Below, in pieces: positions 1 through 43,201 of a DNA stretch of 43,201 nt. The DNA is from a virus. A program made the translations under genes and the position numbers. Under the pieces are notes generated by a model, which searched no databases, was not told the origin of the DNA, and worked only from the letters and a program-made list of their open reading frames with translations. Numbering within the stretch: position 1 is the first letter of the stretch; each line of letters opens with the position of its first letter. Location: the IMG/VR virus record IMGVR_UViG_3300030503_000156, positions 1-43,201 of that record, one strand, 5' to 3'.

Positions 1-30
1 CTGAAGTTAAACAATCACTAGGAGAAGTAC

Positions 31-963
31 ATGGCAGCTAAAGACATCCCGATGGGCGACGACGAATTGGACGCCTTGATGGCAGAACTGGAAGCGGAAA
101 CATCCGGCATGGTCGTTGCGCCGGCCGCAAAAGCTGCGGTCGTCGAGTCAGAGGTGCCGGCAGCGGCAGAGCCGGAAGTAGACGAACTCGAAAAGCAAAT
201 CGAAGCAGAGACGGCAGCTCAAGCGAAGCGTGAAGCTGATGCAGCGGCGGCAGCGGCACAGGCAAAGAGCGAAGCGGAAGCCGCGCTTGCCGCGCGGGTG
301 GCGGCACAAGCCGAACGCGAAGCCAAAGCTGCGGCAGAGGCGGCTCAACTTGAAAATGCCAGATCGAAGCTGGCGATTGAGCCTGAACCGCGCACGAAAG
401 ACGAGCCGGTAATCGCCGACCCTGAAAAGGTGGCGGAAGCTGTGACTGCGGCAGCAGCGACCGCCTCCAAGAATAAGATGCCGATGCGTCACCACATTGA
501 CGTTGATACGTTTAAGGCGGACATAGCCATCAACGACACTAATCTTGACAAGTGCATGATGGAGCAGGCGGGTCTGCGCGCCTGGTGGCAGTCCGAAGCG
601 GCGCGGGCAGAAGGTCAGTACAGTCGGACGAAAGCGCAGTTCGAGCGCGCCGAAGCGAAGCTGTACGACAAGCATCGCCGGCTGGCCGCCGCGTCCACCG
701 AAAAGGTCACTGAAAAGATGATCGAGAACGCCGTCAAGATGGACGACGACTGGCTACGGATCAAAAACGCAGTGATTGAATCACAGACCATTGCGGAAGT
801 AGCGCGCGGCTGCGCGGACTCATTGCGCGACCGTGGAATGATGCTCGTCCAGATGGCTTCGGATCGCCGCGAAGAAGGTAAAGGACAGTCGCGCGTTATG
901 GCGGCGAACGAAGACCGCGCCAGCACATTCGCCACAGCAAAGGCGCTCGTCGGTCGGGCGTAG
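31..963 (+). CDS. UvsY-like recombination mediator (candidate)
   Basis: 310 aa. Residues 1-160 are low-complexity, rich in Ala, Glu and Lys, and begin with an acidic amphipathic peptide (DDELDALMAELEAE, 10-23). The last 150 residues are helical. Their pattern follows T4 UvsY: an IND-L-x-W segment, a basic helix with AEAKLYDKHRRLAA, a D-x2-W helix, then ARGCADSLRDRG and a C-terminal helix. UvsY loads the UvsX recombinase on ssDNA covered by gp32. The next genes encode a gp32-like SSB, an exonuclease and UvsX, so context agrees. The match is by pattern only; the long N-terminal extension is absent from T4 UvsY. AGGAG lies 7-11 bases before the ATG. Confidence 0.6.
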   Translation: MAAKDIPMGDDELDALMAELEAETSGMVVAPAAKAAVVESEVPAAAEPEVDELEKQIEAETAAQAKREADAAAAAAQAKSEAEAALAARVAAQAEREAKAAAEAAQLENARSKLAIEPEPRTKDEPVIADPEKVAEAVTAAAATASKNKMPMRHHIDVDTFKADIAINDTNLDKCMMEQAGLRAWWQSEAARAEGQYSRTKAQFERAEAKLYDKHRRLAAASTEKVTEKMIENAVKMDDDWLRIKNAVIESQTIAEVARGCADSLRDRGMMLVQMASDRREEGKGQSRVMAANEDRASTFATAKALVGRA

Positions 964-972
964 GTCGCTAGG

Positions 973-1014
973 AAAGTTCACTCGTGGCAGCATAAAGATA
1001 AGTCACGAGTGAGC
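973..1014 (+). terminator. inverted repeat overlapping the first palindromic box
   Basis: AGTTCACTCGTG and CACGAGTGAGCT pair over 12 bases with one mismatch around a loop of about 20 bases. It could end the upstream transcript or bring a second half-operator next to the box at 999-1016. There is no clean T-run, so termination is uncertain. Confidence 0.4.
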
Positions 1015-1016
1015 TA
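999..1016. promoter_or_regulatory. 18-bp palindromic box 1, with TATAAT
   Basis: TAAGTCACGAGTGAGCTA, matching the dispersed consensus TAAGTMANNRGTGASTTA. Its last two bases start a perfect TATAAT (1015-1020). No good -35 hexamer lies 17 bases upstream. It precedes the SSB gene. Confidence 0.75.
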
Positions 1017-1019
1017 TAA

Positions 1020-1037
1020 TAAGTAAGCAGTGAACTA
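1020..1037. promoter_or_regulatory. 18-bp palindromic box 2 (tandem)
   Basis: TAAGTAAGCAGTGAACTA begins on the final T of the TATAAT of box 1, giving two boxes 21 bp apart upstream of the SSB gene. A protein bound here would cover the start of transcription. Confidence 0.7.
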
Positions 1038-1077
1038 ACTTTCAAAACTCAAAACCTAAACTTATACAAGGAACTTT

Positions 1078-1917
1078 ATGACAACTAAACCAAGTTTGAT
1101 GGAACTGCTGGCAGCTAAGAAACAGGCAATGAAAAAGACCGAAAAGGCCACCAAGCTCAAGGCCGGTGACCAACGCGTGAAAATCTTGCCAGGCTGGCGC
1201 AGCTACGACAAGGACGGCAACAAGATTGTCGGTGGTGACGAAACCTTCTGGCATGAATTCGGCCAGCACTTTGTCAAGGATGCCGCCGAGCAGTTGCAAG
1301 CGGTCTACCTCTGTACCAACGCCACCTACGACCAGCCGTGCGAAGTGTGCCAGGCATTGACAACTGCCAGCCGCGCTGCACCGGACGACGCGACCCAAAA
1401 GGTTATCGCCGAAGCCAAAGCTGGCCGCGTTACGTTGGTCAATGCGCTGATGTTGGACTCGGCCGAACCGAATACGCCGGTAGTGCTGGAATTGAAGTAC
1501 GGCGTATTCAGCAAAGTCGTCAACGTCATTCAGGAGTGCGAAGGTTCTCCGCTCGATCCTGAAAACGGCCAAATCTTCATCATGAGCCGTGAAGGCACTG
1601 GCTTGACAACCAAGTACGACGCGCAAATCAGCCTCAAGACGTACAAGGCGCCAAAAGCGACGCTCGCCAAGCTGCACAACTTGGACGATTACGTCAAGCA
1701 AGAGTCGGAAGAGCAAAAACGCAAGGCAATTTCAGCCGTCAATGCAATCGTCGGTATCGGCTACGCGGCCGGCCCTGCCGACACACCGACGACAAGCCCT
1801 GCGCGTTTGTCCGCTCCGAAGGGCGCAGCTCCGGTTGAGCATGAGGACATCCCTGACCTCGAAGCAAAGCCGGTTGCGATCGACGCTGAGCTGGACGACC
1901 TTCTCGCCGAACTGTAA
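1078..1917 (+). CDS. gp32-like single-stranded DNA-binding protein
   Basis: 279 aa, close to T4 gp32 (301 aa). Expected to coat ssDNA in replication and recombination. A basic N-terminus (residues 9-28) matches the self-association arm. A zinc site is visible: H59 or H64, C79, C88 and C91, with spacing very near T4 gp32 (H64, C77, C87, C90). The C-terminus is acidic and ends AELDDLLAEL, the usual partner-binding tail. It sits between UvsY-like and exonuclease/UvsX genes, under two tandem 18-bp boxes and a TATAAT. A strong terminator follows, so it may be expressed as a separate abundant transcript. Confidence 0.85.
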   Translation: MTTKPSLMELLAAKKQAMKKTEKATKLKAGDQRVKILPGWRSYDKDGNKIVGGDETFWHEFGQHFVKDAAEQLQAVYLCTNATYDQPCEVCQALTTASRAAPDDATQKVIAEAKAGRVTLVNALMLDSAEPNTPVVLELKYGVFSKVVNVIQECEGSPLDPENGQIFIMSREGTGLTTKYDAQISLKTYKAPKATLAKLHNLDDYVKQESEEQKRKAISAVNAIVGIGYAAGPADTPTTSPARLSAPKGAAPVEHEDIPDLEAKPVAIDAELDDLLAEL

Positions 1918-1936
1918 TCGGTTCGTGTAATCCTGC

Positions 1937-1966
1937 GGGCCGGCATCTTCGGGTGTCGGCCCTTTT
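1937..1966 (+). terminator. rho-independent terminator after the SSB gene
   Basis: Nine-pair stem GGGCCGGCA / TGTCGGCCC (one G-T pair) with loop TCTTCGGG, followed by TTTT. Ends the SSB transcript. Confidence 0.85.
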
Positions 1967-1983
1967 CATCTGAGGAGAGAAGA

Positions 1984-2883
1984 GTGAGCCAAACATTACT
2001 GATCGATTGCAACTCAATCGGTTACGCCGCACAAGGCACAACAAAGCTACATTCCGGCGGGATTGAAACGCAAGCCGCTTACGGGTTCCTGCGCACCCTG
2101 CGCACCATTCGTCAGAAATACCCTCGCCATACATTGATGGCGCTGTGGGATGAGACTGCAACCTGGCGCTACGCGCTGCACCCCGAATACAAAGGCAACC
2201 GCAAGAGCGACGACAAGAAAGTCGCCGAGCGCGAGGCTTACGCTGCAATGCGCCCCTATATCAAAAAGGCGCTGAATACTCTTGGCGTCCGCCAATTGAC
2301 CGCCGACAACTACGAAGCGGATGACCTGGCCGGATATCTGGTCGGCAAGCTGTCGGCTGATCCAGCGAACCAAGTCGGTCTGATTTCCGGCGATCAAGAC
2401 TGGATGCAACTGGTACGCCGCAACGTCTTCTGGCGCGACATGCGCGACGACTCAAAGCTCGTTACCGCCAACAACTTCTACGACAAGACCGGCTGCCTGA
2501 CACCGTTTGCATTCTTGGAATGCAAGATTCTCACGGGCGACACGTCTGATTGCATATCGGGCGTGGGCGGCATCGGTGAAAAGGGAGCGCCAGAGTTCAT
2601 CGCTGAGTTCGGGGGTGTTCGCAATTTCTGGAAGCTCTGTGAGAGCGGCAAGTTCGAGCCAAAGAAAAAGGCTCATATCAATTTAGCGACCGGCCCCGGC
2701 CGTGCGCTTTATAAGCGCAATTTCCAACTGATGCAATTGCTGAAGGTTGAAGCGCCGGCGAAGAGCGATACCAAGCTCGACCTCGGCAAGTTCGACAAAG
2801 AGGCTTTCGCGACTATCTGTTCGGAGCTGGCGTTCACTTCCATCCTCAGAAATCTGGATGAATTCGTAGCAAATTTTCAATAA
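1984..2883 (+). CDS. 5'-3' exonuclease / flap endonuclease (T4 RNase H, T5 D15 family)
   Basis: 299 aa, usual length for phage FEN-type nucleases that remove RNA primers and flaps. Family features in order: metal ligand D8 in LLIDCNSIG; arch region YKGNRK near residue 60; EADDLAG near 113; SGDQDW near 137; and the helix-3-turn-helix GDTSDCISGVGGIGEKGA near 181-198, which binds duplex DNA. The start is GTG, fixed by GAGGAGAG 5-12 bases before it. Together with the neighbouring SSB and UvsX genes it forms a replication-recombination set. Confidence 0.85.
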   Translation: MSQTLLIDCNSIGYAAQGTTKLHSGGIETQAAYGFLRTLRTIRQKYPRHTLMALWDETATWRYALHPEYKGNRKSDDKKVAEREAYAAMRPYIKKALNTLGVRQLTADNYEADDLAGYLVGKLSADPANQVGLISGDQDWMQLVRRNVFWRDMRDDSKLVTANNFYDKTGCLTPFAFLECKILTGDTSDCISGVGGIGEKGAPEFIAEFGGVRNFWKLCESGKFEPKKKAHINLATGPGRALYKRNFQLMQLLKVEAPAKSDTKLDLGKFDKEAFATICSELAFTSILRNLDEFVANFQ

Positions 2884-2892
2884 GGAAAAGCC

Positions 2893-3975
2893 ATGTCGAC
2901 AACGACAGTAGCACCAGCAACAAAACTGAAAGCACCAAAAGGCGGGGCCATTGAAGACCTGATTAGCGCTCTCGATGCAGCGGTAGGCGGTAATGACGAC
3001 AATGCGGCGGTCACGCAATTCATCGACACCGGCTATGCGCCATTGAACGAAGCAATTTCCGGTCGTTACGACGGCGGGTTGCCGTACGGTCGTATGATCG
3101 AAATGATGGGCGAACCCTCATGCGGGAAAACGGCTCTGGCGACTGAGTGGATGGTCAAGACGCAACAGATGGGTGGCGTAGCCGGCTTCGTTGATTGGGA
3201 GCGCAGCTTTGACGTTGGCCTGGCAAAAGGATTCGGGTTGAATGACCAGCGTCCATATTGGTTTTACCACAAAGCGGAAACGTGGGAAAGCGGCAACACA
3301 TGGGCAGCGCGCGCCTGCCGTGCGATCCGCGCATCTAAAGCACTCCCGCCCGAAGCGCCAATCCTGTTCGTGTTCGACTCGATCGCGTCGGCTATTCCGC
3401 ACTCGATGCTGTACGACGCCAAAGGCAACAAGCGCGAGATTGAATCCTTCACCATGAATGACACATCGGCGCTTTCCCGCGTCACGTCCACGACATTGAA
3501 GGTGATGGCGCAATACTGCGAAGAGTTCAATGCGACCTTCCTGTACTTGAACCAGATTCGCTTGAAGATCGGCGTTGTGTTCGGCGATCCGCGCACCACG
3601 CCTGGCGGCAAGGCGATGGAGTTCTACGCAACAAACCGGATCATGCTCGGTCGCGAAAAGATCATGCAGACGGTAGCAGGCGGCAAGGAATTCGTCGGGC
3701 AGAACATCAAGATGGAAGTCGTCAAGTCAAAGCTGACCAAGCCATTCAAGAAATGCGAAATCCGCATGGCGTTCGATGATGACGGTGTGGCGCGGTTCGA
3801 CACAACCTACTCGCTGATCGAGGAGTTACTGGGGCAGAAAAAGCTGACATCGCCCAAGAACGGCTATGTCGAGTGGGAAGGCAAGCAATTGAGCAAGCGA
3901 GCGCTGGCTGACCTCATTAATGAAACCGGCATCATCGGTAAATTTAATGCGATGTTGGAACCAGCCACGACGTAA
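2893..3975 (+). CDS. UvsX/RecA-type recombinase
   Basis: 360 aa. An ATP-dependent strand-exchange protein that forms filaments on ssDNA. Walker A GEPSCGKT at 73-80; an acidic residue after a strand near 102 (DWERS), where RecA has its catalytic Glu; Walker B ILFVFDS ending near D162; an L2-like segment LNQIRLKIGVVFGDPRTTPGG near 219-239. Closer in length and motif style to T4 UvsX (391 aa) than to bacterial RecA. AAGGA precedes the ATG. It follows the exonuclease gene by 9 bases. Confidence 0.88.
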   Translation: MSTTTVAPATKLKAPKGGAIEDLISALDAAVGGNDDNAAVTQFIDTGYAPLNEAISGRYDGGLPYGRMIEMMGEPSCGKTALATEWMVKTQQMGGVAGFVDWERSFDVGLAKGFGLNDQRPYWFYHKAETWESGNTWAARACRAIRASKALPPEAPILFVFDSIASAIPHSMLYDAKGNKREIESFTMNDTSALSRVTSTTLKVMAQYCEEFNATFLYLNQIRLKIGVVFGDPRTTPGGKAMEFYATNRIMLGREKIMQTVAGGKEFVGQNIKMEVVKSKLTKPFKKCEIRMAFDDDGVARFDTTYSLIEELLGQKKLTSPKNGYVEWEGKQLSKRALADLINETGIIGKFNAMLEPATT

Positions 3976-3989
3976 CCCCAAGCAACTCC

Positions 3990-4027
3990 CCTCTATAATC
4001 AGATAGACGCTTGTCGGATTATAGAGG
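3990..4027 (+). promoter_or_regulatory. hairpin that hides the ribosome binding site of the next gene
   Basis: A perfect 11-bp inverted repeat, CCTCTATAATC and GATTATAGAGG, with a 16-base loop. The 3' arm contains most of the AGAGGAG ribosome binding site (4023-4029) of the gene starting at 4037. The 5' arm also contains TATAAT (3994-3999), so it could instead act at the DNA level as a promoter/operator. Confidence 0.6.
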
Positions 4028-4036
4028 AGTAGCACA

Positions 4037-4417
4037 ATGGTTGAAACACAGGTAATTGGCTTCATTCCACCGATGGTCGGCCTTGACGGAGAGTTCAATA
4101 CCTTCCGTCTGGGTCAGACCCTCGCCAAGAGACTCGCCGCAGGTGACGAGGTATTCTTGATGAATGAAAAGACGAAGACGGTCTTCGGCAAGGCAGTGGT
4201 AACGAGTATCGAAACTGGATTGTTGGGCGAGCTGTGTTTGATCCACGCGCACAAGAATCACACGGAAGTTGGCGGCGATGACCCGATTCGGGCGCCGGAG
4301 AGATTGTTTAAATATATTCAAAAGATTTACGGGCCGCACATTGCAGAGCATGGCAAGAAAAGTGTGGTGCTGTCGTTACGGAGATTAGATGAACCCATCG
4401 GAAGAAGCGCTGATTAA
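4037..4417 (+). CDS. hypothetical protein, possibly PUA/ASCH-like
   Basis: 126 aa, not firmly recognised. The segment FNTFRLGQTLAKRLAAGDEVFLMN followed by a beta-rich stretch with FGKAVV has the look of ASCH/PUA-type small barrels, which bind RNA or modified bases. This is a resemblance only. Translation may be controlled by the hairpin over its ribosome binding site. Its 3' end overlaps the next gene by 29 bases. Confidence 0.7.
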   Translation: MVETQVIGFIPPMVGLDGEFNTFRLGQTLAKRLAAGDEVFLMNEKTKTVFGKAVVTSIETGLLGELCLIHAHKNHTEVGGDDPIRAPERLFKYIQKIYGPHIAEHGKKSVVLSLRRLDEPIGRSAD

Positions 4418-4748
4418 ACGTGCGTTAGGCCCCTCGCTGACGGAAGACAGCGAGCTGCGGTTTGGTAAGCACAAAGGCAAGACGGTCGGAGACCTCTGCC
4501 GAATCGATCCGGCCTATCTTGTCTGGTTGCGCGACGCGAAGAAGGACAATCGTGACTACTTCGCGTTTCCAATACACACCGTGCTTGACGCAGCGATTCT
4601 GTCAAGCAAGGCGCTCAAGAGGAAATTCGAACCCTGGAACGTCGTGCCCGAAGGTGACGACGTGATCCGGCCCATCAGCGATCAGCCACCACCCTGGATC
4701 GAAGCGCCGAATGGCAACGCCTATCGTGAAGCATGGGGCGCATTCTAA
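4389..4748 (+). CDS. small protein with an ExoX-C/DUF3820-like motif
   Basis: 119 aa. Residues 24-47 (RFGKHKGKTVGDL, then DPAYLVWLRD) match the short conserved module found at the C-terminus of exonuclease X-like proteins and in DUF3820 proteins. The rest is not recognised. It has no exonuclease catalytic residues, so it may be a stand-alone nucleic-acid-binding module serving the nearby repair enzymes. Confidence 0.7.
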   Translation: MNPSEEALIKRALGPSLTEDSELRFGKHKGKTVGDLCRIDPAYLVWLRDAKKDNRDYFAFPIHTVLDAAILSSKALKRKFEPWNVVPEGDDVIRPISDQPPPWIEAPNGNAYREAWGAF

Positions 4749-5125
4749 TGGGTCGCGAGCTACATTCAGTCAATGGCAAGATCATGGGTGCGTGGTACGA
4801 GACCGCCACCGGTAACAAGCTGTATCTTGCGCACCGCGTCAACCGGCAGATTCACCGCGTTCGCAATGCCTGGTGCGTCGACCTGGCAATACTGGAAAAG
4901 TGCAGAACGCGTGACGTGACCGCAATTGGCATCATCAAGCGGGAAAAAACGCTGAAGATGGTATGGCTGTCACTGGTCGAGGACTTCTTTGGTGACGAGT
5001 CGTTCGCCTATTTTGACCAAGTTCGACAGCGCGGATTACCATTGAACAAGTTCCGGGTAGATCCGCTAAAGAGTCAGGAATTCATCGAATCCTTTATCAG
5101 ATTGCCTAAAGCAAGAAGTCAGTAA
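4748..5125 (+). CDS. hypothetical protein
   Basis: 125 aa, unrecognised. Mixed alpha/beta, basic, no membrane segment. The chosen ATG overlaps the upstream stop (TAATG), implying coupled translation. An in-frame ATG 15 bases earlier (4733) is a possible alternative. The stop codon lies inside a palindromic box (5115-5132). Confidence 0.65.
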   Translation: MGRELHSVNGKIMGAWYETATGNKLYLAHRVNRQIHRVRNAWCVDLAILEKCRTRDVTAIGIIKREKTLKMVWLSLVEDFFGDESFAYFDQVRQRGLPLNKFRVDPLKSQEFIESFIRLPKARSQ

Positions 5126-5132
5126 TGACTTA
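5115..5132. promoter_or_regulatory. 18-bp palindromic box 3
   Basis: GAAGTCAGTAATGACTTA, overlapping the upstream stop codon. Two -10-like hexamers follow: TATTAA (5131-5136, the same offset as in other boxes) and TATAAT (5139-5144). Precedes the cell-wall hydrolase gene. Confidence 0.65.
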
Positions 5133-5173
5133 TTAATGTATAATAGTATCTTAATGACTAAGAAGGGCAAAAA

Positions 5174-5569
5174 ATGATCTTAACAAGCGCATTGCTGTGT
5201 TTAAGCCTCAATTTGTACCACGAATCACGCGGAGAAATGATACCTGGACAGTACGCTGTCGCAATGGTCACGATGAATCGCGCCAATAGCAACCCGGATA
5301 ATGTTTGCAAGGTCGTTCTAAAGCCGCATCAGTTTAGCTGGACGACAAAGATGGTGAAGGGTAACCAGCTAACACAAGCTGGCGAACCGAAAGAAGAGCA
5401 TGCGTGGTCGGTAGCGCAGACGATCGCCAAAGTAGTGCTGTCGGGCCGGTTTCGCGACTTCACCGATGGAGCGAAGTTCTACCATGCCAACTACGTGAAG
5501 CCAAAGTGGCGTCTGTCGATGGTGCAAACAAAGGTACTTGGACATCACATTTTTTATCGTCAAGCATAA
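5174..5569 (+). CDS. SleB/CwlJ-type cell-wall hydrolase (Hydrolase_2)
   Basis: 131 aa, a bare catalytic domain. LYHESRGE near residues 14-21 contains the expected catalytic Glu (E17); AMVTMNRA and the later DGAKFYHA segment are characteristic. Members cleave peptidoglycan as lytic transglycosylases. The domain begins almost at residue 1, so there is no separable signal peptide and export would need a holin or another route. It may act as an endolysin, although no holin is adjacent. Palindromic boxes lie on both sides. Confidence 0.82.
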   Translation: MILTSALLCLSLNLYHESRGEMIPGQYAVAMVTMNRANSNPDNVCKVVLKPHQFSWTTKMVKGNQLTQAGEPKEEHAWSVAQTIAKVVLSGRFRDFTDGAKFYHANYVKPKWRLSMVQTKVLGHHIFYRQA

Positions 5570-5584
5570 GTATGTAGTGACTTA
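5567..5584. promoter_or_regulatory. 18-bp palindromic box 4
   Basis: TAAGTATGTAGTGACTTA, starting on the stop codon of the hydrolase gene and ending 13 bases before the SbcD-like start. No -10 hexamer at the usual offset. Confidence 0.65.
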
Positions 5585-5597
5585 ACAGGAGGGAAGT

Positions 5598-6641
5598 ATG
5601 AAGCCTTATGGCGTTTTGAGCGACACCCACAACCATAACTGGTCGGCATTTGCCACGACTGGCGCCGACGGCATCAACAGCCGACTGCACATGATTCTCG
5701 CGGAAACCGAGCGCTGCGCGGCCGAAGTGCTGAATGCGGGCGGCGACACCATGTACCACGGTGGCGACCTGTTCCACGTTCGCGGCAGTATTGCGCCGAC
5801 TGTATTGAATCCGACGATGGATTGCTATCGCAGCATCATCGAGTCAGGCGTCAACATCATCATCAATGCCGGTAACCATGACCTTGAAGGCAAAGAGGCG
5901 AGCCGCGTGTCGTCGGCGATTACCGCGCTGGAGGGTATCGGCTGCACGGTTGTCAACAAGCCAATCGTCAGGGGTAGCATGATGATCGTACCCTGGATTC
6001 CAAAGCTAGATGACCTGAAGATGACGTTGGAAGTTACAACGAAATTGGAGCGCGCAGACCACGACCTGCTGATTCATGCGCCGGTCGACGGCGTGATCGC
6101 AGGCTTGCCCGATCATGGGATGGATGGCGCATACCTGGCGTCGCTCGGTTACCGGCGTGTTTTCAGCGGTCATTACCATTACCACAAGGAAGTGGCGCCA
6201 AACGTGTACTCGATTGGGTCACTAACGCCGCAGACCTGGAGCGACATCAACGCCAAAGCAGGTTTCCTGATCGTCACCGACGAAAGGGTGAAATGGCACG
6301 CTAGTCATGCGCCGTCGTTCGTTGAGATCGACGCCAGCACCGACCCGGACGATGTGCCGCTGATTGTCGACGGCAACTATGTTCGCTGCCGCATTACCTC
6401 GTCCAAGTCGTCGGACGTGGAAGCGATGCGCGAATACCTGACAAGCGTTGGCGCAAAGGGCGTCGTGATCCTGCCCGACGTGAAAGCAGCAACGGTCGCA
6501 CGGGTTGGAGCAACGCTGACGGCCGGGTCGTCGCTGGAAGACAGCATCAACGGCTATGTCAACACGCTCGGACACAAGAACGGCGGGCTGGTCGGTGCGC
6601 TGTGTCAGGACATCTTGAACACGGTAAGGAGCGTGGCATGA
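5598..6641 (+). CDS. SbcD/Mre11-like nuclease subunit (T4 gp47 type)
   Basis: 347 aa, the size of T4 gp47. Metallophosphoesterase motifs in order: SDTHNHN (9-15), GGDLFH (near 54-59), NAGNHD (near 93-98), a His in LLIHAP (near 158), and SGHYHYH (near 190-196). With its SbcC-like partner two genes downstream it should form the complex that resects double-strand ends and feeds ssDNA to UvsX. A strong AGGAGGGA ribosome binding site precedes the ATG. It ends in an ATGA overlap with the next gene. Confidence 0.88.
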   Translation: MKPYGVLSDTHNHNWSAFATTGADGINSRLHMILAETERCAAEVLNAGGDTMYHGGDLFHVRGSIAPTVLNPTMDCYRSIIESGVNIIINAGNHDLEGKEASRVSSAITALEGIGCTVVNKPIVRGSMMIVPWIPKLDDLKMTLEVTTKLERADHDLLIHAPVDGVIAGLPDHGMDGAYLASLGYRRVFSGHYHYHKEVAPNVYSIGSLTPQTWSDINAKAGFLIVTDERVKWHASHAPSFVEIDASTDPDDVPLIVDGNYVRCRITSSKSSDVEAMREYLTSVGAKGVVILPDVKAATVARVGATLTAGSSLEDSINGYVNTLGHKNGGLVGALCQDILNTVRSVA

Positions 6642-7042
6642 ACGATCAGGCAGCACTGACGCGCCAGGAACGCATCGATCGCGGTCAGGCAAATCGTAAA
6701 GCGCGGGAGGAGCTTCGGAACGCGGTGCGTTTTTGCATGAAAGAGGGTGGCGTATCGCCGGCAGACATCAATAAGGCTGCGCACGATATGGCGGTAACGG
6801 AGGTGGGCCGCGTTTTGGGCAGTATCACCCTCAATCAGCTAGTGAGGAATGCTGTCGAGGTGGAAATCAGCCGACAAATGGGACTTGTGCAAAAGGCTTT
6901 GCCAGGCGGGCAGAAGATCACCGAAATGATCGCGTTGGCAATGCAGAAAGAAGCCTCACGGGTCGCTGCCGAATATATCAAAACAAACATCATCGTGTCC
7001 GTCAACGACGCCGGCGGGTACAAAGAAGGAGGGTCGTTCTAA
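6638..7042 (+). CDS. hypothetical protein between the SbcD and SbcC genes
   Basis: 134 aa, unrecognised, mostly helical and charged. The ATG overlaps the SbcD stop (ATGA) and its own stop overlaps the SbcC start (TAATG), so all three are translationally coupled. In T4 small genes also sit between 47 and 46, but no homology is claimed. A structural or accessory role with the SbcCD complex is plausible from context only. Confidence 0.75.
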   Translation: MNDQAALTRQERIDRGQANRKAREELRNAVRFCMKEGGVSPADINKAAHDMAVTEVGRVLGSITLNQLVRNAVEVEISRQMGLVQKALPGGQKITEMIALAMQKEASRVAAEYIKTNIIVSVNDAGGYKEGGSF

Positions 7043-8988
7043 TGGATATTACAGAACTCAGCATTAAAAACTTCCTCACGATCGGCGAAGCAGAGATCGC
7101 GCTGGACTCTCGCGGACTTTTGCTGATTCAGGGCCAGAACGACGACGACTCAAGCGCCAAGTCGAACGGTGCCGGCAAGTCATCCATCGTCGACGCGCTG
7201 TGCTGGTGCCTCTTCGGCGAGACGGCGCGCGGCGTAACGGGTGACGCGGTAGTCAATGATACGGCCAAGAAAGACTGCGCGGTATCGGTAACGCTTGACG
7301 ATGATGGCGTGTGCTATCTAGTCAGCAGGTATCGGAAGCACAAGGTCAACAAGAATCAACTGATGGTGTGGCAGATTCCAGCCGCAGGTTCGCCGATTGA
7401 CCTGGCGAAGGGCACCGACAAAGAGACGCAGGAAGTCGTCTTGAAGATTCTCGGTTGCAGCCTGGACGTTTTTAAAGGCGCGGTATATGCCGGTCAAGAG
7501 GCGATGCCAGACCTGCCAGGCATGACCGACAAGAATTTGAAGCTACTGATCGAGGAAGCCGCCGGCGTTGAGGTGTTGGCTGAAGCGTACAAGGAAGCGT
7601 CCACGCGGTCGCTGGTGGTCGAGCGGGAATTCACGGTGGCGCAGACTGCCCTGACGAGCCTGCAAGCGCGTCACGGGTCGCTGAATGCCGAGCTGGTCAT
7701 CATGACAGCCGACATGGACATCTTCGAGGCGGGTCGCAAGGACAAGGCGCGACTGGAGCTGGCGAAGATCAAGCCGATGCAAGACGAAATCGACTTGCTG
7801 AAGGGGCGAATCATTGCATTTGACGAGCCGGCGCTTATCGCGGAACAGAAAAAGCTAGAAGCCAGTCTGGCCGACCATGCTGCGCAAGCGGGCGAGCTGA
7901 AGAAGCTGACCGACGCCGAGCGCGCCGCTGCCGACCATGTGAATATTGGGCGGACCGGCACGCTCTTGAAGAAAGACATCCACGACAAGCGCACGAAGGC
8001 GCTGGCTGACATCGAGTCGCAGATTGGCAAGCCATGTGGTGAGTGCGGGAAAGCCTACTGCGCTCACGATCTGGAAGCGGCCAAGGTAATGCAGCAAAAG
8101 CAGGTTGAAGCCATCAAGAAAGAGATTGTCGAACTTGCGACTGATGTGAAGACGCGGATCGTAACCCAGGCGACTGCGGCCGGCGCGGTTGAAGCCTTCA
8201 AAGCAACCATGACCGACGTATCGGTAGCGATGGCTGAAATCGGCACGATACTGGGCACGATCGGCACTATTCAAAGCCTGCGCCGCAGGGTTGAAGACTT
8301 TGAAGCCAATATCGTCATCGTAAAAGCCGCAGCCAAGCGCCACCTGACCGATGTCAACCCCTGGACAAAGGCGGTCGAGAACAAGACCGCCGACATTGGC
8401 AAGACTGAAGCGGACATGGCGACAAAGACTGTCGAATGCTTGGCGCTTGAAGAAAAGAAGGACATCTACGCAAGCGCGGCAAAGGTATTCGGGCCTGCCG
8501 GTGTACGGGCGCACATTCTCGATACGGTCACGCCATTCTTGAACGAAAGGACAGGTGAATATCTCGGTGCGCTGGCGGACGGCAACATTAACGCTACGTG
8601 GTCAACCTTGAGCAAGACGGCAAAAGGCGAGCTGAAGGAGAAGTTCAACATCGAAGTGGTCAATGACAAGGGCGCCAAGTCCTTTGCGGGGCTGTCGGGC
8701 GGTGAGAAGCGCAAGGTGCGCCTGGCTGCCGCGATGGCGCTGCAAGACATGGTGGCGAGTCGGGCAACCAAGCCAATCAATATCTTCATTGCGGACGAAG
8801 TGGATCACGCGCTCGACGAAGCCGGCTTGGAGCGCTTGATGGGCGTGCTTGAAAAGAAGGCAAAGGAGCGCGGCACCGTGTTGGTCATTTCGCACAATTC
8901 GCTGTCCGACTGGATCGATAACGTGATTACCGTCACCAAAACTGGCGGGACATCCAATGTAGCGGGGGCGACCGTTCGTGGCTTCTGA
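7042..8988 (+). CDS. SbcC/Rad50-like ATPase subunit (T4 gp46 type)
   Basis: 648 aa, close to T4 gp46 (560) and far shorter than bacterial SbcC. N-terminal ATPase half with a Walker A loop ending SNGAGKSSIVDAL (near 40-52). A central coiled coil carries a zinc-hook CGEC (C332 and C335, with another Cys at about 340). The ABC signature LSGGEKRKVRLA lies near 550 and Walker B IFIADEVDHALDE near 581-593. Works with the SbcD-like protein in end resection. The ATG overlaps the upstream stop. Confidence 0.9.
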   Translation: MDITELSIKNFLTIGEAEIALDSRGLLLIQGQNDDDSSAKSNGAGKSSIVDALCWCLFGETARGVTGDAVVNDTAKKDCAVSVTLDDDGVCYLVSRYRKHKVNKNQLMVWQIPAAGSPIDLAKGTDKETQEVVLKILGCSLDVFKGAVYAGQEAMPDLPGMTDKNLKLLIEEAAGVEVLAEAYKEASTRSLVVEREFTVAQTALTSLQARHGSLNAELVIMTADMDIFEAGRKDKARLELAKIKPMQDEIDLLKGRIIAFDEPALIAEQKKLEASLADHAAQAGELKKLTDAERAAADHVNIGRTGTLLKKDIHDKRTKALADIESQIGKPCGECGKAYCAHDLEAAKVMQQKQVEAIKKEIVELATDVKTRIVTQATAAGAVEAFKATMTDVSVAMAEIGTILGTIGTIQSLRRRVEDFEANIVIVKAAAKRHLTDVNPWTKAVENKTADIGKTEADMATKTVECLALEEKKDIYASAAKVFGPAGVRAHILDTVTPFLNERTGEYLGALADGNINATWSTLSKTAKGELKEKFNIEVVNDKGAKSFAGLSGGEKRKVRLAAAMALQDMVASRATKPINIFIADEVDHALDEAGLERLMGVLEKKAKERGTVLVISHNSLSDWIDNVITVTKTGGTSNVAGATVRGF

Positions 8989-9991
8989 AAATCTTAAACA
9001 AACGAAGATTAACCTGGCCGAAGGCTTAGTTCGGCCTCCATTTGATCCATATTCATCGCGCTTTCAGAGTGAACTGGCTCACTTAATGAGAACGCCAGGT
9101 GCAAGCACGAATAAGCCAGAAACGATGCTGATACTGCCGCGTCGGGCTGGCAAAACGTCCGCTTATGAAGCGCTAGGGGAAAAGTCGCCAGGTGGCAAGA
9201 AAACGCACGAGCCGGTATATATCTCAACGCCAAAGGGCGATTCTGATTCTCTATTCGAGAAGTTCGTCTCCTCCGCCGGCGCGGCGCAAGCGGCTAGTCG
9301 GATGGCGAAAAGTGCAGCCGACATCGCATCGCTTATGTCAGAAACGTACACGACAACATGGACGACCGGCCCGCCAACGCCTGCACTCACGGTAGCAGGC
9401 ATAGCAAAAATGAAAGCCGAGATCGATTCGTTTAAACGTACGGATCGTATTTCGGAAATGGCAAGCGACATAAAGAAAGCAGAATTGGAGAGCATGATGG
9501 CAACAAGGAAATCAGCCGCAGAGGTCGCGGCAATCACCGAAGCGATGGGTGAGTTGGTCGCCAAGGTCAATACCTGGATTGAGGAGACGAAGAGCAACAG
9601 CGAGGATATGGACAGTCTCGTTGGTGGCAATATCCAAACGGTCGTGTCCTTGAAGGGGCCAGGCTCACTGACGATCAAGAAAGACGGTCAATACAGCAAG
9701 GCGCCGCATATCGGTGGCGAGGAGTTCACGTTGGCCGGTGTCTATTTGGGCAAGCGCGGCACCATTATCGGCCAGTTCGAGCCTGCAACCAAAGGCGCCT
9801 ACGATTACCTGGAAATGACGGTCGGTGAGGCGGCGGACCTGCTGAACGGCTTCGGAGAAATCGCGGTCGAGTGCGTTGAGGATGGCTTGTTCGTATCGAT
9901 CAACAAGATTCAACAGGCGGCCACGGCCGCACATGAAATCGAAGCCAACAAGTCGAAGTTCAACGAATACGCCACATTCGGGAGCTGGTGA
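8978..9991 (+). CDS. hypothetical protein with a P-loop-like motif
   Basis: 337 aa, unrecognised. The GTG start overlaps the SbcC stop by 11 bases, and a G-rich ribosome binding site lies about 10 bases upstream. Near residues 50-62, MLILPRRAGKTSAYEA looks like a terminase- or helicase-style Walker A, but no convincing Walker B follows. The middle (95-210) is Ala/Ser/Lys-rich helix. The C-terminal 110 residues are beta-rich (HIGGEEFTLAGVYLGKRG). It sits between the SbcC and RuvC-like genes, so a DNA-repair role is possible but not shown. Confidence 0.7.
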   Translation: MASENLKQTKINLAEGLVRPPFDPYSSRFQSELAHLMRTPGASTNKPETMLILPRRAGKTSAYEALGEKSPGGKKTHEPVYISTPKGDSDSLFEKFVSSAGAAQAASRMAKSAADIASLMSETYTTTWTTGPPTPALTVAGIAKMKAEIDSFKRTDRISEMASDIKKAELESMMATRKSAAEVAAITEAMGELVAKVNTWIEETKSNSEDMDSLVGGNIQTVVSLKGPGSLTIKKDGQYSKAPHIGGEEFTLAGVYLGKRGTIIGQFEPATKGAYDYLEMTVGEAADLLNGFGEIAVECVEDGLFVSINKIQQAATAAHEIEANKSKFNEYATFGSW

Positions 9992-10407
9992 TGTTTGGAC
10001 TTTCATCAGCAAGGGCGACCGGCGTGGGTGATGGGCACATATCGACTTCGGTCGCCAACTATTCATCGGCGCCACTACCGCAACGGGAAGAGTTCACGTT
10101 ACCGCTGACGGAGATTCGTGCGGATAACGAATTCAACAACAACTCGCTTCGCATTACCTTGAAGTCTTACATGGCGCCAGAAATGTCGTTGCCAGGCATG
10201 TCTTTTTCCGACTTGTCTAAGCTATCCGAGCGAGGCGGTTTGGAGGTCGCAATTCGCCCTCGCGGCAGCCAGGCGTTCGGGCCTAGCAGTCTCCTGGCCG
10301 ATACGAACCGCATCACTACGTTGGAGGCGTCGGTGGCGGCATTAACAGTGGAACTTGAGGATTTACGCAGGAAAGCAAAGGATATGCCGCAATCGGCAGT
10401 TTGGTAA
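9991..10407 (+). CDS. hypothetical protein with C-terminal coiled coil
   Basis: 138 aa, unrecognised. The ATG overlaps the upstream stop (TGATG). The C-terminal 35 residues (from TNRITTLEASVAALTVELED) are heptad-like and probably oligomerise. The N-terminal part is polar with no membrane segment. Confidence 0.65.
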   Translation: MFGLSSARATGVGDGHISTSVANYSSAPLPQREEFTLPLTEIRADNEFNNNSLRITLKSYMAPEMSLPGMSFSDLSKLSERGGLEVAIRPRGSQAFGPSSLLADTNRITTLEASVAALTVELEDLRRKAKDMPQSAVW

Positions 10408-10424
10408 TCAACCAGGAGCAACAA

Positions 10425-11042
10425 ATGAGCAAAATGAAAATCATCGGTTTCGACCCTTCAATGAGCAATTGGGGCGTCGCCAAAGCAACGCTGGATCTCG
10501 ATACGCTGAAGATCACGGTGGACGAGCTGGCGGTCGTTCAAACCGAGAACGAGAAGGACAAAAAGATGAAGAAGGTCGTCCGCAAAAACAGCGAAGACCT
10601 GGAGCGGGCCAAGCTGCTGCATGCCGGCGCAATGGGTGCGGTCGAGGGTCGCTGGCTGGCGTTCGTCGAAGTCCCGGTCGGCAGCCAATCTAGCCGCGCG
10701 ATGGCGTCGTATGGGGTCTGCATAGGCGTACTCGCGGCGGTCGGTCGCGCAGTCCCGCTGATTCAGGTCACGCCAACCGAGGTCAAGGTCGCCGGCACCG
10801 GCATCAAGACGGCCACGAAGGAAGAAATGATCGAGGCGGCGATGAAGAAGTACCCAGAGGCACCGTGGCCCACAAAGAAGATCAAAGGTGTCGTCACGCC
10901 GATCGCCAGTCAATGCGAACACATGACCGATGCTGTCTTTGCCATTGAAGCGGGAATCGCCACCGACGAATTCCGGCAGATGATCGCCATGTATAAGTCC
11001 ACTCCGATGTTTACGCGGGCGCTGGCAACGGAAGAAGTTTAA
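10425..11042 (+). CDS. RuvC-like Holliday junction resolvase
   Basis: 205 aa. RNase H fold: first strand and catalytic Asp in IIGFDPSMSNWGVA (near 5-18), a second acidic strand FVEVPVGSQSSRAM (near 82-95), and a C-terminal TDAVFAIEAG with the last acidic residue. Phage RuvC-like enzymes cut branched DNA before packaging or during recombination. AGGAG 9 bases before the ATG decides this start. It completes the set with UvsX, UvsY-like and SbcCD proteins. Confidence 0.78.
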   Translation: MSKMKIIGFDPSMSNWGVAKATLDLDTLKITVDELAVVQTENEKDKKMKKVVRKNSEDLERAKLLHAGAMGAVEGRWLAFVEVPVGSQSSRAMASYGVCIGVLAAVGRAVPLIQVTPTEVKVAGTGIKTATKEEMIEAAMKKYPEAPWPTKKIKGVVTPIASQCEHMTDAVFAIEAGIATDEFRQMIAMYKSTPMFTRALATEEV

Positions 11043-11059
11043 TTTTGCGCCTTATATGG

Positions 11060-11077
11060 TAAGTCGCTAGTGACTTA
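11060..11077. promoter_or_regulatory. 18-bp palindromic box 5
   Basis: TAAGTCGCTAGTGACTTA, one of the most symmetrical copies. CATAAT (11080-11085) follows three bases later as a possible -10. Lies 43 bp before the ribonucleotide reductase start. Confidence 0.75.
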
Positions 11078-11120
11078 CCCATAATCTATCCCCCAACAGT
11101 TTAACTACCACAAGGTATTT

Positions 11121-13613
11121 ATGAAACATCTGGCAACACCCGCAAGAGAATACGCACCTGGCATGGGCATGGCGGTCGCGGACCGCACCATCAACCGGAA
11201 GATTACGCGACAGGTGCCGCTGTATAAGAAACACGTTGATTTGCCGCGCCGTGATGACATTTCGCTGGACAAGGAAGTTGCCGACTGGTGTAAGTCCAAC
11301 AATCTCGTGATCGACAGCTATGAAGTGCCGCATGGTGACGGCGAAATCGTCGAAGTGATCCTGTACGTGGTTGGCGAGGTCGAGGTTGAGAAATGGGAAG
11401 ATGTGGCGTATCGGGTCGCCTTCGGCAACTCGCTGCTGCACCCGACAGCGGAAGGCGACACTCTGTACGACGCTGCGGCACGCCGCAATGCTGAATTTGA
11501 AACCATGCACCATCACTTGCGCCAGGCATCGATCTTGATGTCGGGTCGCCACTTGCAGCACGGTGACGAGACTCAACCTACCCGCAATATGGAGGTCTTC
11601 ACGAACTGCTCGACTAGCGCGGCGTCGTTTCTGACCTTCTATCTGCTGCTGAACGGTTCAGGTGTCGGTCGCTCCTATGACGACGACATGCAAGTTCTCG
11701 ACTTCGCTAGTCTTCCGATCGTGACATGCGTTTGCGATGCGAGCCATGCTGACGTTCAAAACGGCACGATCAATGTGCTGGATGTGCGTACCGCGCGCCA
11801 CTTGTATCACGACAAGGCTGTTCATTACTTCGAAGTGCCGGACAGCCGCGAAGGTTGGGCCAAAGCGCTCGAAAAGATGGAATTGATGGCGTATCAGTGC
11901 ATTTATCGCAATGACGTTTTGTTGTTGGACTTCAGCAAGGTTCGTCCGAAAGGCTCGCCAATCATGGGAATGCAAGGGCGACCCGCGTCCGGCCCGGCTC
12001 CGTTGATGTCGGCCATTGCCAACGTGGCAAAGCTGCGCGACGCTGGAATGTCTCGCTGGCGCTCTGCGATGTATGCCGATCACTATCTGGCCGAATGCGT
12101 TCTGGTAGGCGGTGCGCGTCGTGCTGCCCGCATGGCGACAAAGATTTGGCGCGACAAGAATGTTCTGGAATTCATCGCGGTCAAGCGCGGCGGCTTCCTC
12201 TGGTCGAGCAATAACAGCGTATTGGTGGATCAGGAATTTTGGGACGCGGTGATGAAGGCGCAGGTGCTTCTGGGCGCAGGTGCAGAAAGCTATGAACAGC
12301 TTTGGCGCGACCGTAAGATTAATGCTCTGGAACTGCACGCCTGTAATGTATTTAATGCCGTTTGCGAAGCCGCGTATCACGACGGAACCGGCGAGCCTGG
12401 CTTGATCACGGTCGATAGGCTGACCTATTCGGACGAAGGCACAGAGGTTCTGTTCGATGGCAACTTTGCCGAGTCTGAGCGCTATAAGCTGGAGCCGGCA
12501 ACGCTCGAACTGACTGCGGCACTCGCGAAAGCGTGGCAGGGCTGCCGCTATAAGGTTATCACCAACCCTTGCGGCGAGATCGTTCTGTCGGCGCTGGGCG
12601 GCTACTGTGTCATCGCTGACGTGGTGCCGTACCATGCTGGAGCTACCGGCCTGAAAGGCGAGACCCGCAAACTTACAGTTTGGGATGCCGACGCCGAAGA
12701 CGCCTTCCGCACCGCAACCCGCGCGCTGATTCGCACCAACCTGATGGACAGTCTGTACCGCAAAGAGGTACAGCGCACCAACCGGATCGGCGTCGGCATT
12801 ACTGGTCTGCATGAATACGCCTGGGCGCGCTTCGCTTTCGGGTTCCGCGACATCATCGACGAAGTGAAGTCGAAGGCATTCTGGCTCACGCTGTCACGCT
12901 TCAAACGAGCGGTTCAGGACGAGGCTGCTGTTTACTCGGCACTGATTGGCGTCGTCGCGCCGCATACCGACACGACCATCAAGCCGGCCGGTACGACATC
13001 CAAGCTGTTCGGGCTGACGGAAGGCGCGCATTTGGCGTCGATGCGGGAGTTCTTGCGTTGGGTGCAGTTCCGTAACGGCGACCCGCTGATCGAGGAATAC
13101 CGCGTCAAGGGCTACCCTGTCCGTGAGTTGCGTATCTATAGCGGTACGACGATTGTCGGCTTCCCGACGCAACCGACGATCTGCCAGCTTGGCATGGGCG
13201 ACCTACTTGTCACGGCGGCAGAAGCTACACCGGAAGAGCAATACCAATACCTGCGCTTGCTGGAGAAGTATTGGATTACCGGCGTTGCGGAAGACGGCGT
13301 GACTCCATTGCGCGAGACAGGCAATCAGGTGTCTTATACATTGAAGTATAAGCCGACTGAAGTCAGCTTCGAGGAGTTCAAGTCAACCCTGTTGGCTGGT
13401 CAATCCACGATCCGCTGCTGCTCGGTCATGCCGCAAACCGACACTTCGGCGTACGAGTACACGCCGGAGGAAATGGTGTCCAAGCATGAGTACGAAATGA
13501 TCGTCAACGCGATCAAATCGGACATCAAGGAAGAGGTTGGACTGGAACACGTCGGCTGTGCCGGCGGCGCCTGCCCGATCGACTTTGGCACCAACGAGGC
13601 GTCGGAATCATGA
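11121..13613 (+). CDS. nrdJ: adenosylcobalamin-dependent (class II) ribonucleotide reductase
   Basis: 830 aa. Makes deoxyribonucleotides without oxygen or an iron subunit, using vitamin B12 coenzyme. Features: NCSTSAASF near 161; ACNVFNAVCEA near 410; NPCGEIVLSALGGYC near 482-496; PAGTTSKLFGLTEGAH near 620; and a C-terminal redox pair C813 and C818 in CAGGACP, as in the monomeric Lactobacillus RTPR (CxGGACP ending). No NrdB-like or NrdG-like partner gene is nearby, consistent with class II. Under a palindromic box. The stop overlaps a micro-gene. Confidence 0.88.
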   Translation: MKHLATPAREYAPGMGMAVADRTINRKITRQVPLYKKHVDLPRRDDISLDKEVADWCKSNNLVIDSYEVPHGDGEIVEVILYVVGEVEVEKWEDVAYRVAFGNSLLHPTAEGDTLYDAAARRNAEFETMHHHLRQASILMSGRHLQHGDETQPTRNMEVFTNCSTSAASFLTFYLLLNGSGVGRSYDDDMQVLDFASLPIVTCVCDASHADVQNGTINVLDVRTARHLYHDKAVHYFEVPDSREGWAKALEKMELMAYQCIYRNDVLLLDFSKVRPKGSPIMGMQGRPASGPAPLMSAIANVAKLRDAGMSRWRSAMYADHYLAECVLVGGARRAARMATKIWRDKNVLEFIAVKRGGFLWSSNNSVLVDQEFWDAVMKAQVLLGAGAESYEQLWRDRKINALELHACNVFNAVCEAAYHDGTGEPGLITVDRLTYSDEGTEVLFDGNFAESERYKLEPATLELTAALAKAWQGCRYKVITNPCGEIVLSALGGYCVIADVVPYHAGATGLKGETRKLTVWDADAEDAFRTATRALIRTNLMDSLYRKEVQRTNRIGVGITGLHEYAWARFAFGFRDIIDEVKSKAFWLTLSRFKRAVQDEAAVYSALIGVVAPHTDTTIKPAGTTSKLFGLTEGAHLASMREFLRWVQFRNGDPLIEEYRVKGYPVRELRIYSGTTIVGFPTQPTICQLGMGDLLVTAAEATPEEQYQYLRLLEKYWITGVAEDGVTPLRETGNQVSYTLKYKPTEVSFEEFKSTLLAGQSTIRCCSVMPQTDTSAYEYTPEEMVSKHEYEMIVNAIKSDIKEEVGLEHVGCAGGACPIDFGTNEASES

Positions 13614-13681
13614 TTGAGTGGCCCGACATTGCTCTTCCGCCGGTCAATCTCTGGAATGTGCCAAGCGGTCCAAACCGATAA
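13610..13681 (+). CDS. 23-residue micro-protein with WPDI..PPVNLW motif
   Basis: The ATG overlaps the reductase stop (ATGA). The product is MIEWPDIALPPVNLW plus eight residues. From memory, peptides with a WPDIxxPPxNLW core recur as tiny phage genes or tails of larger proteins; this was not checked by search. The strict ATGA coupling to a highly expressed enzyme supports translation. Function unknown. Confidence 0.5.
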   Translation: MIEWPDIALPPVNLWNVPSGPNR

Positions 13682-13696
13682 GATTGCCTGAAAAGA

Positions 13697-13714
13697 TAAG
13701 TAAGTAGTGAGCTA
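13697..13714. promoter_or_regulatory. 18-bp palindromic box 6, with TATAAT
   Basis: TAAGTAAGTAGTGAGCTA running into a perfect TATAAT (13713-13718), the same geometry as box 1. Drives, or controls, the small genes from 13763. Confidence 0.75.
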
Positions 13715-13762
13715 TAATATAAGGGTAGCGGGTTGAAAGACTCGCTCCCTTTGGAGACCAAA

Positions 13763-13999
13763 ATGAGCAATGTGATTCAGTTTAGCAAACCGAGCAACGT
13801 CGTCCAGCTACCTACGGCGCGAGCAGAAGAAAAGCCAGCCGTCGAGGCACCTATCGCGGTAAATCCGACAACTGAAGTGGTTCGGGCGCTTTTGTTCTAC
13901 GCGCGCCAGGGTTGGGATGGTGGCGCTAAAGCGAAGAAGGCACTGGTCGCAATGGGAGTGGTGGCGCAACCGCAAGCATCTGAGCCGGAGTCCGCATGA
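13763..13999 (+). CDS. small hypothetical protein (MSNVIQF start)
   Basis: 78 aa, unrecognised. The N-terminus MSNVIQFSKPSNVVQL resembles leaders of many small phage and plasmid proteins. The C-terminal half has a helix ALLFYARQGWDGGAKAKKAL. GGAG before the ATG fixes the start. Its stop overlaps the next start (ATGA). Confidence 0.65.
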   Translation: MSNVIQFSKPSNVVQLPTARAEEKPAVEAPIAVNPTTEVVRALLFYARQGWDGGAKAKKALVAMGVVAQPQASEPESA

Positions 14000-14109
14000 A
14001 ATTAACGCTGGGCGACATGGTGGCGATTGGATGGGTGGCAGCGGTCGTAATTACCTCGGTGACGATTGCGGTAATTTTGGAAACAAATCGCAAAACCAGA
14101 ACTTCCTGA
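13996..14109 (+). CDS. 37-residue single-pass membrane protein
   Basis: Begins in an ATGA overlap with the previous gene. Residues 8-27 (MVAIGWVAAVVITSVTIAVI) form one clear membrane helix, followed by a short basic tail (NRKTRTS). Function unknown; it could be a small membrane modulator. Confidence 0.55.
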   Translation: MKLTLGDMVAIGWVAAVVITSVTIAVILETNRKTRTS

Positions 14110-14132
14110 ATGTGGTTTGTACCATGTTTATA

Positions 14133-14160
14133 CAGATTTACAGAAATGGAGAAATGATGA
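14133..14160 (+). repeat. repeated leader CAGATTTACAGAAATGGAGAAATGATGA
   Basis: The last 20 bases (14141-14160) are identical to 40381-40400, upstream of the ParA gene. The first 14 bases recur exactly at 14524-14537 before thyX. It includes the GGAG ribosome binding site, so it may be a translation leader copied between genes. Confidence 0.6.
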
Positions 14161-14519
14161 AAAAGAACTACCTTGCATTGGCCGTTGTTGCACTTCTCGT
14201 CGCCGGCTGCGACCAACCGCGTACGCAATATGTGCAATCAGCGCCGACGCAGTATGTCGATCAAGCGCCGCAATACGCTCAACCGGCACCGCAGTACGTG
14301 CAACAGCAGCCGGTGGTCGTCCAGCAGCCGTCGGGCAATCACGACATGCTTCTCGGCGCGATGGCGGGCTACATGGTGGCCGGTGCGCTGCATGGCGGTA
14401 ACGGTGGAGGAGGGCATGACTATGGAGGCCATACGATCATTCAGCAAAAGACCATTGTCGTCAATCACTACCATGCGCCGGCGGTAGTGCGCCCCGCACC
14501 ATCATTCCGTCGCCGTTAA
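14157..14519 (+). CDS. small lipoprotein with Gln/Pro/Tyr repeats
   Basis: 120 aa. Signal peptide residues 1-17 with lipobox LVAGC, so it should be lipid-anchored. The mature part has repeated P-x-QYV-x-Q units, then a glycine-rich stretch (GAMAGYMVAGALHGGNGGGG) that could be a glycine-zipper membrane segment, and a basic tail. An ATG three bases earlier (14154) is possible; the spacing to GGAG favours 14157. It may alter the host envelope, for example in exclusion, but nothing in the sequence proves this. Confidence 0.7.
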   Translation: MKKNYLALAVVALLVAGCDQPRTQYVQSAPTQYVDQAPQYAQPAPQYVQQQPVVVQQPSGNHDMLLGAMAGYMVAGALHGGNGGGGHDYGGHTIIQQKTIVVNHYHAPAVVRPAPSFRRR

Positions 14520-14548
14520 TTCGCAGATTTACAGAAACAAGGAGAGAT

Positions 14549-15379
14549 ATGACAATTACCGCAAAAGTGATCGAGGACTCGATCAGCGAGGATGGCAAGG
14601 GCATTACGACGCTACAGCTTTGCTACCCGCGTTTCATCCACGCCGAGTTCATGACGCACCGCGTTTTCAGCCGCAACGCATCGAGCAGCCGCGCAATTCC
14701 GGTCGCAAAGGTTATCGAGCAGGTGCGAACCAATCCGGCCATGCCGATCCATTGGGGCAAGAATCAGCCAGGCATGCAAGCGAGCGGGCAACTGACCGGT
14801 GTCGAACTTGACCTGGCTAAACGCGAATGGCTGCAACTGGCTGACCGCGCCGCCTACACCGCTGAATGCATGGTCGAGCTTGGATTGCACAAGCAGGTTG
14901 CCAACCGCATTCTGGAGCCATTTCAGCATATCAGCGTTATCGTCACCGCGACCGATTGGAAGAACTTCTTCGCGCTGCGTGACCATCCCGACGCGCAGCC
15001 TGAAATTCGCGAGCTGGCGATTCAGATGGCGGCGGCGATGTACCAATCGACGCCAACCGTGCGTAAGCGCGACCGCTTTGATGCGTTTAGCTGGCATTTG
15101 CCGTACATCACGGACAACGAGCGAGGCACCTACGTACCGGAATACTTGGCGAAAATATCAGGCGCGCGCTGTGCCCGTGTTTCGTATTTGACACACGAAG
15201 GCAAAGTGCCGGATCGCACCAAAGACTTGGATCTTTACACGAAGCTGGTCGGATCGGTGCCGCTTCACGCGTCGCCCATCGAGCATCAAGCCTATCCATT
15301 GCCGCTGCCATCACAGCGGTCGAACAACTTCGTCGGCTGGCGGCAATACCGTCAACTGGTCGAACAAACTTTTCAATAA
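14549..15379 (+). CDS. thyX: FAD-dependent thymidylate synthase ThyX
   Basis: 276 aa. Converts dUMP to dTMP with methylene-tetrahydrofolate and FAD. The ThyX signature appears as THRVFSRNASSSR at 37-49, a variant of RHRxxSxxxxSxR with Thr in place of the first Arg. The later EPFQHISVIVTATDW and LIG-like C-terminal segments also fit. It follows the B12-dependent reductase, so the element carries a complete oxygen-independent route to dTTP. AAGGAGAG precedes the ATG. Confidence 0.88.
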   Translation: MTITAKVIEDSISEDGKGITTLQLCYPRFIHAEFMTHRVFSRNASSSRAIPVAKVIEQVRTNPAMPIHWGKNQPGMQASGQLTGVELDLAKREWLQLADRAAYTAECMVELGLHKQVANRILEPFQHISVIVTATDWKNFFALRDHPDAQPEIRELAIQMAAAMYQSTPTVRKRDRFDAFSWHLPYITDNERGTYVPEYLAKISGARCARVSYLTHEGKVPDRTKDLDLYTKLVGSVPLHASPIEHQAYPLPLPSQRSNNFVGWRQYRQLVEQTFQ

Positions 15380-15393
15380 CCACAAGGAAACAC

Positions 15394-16029
15394 ATGAACT
15401 CGAAAGAATACATCGCCAACGCAATCAAGACAGAATCCGTACCGGCCAGCCTGAGCGTCGACCAGATCGTCCTGCATCAATTCGTCGCTACCATGATTAC
15501 GGTGGCGGAATTGGCAAACCAAATGAAGCGCAAGCTCTTCTACGGTAAGCCGCTCACGCGCGAAGCTATCGTTCCGCTTTTGCTCAAAGTGAACGACAGT
15601 CTCCGAAATGTCGCGATTTCAATGAACAGCGAAGAGCTTATCAATCAGCCTATTCCGCAACAGACGTTTGAAGCCTTGCTGGCCGAAGCCGGCGTTCCAA
15701 ACCACCCGTACGCAGGGGTCAAGTTGGAAAACCTGAACATTCGCCTGTTGCACTCAGCGTTGGGTATTTTCAGCGAATCCGGCGAGCTGCTGGAAGCGTT
15801 GCAAACGCAGTTTGAAACCGGGAAGCTGGACAAGGTGAACTTCGGCGAAGAACTAGGCGACATTGACTGGTACAAGGCGATCGGTCATGACGAATCCGGC
15901 GTCGATGAAGTCGATAACCGAATCCTCAACATCGCCAAGCTGCGTTTGCGCTACCCAGGCAAGTTCTCGGCAGAGGCCGCGCTTAACCGCAATCTGACAG
16001 GCGAGCGTCAGGTTCTCGAAGCAGCATGA
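15394..16029 (+). CDS. MazG-like nucleotide pyrophosphohydrolase
   Basis: 211 aa. Residues 125-170 show the all-alpha NTP-PPase pattern: ALGIFSESGELLEAL (E-x2-E-like) and FGEELGDIDWY (EELGD). Such enzymes clean up or adjust nucleotide pools and may lower ppGpp. The N-terminal 100 residues are a helical extension. It ends in an ATGA overlap with a kinase-like gene, fitting the precursor-supply block. Confidence 0.72.
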   Translation: MNSKEYIANAIKTESVPASLSVDQIVLHQFVATMITVAELANQMKRKLFYGKPLTREAIVPLLLKVNDSLRNVAISMNSEELINQPIPQQTFEALLAEAGVPNHPYAGVKLENLNIRLLHSALGIFSESGELLEALQTQFETGKLDKVNFGEELGDIDWYKAIGHDESGVDEVDNRILNIAKLRLRYPGKFSAEAALNRNLTGERQVLEAA

Positions 16030-16664
16030 GCCTGATCAGCCTGGTTGGAGCGCACCGCACCGGCAAAACGTCGCTGGCGCGCGCCTACGCCGAGAAGCAT
16101 GAGATTACCTTTCTGGAGACATCCGTATCGGCAATCTTCCGCGAACTCGGTCACGATCCGGCTGGCGATTTCGACTTCAAAACGCGTCTGATGATCCAGG
16201 AGGAGATTCTGACGCGGGTTGATCGAATCTATGCGGAGCAAGATCCTGCGTTGCAAACCATAACCGACAGGTCACCGTTGGATATGGCGGGCTACCTGAT
16301 GGCTGACGCGATCGGCAAGTCGGTGCAGGGAAGGGATCAGAAGCATTTCAAAGCCTACATGGAGAAGTGCTTCGAGATCACCAACCGACGCTTTTCCACC
16401 GTCATCTTGGTGCAGCCAGGCATTTCACTGGTCAAGGCGAAGGGGAAGGCGGCATTGAATGAGGCGTACATCGAGCATCTGAACACCCTGATACTTGGGC
16501 TGACGGTGGACGAGCGCCTGAAGGTGCCTCACTTCTACTTGCCGCGTCGATGTCTGGAAATGGCTGACAGGGTTTCGTCAGTCGAAGGGGCGCTGGGGAG
16601 GGTGACGAACGTGGCGAGTCGACACCTTGAAGAGTACGTTGCCAATGGAAGTTTTATCCATTAG
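16026..16664 (+). CDS. P-loop NTPase, likely nucleotide kinase-like
   Basis: 212 aa. Walker A LVGAHRTGKTSLA at residues 5-17. A TDRSPLDMAGYL segment near 81-92 resembles the DRS/DR-x-P motif of deoxynucleoside and deoxynucleoside monophosphate kinases. Context with MazG-like, ThyX and reductase genes supports a role in precursor supply, but the substrate cannot be assigned. The start overlaps the upstream stop. Confidence 0.72.
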   Translation: MSLISLVGAHRTGKTSLARAYAEKHEITFLETSVSAIFRELGHDPAGDFDFKTRLMIQEEILTRVDRIYAEQDPALQTITDRSPLDMAGYLMADAIGKSVQGRDQKHFKAYMEKCFEITNRRFSTVILVQPGISLVKAKGKAALNEAYIEHLNTLILGLTVDERLKVPHFYLPRRCLEMADRVSSVEGALGRVTNVASRHLEEYVANGSFIH

Positions 16665-16670
16665 TTCGTC

Positions 16671-16708
16671 GGTCAGGATAAGTAAGTAATGACTTGTTTG
16701 TCCTGACC
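16671..16708 (+). promoter_or_regulatory. palindromic box 7 enclosed in an 8-bp inverted repeat
   Basis: Box TAAGTAAGTAATGACTTG (16679-16696) lies exactly between GGTCAGGA (16671-16678) and TCCTGACC (16701-16708), a perfect 8-bp repeat. This could be a terminator stem for the upstream operon with the operator in its loop. There is no T-run and no TATAAT. Confidence 0.6.
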
Positions 16709-16767
16709 GCAAGTTTTACACTGAATTTGTCGGTTGCGCAGGTTGCGCGACCTATTCGGAGAAATAA

Positions 16768-17184
16768 ATGAACCTTCCAACTATCCGCGAAGAACTCGAC
16801 CGCAAGACTTTCGAGACTATCGAATGGCTCGCTGTCAGTCACGATCTGGGGAAGATTACAGACGGCCAATTCAATACCGGTGTCGATGCTGTCTTCATGA
16901 GTGTGGCGGGCTTGGTCAACTACTCGATCATGGAGATTGTGTCGGCCGCGTCGCGCAGTATTGACCGGCATGACTTGAAGGTGCGCCGGCACTTTGCCAG
17001 GCTAGGCGTAGTCGTCACGCTTGAATGGGCGGCCGGGGAGGGTAACTACCGATGGGTAACACGCGCCTCGAACGACTCAATTTTAGAGGACAAAGTGAAA
17101 ACCTTCGACACGCCTGCAATGGCGCTGGAGAAGATGAATAAGGCCGCCGACCGTTTGATCGGCATGGCATTTACTGAACTATAG
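16768..17184 (+). CDS. hypothetical protein
   Basis: 138 aa, unrecognised. Mostly helical N-terminus, then a short strand-rich part (RLGVVVTLEWAAGEGNYRWVTR). No signal peptide. GGAG before ATG. The first gene after a palindromic box, so it may start a new transcription unit running to about 19.1 kb. Confidence 0.65.
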   Translation: MNLPTIREELDRKTFETIEWLAVSHDLGKITDGQFNTGVDAVFMSVAGLVNYSIMEIVSAASRSIDRHDLKVRRHFARLGVVVTLEWAAGEGNYRWVTRASNDSILEDKVKTFDTPAMALEKMNKAADRLIGMAFTEL

Positions 17185-17192
17185 GAGAAACA

Positions 17193-17537
17193 ATGCAACT
17201 GCACATACCGCCACTCGGTGCAAAGTTGACTCTGGCGTCCGACTGGACATTCGAGCTGTACCTGGAATACCGTAACGGCGCCATGATCGAGGCAATGAAA
17301 ATCCACTTCGACAAACGCAAGTTCGGCGACGGAGAAATGTACTTGGATTGGAATACCAATCAGCACAAGCCGGCCACGCTCCCCGCCGGCACCGAACTGA
17401 TCGTTCGCCGGTACTACATTCGCTTGGGGCAAAGCGCCTTCGACAGCGTGACGTTCAGCGTCAAGGTGGGCAAAAAAAGTCATCGCTTTTGGGTGAAGCT
17501 GGCCGACGCCAACAACATCGAGCTGGCGCCGGCATGA
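17193..17537 (+). CDS. hypothetical beta-rich protein
   Basis: 114 aa, unrecognised. Alternating strands with conserved-looking aromatic residues and a basic loop (VKVGKKSHRFWVKL). AGGAG before the ATG, and an ATGA overlap with the AlkB-like gene downstream. Confidence 0.65.
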   Translation: MQLHIPPLGAKLTLASDWTFELYLEYRNGAMIEAMKIHFDKRKFGDGEMYLDWNTNQHKPATLPAGTELIVRRYYIRLGQSAFDSVTFSVKVGKKSHRFWVKLADANNIELAPA

Positions 17538-18115
17538 AGGCGCCAGTAACCTATAGCAGATTCATGCCAAAAGATAATGCGGACGCATGGCTGGATTATC
17601 TTTGGACAGGACTCGATTGGGTGCGCCACGACAAGGTGCCGCGCCGCGAGTATTACTGCAACGCGAAAGGCAAGCCGTATAGCTATGGCGTGAAGGATTT
17701 CGCCAGAACGTACAAGCCGCAGGTAATCAACCCGCGCTTGGCGTCACTGTGGGCGTCGGTTGAGGAATATGTCGGCTGCGAGTTCGAGGTCTGCTTCCTC
17801 AATGGCTACGAAAACCAGTCCGATCACTTGGGCTGGCACAGCGACAACTCGCCGGAAATGGATGACAGCCGGTCAATCGCAATCCTTACTTTTGGCGCCC
17901 AGCGAGAAATATGGTTCAGGCGGACGCCGGAGATACGATTCACCCGCGATGTCGTACCTGACATGGATCTGGAAAGACTCACGCTTGGGAACGGCAGCCT
18001 GTGCGTAATGGCGCCAGGTATGCAGGACACGCACCAGCACCGAATACCAAAGGCCAGCTTCGTGTGCGGCAAGCGCATAAGCCTGACTTTTCGCGGCTTC
18101 GTGGAGACGACATGA
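17534..18115 (+). CDS. AlkB-like 2-oxoglutarate/Fe(II) dioxygenase
   Basis: 193 aa. Iron ligands H102 and D104 in LGWHSDNS and H169 in THQHRIPK; 2-oxoglutarate-binding arginines R181 and R187 in RISLTFR. The SIAILTFGAQREIWFR strand pair is typical. Family members remove alkyl groups from DNA or RNA bases. In a phage it may repair its own DNA or act on a modified base; the Nmad5-like gene is 1.1 kb downstream. The ATG overlaps the upstream stop. Confidence 0.85.
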   Translation: MKAPVTYSRFMPKDNADAWLDYLWTGLDWVRHDKVPRREYYCNAKGKPYSYGVKDFARTYKPQVINPRLASLWASVEEYVGCEFEVCFLNGYENQSDHLGWHSDNSPEMDDSRSIAILTFGAQREIWFRRTPEIRFTRDVVPDMDLERLTLGNGSLCVMAPGMQDTHQHRIPKASFVCGKRISLTFRGFVETT

Positions 18116-18339
18116 GCCAATCGAGGCGCTTGAGCGCGGAAGAGATCATCGTCAGCACGACCATCGGCTTGGGAATCTCCATGATTCTCAACGTGACGGC
18201 GGTGCCGGCGATCCTCCACACGCCTGTCAACTTCACCGCAAACATGACACTGCTTGCCGTTTTCACAGGCGCGTCGCTCATTCGCGGCTACGCGATGCGC
18301 CGCTGGTACAACTGGAGGGCGAACCGTGCGAGTGACTAG
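18112..18339 (+). CDS. small membrane protein, two predicted helices
   Basis: 75 aa. Hydrophobic segments at about 12-35 (IIVSTTIGLGISMILNVTAV) and 42-62, with a basic C-terminus (RRWYNWRANR). It resembles the small membrane proteins common in large phages; a holin-like role is possible but untested. Overlaps the AlkB-like gene (ATGA) and the next gene by 14 bases. Confidence 0.65.
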   Translation: MSQSRRLSAEEIIVSTTIGLGISMILNVTAVPAILHTPVNFTANMTLLAVFTGASLIRGYAMRRWYNWRANRASD

Positions 18340-18751
18340 CACATCAATTGCCGCGTTCCACACTGCGCCAATCATTTCGATGCGTGAGCAGGTGTTGGAG
18401 GTCATCGAAAGCTTTGGCGCCGCCGGCTGCATTACCGATGACGTTATTGCTCACTTTTCCAAGACGGCAAAGACGAACACCGGGAGAATCACCGGACGGT
18501 TCTCGGAGCTGGAGAACGAAGGCAAGATGGTTCGAGTAGGCGACACGCGCCCAGGCGCGTCCGGTAAGCAGCAGATGATAATGCGAGCGACGGCGCATGC
18601 CGCGACCATGAAGCCGGTGTTTGGCAAGACGAAGAAGAATCCTTTCCTAGCCGGTATGAAGCATGCGGCGCGCATCGTACTGGCGGCGGGAGATTACCCC
18701 GAGGCGCGGGCAGCGCTTAAACGTGAACTGATAAAGGCAGCAAAACGATGA
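18326..18751 (+). CDS. winged-helix DNA-binding protein
   Basis: 141 aa. Residues 19-72 (REQVLEVIESFG, TDDVIAHF, TGRITGRFSELENEGKMVRVG) have the helix-turn-helix-wing pattern of phage replication or transcription proteins. The C-terminal part is basic. The GTG start is set by GGAGGG six bases upstream; an ATG at 18380 would give only the core domain. It is one candidate for binding the dispersed boxes, without direct evidence. Confidence 0.68.
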   Translation: MRVTSTSIAAFHTAPIISMREQVLEVIESFGAAGCITDDVIAHFSKTAKTNTGRITGRFSELENEGKMVRVGDTRPGASGKQQMIMRATAHAATMKPVFGKTKKNPFLAGMKHAARIVLAAGDYPEARAALKRELIKAAKR

Positions 18752-19110
18752 ACGACGCGATGAACCGATTGAATCAAGTGGCTTTTCTCATTGGTGGGAT
18801 TGAAGCAGCAGAGCCGACCGAGACGGATCGCCCGTGGCCCTTCAAAGGTCAGGAGCTTGAAGCCTGGATGGCAGTCGTGCCGGATGAGGAAGACCCAGCC
18901 TTCTGCTACGTCGAAGTGATGTCGGCACCAGAGGAGGTGCGAGAGGTTATGTATGACGCGTCCGGCACGGTTGTTACGGAAGAAGTGTTCGACATGGACG
19001 AAGTGCCGGTCATTCATGGCTTGTACAAGGTCAAGCTGAAGTTTTGGCAGGAGGGCAGCGGCGAGGATATGGACTTCGGCTTCAACATCGTATCGAAGGA
19101 GAAAATCTGA
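18748..19110 (+). CDS. acidic hypothetical protein
   Basis: 120 aa, unrecognised and strongly acidic (PDEEDPAF, TEEVFDMDE, GSGEDMD). The size and charge recall DNA-mimic proteins, but no such family is recognised. ATGA overlap with the winged-helix gene; last gene before a promoter region. Confidence 0.62.
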   Translation: MNDAMNRLNQVAFLIGGIEAAEPTETDRPWPFKGQELEAWMAVVPDEEDPAFCYVEVMSAPEEVREVMYDASGTVVTEEVFDMDEVPVIHGLYKVKLKFWQEGSGEDMDFGFNIVSKEKI

Positions 19111-19152
19111 AACTTGCCGAGCAAGTAGTCGCGTAATCGTAAAAGTTTGCGC

Positions 19153-19181
19153 TATAATATAAGTAAGAACTGAGTTATAGT
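19153..19181 (+). promoter_or_regulatory. palindromic box 8 between two -10-like hexamers
   Basis: Box TAAGTAAGAACTGAGTTA (19160-19177) has TATAAT just upstream (19153-19158) and TATAGT at its 3' edge (19176-19181). The layout copies the tandem arrangement at 999-1037, with a degenerate first box around 19140. Upstream of the Nmad5-like gene. Confidence 0.72.
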
Positions 19182-19211
19182 TAATTCAGATCAACCAAAG
19201 GAGAATCCATT

Positions 19212-19823
19212 ATGGCAAGTCAACGCCTCACAAATCAACTGCGTACCGAAATCATCGACAGCGCTATGGTCGGCGCATTCAAGAAAGAGCGCGAAGCTAA
19301 TAAACAGGCGCGCATTGACCTGACCGGCCGCGTCTATCGGAGGCTTGTCACCGAAGAGCAAGAAAAGGCGATGAAGAAATTTCCTCCAGGTTTCTTCCAC
19401 TCTGGTTCCGGCACGAGGTACATCTACATCGGCGCCGACGACAGCAAGACGAATCGATTTACACTCGACTTCGGCACAGTGAGCCGCATGCTTCCCGCAA
19501 ACTGCCAACACAACTTTACCGTCATTGACGCAAAGATTAACCAGCAAGCCGACAAGATCACGGAAATGGACGAGTCGATCAAAAATCGCACCAACGAATT
19601 GCGCGAAAAAATCAGCCAGGTCGTCAACTCTGTTGGATCTGTCGCCAAGCTGCTTGAAGTGTGGCCCGAAGCAGAGCCTTTCATACCGGTTGCCTCTGCG
19701 CCGGTCAAGTCAAACCTGCCGGCAGTCATCGTCAAAGACCTGATGGCGGCCCTCATGAGCGCCAAAGGCGAGAAGCCGGCCAAGTCGAGCAAGACGTGCG
19801 ACAGCTTCGCGCTGGCAGCGTAA
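19212..19823 (+). CDS. Nmad5-like protein (nucleotide-modification-associated domain 5)
   Basis: 203 aa. The N-terminal LTNQLRTEIIDSAMVGAFKK, the central helical part and the C-terminal VWPEAEPFIPV plus LPAVIVKDLMAAL fit the Nmad5 family as I remember it. That family was named for occurring in phages with hypermodified bases; its own activity is unknown. AAGGAG precedes the ATG. Expressed under its own box-controlled promoter. Confidence 0.62.
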   Translation: MASQRLTNQLRTEIIDSAMVGAFKKEREANKQARIDLTGRVYRRLVTEEQEKAMKKFPPGFFHSGSGTRYIYIGADDSKTNRFTLDFGTVSRMLPANCQHNFTVIDAKINQQADKITEMDESIKNRTNELREKISQVVNSVGSVAKLLEVWPEAEPFIPVASAPVKSNLPAVIVKDLMAALMSAKGEKPAKSSKTCDSFALAA

Positions 19824-19862
19824 GAATTCGTTTTAACCTTCACAACAACAGGAGAAGTAAAG

Positions 19863-20291
19863 ATGGCAAAAGTAACATTGTTCCGCACCACCGACGGCCA
19901 ACTGCACGAAACAGAGGCGGCTCACGACGCTCACCAGCGCCGGCTGCGCGCTAAACCGGCACTGGAGGCGCTAGTCGAGAATACGCTTTGGTCATTCAAC
20001 GCGATCGAGGCGAATGGCGGCAAGGACAAAGATATTATATTCCGTGACCAGCTTGCCAACTTCATCAACGACCACGCCGACAACATTCGCAAGATCCTGA
20101 CGGACTCGCTGACGGCCAAGCGCGCACCACGCAAGCTGAAGTCAGTTAAGCCGGCTACCACTGTCGCGACACAATCCGCCGCGTTCGTAGCCGCATCGAG
20201 CGATGTTGCCGGATCGGTCGATGCGGCGAAGGCACACCCGTTTCCAGGCGAGCAATACTTTCTGAACGCGGGCAACAAGGCGGCAGCCTAA
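19863..20291 (+). CDS. hypothetical phage protein
   Basis: 142 aa, function unknown. The start VTLFRTTDGQLHETEAAHDAH is a form often seen at the start of uncharacterised phage proteins. Helical centre, then a Lys/Ala/Pro linker and a short C-terminus. CAGGAG ribosome binding site. Confidence 0.65.
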   Translation: MAKVTLFRTTDGQLHETEAAHDAHQRRLRAKPALEALVENTLWSFNAIEANGGKDKDIIFRDQLANFINDHADNIRKILTDSLTAKRAPRKLKSVKPATTVATQSAAFVAASSDVAGSVDAAKAHPFPGEQYFLNAGNKAAA

Positions 20292-20314
20292 CCGTTTAAC
20301 CACGTCCTCGTCGG

Positions 20315-20332
20315 TAAGTAATCGGTGAGGTA
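20315..20332. promoter_or_regulatory. 18-bp palindromic box 9
   Basis: TAAGTAATCGGTGAGGTA with TATTAA at 20331-20336, the usual -10 offset. Precedes a membrane protein and lipoprotein pair. Confidence 0.7.
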
Positions 20333-20351
20333 TTAAATTTTAGAGGAACAC

Positions 20352-20690
20352 ATGAAAGACTACTTTCGCTTCGTCGCCATCGTCCTGCTGATTATCTTGA
20401 CGCTTGGGCTATTCGGTTTCGCCGGCAACCTACTGGGCTTCTTCAGCTTCGCCTTCTTTGCACCAAAGGTCGAGCAGGTTCGCTACAACACGTTCAAGAA
20501 CGGTCAAGCCTACAACGACGGAATGATGCACGACCTGGAAGACGTGAAGATGGAATACAACAACGCCACCCCAGACCAGAAGGTCATGTTGCGCGCCATT
20601 GCTTTGCGCCGTTTAAGCGTCTACGACACCAACAGGTTACCGCCTGACCTTCAACAATTCTCCCTCCAACTTCAAGGAAATGCCCAATGA
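20352..20690 (+). CDS. membrane-anchored protein
   Basis: 112 aa. Residues 7-36 are strongly hydrophobic (FVAIVLLIILTLGLFGFAG, then FFSFAFF); the remaining 75 residues are soluble and helical. Probably inner-membrane with a periplasmic or cytoplasmic tail. ATGA overlap with the lipoprotein gene suggests they work together. Confidence 0.68.
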   Translation: MKDYFRFVAIVLLIILTLGLFGFAGNLLGFFSFAFFAPKVEQVRYNTFKNGQAYNDGMMHDLEDVKMEYNNATPDQKVMLRAIALRRLSVYDTNRLPPDLQQFSLQLQGNAQ

Positions 20691-21199
20691 AAAAACTAAC
20701 CCTCGCTTTCGCCGTTATATTCACTCTGGCCCTTGCCGGCTGCGAAGAGCAATCCCCGCGTCCGGTGCCGGCCGATGTCCAGCAACGCCAGCAGCAGGAA
20801 CAAATCTCGCAGCAAGGCAACGCCGTCGTCGGCATGCCTGCCATCACACGCTTCGCCGAGAAGAAAATGATGCGCGATATCCTCGAAATGCGCGACAAGA
20901 TGGTGCCAACCACCACGTACACGCTGGACATGAATGGCAAGCTGCACAAGCTCTGCGACAGCCTGGGCTTCGGGCTGCCAGGGGCTACGCAGTACACCAA
21001 CCCCGCCAAGATCGACTGGCGCGGCGACAGCACTCACGGCTATGCCAGCGGCGTGATTCCGCAGGCAGACCCCAATGGCTTATTTTCACCTTCGTCCGAT
21101 GAGGGAACTTACGTTATGTGTAAAGACCCGCATAGCGACAAAATTGCGCCGGTTCGCATGGAGCCACGCACGATCATAAGTCCGTTCCCGCTGGACTGA
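20687..21199 (+). CDS. conserved phage-type lipoprotein
   Basis: 170 aa. Signal peptide residues 1-18 with lipobox LALAGC. Mature sequence starts with a Gln-rich helix, then VVGMPAITRFAEKKMMRDILEMRD and LGFGLPGATQYTNPAKI. I recall similar lipoproteins in unrelated large phages, with no assigned function. Likely anchored in the periplasmic face of a membrane. Confidence 0.72.
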   Translation: MKKLTLAFAVIFTLALAGCEEQSPRPVPADVQQRQQQEQISQQGNAVVGMPAITRFAEKKMMRDILEMRDKMVPTTTYTLDMNGKLHKLCDSLGFGLPGATQYTNPAKIDWRGDSTHGYASGVIPQADPNGLFSPSSDEGTYVMCKDPHSDKIAPVRMEPRTIISPFPLD

Positions 21200-21210
21200 G
21201 CCTTTACCCT

Positions 21211-21230
21211 GCCGATAGTTCGCTATCGGC
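21211..21230 (+). terminator. UUCG-capped hairpin
   Basis: Perfect 8-bp stem GCCGATAG / CTATCGGC closed by TTCG, 11 bases after the lipoprotein stop. There is no T-run, so it may protect mRNA ends or be a weak terminator. Confidence 0.6.
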
Positions 21231-21269
21231 ACGAGTAAGAGTTTAGACGTTCAATCACAGGAGAAAAGC

Positions 21270-21800
21270 ATGACCACAGCAGCAAAGATACCGCAGCTTG
21301 GCAATACCGTTCGTGACACCATCACGGGCTATACGGGTATTGCCGCGCAACAGTTGGAGTTAATCAGCGGCACGATCCAATTCGCCGTTCAGCCCAAGAT
21401 CGACAAGAAGGCAGAGAGCGGGAAGTATCCCGACGCCACCAACATCGACGTGCAGATGTTGGAGTTCGTAGACGATGGTGTGGCCGCCCGCGTCACGCAG
21501 CCGACGGCAATCATACCGTTCGAACTTGGCAATACCGTCAAGGACACAGTAACGGGATTTACTGGAATCGCTACCGGCAAGCACACCTTCATCAATGGCT
21601 GCGTCTACTTTTCGGTAACGCCGCCAATGTCGAAGGAAGACAAGGAAAAGGGCACCCAACCGGAAGCTGGCTTCTTTGACGCCGGCAGGCTCGCACGTAC
21701 CGGCAAGGGCGTTGCGCAAAGCTATGTCAAGGCGCCAGAGGTGGAGAAGACAAAAGAACGACCAGGCGGGCCATCCACGCGCGCACGTCGCGCTAATTAG
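21270..21800 (+). CDS. protein with a duplicated LGNTV-DT-TG-TGIA module
   Basis: 176 aa. Two copies of the same unit: LGNTVRDTITGYTGIA near residue 10 and LGNTVKDTVTGFTGIA near 90, each followed by a strand-rich segment. Phages and plasmids often carry one such small barrel domain; here it is fused in tandem. The tail after 145 is basic and disordered. Function unknown. AGGAG before the ATG. Confidence 0.7.
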   Translation: MTTAAKIPQLGNTVRDTITGYTGIAAQQLELISGTIQFAVQPKIDKKAESGKYPDATNIDVQMLEFVDDGVAARVTQPTAIIPFELGNTVKDTVTGFTGIATGKHTFINGCVYFSVTPPMSKEDKEKGTQPEAGFFDAGRLARTGKGVAQSYVKAPEVEKTKERPGGPSTRARRAN

Positions 21801-21844
21801 ATTGTGAACTTGCCTGCGGCCCGACGCGAGCGCCTGGGTCGCAA

Positions 21845-21882
21845 CTTCAGAATGTAGTCATTCGATCAACGAGAGGTAAATT
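21845..21882 (+). repeat. GTAGT-ATCG leader element, divergent copy
   Basis: CTTCAGAATGTAGTCATTCG followed by ATCAACGAGAGGTAAA resembles the leaders at 29694 and 31344 (AATGTAGTTATCGAAAC, then AAGAGGTAAA). Placed directly before a start codon in each case. Confidence 0.45.
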
Positions 21883-22020
21883 ATGTTTTCATTTGGATCG
21901 CACTTAATCGCTTATCAGATGTGGTGCCAGTGGGTGTTGAACCCCTGGATGAATGCCGTCGAAGTCGGGATGAACGTCGCTAACGCGGCCAAAGTCACGA
22001 TTGCCGAGATCGAATCGTGA
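21883..22020 (+). CDS. 45-residue hypothetical protein
   Basis: Starts MFSFGSHLIAYQMWCQW and has an amphipathic, Trp- and Met-rich N-terminal half. GAGAGG lies before the ATG. The stop overlaps the GTG start of the DnaQ-like gene, so it is probably translated. Function unknown; it could associate with membranes. Confidence 0.6.
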   Translation: MFSFGSHLIAYQMWCQWVLNPWMNAVEVGMNVANAAKVTIAEIES

Positions 22021-22559
22021 CCCGCATTCTTGGACTGGATCTTGAAACAACCGGACTGGAGCAAGACAAAGGCCACCGGATCATCGAGATCGCTTGCCTG
22101 ACGTATGACTCCGACACGCGGGAACTCCTGGACAGCTATGTGCAACGAATCGACCCTGAAAGACCAATTGACGCGAAAGCGCAAGAGGTACACGGGATCA
22201 GCTATGCCGAGCTTGTGGGGCAGCCAAAGTGGGAAGCTGTCGCACCGATAGTTGCAAGCAAGATGGCGGGCGCACAGATCATGATTGCGCACAATATGAA
22301 CTTCGATGGCCCGTTCATCGGCGCTGAATTGCTGCGCATTGGTTTGACACTGCCGGACATCTTGCCGTTTTGCACAATGGCGAGCGCTCGCTGGGCCTGT
22401 CACGATGGCAAGTTTCCGAAGCTGGGCGAACTGTGCTTTGCGCTCGGCGTTGAGTATGACCCATCGAAGGCGCATGGAGCGTCATACGACGTTGAGGTCA
22501 TGATGGAATGTTTCTGGCGCGGCCTTGATCGCGGATTCTACAAAACGGAGGCAACATGA
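22017..22559 (+). CDS. DnaQ-like 3'-5' exonuclease (DEDDh)
   Basis: 180 aa. ExoI motif LGLDLETTGLE (D8, E10), ExoII AHNMNFDGPFI near 94-104, and ExoIII with H and D in AHGASYDVEVM near 156-166. It could proofread, process DNA ends or degrade RNA. The GTG start overlaps the upstream micro-gene. Similar in type to the proofreading subunit but encoded alone. Confidence 0.85.
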   Translation: MTRILGLDLETTGLEQDKGHRIIEIACLTYDSDTRELLDSYVQRIDPERPIDAKAQEVHGISYAELVGQPKWEAVAPIVASKMAGAQIMIAHNMNFDGPFIGAELLRIGLTLPDILPFCTMASARWACHDGKFPKLGELCFALGVEYDPSKAHGASYDVEVMMECFWRGLDRGFYKTEAT

Positions 22560-22825
22560 CGAAAATGCCATTTCAAACGCCAGTTGATATCACAGATCGT
22601 CACTATTTGGTCGCCACCGACCGGGAATTAATTTGCACGATTGGCGACGCCACGCCGGAAGAAAAATGTTGCATTGTTACAGCAATCAACGCACACGAGG
22701 ATTTGGTTATGGCACTGCAAGGTTGCTTGACGATTATCGACATCTACCGGCGCGTGTCAGGTGGTGACGGGGATTTGACTGCGGCGGTAGCACGAGCAGC
22801 GCTCAAGAAAGCTGGCGCGTTATGA
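22556..22825 (+). CDS. small hypothetical protein
   Basis: 89 aa. The stretch CCIVTAINAHEDLVMALQGC is a helix pattern seen in many uncharacterised small phage proteins. Coupled on both sides by ATGA overlaps. No function assigned. Confidence 0.65.
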   Translation: MTKMPFQTPVDITDRHYLVATDRELICTIGDATPEEKCCIVTAINAHEDLVMALQGCLTIIDIYRRVSGGDGDLTAAVARAALKKAGAL

Positions 22826-23064
22826 AGCCGGCCGAGCGCACCATTACCTATGTCGTGTATCCAGCCAGTTACCGGCCAGGAGGCGATCGCAAGAATGCCA
22901 AGACCCTAACGCAAGCAAGGAGGCAGGCACAAAGGTACGGGGTCGGCGCGCAAATCTGGCGCAACATCGTCACCAGCCACAACAGAAAGGCGAAAGCTGA
23001 CCGCCGCGCCCGTGTGTCAAGTTGCTCGAATTTCTCGCACTTTTCGACGTTGAGGATTCTATGA
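22822..23064 (+). CDS. small basic hypothetical protein
   Basis: 80 aa, Arg/Lys-rich (ARRQAQRYGVGAQIWRN, KAKADRRARV), probably binding nucleic acid. ATGA overlap with both neighbours. Unrecognised. Confidence 0.6.
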   Translation: MKPAERTITYVVYPASYRPGGDRKNAKTLTQARRQAQRYGVGAQIWRNIVTSHNRKAKADRRARVSSCSNFSHFSTLRIL

Positions 23065-23423
23065 TCGACCAATACATCGAGGCGGAAATTCTACTGGCGG
23101 ATTTGCTTGGTTACAAGTGGATACCCGGCACATCGAAGCACCGGACAGGCGCGACGTGGGAAGAATGGGAGTGGATAGGGCCGGTAGGATACGTTCATCC
23201 GAAAACTTCGTCATTGACTCAGCCGTGCCGGAACAATGGGGATGCCTTTGAGCTGATGACCGAGCATAAGTGTGAGCTGGTCTATATGGCGGACTGCATT
23301 CTCATTGCGACAAACTGCGGGCCTGCGGCGGAAGGCACAAATTACGACGAGCATCCTGACATCATGGCGGCAAGTCGCTTTGCGATCGTTAAGGCGGTGA
23401 TCGCGAAATTGGAGTCGAAATGA
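23061..23423 (+). CDS. hypothetical protein
   Basis: 120 aa. The ATG at 23061 overlaps the upstream stop and has GAGGA before it; a longer TTG-started form is less likely. Contains WEEWEWIGP and a C-terminal ASRFAIVKAVIAKLE helix. It looks like a common phage accessory protein of unknown function. Confidence 0.65.
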   Translation: MIDQYIEAEILLADLLGYKWIPGTSKHRTGATWEEWEWIGPVGYVHPKTSSLTQPCRNNGDAFELMTEHKCELVYMADCILIATNCGPAAEGTNYDEHPDIMAASRFAIVKAVIAKLESK

Positions 23424-23653
23424 CCACGGTCAACTTGAACGACACATTTGCTGCCACGTTGACCGAAACCGGCGCGATATGGTGGAACGCGGCCTTCGAC
23501 AATATACCGGCTCAGTATCGCTCGCCGCCTGCGAAAGCTGGCGACGTAATCAAGATTCAATTGTGGGTGCTGATGCAGGTCTTTGGCACTATGATTTTCA
23601 TGGGAATGGCCGAATTGCCATTTCAAGGCAACGTAATCGAGCGAATGGAATAA
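23420..23653 (+). CDS. small hypothetical protein
   Basis: 77 aa, unrecognised. A hydrophobic centre (LWVLMQVFGTMIFMGMAEL) may be a buried helix or a weak membrane segment. ATGA overlap with the previous gene. About 160 bases without a clear gene follow; a 26-codon open frame at 23700-23780 has no good ribosome binding site. Confidence 0.6.
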   Translation: MTTVNLNDTFAATLTETGAIWWNAAFDNIPAQYRSPPAKAGDVIKIQLWVLMQVFGTMIFMGMAELPFQGNVIERME

Positions 23654-23816
23654 AGAATAATGGTCAAACCGCAACCATCGGCGGTTGGTCTTCGGGCCTG
23701 ATGCACCTCCGCGTAGCTGACACGCGTATTACGATGGATCAGCGAACAGTAGCCAAAAGCTGCGCATGGGTAGCGCGGTAATCTGATTTTGGCTTTTATG
23801 AATTGAAAGGACGATT

Positions 23817-24272
23817 ATGAGCAAAGCGAAATACATCAACCGCGAAGGCGCTCACATCCCTTTGGTGGCCTGGACAAAGCTGCAAGCGGACGAGAGTTAC
23901 CGCACCGTCCGGCAATACGACAATGGCGTCGTCCAAGTGACACTGCTCTGGTCAGGTAGGGTAAGCGCGTCCGATGCGCAAACCTACGAGGAATATTGGC
24001 CCGTGTACATCTTGCTGGTCAAGAACTATAAGCCAGACGGCAGCTTGGCTGTTGATCCGGCAGATAGTGACAAGACATTCCCGAATGAGGGGAAGGGTAT
24101 CGCCGCCTACGAGGAGTTCCTGGTGAAGTGGACGGAATGCGAAACAAGCGAGCATACTGGCGAATTCATTGAAGAGGGTAACGACTTGGCGCCAATAGTG
24201 CCGCCGCCACCTCCAGATCCGAACAAGCCGCAAACCGAAGCGGTAGAGCTTGGCAGTACGGGAGCATGGTAA
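23817..24272 (+). CDS. hypothetical protein with proline-rich tail
   Basis: 151 aa. An N-terminal small beta domain (YRTVRQYDNGVVQVTLLWSG) and a C-terminal run PPPPPDPNKP. Unrecognised. The stop overlaps the next start (TAATG). Confidence 0.65.
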   Translation: MSKAKYINREGAHIPLVAWTKLQADESYRTVRQYDNGVVQVTLLWSGRVSASDAQTYEEYWPVYILLVKNYKPDGSLAVDPADSDKTFPNEGKGIAAYEEFLVKWTECETSEHTGEFIEEGNDLAPIVPPPPPDPNKPQTEAVELGSTGAW

Positions 24273-24556
24273 TGGAAAATCTACGCAAAATCGTTTGCTC
24301 CGCAATTCGGCAGACATACAAGACAGAAGTAATCATCGTCGTCGGCCGTCGTCATTGGGACGCTACGATGCATGCGACATTAGACAGGCTAAACGCGCAT
24401 CTATCGCCGCCGTCGTTCTGGGATCAAGGCTTCATCGACCAGAAAGGCGTCTTTCTTAACAGAGAAGAGGCTTGGATTGTCGCCGAAGCGGCGGGTCAAA
24501 TCATCCGACGGGTGGGTGGCGACGGCATCGAGCTGTACAGCGAAAACCTTTACTGA
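24272..24556 (+). CDS. conserved phage hypothetical protein
   Basis: 94 aa. VVGRRHWDATMHATLDRL followed by WDQGFIDQKGVFLNREEAW and a final ELYSENLY. I recall this pattern (QGF-D-x-G-F-x-R-EA) in many phage proteins without a known role. Ends 34 bases before a terminator. Confidence 0.65.
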   Translation: MENLRKIVCSAIRQTYKTEVIIVVGRRHWDATMHATLDRLNAHLSPPSFWDQGFIDQKGVFLNREEAWIVAEAAGQIIRRVGGDGIELYSENLY

Positions 24557-24590
24557 GCCAGACGCTCCGATACTTTCTTTCGAGGACTTT

Positions 24591-24615
24591 GGCGACCTAC
24601 GGGTCGCCTTTTTTT
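24591..24615 (+). terminator. rho-independent terminator
   Basis: Perfect 7-bp stem GGCGACC / GGTCGCC, loop TACG, followed by seven Ts. Closes the operon from about 21.8 kb. Confidence 0.9.
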
Positions 24616-24623
24616 CATGACGC

Positions 24624-24632
24624 TGCTAGAAT
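24624..24632 (+). promoter_or_regulatory. extended -10 promoter TGCTAGAAT
   Basis: TG-n-TAGAAT (24624-24632), nine bases after the T-run of the terminator and 29 bases before the next start codon. Typical of a sigma70 promoter that needs no -35. Would drive the LSm-like gene. Confidence 0.55.
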
Positions 24633-24660
24633 GAAAATTCGTCAACTAATGGAGATCGAT

Positions 24661-24843
24661 ATGTCGTATGGGCCATATGCAGGGAATAAGTTTAAGGTGG
24701 ATGAGGACATCAGTGTCGGCTTGGCAAGCGGAGACAAAATAGTTGGCAAGTTTGTTGAAGCCAGCGGACATACCTTAATAGTGAAAGTAACCGATGGCTC
24801 GAAGGTTTACTGCAATATGGACCACGTAGAATCTATGTGTTAA
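24661..24843 (+). CDS. 60-residue LSm/SH3-like small protein
   Basis: An ATG at 24661 with GGAG upstream fits best. The order of strands, ISVGLASGDKIVGKFVEASG then TLIVKVTDGSKVYC and MDHVESM, recalls an Sm/Hfq-type or small SH3-like barrel: a V-x-L-x-x-G-x-x-I-x-G first motif and a final hydrophobic strand. Homology to Hfq is not claimed. It is a single-gene unit with its own promoter and a terminator on each side, unlike its operon-bound neighbours. Confidence 0.65.
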   Translation: MSYGPYAGNKFKVDEDISVGLASGDKIVGKFVEASGHTLIVKVTDGSKVYCNMDHVESMC

Positions 24844-24867
24844 GTTATTTTCAGCATCACCGGACAA

Positions 24868-24888
24868 GGCAACTTCGGTTGCCTTTTT
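24868..24888 (+). terminator. rho-independent terminator
   Basis: Stem GGCAAC / GTTGCC with TTCG loop, followed by TTTTTCTTT. Ends the LSm-like transcript. The 280 bases that follow, to 25169, hold no gene I can support. Confidence 0.9.
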
Positions 24889-25169
24889 CTTTGCCTGTCA
24901 TTCTCCAAAGTAGGTGCGCTAGTCGCGCGCCCACAAATTGTCATCAGTCAAAACGCAGCCGTTAGCCGACACGGACGTAGCCTGCATTTCCCGTTACTGT
25001 GCCGAAGGTGGGGCGTCATACTTCAATCATCGAAACAACAAGCAGACTAAACAAGCGGGGCAGGTAAAGAAAAGCAGCCAAGTGATTCAGTTGCGACGCC
25101 ACTACCCGATTGAGAAACTGATTGTGTTGTATCGAAATTAGCGCAATTCAACCTATTGAGGAGATTCAC

Positions 25170-26042
25170 ATGACATTAGCAACAAACGCCGCAGTTGAAG
25201 TTCTCGTTGGAGACGACAGCAACATGATCGACGAATTGCTCGCCGGTCTGTCCGACGAGATTGAAATTGAAGGCTTCAATGCCGACGGCGGGGAAGTGAT
25301 CGAGTCGGTGATCGAAGCCGCGATGCCTTTGGTCGACGAAGCCGCGCTCGAAGCCGCTATCGAGGGTGTTGAGCGTAAGGAAGCGAAACAGGCGCTTTAC
25401 GCCCAGCAGAAGTCGAATGACGCCAGCGATGGTGTTGCGCCAGAAACAACGGTCGAGAGCTTGACGACCCCGGCAGATCCAAAAGCGAAGAAGTCGAAGG
25501 AGGCCAAGCAACCGAAGCCACCAAAGGAGCCGAAGGAAAAGAAGGCGCCGGTGCCGACCTCGGTCTCACACAAGCCAGGCGATCTGTTGCTTGCCAAGCT
25601 CGGTGCCGCCGCAAACGACTACTTGGTCTTCAGCTTGGCAGACGCCGGTTCGTTATCGAACGAGGAACTGGCGGTAAAGCGCGCTGAATTCGTCGAAGTC
25701 ATGAACAACCGGGAAGGCATTGCCATCAAGGTTAAGGAAAAGGCGATTCAGCTCTTCACGACACTGGTCAAGGGTGGACAGATGAACAAGGTCATGGCTG
25801 CGGCCTTCATGTTGTTGGCGACAGAGGGTAGCTTGACATCGGGCGGCAAGGGCAACTTGGAGACAGCATTGCGCGCATCCGGTTTGTCCGAGCGCACGTC
25901 GGCATCGCAAAGCAATCAAATCTTCATGCTCTTGCCGCTGTTGAATCTGACGGTCAAGTCCAAAGGGGTCATGTCACCAAATCCCGATAGCGCCTTGCTG
26001 CCGACGATCTATGCGAATCAAGGCTTGACGCAAGCGGTTTAA
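25170..26042 (+). CDS. hypothetical protein: acidic N-terminus, Lys/Pro linker, helical C-domain
   Basis: 290 aa, unrecognised. The ATG at 25170 is set by GAGGAG six bases upstream. N-terminal 90 residues are acidic with an IDELLAGLSDEIEIE peptide similar to the acidic ends of the SSB and UvsY-like proteins. A linker near 100-130 is rich in Lys, Pro and Glu (KQPKPPKEPKEKKAP). The last 150 residues are a helical globular domain (SHKPGDLLLAKLGAAANDYL). Its length and composition suggest an abundant DNA-associated or scaffold protein, as an inference. Confidence 0.72.
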   Translation: MTLATNAAVEVLVGDDSNMIDELLAGLSDEIEIEGFNADGGEVIESVIEAAMPLVDEAALEAAIEGVERKEAKQALYAQQKSNDASDGVAPETTVESLTTPADPKAKKSKEAKQPKPPKEPKEKKAPVPTSVSHKPGDLLLAKLGAAANDYLVFSLADAGSLSNEELAVKRAEFVEVMNNREGIAIKVKEKAIQLFTTLVKGGQMNKVMAAAFMLLATEGSLTSGGKGNLETALRASGLSERTSASQSNQIFMLLPLLNLTVKSKGVMSPNPDSALLPTIYANQGLTQAV

Positions 26043-26096
26043 TTGAACAGGGAAGGGCGGCCGGCACCGCCCGATTCAACCACATAGGAGAATGAA

Positions 26097-26441
26097 ATGA
26101 TCGACAAGTCCAAACTCGAAGCGTTGCCGGCAGAAGCCCTATTCAAGCTGAAGGCGGCGATTGATGAGGTGGCAGAAAAGCGCAAGCGCCAATTGTTCAA
26201 GACAGGCGCGGCGGCGACATTCACCCATTCGACAACGGGCGAGAAAATGCGCGTAATCGTAATGCGCGTCCACACCAAGAACATTAGCTGCGTAGAGGCT
26301 GACGCACACGGCATGCCGCTCTACAACAAGAAATGGCGCATCGACCCGGCGTTCCTGATGCCGTATTTCGCACCGAAGAAGCCAACGATGCCGGCTGCGG
26401 GAGTCGGAAATGATAGACCCGCGCAGATCGCCGCATGGTAG
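26097..26441 (+). CDS. hypothetical protein, small barrel-like
   Basis: 114 aa. Helical start, then a strand-rich core (GAAATFTHSTTGEKMRVIVMRV, KKWRIDPAFLMPYF) reminiscent of small SH3/PUA-like barrels that bind nucleic acid. TAGGAG before ATG. Followed at once by a terminator. Confidence 0.65.
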   Translation: MIDKSKLEALPAEALFKLKAAIDEVAEKRKRQLFKTGAAATFTHSTTGEKMRVIVMRVHTKNISCVEADAHGMPLYNKKWRIDPAFLMPYFAPKKPTMPAAGVGNDRPAQIAAW

Positions 26442-26444
26442 ACC

Positions 26445-26465
26445 AGGAGCCGCAGGCTCCTTTTG
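26445..26465 (+). terminator. rho-independent terminator
   Basis: Stem AGGAGCC / GGCTCCT with a 3-base loop, then TTTG and TTTGG. It separates the plus-strand operon from the minus-strand genes that converge on it. Confidence 0.8.
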
Positions 26466-26488
26466 TTTGGTCGATTCGCATCCTTGGC

Positions 26489-26704
26489 TTAGTGAAAGCC
26501 CATGCCGAACTGCTCGCCAATATGCGCGGCAGGGTTCTTGTCCTTGATGTTGGACAGGTCAAGAATCTTCCGTAGTGGAACTTTGCCATATTGAGGCTTG
26601 CCGCCTCGAATTACTAAGGTGAAGTCGAACTGTTCCTCGATGTCGTCGTAAGCGGTCAGCGTGACGACCGAGCCTGCCACTTCTTCAGGTGTGTATTTCT
26701 TCAT
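26489..26704 (-). CDS. small hypothetical protein
   Basis: 71 aa on the minus strand. MKKYTPEEVAGSVVTLTAYD then IRGGKPQYGKVPLRKILDL; unrecognised. Its start overlaps the end of the next minus-strand frame. A 15-base sequence 9 bases upstream of its ATG (minus strand of 26713-26727, ATCGTAAATGCAGAA) is identical to that before the ParA gene. Confidence 0.65.
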   Translation of the reverse strand: MKKYTPEEVAGSVVTLTAYDDIEEQFDFTLVIRGGKPQYGKVPLRKILDLSNIKDKNPAAHIGEQFGMGFH

Positions 26705-26886
26705 TTTTCGCCTTCTGCATTTACGATTTTCTGTAATTCTATCGCAGAAGCGACCATAGCCAATGACCAGATCGCGCTGTGCCGCATAGGATTGGTCTGG
26801 TCGGTATCTGTATAGCGGTCGATGCTTCCAGCGCTCAAAGCGCGTTTAAATCTAAGGCTCGCTTTTGTCGGTTGGTAGCATGGCAA
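26701..26886 (-). CDS. possible small gene
   Basis: 61 codons from a TTG with no clear ribosome binding site; an internal ATG would leave 28 residues (MRHSAIWSLAMVASAIELQK). It fills the space between two better-supported minus-strand genes and overlaps both slightly, so it may be real, but it could be a non-coding gap. Confidence 0.4.
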   Translation of the reverse strand: MPCYQPTKASLRFKRALSAGSIDRYTDTDQTNPMRHSAIWSLAMVASAIELQKIVNAEGEK

Positions 26887-27154
26887 GCCGCGCTAAATTG
26901 GCTGCCGCCTGCTCACTGAATCCGTTTTCGATAAGTTCGCGCCTGAGTTCGTCTGGTGTTTCGGCGTGTATATGCATTGGGTCTCCAGCCAACACCGATA
27001 CGTCGGTATCGGCAGCGCCGTCGCCTAGCATCCCATCTTCGATGAAGGTGGTTTCAACACGCAGCGAACGGCCTTGCTCATCGTTGTGTTCCTTCAATAC
27101 AACCGTGCGCCCATCTTCGGTGCCAGTATGAATGTGACTCCAGCCATGTGACAT
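26852..27154 (-). CDS. hypothetical protein with His-rich N-terminus
   Basis: 100 aa. The ATG at 27154 follows GGAGAAG. MSHGWSHIHTGTEDG, an acidic middle (GDGAADTDVSVLAGDPMHIH) and a helical C-terminus (TPDELRRELIENGFSEQA). Unrecognised. It is divergent from the gene at 27387, with two palindromic boxes and a second palindrome between them. Confidence 0.65.
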   Translation of the reverse strand: MSHGWSHIHTGTEDGRTVVLKEHNDEQGRSLRVETTFIEDGMLGDGAADTDVSVLAGDPMHIHAETPDELRRELIENGFSEQAAANLARLAMLPTDKSEP

Positions 27155-27174
27155 ATTCTTCTCCAGTAATGTGG

Positions 27175-27190
27175 GCGCTAACATTAGCGC
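27175..27190. promoter_or_regulatory. GCGCTAA-CA-TTAGCGC palindrome
   Basis: Seven-base perfect arms with a 2-base spacer, lying just upstream of the ribosome binding site of the minus-strand gene. It could be an operator or a leader hairpin. Confidence 0.5.
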
Positions 27191-27247
27191 GGAGGGTAAT
27201 CATACCTGAAACGTATCCTGCTTGCCGCCGACACTTGCTTTGGAAAA

Positions 27248-27265
27248 TAAGTCATCAGTGACTTG
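27248..27265. promoter_or_regulatory. 18-bp palindromic box 10 (minus orientation)
   Basis: TAAGTCATCAGTGACTTG. Read on the minus strand it runs into TTATTT at the -10 offset, facing the gene that starts at 27154. Confidence 0.7.
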
Positions 27266-27303
27266 ACTACGATTGAAATGTGTAAGACAATTCGAGCATT
27301 GGA

Positions 27304-27321
27304 TAAGTAATTGGTGACTCA
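27304..27321. promoter_or_regulatory. 18-bp palindromic box 11
   Basis: TAAGTAATTGGTGACTCA, 56 bp from box 10, followed by CTATTG. Faces the plus-strand gene at 27387. The pair makes a divergent control region. Confidence 0.7.
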
Positions 27322-27386
27322 CTATTGCCAATAACCGAACGAGATAATGAATTTGTCGCGACGTGCGACACAACGGGAGAAAGAAT

Positions 27387-27620
27387 ATGACATTGGACAC
27401 GGTACAGGTAAGCATTGCGCCAGGTGACGCGCTTGCCATTCTGAAGAAACTGGATGACCGAGGCGAGACTTGGCAACTGATGGGTCTTGCAAGCGGCGGC
27501 GAATCGAGCTACACGCTGGAGCTGAACGTCGACGGCTGCGACGGCCCGACATGTATCGTCTTGCGCAACGACGGAACCTGGACAGCATCAACACACATTA
27601 GTCTCGGAGAGGCGAAATGA
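27387..27620 (+). CDS. small hypothetical protein
   Basis: 77 aa, unrecognised. GGGAGAAAG precedes the ATG at 27387. Contains two short strand pairs (GESSYTLELNVDG, PTCIVLRNDGTW). First gene of a plus-strand operon. ATGA overlap with the DUF6876-like gene. Confidence 0.65.
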   Translation: MTLDTVQVSIAPGDALAILKKLDDRGETWQLMGLASGGESSYTLELNVDGCDGPTCIVLRNDGTWTASTHISLGEAK

Positions 27621-27988
27621 GCGACAAGATCACAAGTGCGGATCTGAGCGACCAACTCTCCGGCTATCACGGTGGCGATCAGACCTATTTTCACAATCTT
27701 AATCAAAACGTCATCTACACGTCTGGCGTTCGACACTTTGCGCAGTCGGCAGGCGCCTACTGGTTCCTCGACATCCTCGCTACCGAGCCGAAGATTCGTC
27801 GCCAGGGGCAAGACTTTGCGCTGATCTTGCTGACCGTCAAGGACAAGAAGGCGAAGATCATCGTCACCGACGGCAATGACGGTACGCCAGGCATCTTCAA
27901 GCGCAACATCGATTTCACCGACTGCCCCGAAGGCGAATGGAAGTTCTACTTCGAGAACGGCACAATCATGCTGCCAGGGGAGCGTTGA
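27617..27988 (+). CDS. DUF6876-like protein
   Basis: 123 aa. YHGGDQTYFHNLNQNVIYTSG, AGAYWFLDILAT and a C-terminal strand set (ALILLTVKDKKAKIIVTDG) fit DUF6876, a family common in phages and mobile elements with no known activity. Assigned from memory of the pattern. Confidence 0.68.
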   Translation: MSDKITSADLSDQLSGYHGGDQTYFHNLNQNVIYTSGVRHFAQSAGAYWFLDILATEPKIRRQGQDFALILLTVKDKKAKIIVTDGNDGTPGIFKRNIDFTDCPEGEWKFYFENGTIMLPGER

Positions 27989-27989
27989 C

Positions 27990-28151
27990 ATGGATCAGCA
28001 AATAAGGCCCGCATTCGACGAAAAGAAGTTCTTGGAGAATCTGGTGCTGGATGAGCATCGCGAGGCGTATGCGCGAATGGACAAGCAACAGCAGATGGTC
28101 GTCCGATTCGCCTACAACGCCGGTTGGTTCAGAGCGGCGAGCGTGCAATGA
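27990..28151 (+). CDS. 53-residue hypothetical protein
   Basis: Acidic, helical (EKKFLENLVLDEHREAYARM). AGGGGAG before the ATG and an ATGA overlap downstream support translation. Unrecognised. Confidence 0.6.
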   Translation: MDQQIRPAFDEKKFLENLVLDEHREAYARMDKQQQMVVRFAYNAGWFRAASVQ

Positions 28152-28327
28152 GCCGAGCGGACATCCAGGTATCGGTCGGCGGCCTACGCCAGAAGTTCAT
28201 CGACGGAAGCGCACCGACAGCGGAATACCTCGAACGTGTTTTCGCGATGGTTGGCGAATGCGCCGAAATCGAAGAGCGGGTTGGCGACTTGGAACTCGAA
28301 GACTATCTTGCGGAGCGGCGCCCATGA
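28148..28327 (+). CDS. 59-residue hypothetical protein
   Basis: Helical and acidic at the C-terminus (GECAEIEERVGDLELEDYLA). Coupled to both neighbours by ATGA. Unrecognised. Confidence 0.6.
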   Translation: MSRADIQVSVGGLRQKFIDGSAPTAEYLERVFAMVGECAEIEERVGDLELEDYLAERRP

Positions 28328-28518
28328 GCAACGATTACGACCTCAAATGTCCAAAATGCGGGCAGCGCAACAAGTTCGCAATAGTCGCGCACCACACAAT
28401 CAACATCAATGGCGACGACATCGACCATGACGACAGCTTGACATGGGAAAACGACGATACGATTTCCTGCGGCAAATGCAGCCATCAGGGAACTGTCAAA
28501 TCATTCGAGGAGGACTGA
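28324..28518 (+). CDS. zinc-ribbon protein
   Basis: 64 aa. CPKCGQRNKF near residues 8-17 and CGKCSHQG near 50-57 form a four-cysteine zinc ribbon; an acidic His/Asp-rich loop lies between. Such small proteins bind nucleic acids or other proteins. ATGA overlap upstream. Confidence 0.65.
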   Translation: MSNDYDLKCPKCGQRNKFAIVAHHTININGDDIDHDDSLTWENDDTISCGKCSHQGTVKSFEED

Positions 28519-28519
28519 T

Positions 28520-28768
28520 ATGGGACTTGGCCCAACCAAACGTATGCGCGGCACGTCCGAGCGAAAACTTCGACGCCGGCGTTTTGTTGCGTGGGGCGAT
28601 TTCGCGAAAAATAACGCCAGAGGTGAGTCCGCCAAACTACATTGCGCCGGTGTTGATGAATTGAATATGACAGCGATTGCGCGCCGACGCGGGAACGTGC
28701 CACTGGCGCGGTACTGCGTGCGCTTCTCCAAACGCTTTCGCGAGCTGGCCGGCAAGGTGCTGCCATGA
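28520..28768 (+). CDS. small basic hypothetical protein
   Basis: 82 aa, very Arg-rich (SERKLRRRRFVAWGD, AIARRRGNVPLARYCVRF), probably binding nucleic acid. Strong GAGGAGGA site. Its first residues (MGLGPTK) resemble those of the next gene (MSLGPIK), hinting at a shared origin. Unrecognised. Confidence 0.6.
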   Translation: MGLGPTKRMRGTSERKLRRRRFVAWGDFAKNNARGESAKLHCAGVDELNMTAIARRRGNVPLARYCVRFSKRFRELAGKVLP

Positions 28769-28914
28769 GTCTTGGCCCAATCAAAAACGGCAAGCACATG
28801 CCGATCACGCCGCGAGACGGCAAAGCGTGGTGTGATGTCGTCAAGAAAGAGCGGCTGCCGAAGCCGCCAGCACCAACCGGCAGCTATTTGTGGCTAAACC
28901 AGGAGAGCAAGTAA
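28765..28914 (+). CDS. 49-residue hypothetical protein
   Basis: MSLGPIKNGKHMPITPRDG followed by a Pro-rich tail. ATGA overlap upstream and TAATG overlap downstream, so it is very likely translated. Unrecognised. Confidence 0.6.
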   Translation: MSLGPIKNGKHMPITPRDGKAWCDVVKKERLPKPPAPTGSYLWLNQESK

Positions 28915-29258
28915 TGGCATACATCGTAATTAACGGTCGACTGGAAAGAATTCACCGAAACCGTTGGAATGGCAAAACTAACGCGGCGCAGATCATCGGC
29001 TCGCGCATCAATGAAAAGGCGAAGGCCGCACTCAAAGGCATTAAGGATGGCAATTGCAATATTACCGCCTGCCAGAAACCTGGCGCGACGTGGTGGAACA
29101 TCAGTACGCGGGCCTACTATTGTGCGTATTGCGCCAGCGAAATCAATCGATGGAGCAAATACGATGATGGTGTCGAGATTTGCTTCTCGAACCGCGAAGA
29201 TGGAGAAGCGGCGCAGGGGGACATTTGGAAGGCGCTGCGGGAAAAGCAGGTGGCATGA
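28914..29258 (+). CDS. hypothetical protein with zinc-binding cysteines
   Basis: 114 aa. C-x4-C (CNITAC) near 46-51 and C-x2-C (CAYC) near 68-71, followed by ASEINRW, suggest a treble-clef or ribbon zinc site. The pattern CN-TAC-PGA...YYC-CA--IN is one I recall from phage proteins of unknown role. Start overlaps the upstream stop. Confidence 0.65.
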   Translation: MAYIVINGRLERIHRNRWNGKTNAAQIIGSRINEKAKAALKGIKDGNCNITACQKPGATWWNISTRAYYCAYCASEINRWSKYDDGVEICFSNREDGEAAQGDIWKALREKQVA

Positions 29259-29467
29259 ACACCAAGCAACGCAAAGCGCATAAGAAGGCGTTGGCATTTG
29301 AATTGAAGAACGGCGCCGACATCCGACGTGCGCAAGACAGAGCGCGCGCCGAAGAGATGAAAATCGATAGGGCATTCGACCAATTGTGGATCGAGCTGAA
29401 AGCAGAATTTACAGCCTACCTGAACTGGCGCAAGCAAGTGCCAACCACGTCGGCAGACCCTTGGTAA
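29255..29467 (+). CDS. small basic helical protein
   Basis: 70 aa, almost all helix (RKAHKKALAFELKNGADIRR, LWIELKAEFTAYLNW). ATGA overlap upstream. Unrecognised. Confidence 0.6.
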   Translation: MNTKQRKAHKKALAFELKNGADIRRAQDRARAEEMKIDRAFDQLWIELKAEFTAYLNWRKQVPTTSADPW

Positions 29468-29479
29468 TAGGAGAACGAA

Positions 29480-29674
29480 ATGAACATGAGAGCGCAGCCA
29501 GCGGAAGCAGCGGCCAGGCAAGCAAAACGTCCAGCCTACGGCATGGGAAGTAGTCAGGAGCGTTTTTACTATAAGACGCATGGCAAGCCATTGATGAAAG
29601 AGCCTGTGCAGCGGGAGCCTGACTTCGATCATGTCGAGCATCTTTGGCTGTCTTGTTGGCTAAGTCACCGCTGA
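29480..29674 (+). CDS. small hypothetical protein
   Basis: 64 aa, basic and Ala/Gln-rich N-terminus, ending LWLSCWLSHR. TAGGAG before the ATG. Its end lies within a palindromic box region. Unrecognised. Confidence 0.55.
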   Translation: MNMRAQPAEAAARQAKRPAYGMGSSQERFYYKTHGKPLMKEPVQREPDFDHVEHLWLSCWLSHR

Positions 29675-29678
29675 CATA
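29661..29678. promoter_or_regulatory. 18-bp palindromic box 12
   Basis: TAAGTCACCGCTGACATA, overlapping the end of the preceding gene, with TATTGC at the -10 offset (29677-29682). Confidence 0.65.
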
Positions 29679-29693
29679 TTGCAGCCACAGACC

Positions 29694-29719
29694 GGTTGCG
29701 ACAATGTAGTTATCGAAAC
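29694..29719 (+). repeat. leader element GGTTG-GACA-TGTAGTTATCGAAAC, copy 1
   Basis: Matches 31344-31369 at 24 of 26 positions. Both lie just before the ribosome binding site of a gene and after a CAGCCA word. The spacing between its TTG and TAGTTAT parts is too short for a sigma70 promoter. Confidence 0.65.
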
Positions 29720-29737
29720 AAACAAGAGGTAAAAGAA

Positions 29738-30400
29738 ATGCAAACCACAGTTTTCGAGTGGCGCGAAGATCGCGAGTTTGGCGGCGAGGGCTGGATACTC
29801 AAGGGCTTCCCAGACTTCAATGCAAGCCAGGGTATAGGCATCGCGCACGACACGCTTGAACACTTCGCCGGTGGTGACGGTAGCCTGAGTCATGAAATGT
29901 TGGCCTTTGGCTCGATGCTGTACATGCGCGGCGAGAGTGGCTGGTTTCACCAGTACGGAAATGCGAGAGGCGCTGCTGACAACATGGGCAGCGATATCGC
30001 CCGGTTCCTGGACGAAATGAGCTATCAGGACATGGGGCTGCGCAACCCAGGCAGAACATACGCATTGCGGGATGGACTCGAAGACGATTTGCAGGCGATT
30101 CTGACCAAAGGCTTGAGCGACGCGAACGAGAACGCCAGATACAACGGCAGTGAAGTCGCCACTGTTTTCACCCGCGATTACAAGATCGAATGGATGGCCG
30201 GCTGGATGAGGCGTGGTTACAGAATGTGTAAGAAGCGCTGGCCTGGCGCGAGCGCATCCGACATGAGCTGGCTATTCAGACAGATCCAACGCGATATCGA
30301 TCGGCGCTTCAAGGAAGGTAATCACTACGAGGAACTGCACGTTCGCGTCAATCCAACGACACGCGAATTCCAAATCAACCGCCGCTATCAGGATGAGTGA
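29738..30400 (+). CDS. conserved hypothetical protein of mobile elements
   Basis: 220 aa. DFNASQGIGIAHDTLEHF and EMLAFGSMLYMRGE near residues 24-65 form a pattern I have seen in phage and integrative-element proteins of unknown function. The C-terminal half is helical and basic (MRRGYRMCKKRWPG). AAGAGG before the ATG. Next to a palindromic box and a repeated leader. Confidence 0.7.
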   Translation: MQTTVFEWREDREFGGEGWILKGFPDFNASQGIGIAHDTLEHFAGGDGSLSHEMLAFGSMLYMRGESGWFHQYGNARGAADNMGSDIARFLDEMSYQDMGLRNPGRTYALRDGLEDDLQAILTKGLSDANENARYNGSEVATVFTRDYKIEWMAGWMRRGYRMCKKRWPGASASDMSWLFRQIQRDIDRRFKEGNHYEELHVRVNPTTREFQINRRYQDE

Positions 30401-30407
30401 GCCAACT

Positions 30408-30671
30408 ATGAGCGAAACAATCACAACATTGGATGCGCGCCGCATTGCAAGCGAATGGCATGACGGCCAGGCAAGTGCGCTGTACGCCTTCGGCAGCTCC
30501 GGTACGATCATTTCAGGCTTTCTCGGTGAAGTGCGCCGCGCCTGCGCGATGGCAGAAACACAGAAGCAAATGGGCCAGCTTGACGCCGAAGCCTATTGGG
30601 AAATGCAAGACCTGCTTGCTTTTGCCGAGTATTACTCCGACTCGCGCTATTCCGACATGCCGGTGAGCTGA
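30408..30671 (+). CDS. small hypothetical protein
   Basis: 87 aa. ITTLDARRIASEWHDGQASALYAF then a long helix; unrecognised. An earlier in-frame ATG (30393) overlapping the upstream gene is possible; 30408 gives a more natural start. Confidence 0.6.
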   Translation: MSETITTLDARRIASEWHDGQASALYAFGSSGTIISGFLGEVRRACAMAETQKQMGQLDAEAYWEMQDLLAFAEYYSDSRYSDMPVS

Positions 30672-30673
30672 CC

Positions 30674-30943
30674 ATGACCAGAATAATCATGGGCAGCCGC
30701 AGGGGCGAGCAAATCGAAAACATCGATGTCGGCGAGGAAATGACAAGGTGCGGACACTGTGGCGGGCGAACTGGAATTGCAATTCAAAACGATGACGGTA
30801 GCCGTGAGGAGACTTGCCTGGGCTGCGGTCAGCGTTACCACGTCGAGGACGAGACCTTCGTCGAATGCCAACAGATTGCGGCGACGCTTGAAACCAAGCG
30901 GAACCCTGCCGGCGCCAACCACCCCAATTTTGGAACATTTTAG
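30674..30943 (+). CDS. zinc-ribbon protein
   Basis: 89 aa. CGHCGG near residue 26 and CLGCGQ near 48 form a four-cysteine ribbon. GVG-like basic start (TRIIMGSRRGEQ). Unrecognised beyond this. Two bases after the previous stop. Confidence 0.62.
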   Translation: MTRIIMGSRRGEQIENIDVGEEMTRCGHCGGRTGIAIQNDDGSREETCLGCGQRYHVEDETFVECQQIAATLETKRNPAGANHPNFGTF

Positions 30944-30953
30944 GAGAACGACC

Positions 30954-31319
30954 ATGATTTTGAACAAACAAGAAGCTGCATTGGTACTCGCCGGATTGCG
31001 TTTGCTGCAATTTGATCTTGAGTACAAAAGGGAGAAGTGGCCCAAATTGTTTTTTCACATACTTGCCGAAGTCGAAGATACCGAAGGAATGATTGATAAC
31101 ATCGATCGCCTGTGCGAAGACAAGATCAACGTGGTGGCGGAGCCGGCCGATCTGGAAACAAAGGATGGCCGGATTGTTCGCCACATTCTAATTACCGGCA
31201 ACCCGGTCGACGGCTTGCAGTTTACAGGCCCATTCAATTCTCAGGCAGAAGCGGACGATCAAGCCGAAGGGTATAGCGATACCGATTATTGGATTGCTGA
31301 CCTACTTGGCCCGATGTAA
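30954..31319 (+). CDS. conserved phage/plasmid hypothetical protein
   Basis: 121 aa. The first half, NKQEAALVLAGLRLLQ...IDRLCEDIN-like, follows a common pattern of small mobile-element proteins. The second half (RHILITGNPVDGLQFTGPF, then an acidic tail) is a separate strand-rich part, so this may be a two-module protein. TAGGAG before ATG. Confidence 0.66.
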   Translation: MILNKQEAALVLAGLRLLQFDLEYKREKWPKLFFHILAEVEDTEGMIDNIDRLCEDKINVVAEPADLETKDGRIVRHILITGNPVDGLQFTGPFNSQAEADDQAEGYSDTDYWIADLLGPM

Positions 31320-31343
31320 CCAGCCAATTCAGAGCCAAAGTCT

Positions 31344-31369
31344 GGTTGAGACACTGTAGTTATCGAAAC
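31344..31369 (+). repeat. leader element GGTTG-GACA-TGTAGTTATCGAAAC, copy 2
   Basis: GGTTGAGACACTGTAGTTAT followed by CGAAAC, 24 of 26 identical to 29694-29719. Ends 20 bases before the next start codon. Confidence 0.65.
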
Positions 31370-31389
31370 CAGACAACGAAAGAAACGAA

Positions 31390-31572
31390 ATGGGCGCACC
31401 TAGACCACTGACGTCCGAACTGATCGCAGAGATCGCCGAACACGCCGAAGCCAGCGGTGCCGATCTCAACGACATGATCCGCGCCTATCGACTCGGCGGA
31501 ATGGATGCCGTTGTGAGCCACGGTTCCTTTGTGTCGATGCTGCCAATGCTTACCTTTAGGGCCAAATTATGA
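31390..31572 (+). CDS. small hypothetical protein
   Basis: 60 aa, helical N-terminal part (LTSELIAEIAEHAEASGADL) and hydrophobic end. ATGA overlap with the next gene. Unrecognised. Confidence 0.6.
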   Translation: MGAPRPLTSELIAEIAEHAEASGADLNDMIRAYRLGGMDAVVSHGSFVSMLPMLTFRAKL

Positions 31573-31901
31573 CCAACGAACAACGCATTGAACTTGAACG
31601 GAAGATCGTTCGCCACCTGATCCGTGCCGCCAAAGAGGCCGGATGGAACGTCTGCAAAGTGGACGACGGCGGCGATGAACTGGTAACTGTCCGCAATGAG
31701 ACTGAGGCGATGGATGCAATCTTCGCCGTCGACGAATCACGCCTGAAGTTCACCAACGGCACAGTCAATCACACCGTCCTGATCGTCGGCGGCAACGGCA
31801 TCGACATCATCGCGGATCACTCCTATGTCGACGGTGACGCCGACGGCTTTGAGGCATTGATGAACAGGGTTGCCGCATACGTGGAAACACTGGACGAATA
31901 A
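31569..31901 (+). CDS. conserved hypothetical protein
   Basis: 110 aa. IVRHLIRAAKEAGWNVCKVDDG, AMDAIFAVDES and VLIVGGNGIDIIADHS follow a pattern known to me from phage and plasmid proteins with no assigned function. Start overlaps the upstream stop. Confidence 0.68.
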   Translation: MTNEQRIELERKIVRHLIRAAKEAGWNVCKVDDGGDELVTVRNETEAMDAIFAVDESRLKFTNGTVNHTVLIVGGNGIDIIADHSYVDGDADGFEALMNRVAAYVETLDE

Positions 31902-31919
31902 TTGAATAGGAGAAGCAAC

Positions 31920-32093
31920 GTGGGAAAAATTGAAGTCAACAGTTACCTTTTCACCATGATGGCGATTGGCGCCATTGTTTTCTGGGGCGTGGTTGCCGTC
32001 TTCATCGGCGACATTCTTTGGTGGATTGTGCGCGCCGAAGTGATGCAGATCCACGCACGTATCGCCAACTGGCGTGATCGGAACAAGGTATGA
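31920..32093 (+). CDS. small single-pass membrane protein
   Basis: 57 aa from a GTG with AGGAG eight bases upstream. Residues 10-35 (YLFTMMAIGAIVFWGVVAVF and on) form a membrane helix, followed by a basic amphipathic tail (HARIANWRDRNK). ATGA overlap downstream. Confidence 0.62.
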   Translation: MGKIEVNSYLFTMMAIGAIVFWGVVAVFIGDILWWIVRAEVMQIHARIANWRDRNKV

Positions 32094-32446
32094 AAATCAA
32101 CACTCACTACTTCAGCCAACATATCAAGAAGTATCGCAGGCTGACAAAAAGCGAACAGCGCAAGGTGGACAGGCAGATTGAACATTTTGGCGCCTTGTAC
32201 AATTTCGCTCCAACCGCCCGCCAGGCAAAACAGGTGATCCAGGAACGCCTGAACTATCTGGAACAGAACCGGATCTCGGAGACGATCTACGGCTTTTTCA
32301 CCGAAATCTATGAGGTGGAGATTCACGCCGAAGGCAAGTCGAAAGAAGAGCAGGACGCGGCGCTACAACAGGCGCTCGCCGAACACCGGGCAGGCAAGTC
32401 GGTTGCGCTGTACACATCCAATCTGAGTAGTCAAAACGATAAGTAA
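32090..32446 (+). CDS. helical hypothetical protein
   Basis: 118 aa. Basic N-terminal helices (FSQHIKKYRRLTKSEQRKVD), then an acidic C-terminal helix. Unrecognised. Last gene before a strong terminator. Confidence 0.62.
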   Translation: MKINTHYFSQHIKKYRRLTKSEQRKVDRQIEHFGALYNFAPTARQAKQVIQERLNYLEQNRISETIYGFFTEIYEVEIHAEGKSKEEQDAALQQALAEHRAGKSVALYTSNLSSQNDK

Positions 32447-32453
32447 GTTAACA

Positions 32454-32479
32454 AAAAGGCATGAGCGTTTATGCCTTTT
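32454..32479. terminator. bidirectional terminator
   Basis: Perfect 9-bp stem AAAAGGCAT / ATGCCTTTT with an 8-base loop; A-run and T-run on opposite sides would let it work on both strands. Ends the operon from 27.4 kb. Confidence 0.85.
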
Positions 32480-32582
32480 CCATCGATTCGTAAATCCTCG
32501 GATAACTAATTGATTATAAACAACATTCTTCCAAGAAACGCGCATCCACTGCACAAATACTGCACGTCCCTTTGAGACCGAA

Positions 32583-32708
32583 ATGAGCGTTTTTAAACCT
32601 GATAACGCTGAGCTACCGCAAGCGCACCAGATCACACCAGAAACGACGAACGCATGCAAGACGAACCGAACCGACTCAAACAAACAGAACCGCTCAAAAC
32701 GTCTTTAA
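32583..32708 (+). CDS. possible 41-residue protein
   Basis: MSVFKPDNAELPQAHQITP followed by a basic, Asn/Thr-rich tail. A weak GAGA site lies before the ATG. It overlaps the next open frame by 55 bases, so at most one of the two may be real. Confidence 0.35.
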   Translation: MSVFKPDNAELPQAHQITPETTNACKTNRTDSNKQNRSKRL

Positions 32709-32803
32709 ACGCATTTGGCAACATACCGCGAATTCGACCAAAGCCATACCTACCTTGCGACAATGAACTATCAAACCATGAAAGGGAAAACAATGCAGCC
32801 TGA
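32654..32803 (+). CDS. possible 49-residue protein
   Basis: MQDEPNRLKQTEPLKTSLNA followed by FGNIPRIRPKPYLPCDNE. It overlaps the following gene start by 11 bases. The composition looks protein-like but there is no ribosome binding site. Confidence 0.35.
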   Translation: MQDEPNRLKQTEPLKTSLNAFGNIPRIRPKPYLPCDNELSNHERENNAA

Positions 32804-33089
32804 CCCAGAGCAAATCAGAATCGCCGATAACATGAACCGGGAATACCCAGGCATGAGCAGAGAGGATGCGCTGAATCGCGCAAGCCAAATCCTGACCGGT
32901 ATTGCAAACCGAGCAAAAGGAATCCTAGAGCCTGATCGCCCGAATCCGTATCAAACAGCTATACCGCCGAAGAAGAACACGCCAGAGCAAACACCGATCA
33001 GAACCAATCCGGCCAGAGCTACTGTCGGTGCCAAAGACCTGTACCAACAAGGTATGATTGAAGCATTGAACCGATCAGGAGAGAAGTAA
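32793..33089 (+). CDS. hypothetical protein
   Basis: 98 aa. MNREYPGMSREDALNRASQI is a helical start, then a Pro/Thr-rich linker and a short C-terminal helix (AKDLYQQGMIEAL). AAAGGG sits before the ATG at 32793. Unrecognised; adjacent to the candidate origin. Confidence 0.6.
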   Translation: MQPDPEQIRIADNMNREYPGMSREDALNRASQILTGIANRAKGILEPDRPNPYQTAIPPKKNTPEQTPIRTNPARATVGAKDLYQQGMIEALNRSGEK

Positions 33090-33335
33090 ATGCAAGACGA
33101 ACAAGATGAACCAGGAACACCACTACCGGAAGAGTTCACAGACCTGGCCGACCTACGTGAACGATTGAAGAAAGCAGGCATGCTGATTACCGACGCTATG
33201 GAAGCTAAAGAGCGGGAAACCGAACAGCAAGAGACACAGGCAGAAGAGATCAACGACTTCCTGACCCGCGTAACACCAAAGGAAGAACCAATCGTCATAC
33301 CGTCGTTCAGGATCAAAACAGGGAGACTTGAATAG
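33090..33335 (+). CDS. acidic helical protein
   Basis: 81 aa, strongly acidic (DEQDEPGTPLPEEF, KERETEQQETQAEE), coiled-coil-like in the middle. AGGAGAG overlaps the upstream stop region. Unrecognised; probably co-expressed with the previous gene. Confidence 0.6.
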   Translation: MQDEQDEPGTPLPEEFTDLADLRERLKKAGMLITDAMEAKERETEQQETQAEEINDFLTRVTPKEEPIVIPSFRIKTGRLE

Positions 33336-33701
33336 AGGGATATACGGGAGGGAAGATGCAAGGGGAAAGCGAGCGCCGGCGAGCGTGATTGCGTAGGGCT
33401 AGTCCTTGATCGGCAGGCCAGGCAATGAGAGATATGCGGGAGGGGAGGGCGCCTGGTGGGAGTGGGTATAAGTATGGGGAAAATAGGCGAGCGTGGTCGG
33501 CTTGTTCTTCGGCGCCTTCCTCCCAACTCTACTTACACATCACGCTCGGCAAGCCTCGCTCAACCACCCACCGCATCGATCGATCCTGCCACCCGCCAAA
33601 AACGCTCACGCTCACATCGCCGGCACAAATCACGTCTTACACATTGATTATAGTCGGCATCAGGCTACCCAGAAATCATTATTTACAGAAAGACAGAATT
33701 C
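33335..33701. other. intergenic block with purine-to-pyrimidine switch
   Basis: No supportable gene. The plus strand is purine-rich to about 33490, then pyrimidine-rich from about 33510. A direct repeat, GAGGGATATACGGGAGGG at 33335 and GAGAGATATGCGGGAGGG at 33427, lies in the first half. Together with the repeats at 33842 it may be part of an origin. Confidence 0.5.
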
Positions 33702-33842
33702 ATGGAAAAGCTCAAAATCGCCATTCCGCGACGCAAACGACGTGCCGGCGTGATGCCGACCAAGACCGAGCGCGACAAGTCGAAGGATCATCAGCGGTTG
33801 GGGAAACACAAGCAGAAACCGGATCACTTGAGGCAGGACTGA
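33702..33842 (+). CDS. 46-residue very basic protein
   Basis: MEKLKIAIPRRKRRAGV, then KTERDKSKDHQRLGKHKQK. Net charge is strongly positive, suggesting nucleic-acid binding. AGAAAGA before the ATG is a weak site; TTTACAGAAA upstream matches the leader family of 14133. Its stop codon touches the first iteron-like repeat. Confidence 0.52.
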   Translation: MEKLKIAIPRRKRRAGVMPTKTERDKSKDHQRLGKHKQKPDHLRQD

Positions 33843-33911
33843 CTTGGGGCCGGAGCCTGCTCGACTTGGGGTTACATCGACTTGGGGCCGGTTTGGTGTA
33901 CTTGGGGCCGG
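33842..33911 (+). repeat. four 12-bp direct repeats (iteron-like)
   Basis: ACTTGGGGCCGG at 33842, 33880 and 33900, and ACTTGGGGTTAC at 33864. Spacings are 22, 16 and 20 bp, near two helical turns. An inverted CCCCAAGT lies at 33987-33994. This is the layout of an iteron-type replication origin. Confidence 0.7.
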
Positions 33912-34229
33912 AGGCTCTATCATAAAGTCTTATTAAAACCTTTAAACCTATTACTACTTACTTATTAAGGCGAAAGTATAAGATTCCCCCAAGTGATTTT
34001 CACCCCAACAATAGCGCGGCTCCAAGGCAACGACGGCGCCAGGCTTTTCATAAATTTCACGTACAGGCGGATCGACTCAAGCGGGCCTGCACGCGCTCCT
34101 CGGCGATTCACCGCTAGGCAGATACCGGAATCGTGCCGGGGCGACCGTCAGGCTGCTGAAATCAAGCCGAACCGGTGCCAAGACGCGATAGCTATACTGT
34201 CTTCACTCAAACAACACGCGACGACCATC
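33842..34229. other. candidate replication origin region
   Basis: No gene in this stretch. It holds the iteron-like repeats, then an AT-rich tract (33915-33985) with TTATTAAAACCTTTAAACC, a half-copy of the palindromic box on the minus strand (TAAGTAAGTAGTAA, 33951-33964) and the inverted repeat unit. The rest to 34229 shows nothing clear apart from TATACT at about 34193, a possible -10 for the next gene. The Rep protein is not identified. Confidence 0.55.
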
Positions 34230-34430
34230 ATGAAGCCACTTCTGCTCACCATCTTGATACTGACAACCGGATCGGCATTTGCACGCGGCGGCCATTCAAC
34301 ATTACCAGGCGCCAAAATCGATGTCGTCCGATCCGACGCCGCAGTCAAGCATGCGGAATCGATCAGGAAGACGCGTCGTCAGGAAGAGCGCAATGAAAAG
34401 CGTCTTGAGAAGCTATTTGCCGCCCATTGA
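34230..34430 (+). CDS. small secreted protein
   Basis: 66 aa. A signal peptide (MKPLLLTILILTTGSAFA, cleavage after residue 18) is followed by a soluble basic helix (ESIRKTRRQEERNEKRLEKL). No lipobox, so it is probably a periplasmic protein. Function unknown. The ribosome binding site is weak. Confidence 0.62.
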   Translation: MKPLLLTILILTTGSAFARGGHSTLPGAKIDVVRSDAAVKHAESIRKTRRQEERNEKRLEKLFAAH

Positions 34431-34432
34431 CA

Positions 34433-34451
34433 TAAGTCACTACTTACTTTA
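34433..34451. promoter_or_regulatory. palindromic box 13 (variant)
   Basis: TAAGTCACTACTTACTTTA, a weaker copy; its minus strand reads AAAGTAAGTAGTGACTTA, close to box 6. Followed by the hairpin TATTGCCG / CGGCAATA (34453-34472). Confidence 0.55.
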
Positions 34452-34537
34452 GTATTGCCGGTCACGGCAATATGACGTAAACGGCGAGATGAAACAAGCC
34501 ACTTTGCAGCCTACATCAAACCATCAAACTTCAATTA

Positions 34538-34555
34538 CTGCATCGGGTGATGCAG
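34538..34555 (+). repeat. leader hairpin CTGCATC-GGGT-GATGCAG, copy 1
   Basis: Seven-bp perfect stem with a 4-base loop, followed by ACAACCAGA. The same element (CTGTATC-GCGT-GATGCAG, then ACAACGAGA) precedes the gene at 35860. Each ends about 20-25 bases before a start codon. Confidence 0.65.
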
Positions 34556-34577
34556 ACAACCAGACAGGGAAGACATT

Positions 34578-34718
34578 ATGAGTGCAATTGACATCGCCTA
34601 CTACCGTAAGAAGATCAAGCAAATGGGCCGCTGGATTGGCGCGCGCTATTTGCGCAACAAGGGCATTTCGTTCGAGCAAGCCTATTTCATCATGTTCAAC
34701 TGCCGGCCGAGGTATTAA
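34578..34718 (+). CDS. 46-residue basic protein
   Basis: MSAIDIAYYRKKIKQMGRW, then an Arg/Tyr-rich part ending NCRPRY. AGGGAAG before the ATG. Two bases precede the next gene start. Unrecognised. Confidence 0.58.
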   Translation: MSAIDIAYYRKKIKQMGRWIGARYLRNKGISFEQAYFIMFNCRPRY

Positions 34719-34720
34719 TC

Positions 34721-34906
34721 ATGGCGCATCAGCTCTATCAACTCTACGCGGTGGCGTTTTATGTCGTTGGCGCCTTCGTATTGGCAGCAATTCCGGTCGG
34801 CGCCGTCTATGGCCTGGATTGGTGTCACCGGAATGGCAAGTTCGGTCTCGGCTGCCGGACGTTGGCTCGCATCACAAGGATGGCCTCAGTTCGCCATTAT
34901 CCATAA
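34721..34906 (+). CDS. small membrane protein
   Basis: 61 aa. Hydrophobic residues 5-30 (LYQLYAVAFYVVGAFVLAAI) form one membrane helix; the tail is basic (RTLARITRMASVRH). Its stop codon is part of palindromic box 14. Confidence 0.6.
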   Translation: MAHQLYQLYAVAFYVVGAFVLAAIPVGAVYGLDWCHRNGKFGLGCRTLARITRMASVRHYP

Positions 34907-34921
34907 GTCATGGGTGAGTTA
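34904..34921. promoter_or_regulatory. 18-bp palindromic box 14
   Basis: TAAGTCATGGGTGAGTTA, starting on the stop codon of the membrane-protein gene. A hairpin begins on its last base. Confidence 0.68.
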
Positions 34922-34939
34922 AGCCGGCTGTGCCGGCTT
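34921..34939 (+). terminator. hairpin AAGCCGGC-TGT-GCCGGCTT
   Basis: Perfect 8-bp stem with a 3-base loop, followed by CTCGTT. Probable terminator, although the T-run is poor. Confidence 0.6.
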
Positions 34940-35227
34940 CTCGTTGCCCGTGAGCTTTCCTCGGAATTGAAAACAGGAGTCCTAAATCGCCAGGCCAGCC
35001 TAACGCTAGCGCTGCATAGCGCTGAAGTGTTGGAGCGCTATAGCGCTGTAGCGTTTTAGTGTTAAAGCGCCACAGAAACACAGATCCACGGATTTCATCA
35101 TTCCTACATTTGACCTTCGGTCTTCTGCGAATCAGCCTGCCGCCGATCACTGCTGCCTGGCATGGGTCTTCATACTTGAATCTATCGCAACTGATTGCGA
35201 ATTAATTAACTCTTCAAGGAGAACATC
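34940..35227. other. repeat-rich intergenic region
   Basis: With the box and hairpin above, this is a 321-base gene-free stretch. AGCGCT occurs four times within 40 bases (35008, 35018, 35034, 35042) and again at 35513. A palindrome TCGCAA-CTGA-TTGCGA follows near 35188-35203, just before the next gene. No protein frame is convincing. Confidence 0.5.
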
Positions 35228-35455
35228 ATGTTTCATGCCTCAGTAGTCAATTCCATCAATGCTCACTTTGCCAATGCTGCAAAATCGTTTCACGCCGTCC
35301 AATCGATCGCCGTTCCAGCAACACCGGCTGACGACACCTATCTGTCCGACTATGACCCGATCGGCTACGACCACTTCCAGGAGCGCGCCGAGGTCGACAT
35401 GCTGCGCGGCCGTCCACGTCATGCCAGGTCGATCCTGATGGATAGTGGCTCGTAA
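35228..35455 (+). CDS. small hypothetical protein
   Basis: 75 aa. MFHASVVNSINAHFANAA, then SDYDPIGYDHFQERAEVDML. AAGGAG before the ATG. Unrecognised. Stands alone between two long gene-free regions, so it is likely controlled separately. Confidence 0.6.
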   Translation: MFHASVVNSINAHFANAAKSFHAVQSIAVPATPADDTYLSDYDPIGYDHFQERAEVDMLRGRPRHARSILMDSGS

Positions 35456-35482
35456 TAGCGCAACGCTGCCGGTAACGCCTAA

Positions 35483-35504
35483 AAGCCGCCTATTCAGGCG
35501 GCTT
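35483..35504 (+). terminator. hairpin AAGCCGCC / GGCGGCTT
   Basis: Perfect 8-bp stem with a 6-base loop, 27 bases after the stop codon; no real T-run. Probable terminator. Confidence 0.6.
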
Positions 35505-35859
35505 AGTCATTAGCGCTGGAGCCTATGTGGCGCCAACCTTATCAGGAGTGGCATTCCTGCACACATAAGGCGGTTTGGTCAGTTCGGCATCAAGCGCTCG
35601 GATCGGCGCCTAAATGCGTCAAATCCTAGGATCGGTCGAAAATCCTCGGAATCGCCTACTGATATGAATGTGCAGGCGTGCATGTGCGAATATCATGCTT
35701 TTATTTGGAGCGTCAAGTGATTTTTACGTGTCCGCGTTAAAACAACATGCAAAAATAAATCACACAAAAGCATGAAAACATATTGCATGAGAAAATAAAG
35801 CATGAGACTATGTGTCTACTGTATCGCGTGATGCAGACAACGAGATAAGAAAGCAAATC
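35505..35859. other. gene-free region with a long hairpin and three repeat families
   Basis: Contains a bulged hairpin (35537-35570: CCTTAT-CAGGA paired with TCCTG and ATAAGG); two AAATCCTNGGAW words (35621, 35640; a third at 32492); and an AT-rich part (35695-35812) with repeated GCATGA next to A/T runs. The second leader hairpin (35819-35836) precedes the gene at 35860. No coding frame is supported before that gene. Confidence 0.5.
35819..35836 (+). repeat. leader hairpin CTGTATC-GCGT-GATGCAG, copy 2
   Basis: Second copy of the element at 34538; the stem has one G-T pair. The shared block extends from TACTG to ACAAC-AGA. Confidence 0.65.
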
Positions 35860-36642
35860 ATGACAACATCGACAACTAAAGCGCTGAGTGAAAAACAAAT
35901 CGCCGCAAACGTAAAACGCGCCGCGACACTCGCAGCGAAGAAACTTGTAAAAGAGCAAGAAATCGCAACACTTGCCGCGCTCGAAGCATTGGTTCAACCT
36001 GAAACACTAGCAGCAATCGAACCTGAAGCGATTGAAGCAATCGCTGAAGAAACAAGCGAAGAAAAGCCCGGTTTTTGCGCTAAGTGGTTGATGGTCTTGA
36101 ATTCGCGTATCGCTGAAGTGTATAGCAAGGACACAGAAAACGTGATTAAGTACATCACGAAATCGAGTGTTGCAATTGACAACACTGCATCAAAGCCACA
36201 CTTTGCTGAAATCGCACGCACTATCATTGTTAAGTCACGTAATGCAGACAACAAAACAAACAAACGCGATTTTGTTGCCGTCAAAGTGCTGGTGAAAGTC
36301 GCACATATCATGTGCGCGCTCGGCCAAGGTTTGAAAAGCGAAATTGACAATCACACACAGATTATCGGCCACCAATTGCGCAAATTGATTTACTTGACGG
36401 CAATAACTGCAAAGGTAATTCAATGCAAACGCATTGTGTATGATGAAATGGATACAGTGCAACAAATCGACCTGAAACACACTGCGAACTACCGGGAGGG
36501 TACAGTATCAACACAGGTATCTAGTTCGCGCCAGGCTCTTGATATTCTCGGTATTTGCTCAATCGTCAAAGGCAAGAAAGATGATGTTATCTCATTGCAA
36601 GAGAACGATCGCCGCAATGATTTTGTTGCATTGTTCGCATAA
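35860..36642 (+). CDS. AT-rich orphan gene, function unknown
   Basis: 260 aa. Base composition is clearly lower in GC than its neighbours, suggesting recent transfer. Residues 1-75 are a charged, Ala/Lys/Glu-rich helical region; 75-200 are a helical basic domain (AEIARTIIVKSRNADNKTNK, VAVKVLVKVAHIM); the C-terminus has TQVSSSRQALDILGICSIV. There is no recognised motif. The AT-rich repeats upstream and the nearby candidate origin make a replication or DNA-binding role worth testing, but this is inference. Its stop codon overlaps box 15. Confidence 0.68.
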   Translation: MTTSTTKALSEKQIAANVKRAATLAAKKLVKEQEIATLAALEALVQPETLAAIEPEAIEAIAEETSEEKPGFCAKWLMVLNSRIAEVYSKDTENVIKYITKSSVAIDNTASKPHFAEIARTIIVKSRNADNKTNKRDFVAVKVLVKVAHIMCALGQGLKSEIDNHTQIIGHQLRKLIYLTAITAKVIQCKRIVYDEMDTVQQIDLKHTANYREGTVSTQVSSSRQALDILGICSIVKGKKDDVISLQENDRRNDFVALFA

Positions 36643-36657
36643 GTCACGACTGAGTTA
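36640..36657. promoter_or_regulatory. 18-bp palindromic box 15
   Basis: TAAGTCACGACTGAGTTA, starting on the stop codon of the orphan gene. Followed two bases later by a hairpin. Confidence 0.68.
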
Positions 36658-36658
36658 A

Positions 36659-36680
36659 GCAAGCGGGTAAAACCGCTTGC
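36659..36680 (+). terminator. hairpin GCAAGCGG / CCGCTTGC
   Basis: Perfect 8-bp stem, 6-base loop, no T-run. Probable terminator or mRNA-stabilising end. Confidence 0.6.
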
Positions 36681-36711
36681 AATCAATCAAATCACTATAG
36701 GTTATACCATC

Positions 36712-36888
36712 ATGTCAGATTTTTACTTTGTCGCGCTAATCGAAGTTTTAAACGAATCGCAAGACCATGCAAACGTATTGCGAGCGCGCGAACAGATCAA
36801 AGCGAACCGGGTGGAGGCGATCAAGCGCGCACAGATCAAGCAAAAAGAATATCTTCAAAGAGATTTCACAGTCATCGATAAGAAGTAA
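36712..36888 (+). CDS. 58-residue helical protein
   Basis: MSDFYFVALIEVLNESQDH, then a basic helix (KANRVEAIKRAQIKQKEY). No clear ribosome binding site. It shares the lower GC style of the previous gene only at its start. Unrecognised. Confidence 0.5.
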   Translation: MSDFYFVALIEVLNESQDHANVLRAREQIKANRVEAIKRAQIKQKEYLQRDFTVIDKK

Positions 36889-36908
36889 CAAAACAATGTC
36901 AAGTGAGA

Positions 36909-36926
36909 TAAATCATTAGTGACTTA
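36909..36926. promoter_or_regulatory. 18-bp palindromic box 16
   Basis: TAAATCATTAGTGACTTA with TATACG at the -10 offset (36925-36930). Upstream of the structured region and the pilin-like lipoprotein. Confidence 0.68.
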
Positions 36927-36950
36927 TACGCAACGCTTGACAGGTTGAAT

Positions 36951-37025
36951 GAGGAAAGGGCTTGACGGGGCAGAGGAATGAAAGTCCTAGAAGGATTCAG
37001 GCCCCTTGGTGGCCCTGCCTTCCTC
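36951..37025 (+). ncRNA. candidate structured RNA or leader
   Basis: GAGGAA and GGCAG (36951-36956, 36969-36973) pair with CTGCC and TTCCTC (37015-37025). Inside are AGGA/TCCT and GGCC/GGCC hairpins, and GGGGC could alternatively pair with GCCCC (37001-37005). It follows a box and -10-like hexamer. It could be a small RNA or a long 5' leader of the lipoprotein gene. Confidence 0.4.
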
Positions 37026-37152
37026 GTTCCGACCCTGGAAATGAGACCCTTATAGAAATTCCGGGAAAATCCGCCGGAGACTCCTTATAGATTCTTGCCG
37101 CGTGCTAACATCTATCCGCGCTTTGCTCACTGACCCGCAGCCACGGAGAAAA

Positions 37153-37842
37153 ATGATTATGAAGCTGTTTTCAATATTGTCGGTACTGGCAACGCTCCCA
37201 ATTCTTACCTCTTGCACAAAGCAACACGATGAATTTGTCGGCACCTGGGGCAACGAATGGATGGGAGGGACGGTACATTTCGTCGTAACCAAAGATGGCA
37301 GCGACTCATTTATCGTCAAAGAGGTGCTTTTGGAAAATGGGGCCATAATTTCGACGAGCGTGGGCAAGGTCGTTAATGATCAACTTGTCTTGAATGATGG
37401 CACCGGACTGTTTGGTAAGTTTGCCTACTCACCCTCGGAAAATGCATTGGTGGTTATTAATCAGCCGACTTCACCAATCTATCGTCGTGTAGCCACATTG
37501 ACCGCGAGCGACATAAGCAACGCAAAAAAAGAGATCGACGTAATAGTAAAGCCAGCTTTTGTTGCAACTGGAACAGCTTGTTCGACAAACTTTCCAGGGG
37601 CGCCCGACATCAGCAACGCAGTCCTTGGGTTGCCTTCAGCGTCAAGTATGTCTGGCGCGTATATTGATTCTGTTTTTACCGGAGGCACTGAATCTGAGCC
37701 GACAATAACAGTCACCTTTAAAACGATTGGAAATGCGCTCCCTGCTGGGCGAACCTTGGTCTATAGAGGAGTTTGTTCGACGACAGGTCTTGCGTGGACG
37801 GTTAGCGGCACTGGATTGGAAATATTGAACGCGAAGGGGTAG
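37153..37842 (+). CDS. lipoprotein with type IV pilin-like C-terminal domain
   Basis: 229 aa. Signal peptide with lipobox LTSC (Cys near residue 21). Residues 22-115 form a strand-rich domain (FVGTWGNEWMGGTVHFV). From about 135 the pattern ACSTNF, LGLPSASSMSGAYIDSVF, ITVTFKTIGNALPAGRTLVY and WTVSGTG follows the C-terminal head of PilA-type pilins, including two cysteines. The hydrophobic pilin N-terminal helix is absent, so it cannot join a pilus normally. It may interfere with pili or block superinfection. GGAG precedes the ATG. The pilin match is by eye. Confidence 0.7.
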   Translation: MIMKLFSILSVLATLPILTSCTKQHDEFVGTWGNEWMGGTVHFVVTKDGSDSFIVKEVLLENGAIISTSVGKVVNDQLVLNDGTGLFGKFAYSPSENALVVINQPTSPIYRRVATLTASDISNAKKEIDVIVKPAFVATGTACSTNFPGAPDISNAVLGLPSASSMSGAYIDSVFTGGTESEPTITVTFKTIGNALPAGRTLVYRGVCSTTGLAWTVSGTGLEILNAKG

Positions 37843-37844
37843 AC

Positions 37845-38039
37845 ATGACGATGAGAACCTATACTTGGTATCGATGTACTTGCGGCCATCGTGGTGCCGT
37901 GGTCGTCAGCGAAAACGACCAGCCTTACTCCAAAATGTGGGAAAGTACGAGCTTGAAGGAACTCGCCGGCACATCTGAACACCCTGTTTGCCCCAAGTGT
38001 AAAGCCGTCCTGTCCGCATCGAACATCGAACACGAATAG
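37845..38039 (+). CDS. zinc-ribbon protein
   Basis: 64 aa. CTCGHRG near 11-17 and CPKCKA near 49-54. Strand-rich between. Follows the lipoprotein stop by two bases, with GAAGGGG as its site, so they form one operon. Role unknown. Confidence 0.62.
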   Translation: MTMRTYTWYRCTCGHRGAVVVSENDQPYSKMWESTSLKELAGTSEHPVCPKCKAVLSASNIEHE

Positions 38040-38048
38040 GGAAATGCC

Positions 38049-38198
38049 ATGACGCGCTTTATTATCTACAGCATCATATATTCTGCAATTTTCTGGCTCC
38101 TCTTCCCGCCTGGTGACAAGTCCTACGCTATCGTCGGCGGACTGCTAGTTGCGGCGGTGTCGATAGGCGTCTCGAAGCTATTCAAAATCGGCAAATGA
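38049..38198 (+). CDS. 49-residue membrane protein
   Basis: Two hydrophobic segments: FIIYSIIYSAIFWLLF (4-19) and AIVGGLLVAAVSIGVSKLF (27-45). Nine bases after the zinc-ribbon stop. It overlaps the tail of a minus-strand gene by 76 bases. Could be a partner of the lipoprotein. Confidence 0.58.
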   Translation: MTRFIIYSIIYSAIFWLLFPPGDKSYAIVGGLLVAAVSIGVSKLFKIGK

Positions 38199-38437
38199 CG
38201 CAATGCGACGGCTCGCTCAGTCAGCCTCTTGTATTCCCTCATGGCCTCGCCCAACATAAGCAGCGGGCCGTCGCCATACCAATCCTCGGTACAAACGGAG
38301 CATCCGAGAAAAGCCCCAGGATTTCCGTCGACTGACGCCTCTTGTACGATCACCACGGAATAGCCATTAACTTGCGGAGTGATCGCGGTCAATTTTCGAT
38401 TCATGTTCAATTTCGGTGTTTCCTGAGTTCCGCACAT
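38123..38437 (-). CDS. hypothetical protein of the minus-strand operon
   Basis: 104 aa. The ATG overlaps the upstream stop (TGATG), so translation is coupled. ITPQVNGYSVVIVQEASVDG, CSVCTEDWYGDG and a helix. No signal peptide, unrecognised. Its last 76 bases overlap the convergent plus-strand gene. Confidence 0.58.
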   Translation of the reverse strand: MCGTQETPKLNMNRKLTAITPQVNGYSVVIVQEASVDGNPGAFLGCSVCTEDWYGDGPLLMLGEAMREYKRLTERAVALRHLPILNSFETPIDTAATSSPPTIA

Positions 38438-38769
38438 CAGCAGCCAATCCTTCGCAAGAAGAAATAATAGACCCACATTACCAATAACAATAGCCCGTAG
38501 ATCAGAGTGGGCCGGACGCGTCGCGCACGATAGGATCGTATTGCCCCAACCACCAGAAGACCCAATATCAGTATCCCGGTAAGCGGAACAAAGATATCGG
38601 ACATGTCGTCGCTTTCGGTTGGAAGATCGCAAAACGTCGTTACCTTGCCGTCATGAACCTCGCCCTCGAAAGCGTCGTATGGTGAGGTTGTCCCAATGAG
38701 TATAAGCAGCGCCACCAATAACGAGTATATTGGCGCGATTAGGGCCATTAAGAATTTACGAACTTTCAT
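38437..38769 (-). CDS. membrane protein paired with the lysozyme-like gene
   Basis: 110 aa. A hydrophobic N-terminal segment (LMALIAPIYSLLVALLILIG), a soluble loop of about 40 residues (FEGEVHDGKVTTFCDLPTES), and two C-terminal segments (IFVPLTGILILGLLVVGAI and TLIYGLLLLVMWVYYFF). Starts one base after the upstream stop. It could be an immunity protein or a holin-like partner of the muramidase candidate. Confidence 0.65.
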   Translation of the reverse strand: MKVRKFLMALIAPIYSLLVALLILIGTTSPYDAFEGEVHDGKVTTFCDLPTESDDMSDIFVPLTGILILGLLVVGAIRSYRARRVRPTLIYGLLLLVMWVYYFFLRRIGC

Positions 38770-38770
38770 A

Positions 38771-39469
38771 TTAGATTCCCAGCAACCCTGTTACTTCCAT
38801 GCGATGCTCCATCATTGACCTACCGTATGATGACCATTCGCGCTTCAGCGTATCTTTCGGTGAGGCCATTGAGTCTTTCAAATCCTTTATTGAGCGTGCC
38901 GTCCCTCGGTTATAGCGAATCCCCGCCACCATAAATTGCTCATCAGTAAGTCTGCGTGTATTGGCTGTTGGGTAGTCACGCAAAATCGTCTGCCGCAGGA
39001 ACTTCGCTACAACGTCGATATTGAACACATCAGTTTCAAGACAGTCAGTCAGCTCTCCTTGCTGCTCACGAGTTAATGGCGCACCTTTGTAACCCATAGC
39101 CGATAATGCATTCCTTAACTGAATCTTGATCGCCCCTTCAGACGTTGCCATTGGATCACCCGTTCCTGGTACATACTGACGCAGAGGCAGGGCGAAATGA
39201 TGTTTAATGTAAGGAGCCTTTCCACCAGCTTCATTGTAAGCGACGCACCCGAGAAGATCGGGGGGTATCTGCTGCAAATTTGCCGAATAAAGTATCCGCA
39301 ATTTGTTATAGGACACCCACGCCCTTTTATACGCCCATATTTGCTGCATGCCGCCATGTGTATGTAGCCATTTCCAGTTTGGCGTAGCCCTCCCCGAGAT
39401 CATTTGCCAAGTTGTCCATTTCGGAAAATTTTGCGGGGTGTACGTACAAAATTGGTTCGAGTCTGCCAT
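38771..39469 (-). CDS. possible lysozyme-like muramidase (endolysin or effector)
   Basis: 232 aa, no signal peptide or membrane helix. IPPDLLGCVAYNEAGGKAPY near residues 66-85 resembles the helix carrying the catalytic Glu of lysozyme and transglycosylase-like effectors. Later segments FNIDVVAKFLRQTI and FMVAGIRYNRGTARSI also fit a goose-lysozyme-style fold. Closest impression is toxin-type lysozymes of the type VI secretion kind, or a phage endolysin. The assignment is tentative. It heads a three-gene minus-strand operon with its own promoter and palindromic operator. Confidence 0.6.
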   Translation of the reverse strand: MADSNQFCTYTPQNFPKWTTWQMISGRATPNWKWLHTHGGMQQIWAYKRAWVSYNKLRILYSANLQQIPPDLLGCVAYNEAGGKAPYIKHHFALPLRQYVPGTGDPMATSEGAIKIQLRNALSAMGYKGAPLTREQQGELTDCLETDVFNIDVVAKFLRQTILRDYPTANTRRLTDEQFMVAGIRYNRGTARSIKDLKDSMASPKDTLKREWSSYGRSMMEHRMEVTGLLGI

Positions 39470-39502
39470 TGTCGTTTAACCATCGAAAGTAAAATTTTCG
39501 CT

Positions 39503-39531
39503 ATTATACTTGGCTTTTCGACAATTGTTCA
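39503..39531 (-). promoter_or_regulatory. promoter of the lysozyme-like operon
   Basis: On the minus strand, TGAACA (39526-39531) and TATAAT (39503-39508) are separated by exactly 17 bases. The start codon follows about 33 bases after the -10; no ribosome binding site is obvious. Confidence 0.65.
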
Positions 39532-39549
39532 CCTGTCATAAATGACAGG
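39532..39549. promoter_or_regulatory. perfect palindrome CCTGTCAT-AA-ATGACAGG
   Basis: Eight-bp perfect arms with a 2-base centre, directly touching the -35 of the minus-strand promoter. Different in sequence from the dispersed 18-bp box, so probably the site of a dedicated regulator. Confidence 0.65.
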
Positions 39550-39703
39550 CTGCAATACACTGCCGCCGCAGATCGTTGCAGCACAAGCCGGCACGCACTT
39601 TCGCCATTACTTGCGCGTATATCAGAAACGCAATACAATGAAGCCTGACAGAAGTGACGCACGGGGTCGTTCCCCTATTAAGGTTTCATGGAGTCCGCAC
39701 TGT

Positions 39704-39776
39704 ACCACCGTCTTCCAAAGGATAGGCTGCCTCCCTAACGAAGAGGAGAATACCGGTTCGAGTCCGGTCGGTGGCG
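39704..39776 (+). tRNA. degenerate tRNA-like gene, anticodon AAC (Val) if read normally
   Basis: Acceptor ACCACCG pairs with CGGTGGC except at position 1-72. The T arm is perfect: ACCGG-TTCGAGT-CCGGT. The D loop AAAGGATA has the conserved GG, but the D stem keeps only two pairs. The anticodon stem CCTCC / AGAGG has a C-A mismatch at its base next to loop CTAACGA, giving AAC, which bacteria rarely use. No CCA is encoded. It may be a decaying, atypical or non-decoding tRNA. Confidence 0.5.
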
Positions 39777-39940
39777 CTTTTACAATAAGGCAGGGCCGCA
39801 TCCAGCAATGGGCGCGTTTCGTTAATCCCTAGATCAGTGGGGGCTTGCCGAATAAATTGATCAAGTTGACAGGGAAAAATGCATTCCGTGGTGGTGACTA
39901 CTGCAAACGGAGGCAAGTCGTATAGTTATGCTTTTCCAGG

Positions 39941-39969
39941 GCGCCCTTCTTAACCGGAGGGCGCTTTTT
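39941..39969 (+). terminator. rho-independent terminator
   Basis: Seven-bp stem GCGCCCT / AGGGCGC with a 10-base loop, followed by TTTTT. Ends the transcript from the tRNA-like gene. Confidence 0.85.
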
Positions 39970-39985
39970 ACTTTCTGGCAACGCT

Positions 39986-40288
39986 ATGCTCGCTCGCGTC
40001 ACACAATTCAGATATCGGGGCGTTCGCCGATCAGACCATGACATCACCAATGACCCAGGCGTTGTTGGCAAGGTTTCCCTTTATTCCGTCGCAAACTACC
40101 TCCAGATGACGGTCTGCGACCCGAATGACGTTGGCATAGCGCACCTGTTGCTACCCGCCTTGTTCGAGCCGGTCGTCTTCAACATCATCAATGGCGGCAT
40201 GCTCTTTCGCGGCTACCAGCGCGAGGGTGAGGGCAAGCACATGCCAACATACTTCCAGGAGTGGCGTGTCGAGCCACTCCCACGCTAG
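39986..40288 (+). CDS. hypothetical protein
   Basis: 100 aa. Basic N-terminus (ARVTQFRYRGVRRSDHD), a hydrophobic middle (IAHLLLPALFEPVVFNIING) and a charged end. No good ribosome binding site, so the start is uncertain. A perfect 8-bp hairpin (GGAGTGGC / GCCACTCC, 40258-40280) lies in its last codons. Unrecognised; it precedes the partition cassette. Confidence 0.55.
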   Translation: MLARVTQFRYRGVRRSDHDITNDPGVVGKVSLYSVANYLQMTVCDPNDVGIAHLLLPALFEPVVFNIINGGMLFRGYQREGEGKHMPTYFQEWRVEPLPR

Positions 40289-40294
40289 GCGCCC

Positions 40295-40356
40295 ATAATA
40301 CCGATATTATCCGCTCCTTAAATACGTTTACACTGAAATACAGAAAGGCGCATAAT
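40295..40356 (+). promoter_or_regulatory. promoter and possible partition site upstream of parA
   Basis: TTTACA (40327-40332) and CATAAT (40351-40356) are 18 bases apart. Upstream, ATAATA-CCGA-TATTAT (40295-40310) is a perfect palindrome, and ATAATCG/ATTATCG words recur at 40352 and 40368. ParG-type systems bind repeats here to autoregulate and to act as centromere. Confidence 0.5.
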
Positions 40357-40396
40357 CGTCTTTCCTCATTATCGTAAATGCAGAAATGGAGAAATG

Positions 40397-41035
40397 ATGA
40401 TATTTGGAATCCTGAACCAAAAGGGCGGCGTCGGCAAGACCACGCTATCCGTCAACCTGGCCGCATCATTGGCCCGCAATGGCAGCCGCATCCTTCTGAT
40501 CGACGCCGACCCGCAGGGGAGCGCCCTGGATTGGGCGGCGGCGAGGGCCGAGGGCGCAGAAGTGACTGCCTTGTTCTCGGTGGTCGGCCTGCCCCGGCCA
40601 TCTGTCCACAAGGAGATCGGGGCCTTGTCGGCCGGCTACGACCATGTGATCATCGACGGCCCGCCGCGCGTGACCGACCTGGCACGATCGGCCATGATGG
40701 CGTCGGATGTGATCGTTATACCGGTGCAGCCAAGTCCATACGATGTGTGGGCGGCTGCGGAGGTGATAAAATTGGTCAAAGAGGCTTCTGTATATAAGGA
40801 AGCACTGAAATCATGTTTTGTGATAAACCGCAAAATCGCAAATACTGCGATCGGTAGGGACATTGGAGCCGGTCTGGCGGCTTATAGCACGCACGTACTA
40901 AATGCGGCAGTCGCGCAGCGTGTCGTGTTCGCTGAAGCGGTTGCGCAGGGCAAGTCAATTTTCGAGATTGACGAGCGCGGGAAGGGCGCCAGGGAGATCC
41001 AAGACGTCGCAGACGAACTCATAAAGGGGTGGTGA
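40397..41035 (+). CDS. parA: ParA-type partition ATPase
   Basis: 212 aa. Deviant Walker [10 protein letters not shown] near residues 8-16, [12 protein letters not shown] near 36-47 and VIIDGPPR near 84-91. Short, without an N-terminal helix-turn-helix, so type Ib (ParF/Soj-like). Such ATPases position plasmids or prophage-plasmids along the nucleoid. An ATG three bases earlier is possible. The repeated leader CAGAAATGGAGAAATGATGA carries its ribosome binding site. Forms a two-gene operon with a ribbon-helix-helix gene. Confidence 0.88.
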
Positions 41036-41036
41036 A

Positions 41037-41258
41037 ATGGCAACGGGCGGCAAGAAGGTTGTAATCGGGGCGAAACCTAATGTCGCCCGAACGCCAGACA
41101 ATTGGGTCGACGACAAAGCATCGTCCGACCCAACCAAGCGGCTGACACTGGACATACCGGTCGAGTTGCACCGGAGGATCAAGGCCGACTGCGCGGTAAA
41201 GGATGCCAGTATGGTCGAGGAGATTACTAAGCTGCTGGAAAAGCGCTGGCCGAAGTGA
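41037..41258 (+). CDS. ParG-like ribbon-helix-helix partition protein
   Basis: 73 aa, the size of ParG (76). A flexible basic N-terminus (GGKKVVIGAKPNVAR) is followed by RLTLDIPVELHRRIKADCAV and a second helix (ASMVEEITKLLEKRW): the ribbon strand and two helices of RHH proteins. It would bind the site upstream of parA and stimulate the ATPase through its N-terminal arm. One base after the parA stop. Confidence 0.82.
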   Translation: MATGGKKVVIGAKPNVARTPDNWVDDKASSDPTKRLTLDIPVELHRRIKADCAVKDASMVEEITKLLEKRWPK

Positions 41259-41297
41259 CTACATGTGGCGAGAAGCATTTGATGAAGTCCCGGCTCA

Positions 41298-41630
41298 TTA
41301 CTGCAAGTCGAGGGTCAGGGCATTCGCCATCGTTTCAAACTTTGCCTGCTCTTGCTCATCGGCACGAGTGCCGGCGGCGTCCATTGCCGTCATCCATTGC
41401 GCAAGCATTGCCTTGGCTTTTGGACGAATGGCATCTGACTGGAAGAAGCCGAGGATGTGCCCAGCTTCGAAGTCCCGCGCCCGCTCACAACTGGCCGGCA
41501 ATAAGTTGTGACACATGCGCAGGTCGTTTCGCAGAACTTTGATCGCAAGCCGCTGCTGGTCGACGGAATCAGCCGCCTGCGTTGACGCAGCGCACAGCGC
41601 TAAGATGCCTACTAGAATTGCCTTTTTCAT
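41298..41630 (-). CDS. small secreted protein
   Basis: 110 aa, minus strand. Signal peptide MKKAILVGILALCAASTQA (cleavage after residue 19). The mature part is helical with two cysteines (MCHNLLPASCERA) that may pair. GGAGAGAG before the ATG. Function unknown; periplasmic. Confidence 0.68.
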   Translation of the reverse strand: MKKAILVGILALCAASTQAADSVDQQRLAIKVLRNDLRMCHNLLPASCERARDFEAGHILGFFQSDAIRPKAKAMLAQWMTAMDAAGTRADEQEQAKFETMANALTLDLQ

Positions 41631-41655
41631 ACTCTCTCCAAAGTTGAGGCGAATT

Positions 41656-41946
41656 TTACACTGACGGGTTGCCACCAGTCATCTTTTCAAGCCACTCACG
41701 CTGCTCCGGCGTGAGGCTCTTGAGTTTCGCCAGGAGCGCCTTGTCAACACCGCCGCGCATGTCAACCTTCTCTTCGCGCCGTCGGGTAAAGTAGGTATCC
41801 ATTTCGTTCATGTCGGCATTGTCCAACATGACCTCGACGACTTCGCCCTGGCTGATCTTGTACTTCTTAGCCAGCTCGGCCAGGTTGCGCTGGTGTGGCT
41901 TGCTTGTGGTGATGGTGAAGCGCGCCGTCTGGTCTTCATCTTGCAT
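41656..41946 (-). CDS. ribbon-helix-helix-like regulator (candidate)
   Basis: 96 aa. GGGAGAA sets the ATG at 41946. ARFTITTSKPHQRNLAELAK then YKISQGEVVEVMLDNAD fits a strand-helix-helix RHH DNA-binding fold. The C-terminus is helical (LKSLTPEQREWLEKM). RHH dimers bind short palindromes, so it could regulate some of the operators seen here. The link is untested. Confidence 0.65.
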   Translation of the reverse strand: MQDEDQTARFTITTSKPHQRNLAELAKKYKISQGEVVEVMLDNADMNEMDTYFTRRREEKVDMRGGVDKALLAKLKSLTPEQREWLEKMTGGNPSV

Positions 41947-41980
41947 GATAAATTCTCCCGTGATTTTCATTCGCATGCTT

Positions 41981-41986
41981 ATTATA
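41981..41986 (-). promoter_or_regulatory. -10 element TATAAT of the RHH-like gene
   Basis: On the minus strand GCGCTATAATAAG, close to the GAGCTATAATAAG of box 1 but without the palindromic box upstream. No good -35; the upstream sequence is the terminator at 41994. Confidence 0.5.
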
Positions 41987-41993
41987 GCGCATG

Positions 41994-42016
41994 AAAAAAG
42001 CGCCCGAAGACGCTTT
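41994..42016 (-). terminator. rho-independent terminator (minus strand)
   Basis: Read on the minus strand: AAAGCG, an 8-base loop TCTTCGGG, CGCTTT and a run of Ts (41994-41999). It ends the membrane-protein gene 18 bases downstream of its stop. Confidence 0.75.
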
Positions 42017-42033
42017 GTGATTGACGAGGGGTA

Positions 42034-42225
42034 TTAACTGATGGCGGCGTTGAAACCAATCTTGGGATCATCGTCTTCTTCCGGCGGCCCTTGAGCCAGC
42101 AGCCCGAACGGCAAGCGCTCGATCAGCAGCGGCAAGACCAGGATCACCAGCGGATTGTGAGTCACGTACAGCGCCCCAAGAACGAAGAGCAGGATGGCTA
42201 CATTGAAAAATACACCATGATTCAT
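42034..42225 (-). CDS. small membrane protein
   Basis: 63 aa. Residues 5-40 (FFNVAILLFVLGALYVTHNP, then LVILVLPLLIERL) make two closely spaced hydrophobic segments; the tail is acidic (GPPEEDDDPKIG). Its promoter region contains box 17. Confidence 0.65.
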   Translation of the reverse strand: MNHGVFFNVAILLFVLGALYVTHNPLVILVLPLLIERLPFGLLAQGPPEEDDDPKIGFNAAIS

Positions 42226-42238
42226 AGGCTCTTTCTGA

Positions 42239-42256
42239 TAAGTTTTCGGTGACTTA
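42239..42256. promoter_or_regulatory. 18-bp palindromic box 17 (minus orientation)
   Basis: TAAGTTTTCGGTGACTTA. Read on the minus strand it runs into CTTATCA at the -10 offset, facing the membrane-protein gene. Confidence 0.68.
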
Positions 42257-42397
42257 CTTTACGCGAAAACTGACAACTTGTGTATAAGGGTTCGTTGATT
42301 TCTGATAATATTACGCCACATTAACTTTGTTGCAGCTTCCACCATTTGGCCGTCTGGTCTGCTAAGTCAGGGATTCAGGGGCGGGAATATGACACTC

Positions 42398-42490
42398 ATG
42401 GCCGACGAGTGCCCATTATTGCCTGCGCTCGGCAACCGTTTCGTAAAGCAACTTCAACCCTCCGGGTTGAAAACGCTCTTTAGAAACGGT
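42398..42490 (+). ncRNA. candidate structured leader RNA
   Basis: Two parts: GCCGA (42398) can pair with TCGGC near 42429; then ACCGTTTC and GAAACGGT (about 42437-42490) enclose TAAAGC / GC-T-CTTTA and TTCAACCC / GGGTTGAA with a TCC loop. The stacked stems end 20 bases before the next start codon. The sequence matches no RNA family that I know. Confidence 0.45.
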
Positions 42491-42510
42491 GTATAAAAGT
42501 GGAGAAGTGT

Positions 42511-42684
42511 ATGAAATTCAAGGTTCTGTATCAAGTCAACGATGAGTTTGCAACTGACGTGATCGAGTCTAGCGTTATAAGTGGTCAGGCGTTTGCCGAA
42601 GCTATGAAGCCGCTATACGAGAGAGCGGGGGTCGAATTTCTAGGCGTGGTATCGGTCGCTGAGATAGATGTTGATGTTTGGTAA
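42511..42684 (+). CDS. 57-residue hypothetical protein
   Basis: MKFKVLYQVNDEFATDVIES then a helix and a last strand (VSVAEIDVDVW); a compact alpha/beta protein. The ATG at 42511 with GGAG upstream is preferred to a GTG 12 bases earlier. It is preceded by a candidate structured leader and followed by a terminator, so it is a single-gene unit. Confidence 0.65.
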   Translation: MKFKVLYQVNDEFATDVIESSVISGQAFAEAMKPLYERAGVEFLGVVSVAEIDVDVW

Positions 42685-42689
42685 GTAAT

Positions 42690-42721
42690 AATGGGCCGGG
42701 GTCAAACCTGGCCCATTTCCA
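42690..42721 (+). terminator. rho-independent terminator
   Basis: Perfect 8-bp stem AATGGGCC / GGCCCATT with a 12-base loop, then TCCATTTT. Ends the 57-residue gene. Confidence 0.7.
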
Positions 42722-42823
42722 TTTTAGCGTGGGGCGGGTCTTGTCCATTGGGCAAACTTGGCCGGCAATGTTATGCTCGGATGGCCCGCACTTTGCGGCA
42801 CAGCGAACACTGAGTAGGCACGC

Positions 42824-43201
42824 ATGAATAAAATGACTGAAGCGGCGAGACTGGCGTGGCAGGAGGCTTATTTCGCGAGAATTAATTGGAAACATCACCT
42901 GCTGGATATTGCGAAAATGGCTCTGGCAGACTTCGAGCGCGATTTGGACAGGGATCATCAAGATAAGCCTCGCTCAACAATCATCAGTGAGGAGGTTGCA
43001 AAAGGCTTGCATGACGACGCGAAGAAGGTGATATGGGGTGACTCAATTTGCGTTAGCTTTGGCGCGAGACCAGTGGCAGGAATACCGGTGGTTTCTGTCA
43101 AAAGACAATCCACAATAATGTCAGAGGATTGCGCCTCATTGGTCATTTCGCAATTTATCTCGGGGTCTGTCTTTGCGATGATTTATCCGCCCTGTTCGGA
43201 A
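42824..43201 (+). CDS. hypothetical protein, 3' end beyond the window
   Basis: Open from the ATG at 42824 to the window edge, at least 126 residues. MNKMTEAARLAWQEAYFAR is a helical start; RPVAGIPVVSVKRQ is strand-rich; SLVISQFISGSVFAMIYPP is hydrophobic. No ribosome binding site is clear. Unrecognised. Confidence 0.6.
   Translation, partial: MNKMTEAARLAWQEAYFARINWKHHLLDIAKMALADFERDLDRDHQDKPRSTIISEEVAKGLHDDAKKVIWGDSICVSFGARPVAGIPVVSVKRQSTIMSEDCASLVISQFISGSVFAMIYPPCSE

Follow-up and report, generated by a model that had tools for sequence, protein, structure and literature searches.

An iteron-like repeat array beside the weakest duplex of a 43-kb phage record: a candidate lytic-cycle replication origin

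The replication origin of phage lambda combines O iterons with an AT-rich unwinding region and lies inside the initiator gene. For the ~110-kb siphophages and phage-plasmids of the supergroup considered here, to our knowledge, origins have apparently not been mapped outside plasmid Rep modules. Several siphophage-type phage-plasmid groups of ~107–111 kb, AB included, are listed in a review (PMC11652158). The Acinetobacter AB-type phage-plasmid pABTJ2 (NC_020524) is a related ~110-kb element that encodes DnaE, DnaB, a primase and a winged-helix homolog, and carries dense CGGTACAAA-type iterons upstream of repM and dnaB. The Polaromonas RPA-type plasmid pE19SP1 has an annotated gene for replication initiator protein A and, immediately downstream of it, iterons of the sequence CGTCATTTCACCCACC and then an AT-rich tract.

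Here, we analyze an intergenic repeat array in a virus record of 43,201 bases that lacks terminal repeats and makes up the whole window, and weigh whether it serves as a replication origin. As in the lambda-type arrangement, short direct repeats adjoin an AT-rich tract, the phage has its own replication genes (judged by its relatives), and a winged-helix gene lies nearby. In contrast to lambda, the repeats have a 12-bp core at irregular spacings of 16, 20 and 22 bp, an inverted arm lies beyond the tract, the array is not within an initiator gene, and no O or P homolog was identified. The array has no repeat sequence in common with the RepM-iteron origin of pABTJ2, which belongs to a part of the genome outside the window. 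Plasmid pE19SP1, which carries the closest relative of the record's ParA, likewise differs in its iteron sequence and in its initiator, the record having no RPA match.

A repeat array flanking the weakest duplex of the record

The array directly follows a small gene encoding a basic protein of 46 aa (33702–33842, plus strand), which stops at the first exact repeat and has homologs in two relatives, G001 and G019. The motif ACTTGGGG occurs five times in 153 bp, four times forward (33842, 33864, 33880 and 33900) and once inverted (33987), and elsewhere in the 43 kb only once, on the minus strand within a gene (37991). Three of the forward copies read ACTTGGGGCCGG (33842–33853, 33880–33891 and 33900–33911, plus strand), and these are the only occurrences of that sequence in the record; the second forward copy is the variant ACTTGGGGTTAC (33864–33875, plus strand), and the inverted copy (33987–33994, minus strand) reads CCCCAAGT on the plus strand. 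The forward copies are spaced 22, 16 and 20 bp apart, confirming the arrangement described in the original prediction, namely three exact copies and one variant at these spacings with an inverted copy beyond. The sequence itself further shows two degenerate copies, ACTTGAGG at 33826–33833 (plus strand), 16 bp ahead of the first exact copy, and CCCCAAC at 34003–34009 (minus strand), 16 bp from the inverted repeat. With these as the degenerate members, the array contains three 16-bp-spaced doublets (33826/33842, 33864/33880 and, inverted, 33987/34003).

Shuffling of the sequence (60 whole-window and 2000 local shuffles) produced at most three copies of any 8-mer, compared with the five observed within 160 bp. 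The repeats are real and clustered far beyond chance, and the array thereby has one part expected of an iteron origin, at least three clustered direct short repeats. A lineage-specific expansion of intergenic repeats beside an AT-rich spacer, with no function in replication, might also account for the cluster, as other clade-specific short repeats (CCTATAAG and CCTAGG, for example) abound between the genes of relatives and ACTTGGGG is not clustered in most of them. However, the flanks between copies are not duplicated, the spacing is irregular, the motif has not spread through the window, and in G019 it is kept at the corresponding position, next to the weakest duplex of that genome. We consider such an expansion quite improbable.

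A second such part, an adjoining AT-rich unwinding element, lies between the forward and the inverted repeats. This tract (33916–33985) has a GC fraction of 0.243, the lowest of any 70-mer in the window, and contains two copies of CTTATTAA (33929 and 33961). By computed stability, the weakest 50-bp duplex of the 43.2-kb record falls within it (33918–33967), and nothing outside the tract is equally weak, so that the earlier description of this DNA as very AT-rich is strongly borne out. Together with the counterpart in G019 described below, these data are good evidence that array and tract form a putative functional melting element, short of proof that they are an origin.

Our best reading of 33826–34009 is that it may be the phage's own lytic-cycle replication origin, with a probability of about 0.42. 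The region would then be a cis-acting initiator-binding array that flanks a DNA-unwinding element. A DNA-binding protein of the phage would occupy the ACTTGGGG doublets, with their 16-bp spacing, to either side of the tract and strain the weak tract into opening, and the opened tract would load the phage DnaB helicase and primase and become the start of replication. We infer both of these enzymes for the record's phage from their presence in G019.

Other signals of the local sequence were less favorable. A switch in strand composition had been noted upstream of the array, and one is present, as GC skew turns from positive to negative near 33.4–33.6 kb, but its direction is opposite to the usual signature of an origin. 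Cumulative GC skew, proposed as a check on the origin, has a local maximum at the array, and a bidirectional origin there is therefore not favored. The relatives gave no clear skew signal. We found no match to a DnaA box (TTWTNCACA or a relaxed form) in 33600–34250, an interval that thus lacks the host-type boxes of a P1- or plasmid-type replicon, and no IHF site at the array.

Comparison with a family of ~106–118-kb siphophages

Gene content and order identify the record as a fragment of a temperate phage of roughly 110 kb, from a siphophage family with genomes of ~106–118 kb. Relatives of this size were gathered via their class II ribonucleotide reductase, and the gene order of the record matches part of theirs. 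The record encodes a 5' exonuclease, RecA/UvsX-like, SbcD, SbcC and RuvC-like proteins, the class II ribonucleotide reductase, ThyX, a dNMP kinase, a DnaQ-like exonuclease and many small ORFs, together with tRNA-Val, parA and a parG-like gene; gene names without a family-search match were read from translations, and the tRNA was the sole match in an Rfam scan. Four relatives (G001, G006, G013 and G016) have 127-base end overlaps, suggesting that their genomes are probably complete. The terminase of G019 is 65% identical to that of Pseudomonas nickie-like phages, and the backbone of the relatives is similar to that of AB/SSU5-type phage-plasmids (~110 kb), the replicon region of which lies outside the window. 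Family members themselves encode DnaE, DnaB, a primase and a ligase, and so probably require their own origin; Rep3_N had no match in six relatives.

A counterpart of the array was present in L233/G019 (109.6 kb), a genome to which the 46-aa protein encoded at 34578 led and in which most shared proteins are 40–73% identical to those of the record. At the syntenic place, between small genes, G019 carries GCTTTGGGG...GCTTGGGGCCGG and then an AT-rich tract. The motif CTTGGGGCCGG is single in this genome and stands at that place, and the tract beside it is the weakest 50 bp of the 109.6 kb and contains AAGTAAGTAGT, which the record's tract carries as its reverse complement. Copy number is lower, one good copy being accompanied by one or two degenerate ones, which is few for an iteron origin. 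G019 is the only relative that keeps core motif and tract at the syntenic place: CTTGGGGCCGG is absent from G001, G006, G013 and G016, occurs in G014 only at another place, and in G001 both flanking small proteins are shared but motif and AT tract are missing from the syntenic place. In G013 and G016, repeat arrays of other sequence lie by AT-rich DNA immediately ahead of the winged-helix gene. The comparison of repeats in related genomes that had been suggested as a check therefore went both ways, with absence from most relatives and partial presence in G019.

Scans of whole collections revealed no comparable array elsewhere. Searching IMG/VR for three copies of ACTTGGGG returned mostly tandem or coding repeats; L006 is a repeat within a gene, and L054 and L093 appear to be other phage regions without Rep. 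Matches to two copies of ACTTGGGGCC among 84,980 prokaryote genomes were chance, tandem or coding, and the one Burkholderiales match that we inspected (L177) falls in a sugar operon, in the gap separating a LacI-type regulator gene from the gene that follows it. A blastn search of the array region against plasmids yielded nothing relevant.

Several other short repeats were observed in this family. Many copies of CCTATAAG and CCTAGG form intergenic clade-specific arrays in L255/G013, L264/G016, L254, L256 and L257, perhaps as promoters or dispersed operators. In the window, CATAAGTCA directly follows the stop codons of three small genes (34431, 34904 and 36640). An inverted repeat, CTGCATC..GATGCAG, is found at 34538–34555 and 35819–35836 of the window, at 57755 and 58608 of G019 and at 6367 of G001; all three have it in the 34578-gene leader, and the window and G019 also have it in that of the winged-helix gene, and it is likely a leader hairpin or operator.

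A conserved winged-helix protein and its upstream element

The original prediction recognized no Rep gene nearby, and no known Rep family was found in searches for Rep3_N and RPA and among the Pfam matches of the ORFs scanned, but a gene 1.85 kb downstream of the array (35860–36642, plus strand) encodes a family-wide conserved protein of 260 aa with a predicted C-terminal winged helix, a candidate initiator or regulator. Members of this protein family occur in 17 viral contigs. AlphaFold2 modeling on 16 aligned sequences gave a mean pLDDT of 86, compared with 37 from the single sequence, and the C-terminal ~100 residues of the model align structurally with many winged helices at middling Z scores of up to 9.2, among them ArsR/MarR-type regulators and the winged-helix domain of Orc1/Cdc6. 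As this fold is common, middling scores to many winged helices indicate the fold and not the function. A Foldseek search against the PDB returned nothing below an E value of 0.001, and a PDB sequence search returned no match. Most members share the segment STQ.SSTR (STQVSSSR in the record) within the predicted winged-helix domain; the segment is also found in phages without ACTTGGGG and hence does not indicate specificity for these repeats. The protein is the nearest candidate binder of the array but may bind something else, as phages without the motif also keep its predicted DNA-facing region. By eye, the C-terminal SASQSN of the protein encoded at 25122–26042, which matches PHROG 3932, resembles the STQVSS of the winged-helix protein, and the two may be distant paralogs.

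A second AT-rich element, with AAAGCATGA repeats (35690–35859), lies directly upstream of the winged-helix gene, and equivalents precede many of its homologs, including that of pABTJ2 (four copies of TTAGTGCAA in AT-rich DNA). It is a candidate alternative origin, operator or autoregulatory site, and since it is more widely conserved than the array, it could itself be the origin. No motif common to all relatives was found ahead of the winged-helix gene, only arrays particular to subclades.

These observations also bear on the possibility that 33826–34009 is a transcription control region, in which operator sites for a regulator surround an AT-rich promoter (TATAAG at 33977–33982, with the inverted repeat right after it) and control the small genes to the right. 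Plus-strand genes stand on both sides of the element, the repeat-bearing AT-rich tracts of relatives lie directly upstream of start codons, and the structural matches to ArsR/MarR-type proteins would suit a regulator. One or two sites would suffice in G019, where a gene for a cI-like HTH protein close to the integrase points to existing regulatory circuits. By contrast, the tract has only weak sigma-70-like matches (9/12), which lie on the minus strand, promoter-like sites are no commoner than in shuffles, the nearest downstream gene starts ~220 bp away, and the weakest 50 bp in each of two genomes exceeds what a promoter needs. We regard transcription control as the main and a serious rival, though somewhat less probable than an origin. 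For the origin reading, the predicted anatomy of iterons plus unwinding element holds and has a syntenic counterpart in G019, while the skew and the want of a match to a known Rep family in these searches speak against it.

Partition genes and the lifestyle of the family

The record also carries plasmid-type partition genes. Its parA (40394–41035, plus strand) encodes a protein 71% identical to ParA of Polaromonas, Xanthomonas and Aeromonas plasmids, and is followed by its partner, a ParG-like ribbon-helix-helix gene (41037–41258, plus strand; Pfam ParG, E value 3e-4, 21.3 bits, just below the cut-off of 21.4 bits), together providing the partition system of a P1- or plasmid-type replicon. ParA was found in only one of 18 relatives (G014, 33% identical), and this near absence suggests that parA-parG probably came from a plasmid recently. 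Two other roles for the array were considered and rejected: a centromere for ParA-ParG, as ACTTGGGG is absent from the plasmids with the closest ParA, and a packaging site, as the terminase gene of G019 lies ~11.5 kb from the motif. No direct-repeat array was found around parA.

Given these genes, the array could be a plasmid-mode, P1-like origin that, together with parA-parG, keeps the phage extrachromosomal, and the 58% identity of the G019 DnaE to that of ~110-kb Acinetobacter phage-plasmids is in line with this proposal. However, neither Rep3_N (PF01051) nor RPA (PF10134) matched anywhere in the record, the flanks of the array included, and Pfam identified no Rep among the ORFs scanned, leaving the iterons without a recognized Rep gene beside them in these searches. 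The phage that carries the G019 element has integrase and repressor-like genes, ParA was not found in it, and the plasmids with the closest ParA are without the repeat motif. In pABTJ2, the RepM-iteron origin adjoins dnaB on its upstream side, well away from the counterpart of the array locus, and the winged-helix locus is separate from it. The plasmid- or P1-type origin first envisaged is thus poorly supported, and we consider it unlikely.

Integration is documented in the family. In a 4.7-Mb Oxalobacteraceae chromosome contig, tRNA-Cys(gca) is the insertion site of a complete relative of ~105 kb (L268–L273; G175 C1, about 1068063–1173077), which is flanked by a 52-bp att repeat and adjoined by a tyrosine integrase. 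Integrase homologs are also present in G019 (a tyrosine integrase), G001 and G016, in a region that the window does not span. The G019 record is probably a trimmed provirus, because it ends exactly at gene boundaries and has an isolate-type name. With integrated relatives, and with the pABTJ2 replicon at RepM/dnaB, one would not naturally expect a plasmid-type origin at 33.8 kb, even though parA-parG in the record are of plasmid type. It is conceivable, if rather improbable, that in an integrating family one lineage gained parA-parG and that the lytic ACTTGGGG origin serves an extrachromosomal prophage without a plasmid Rep.

The ~185-bp candidate, its syntenic counterpart in an integrase-bearing relative and the nearby winged-helix protein make the question of the origin directly testable, and the presence of parA-parG on the same fragment bears on how these phages pass from an integrated to a plasmid-maintained state and back.

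What the first reader, a model, noticed from the sequence alone, without database searches (positions are those of the whole stretch)
37153..37842. Lipoprotein carrying a type IV pilin-like head
A lipid-anchored N-terminal domain is joined to a C-terminal part that follows the PilA head pattern, lacking the pilin assembly helix. A phage-encoded decoy pilin on the cell surface or in the periplasm could jam pilus assembly or mask the receptor of pilus-dependent phages. It is followed by a zinc-ribbon gene and a two-helix membrane protein in one operon.
Basis: inference. Interest (0 to 1): 0.66.

Follow-up and report, generated by a model that had tools for sequence, protein, structure and literature searches.

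The report
Phage lipoprotein carrying a pilin head
A bacterial virus carries a gene for a fat-anchored protein whose outer half is the head of a bacterial pilus subunit with its assembly rod cut off, which could let the virus jam or mimic the pili that other viruses use to get in.

Summary
Confirmed as an object; function unproven. The ORF at 37153-37842 (+, 229 aa) has a lipoprotein signal (LTS|C21), an N-terminal beta domain (about residues 22-113) and a C-terminal type IV pilin head (about 118-229). A profile of 80 bacterial pilin heads scores 27.1 bits on it (0 of 5000 shuffles). Burkholderiales PilA reach 43% identity (E 5e-12) and share its cysteine pair (C143, C208) and the end of helix alpha1-C. 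The prepilin site and the hydrophobic assembly helix are absent. AlphaFold2, given a pilin alignment, models most of the head at pLDDT above 90, and the 19 best VIA matches all contain a pilin (Z up to 11.4). The N-domain matches free-standing small lipoproteins, two inside conjugation operons. The gene lies in a variable interval of a tailed phage whose relatives measure 81-112 kb. No other protein of this architecture was found in the collections searched. Best explanation: a superinfection-exclusion lipoprotein that acts on the host type IV pilus by presenting an unpolymerisable pilin head; a decoy for other phages, or an unrelated re-use of the fold, is not excluded.

The parts
37153..37842 (+). 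chimeric lipoprotein gene, 229 aa
   Evidence: no full-length relative
37153..37212 (+). lipoprotein signal peptide (residues 1-20)
   Evidence: sequence: MIMK + hydrophobic stretch + LTS|C; no signal-peptide predictor was run
37213..37215 (+). lipidated cysteine C21; +2 Thr, +3 Lys
   Evidence: sequence; lipidation itself not tested
37216..37491 (+). N-terminal beta domain (residues 22-113), small-lipoprotein type, motif FVGTW
   Evidence: 33%, E 6e-3; E 2.1e-7 in that plasmid; 32.8 bits
37504..37839 (+). type IV pilin head: end of helix alpha1 (118-144) and four-stranded sheet (171-218)
37579..37581 (+). Cys143, aligned with the first of the pilin cysteine pair (PA..A.G.ACS)
37774..37776 (+). 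Cys208, aligned with the second of the pilin cysteine pair
37845..38039 (+). 64-aa ORF with two short cysteine pairs (zinc-ribbon-like), 2 bases after the lipoprotein stop
   Evidence: all matches below cut-off
38049..38198 (+). 49-aa ORF with two hydrophobic stretches; weak holin-like scores
35812..36642 (+). upstream 276-aa phage gene with a homologue beside the same interval in a relative (left boundary of the variable interval)
   Evidence: 32% over 124 aa, L163; phrog_9272, phrog_4202
41656..41976 (-). 106-aa phage gene with homologues in three relatives (right boundary of the variable interval)
   Evidence: 69% in L160, 46% in L163, 29% in L167

Best explanation
A phage-encoded superinfection-exclusion (receptor-blocking) lipoprotein aimed at the host type IV pilus. 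SHOWN by sequence and model: lipoprotein signal, small beta domain, and a pilin head of the cysteine-pair type found in Burkholderiales PilA, with the prepilin-peptidase site and the polymerising helix alpha1-N replaced by the lipidated domain; it sits in a variable interval of a large tailed phage. INFERRED: the protein is exported by Sec, lipidated and held in the periplasm; its head is presented where newly made PilA heads dock (the PilN/PilO/PilP alignment complex, the minor-pilin tip complex, the pilus base or the PilQ vestibule) but cannot be added to the filament because it lacks alpha1-N, so extension stalls or pili are lost; T4P-dependent phages, including sister virions, then cannot adsorb.
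For: Pilin head beyond chance; core kept but assembly part lost: of 35 columns invariant in six cysteine-type pilins, the query keeps 13 of 20 in the head, 2 of 10 in the helix part and 3 of 5 in the C-terminal part; AF2 head mostly at pLDDT above 90 and VIA Z 11.4 to a P. aeruginosa pilin, 8.5 to Burkholderia cenocepacia PilA. All 129 pilin-head frames in the bacterial loci examined (32 of 1178 frames, overlapping loci included, plus 97 from the pilin-drawn loci) carry a prepilin motif; the phage one does not. Precedents: phage T5 Llp is a periplasmic lipoprotein that blocks the receptor FhuA (PMC9586334, abstract and passages); Pf PfsE, binding PilC, and PilB-directed phage proteins suppress T4P to exclude phages (PMC8764522 abstract; PMC11436027 passages). 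A relative (G005) holds a different predicted lipoprotein in the same interval.
Against: No functional data. Host unknown; a type IV pilus in the host is inferred only from the kind of head. Identity of the head to known PilA is at most 43%, so binding surfaces may have diverged; the conserved C-terminal K-x-x-P of pilins is largely lost. By the E. coli +2 rule (recalled) Thr at +2 sends it to the outer membrane, away from the inner-membrane assembly platform. Only one copy of the chimera is known, so no selection test was possible, and none of the ten related records searched has it.
Confidence: 0.45

Rival explanations
1. Surface decoy: the lipoprotein is displayed on the outer face (or on vesicles and debris) and the pilin head binds the receptor-binding proteins of competing pilus-dependent phages, soaking them up.
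For: A pilin head is what such phages bind; the +2 residue is compatible with outer-membrane sorting (recalled rule). A distant N-domain relative, L144, has a glycine run after its cysteine, which some surface lipoproteins have (recalled).
Against: No surface-export signal was identified in the phage protein; a decoy would also trap the phage's own progeny if it uses pili; loss of alpha1-N is not needed for a decoy.
Confidence: 0.17
2. Pilin-partner capture with another aim: the head binds a natural pilin partner (minor pilins, PilY1-like tip protein, pilin glycosyltransferase, DNA-uptake or type II secretion parts) and alters adhesion, competence or secretion of the infected cell rather than excluding phages.
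For: Pilin heads carry such contacts (recalled); two N-domain relatives sit inside conjugation operons (L142 between VirB5 and VirB8; L145 after TrbL/VirB6), so this lipoprotein type keeps company with envelope-spanning machines.
Against: No partner can be named; these N-domain relatives also occur away from such operons.
Confidence: 0.13
3. The fold is re-used or decaying: a captured host pilin fragment fused to a lipoprotein, kept as a generic periplasmic domain or drifting, with no pilus-related function.
For: Single known copy; ten related records lack it; C-terminal K-x-x-P lost.
Against: Open frame of 229 codons, lipobox, cysteine pair, Trp215 and head core kept at about 35% identity, which free drift would not be expected to keep; operon-like spacing.
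Confidence: 0.2
4. Lysis lipoprotein (outer-membrane spanin part), given the nearby lysozyme-like and holin-like genes.
For: Lipoprotein near a 49-aa holin-like ORF (15-16 bits) and a 232-aa ORF of a family of unknown function with a lysozyme-like look by eye (38771-39469, phrog_11932).
Against: Size and pilin head are unlike any spanin known to me (recalled); the 232-aa gene is on the other strand; no inner-membrane spanin partner was identified.
Confidence: 0.05

Closest known systems
Major type IVa pilin PilA of Burkholderiales, cysteine-pair type (PF00114; solved relative PDB 9jrv, Burkholderia cenocepacia)
   Same: head fold, helix alpha1-C end (PA..A.G.ACS), cysteine pair, up to 43% identity
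   Different: no prepilin leader, no alpha1-N assembly helix, lipid anchor instead; C-terminal K-x-x-P lost
Superinfection-exclusion lipoproteins Llp (T5) and Cor (T1, phi80)
   Same: phage-encoded lipoprotein; proposed to disable a surface receptor from the periplasm as Llp does (PMC9586334, abstract and passages)
   Different: those are small and act on the transporter FhuA; this one is 229 aa with a pilin head; no sequence comparison with Llp or Cor was made
Phage inhibitors of type IV pili: PfsE, PilB-directed proteins (Tip, Aqs1; names recalled), Gp21
   Same: proposed outcome, loss of T4P function in the infected cell
   Different: in the abstract and passages seen they act on PilC, PilB or expression; none is described there as a pilin-head mimic
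Small FVGTW lipoproteins of an Acinetobacter plasmid, Burkholderiales and conjugation operons (P0001, L130, L142, L144, L145)
   Same: signal peptide and N-terminal beta domain
   Different: end after the domain or carry other tails; none carries a pilin head
Engineered Haemophilus Protein E-PilA chimera (PDB 6gut)
   Same: one chain that joins another envelope protein to a PilA head (title; that Protein E is a lipoprotein is recalled)
   Different: made in the laboratory; the phage protein is natural and its N-domain was not shown to be related to Protein E

Membership tests
Type IV pilin (PF00114) | head fold: alpha1-C packed on a four-stranded antiparallel sheet | tested here: met
   (model made with a pilin alignment); the alignment-free model was too poor to tell
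Type IV pilin (PF00114) | sequence homology to pilin heads | tested here: met
   27.1 bits, 0 of 5000 shuffles; 43% identity, E 5e-12
Type IV pilin (PF00114) | score over the curated Pfam cut-off | tested here: not met
   13.8 bits against 22
Type IV pilin (PF00114) | prepilin peptidase site G|F-T-L-I-E and hydrophobic alpha1-N | tested here: not met
   absent from the sequence; present in 129 of 129 pilin-head frames examined in bacterial loci
Bacterial lipoprotein | signal peptide with lipobox and Cys | tested here: met
   LTS|C21 read from the sequence; no predictor run, lipidation not testable here
Phage superinfection-exclusion lipoprotein (Llp/Cor kind) | phage-encoded lipoprotein | tested here: met
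   gene between phage-conserved genes
Phage superinfection-exclusion lipoprotein (Llp/Cor kind) | blocks a phage receptor and later infection | not testable with these tools
   needs expression and plating
Phage superinfection-exclusion lipoprotein (Llp/Cor kind) | sequence or fold likeness to Llp or Cor | not tested
   no Llp or Cor sequence was compared
Phage inhibitor of type IV pili | reduces pili or twitching of the host | not testable with these tools
   host unknown, no expression data
Small FVGTW lipoprotein (N-domain) | homology of the N-terminal domain | tested here: met
   32.8 bits, 0 of 10,000 shuffles

The most novel reading that the evidence does not exclude
A natural dominant-negative pilin: phages turn a host-type pilus subunit into a weapon by swapping its assembly helix for a lipid-anchored lipoprotein domain, so that the head caps or jams the type IV pilus machine from the periplasm; the lipoprotein part may itself come from the same stock as lipoproteins of conjugation machines.
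Probability: 0.35. Interest if true: 0.78.

Novelty: new variant of a known kind. Interest (0 to 1): 0.6.

Why it matters
The phage blocks on type IV pili that I saw described act on motor or platform proteins (PilB, PilC) or on expression. A pilin head that cannot polymerise, fixed to a membrane by lipid, would be a dominant-negative subunit: it would show which surface of the pilin the machine reads before insertion, a question that is hard to study because full pilins polymerise. It would also add receptor mimicry to the lipoprotein route of superinfection exclusion known from T5.

Tried and rejected
Close relatives of the whole protein: none in viral contigs, genome contigs, phages or plasmids beyond the N-domain; the contig scans need an exact or near-exact short peptide, so distant chimeras could be missed. 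A cysteine-type pilin-head pattern in viral contigs gave 34 stretches and no relative. Whole Pfam, PHROGs and NCBIfam scans of the protein gave nothing. PDB phmmer of the C-domain gave PilA among six hits, all non-significant (E 0.08 or worse), with viral capsid rows ranked above PilA. Viral structure library: no match at E 0.001. Alignment-free AlphaFold2 of the C-domain: pLDDT 40.7, useless. N-domain against PDB: best Z about 5 (RhsA, NlpE), not significant. Structured RNA upstream (36938-37098), suspected by eye: z -1.3, 23 of 200 shuffles fold as well, and no Rfam match there. Promoter and terminator scans found no more than shuffles. A Pseudomonadales search gave only marginal hits, 6 of 390 genomes. 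Two 'phage' records with a full pilin (one of the two was opened) show the pilin beside an O-antigen ligase-like gene and look like bacterial chromosome to me (inference). Literature: searches showed no paper on a phage-encoded pilin head or lipoprotein-pilin fusion (titles and abstract starts seen); two returned zero papers.

Full report
The thing itself. The ORF at 37153-37842 (+) encodes 229 aa starting MIMKLFSIL...LTSCTKQHDEFVGTW. The signal ends in a lipobox (LTS|C21). Residues 22-113 form a small beta domain; residues 118-229 follow the pattern of a type IV pilin head. There is no prepilin-peptidase site and no hydrophobic assembly helix in front of the head.

Is the pilin head real? The whole-Pfam, PHROGs and NCBIfam scans are silent, so the claim needed its own test. 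PF00114 alone rings once in the record, exactly here, at 13.8 bits (E 0.003, below its cut-off). I fetched 80 bacterial pilin genes by likeness to a Pseudomonas plasmid pilin, not to the query, and built a profile of their heads: the query scores 27.1 bits, the best of 5000 shuffles 18.5; among 2881 frames of this phage and three relatives the next score is 8.0. The full-length query then hit Burkholderiales PilA at E 5e-12 and 43% identity over residues 131-220 (19 of 399 genomes had any match at E 0.01, some of them N-domain or chance hits). A profile of 13 such pilins, chosen for likeness, gives 65.7 bits against a shuffle maximum of 13.8 in 10,000.

Anatomy of the match. It begins inside helix alpha1-C and includes PA..A.G.ACS, the cysteine pair (C143, C208), GLP, the sheet and Trp215. 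Of 35 columns invariant in six cysteine-type pilins the query keeps 13 of 20 in the head, 2 of 10 in the helix part and 3 of 5 in the C-terminal part. So the polymerising part has gone and the head core has stayed. The AlphaFold2 model made with 19 pilin heads has a helix at 118-144 and strands at 171-178, 183-189, 201-209 and 212-218, mostly at pLDDT above 90. Foldseek's three probability-1.00 matches are pilins (best E 7.6e-3, none below 1e-3), and the first 19 VIA rows all contain a pilin (Z 5.6-11.4; row 5 is an engineered Protein E-PilA chimera). The alignment steers the model, and the alignment-free model failed (pLDDT 40.7), so the sequence statistics carry the claim.

The N-terminal domain. 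It resembles an Acinetobacter plasmid lipoprotein of about 174 aa (33%) and small lipoproteins of Burkholderiales. A profile of four of them gives the query 32.8 bits, shuffles at most 12.2. Two relatives sit in conjugation operons: L142 between VirB5 and VirB8 with VirB6 and CagX/VirB9-type genes around it, L145 behind TrbL/VirB6 and before SSB and a T2SSE-type ATPase. Others have no such neighbours in the stretches read. In the bacterial loci of the genome searches, 7 frames matched the N-domain profile, 32 the pilin profiles, and none both (overlapping loci included).

Setting. The window is a 43,201-bp IMG/VR record, part of a tailed phage with UvsX, gp32-like SSB, 5'-3' exonuclease, SbcCD, ribonucleotide reductase and thymidylate synthase. 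Three long relatives have records of 81, 110 and 112 kb; the nearest named phages by UvsX infect Pseudomonas, Stenotrophomonas and Rhizobium, at 38-45% identity in the rows listed, so the host is not known. A second contig, L002, is identical to window 37850-43201 and runs 2851 bases beyond the window end. The gene lies between a 276-aa gene with a homologue in G005 and a 106-aa gene with homologues in G003, G005 and G008. In G005 the interval holds a different predicted lipoprotein, a zinc-ribbon ORF and other small genes, so this is a variable cargo site. No pilin head is found in the ten related records searched.

Neighbours. The 64-aa ORF starts 2 bases after the lipoprotein stop and the 49-aa ORF 9 bases after that; coupling is likely but unproven. 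Their Pfam matches are all below cut-off and their PHROG matches weak.

How it most likely works. Phage lipoproteins that shut a receptor from the periplasm exist: T5 Llp binds the periplasmic face of FhuA (PMC9586334, abstract and passages). Phage proteins that shut down type IV pili exist: PfsE binds PilC (PMC8764522, abstract); others act on PilB or expression (PMC11436027, passages). That PilA contacts PilMNOPQ I know only from the title of a cited paper (Tammam 2013, seen in a reference list). A pilin head fixed by lipid and unable to polymerise fits a dominant-negative subunit. Shown: the architecture. Inferred: export, place, partner and effect. The decoy reading needs surface display, for which no signal was identified; re-use of the fold without a pilus role stays possible because only one copy is known.

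Verdict. Observation confirmed; interpretation partly supported; a new variant of the phage superinfection-exclusion lipoprotein kind if the function holds.

Noticed in passing
window 40394-41035 and 41037-41258 (+): ParA ATPase (PF13614, 98 bits) followed by a ribbon-helix-helix ORF close to ParG (21.3 bits, cut-off 21.4): a partition-like pair, which may mean that the phage can live as a plasmid (a 31% ParA homologue in G008).
   Followed up: partly
L014, L015, L022 (6.6-6.9 kb Pseudomonas plasmids); L019, L020 (6.3-6.6 kb Acinetobacter plasmids): Small plasmids carry a single complete pilin gene as cargo; in the three Pseudomonas plasmids, with a shared gene order, the pilin heads differ. 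Possible pilin swapping by mobile elements.
   Followed up: partly
L163:12963-13499 (-) and 12767-12961 (+): In relative G005 the same variable interval holds an unrelated predicted lipoprotein (lipobox LIG|C, weak phrog_16082) and a zinc-ribbon-like ORF.
   Followed up: partly
L142:1501-1821 and L145:1501-1836: Small FVGTW lipoproteins encoded inside conjugation (type IV secretion) operons, at places where VirB7 or entry-exclusion lipoproteins often sit (position recalled; neighbours).
   Followed up: partly
window 39704-39777 (+): tRNA-Val (AAC) found by ARAGORN and Rfam (36.2 bits) in the cargo region.
   Followed up: no
window 38437-39469 (-): Convergent pair: a 232-aa ORF of phrog_11932 (unknown function, 92 bits; lysozyme-like look by eye) and a membrane protein over the DUF2645 cut-off (27.8 bits).
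   Followed up: partly
window 37850 / L002 end: Another contig (sample number 3300030687), identical to the window from 37850 on, stops 8 bases after the lipoprotein gene; this may be an assembly break at a strain variant.
   Followed up: no
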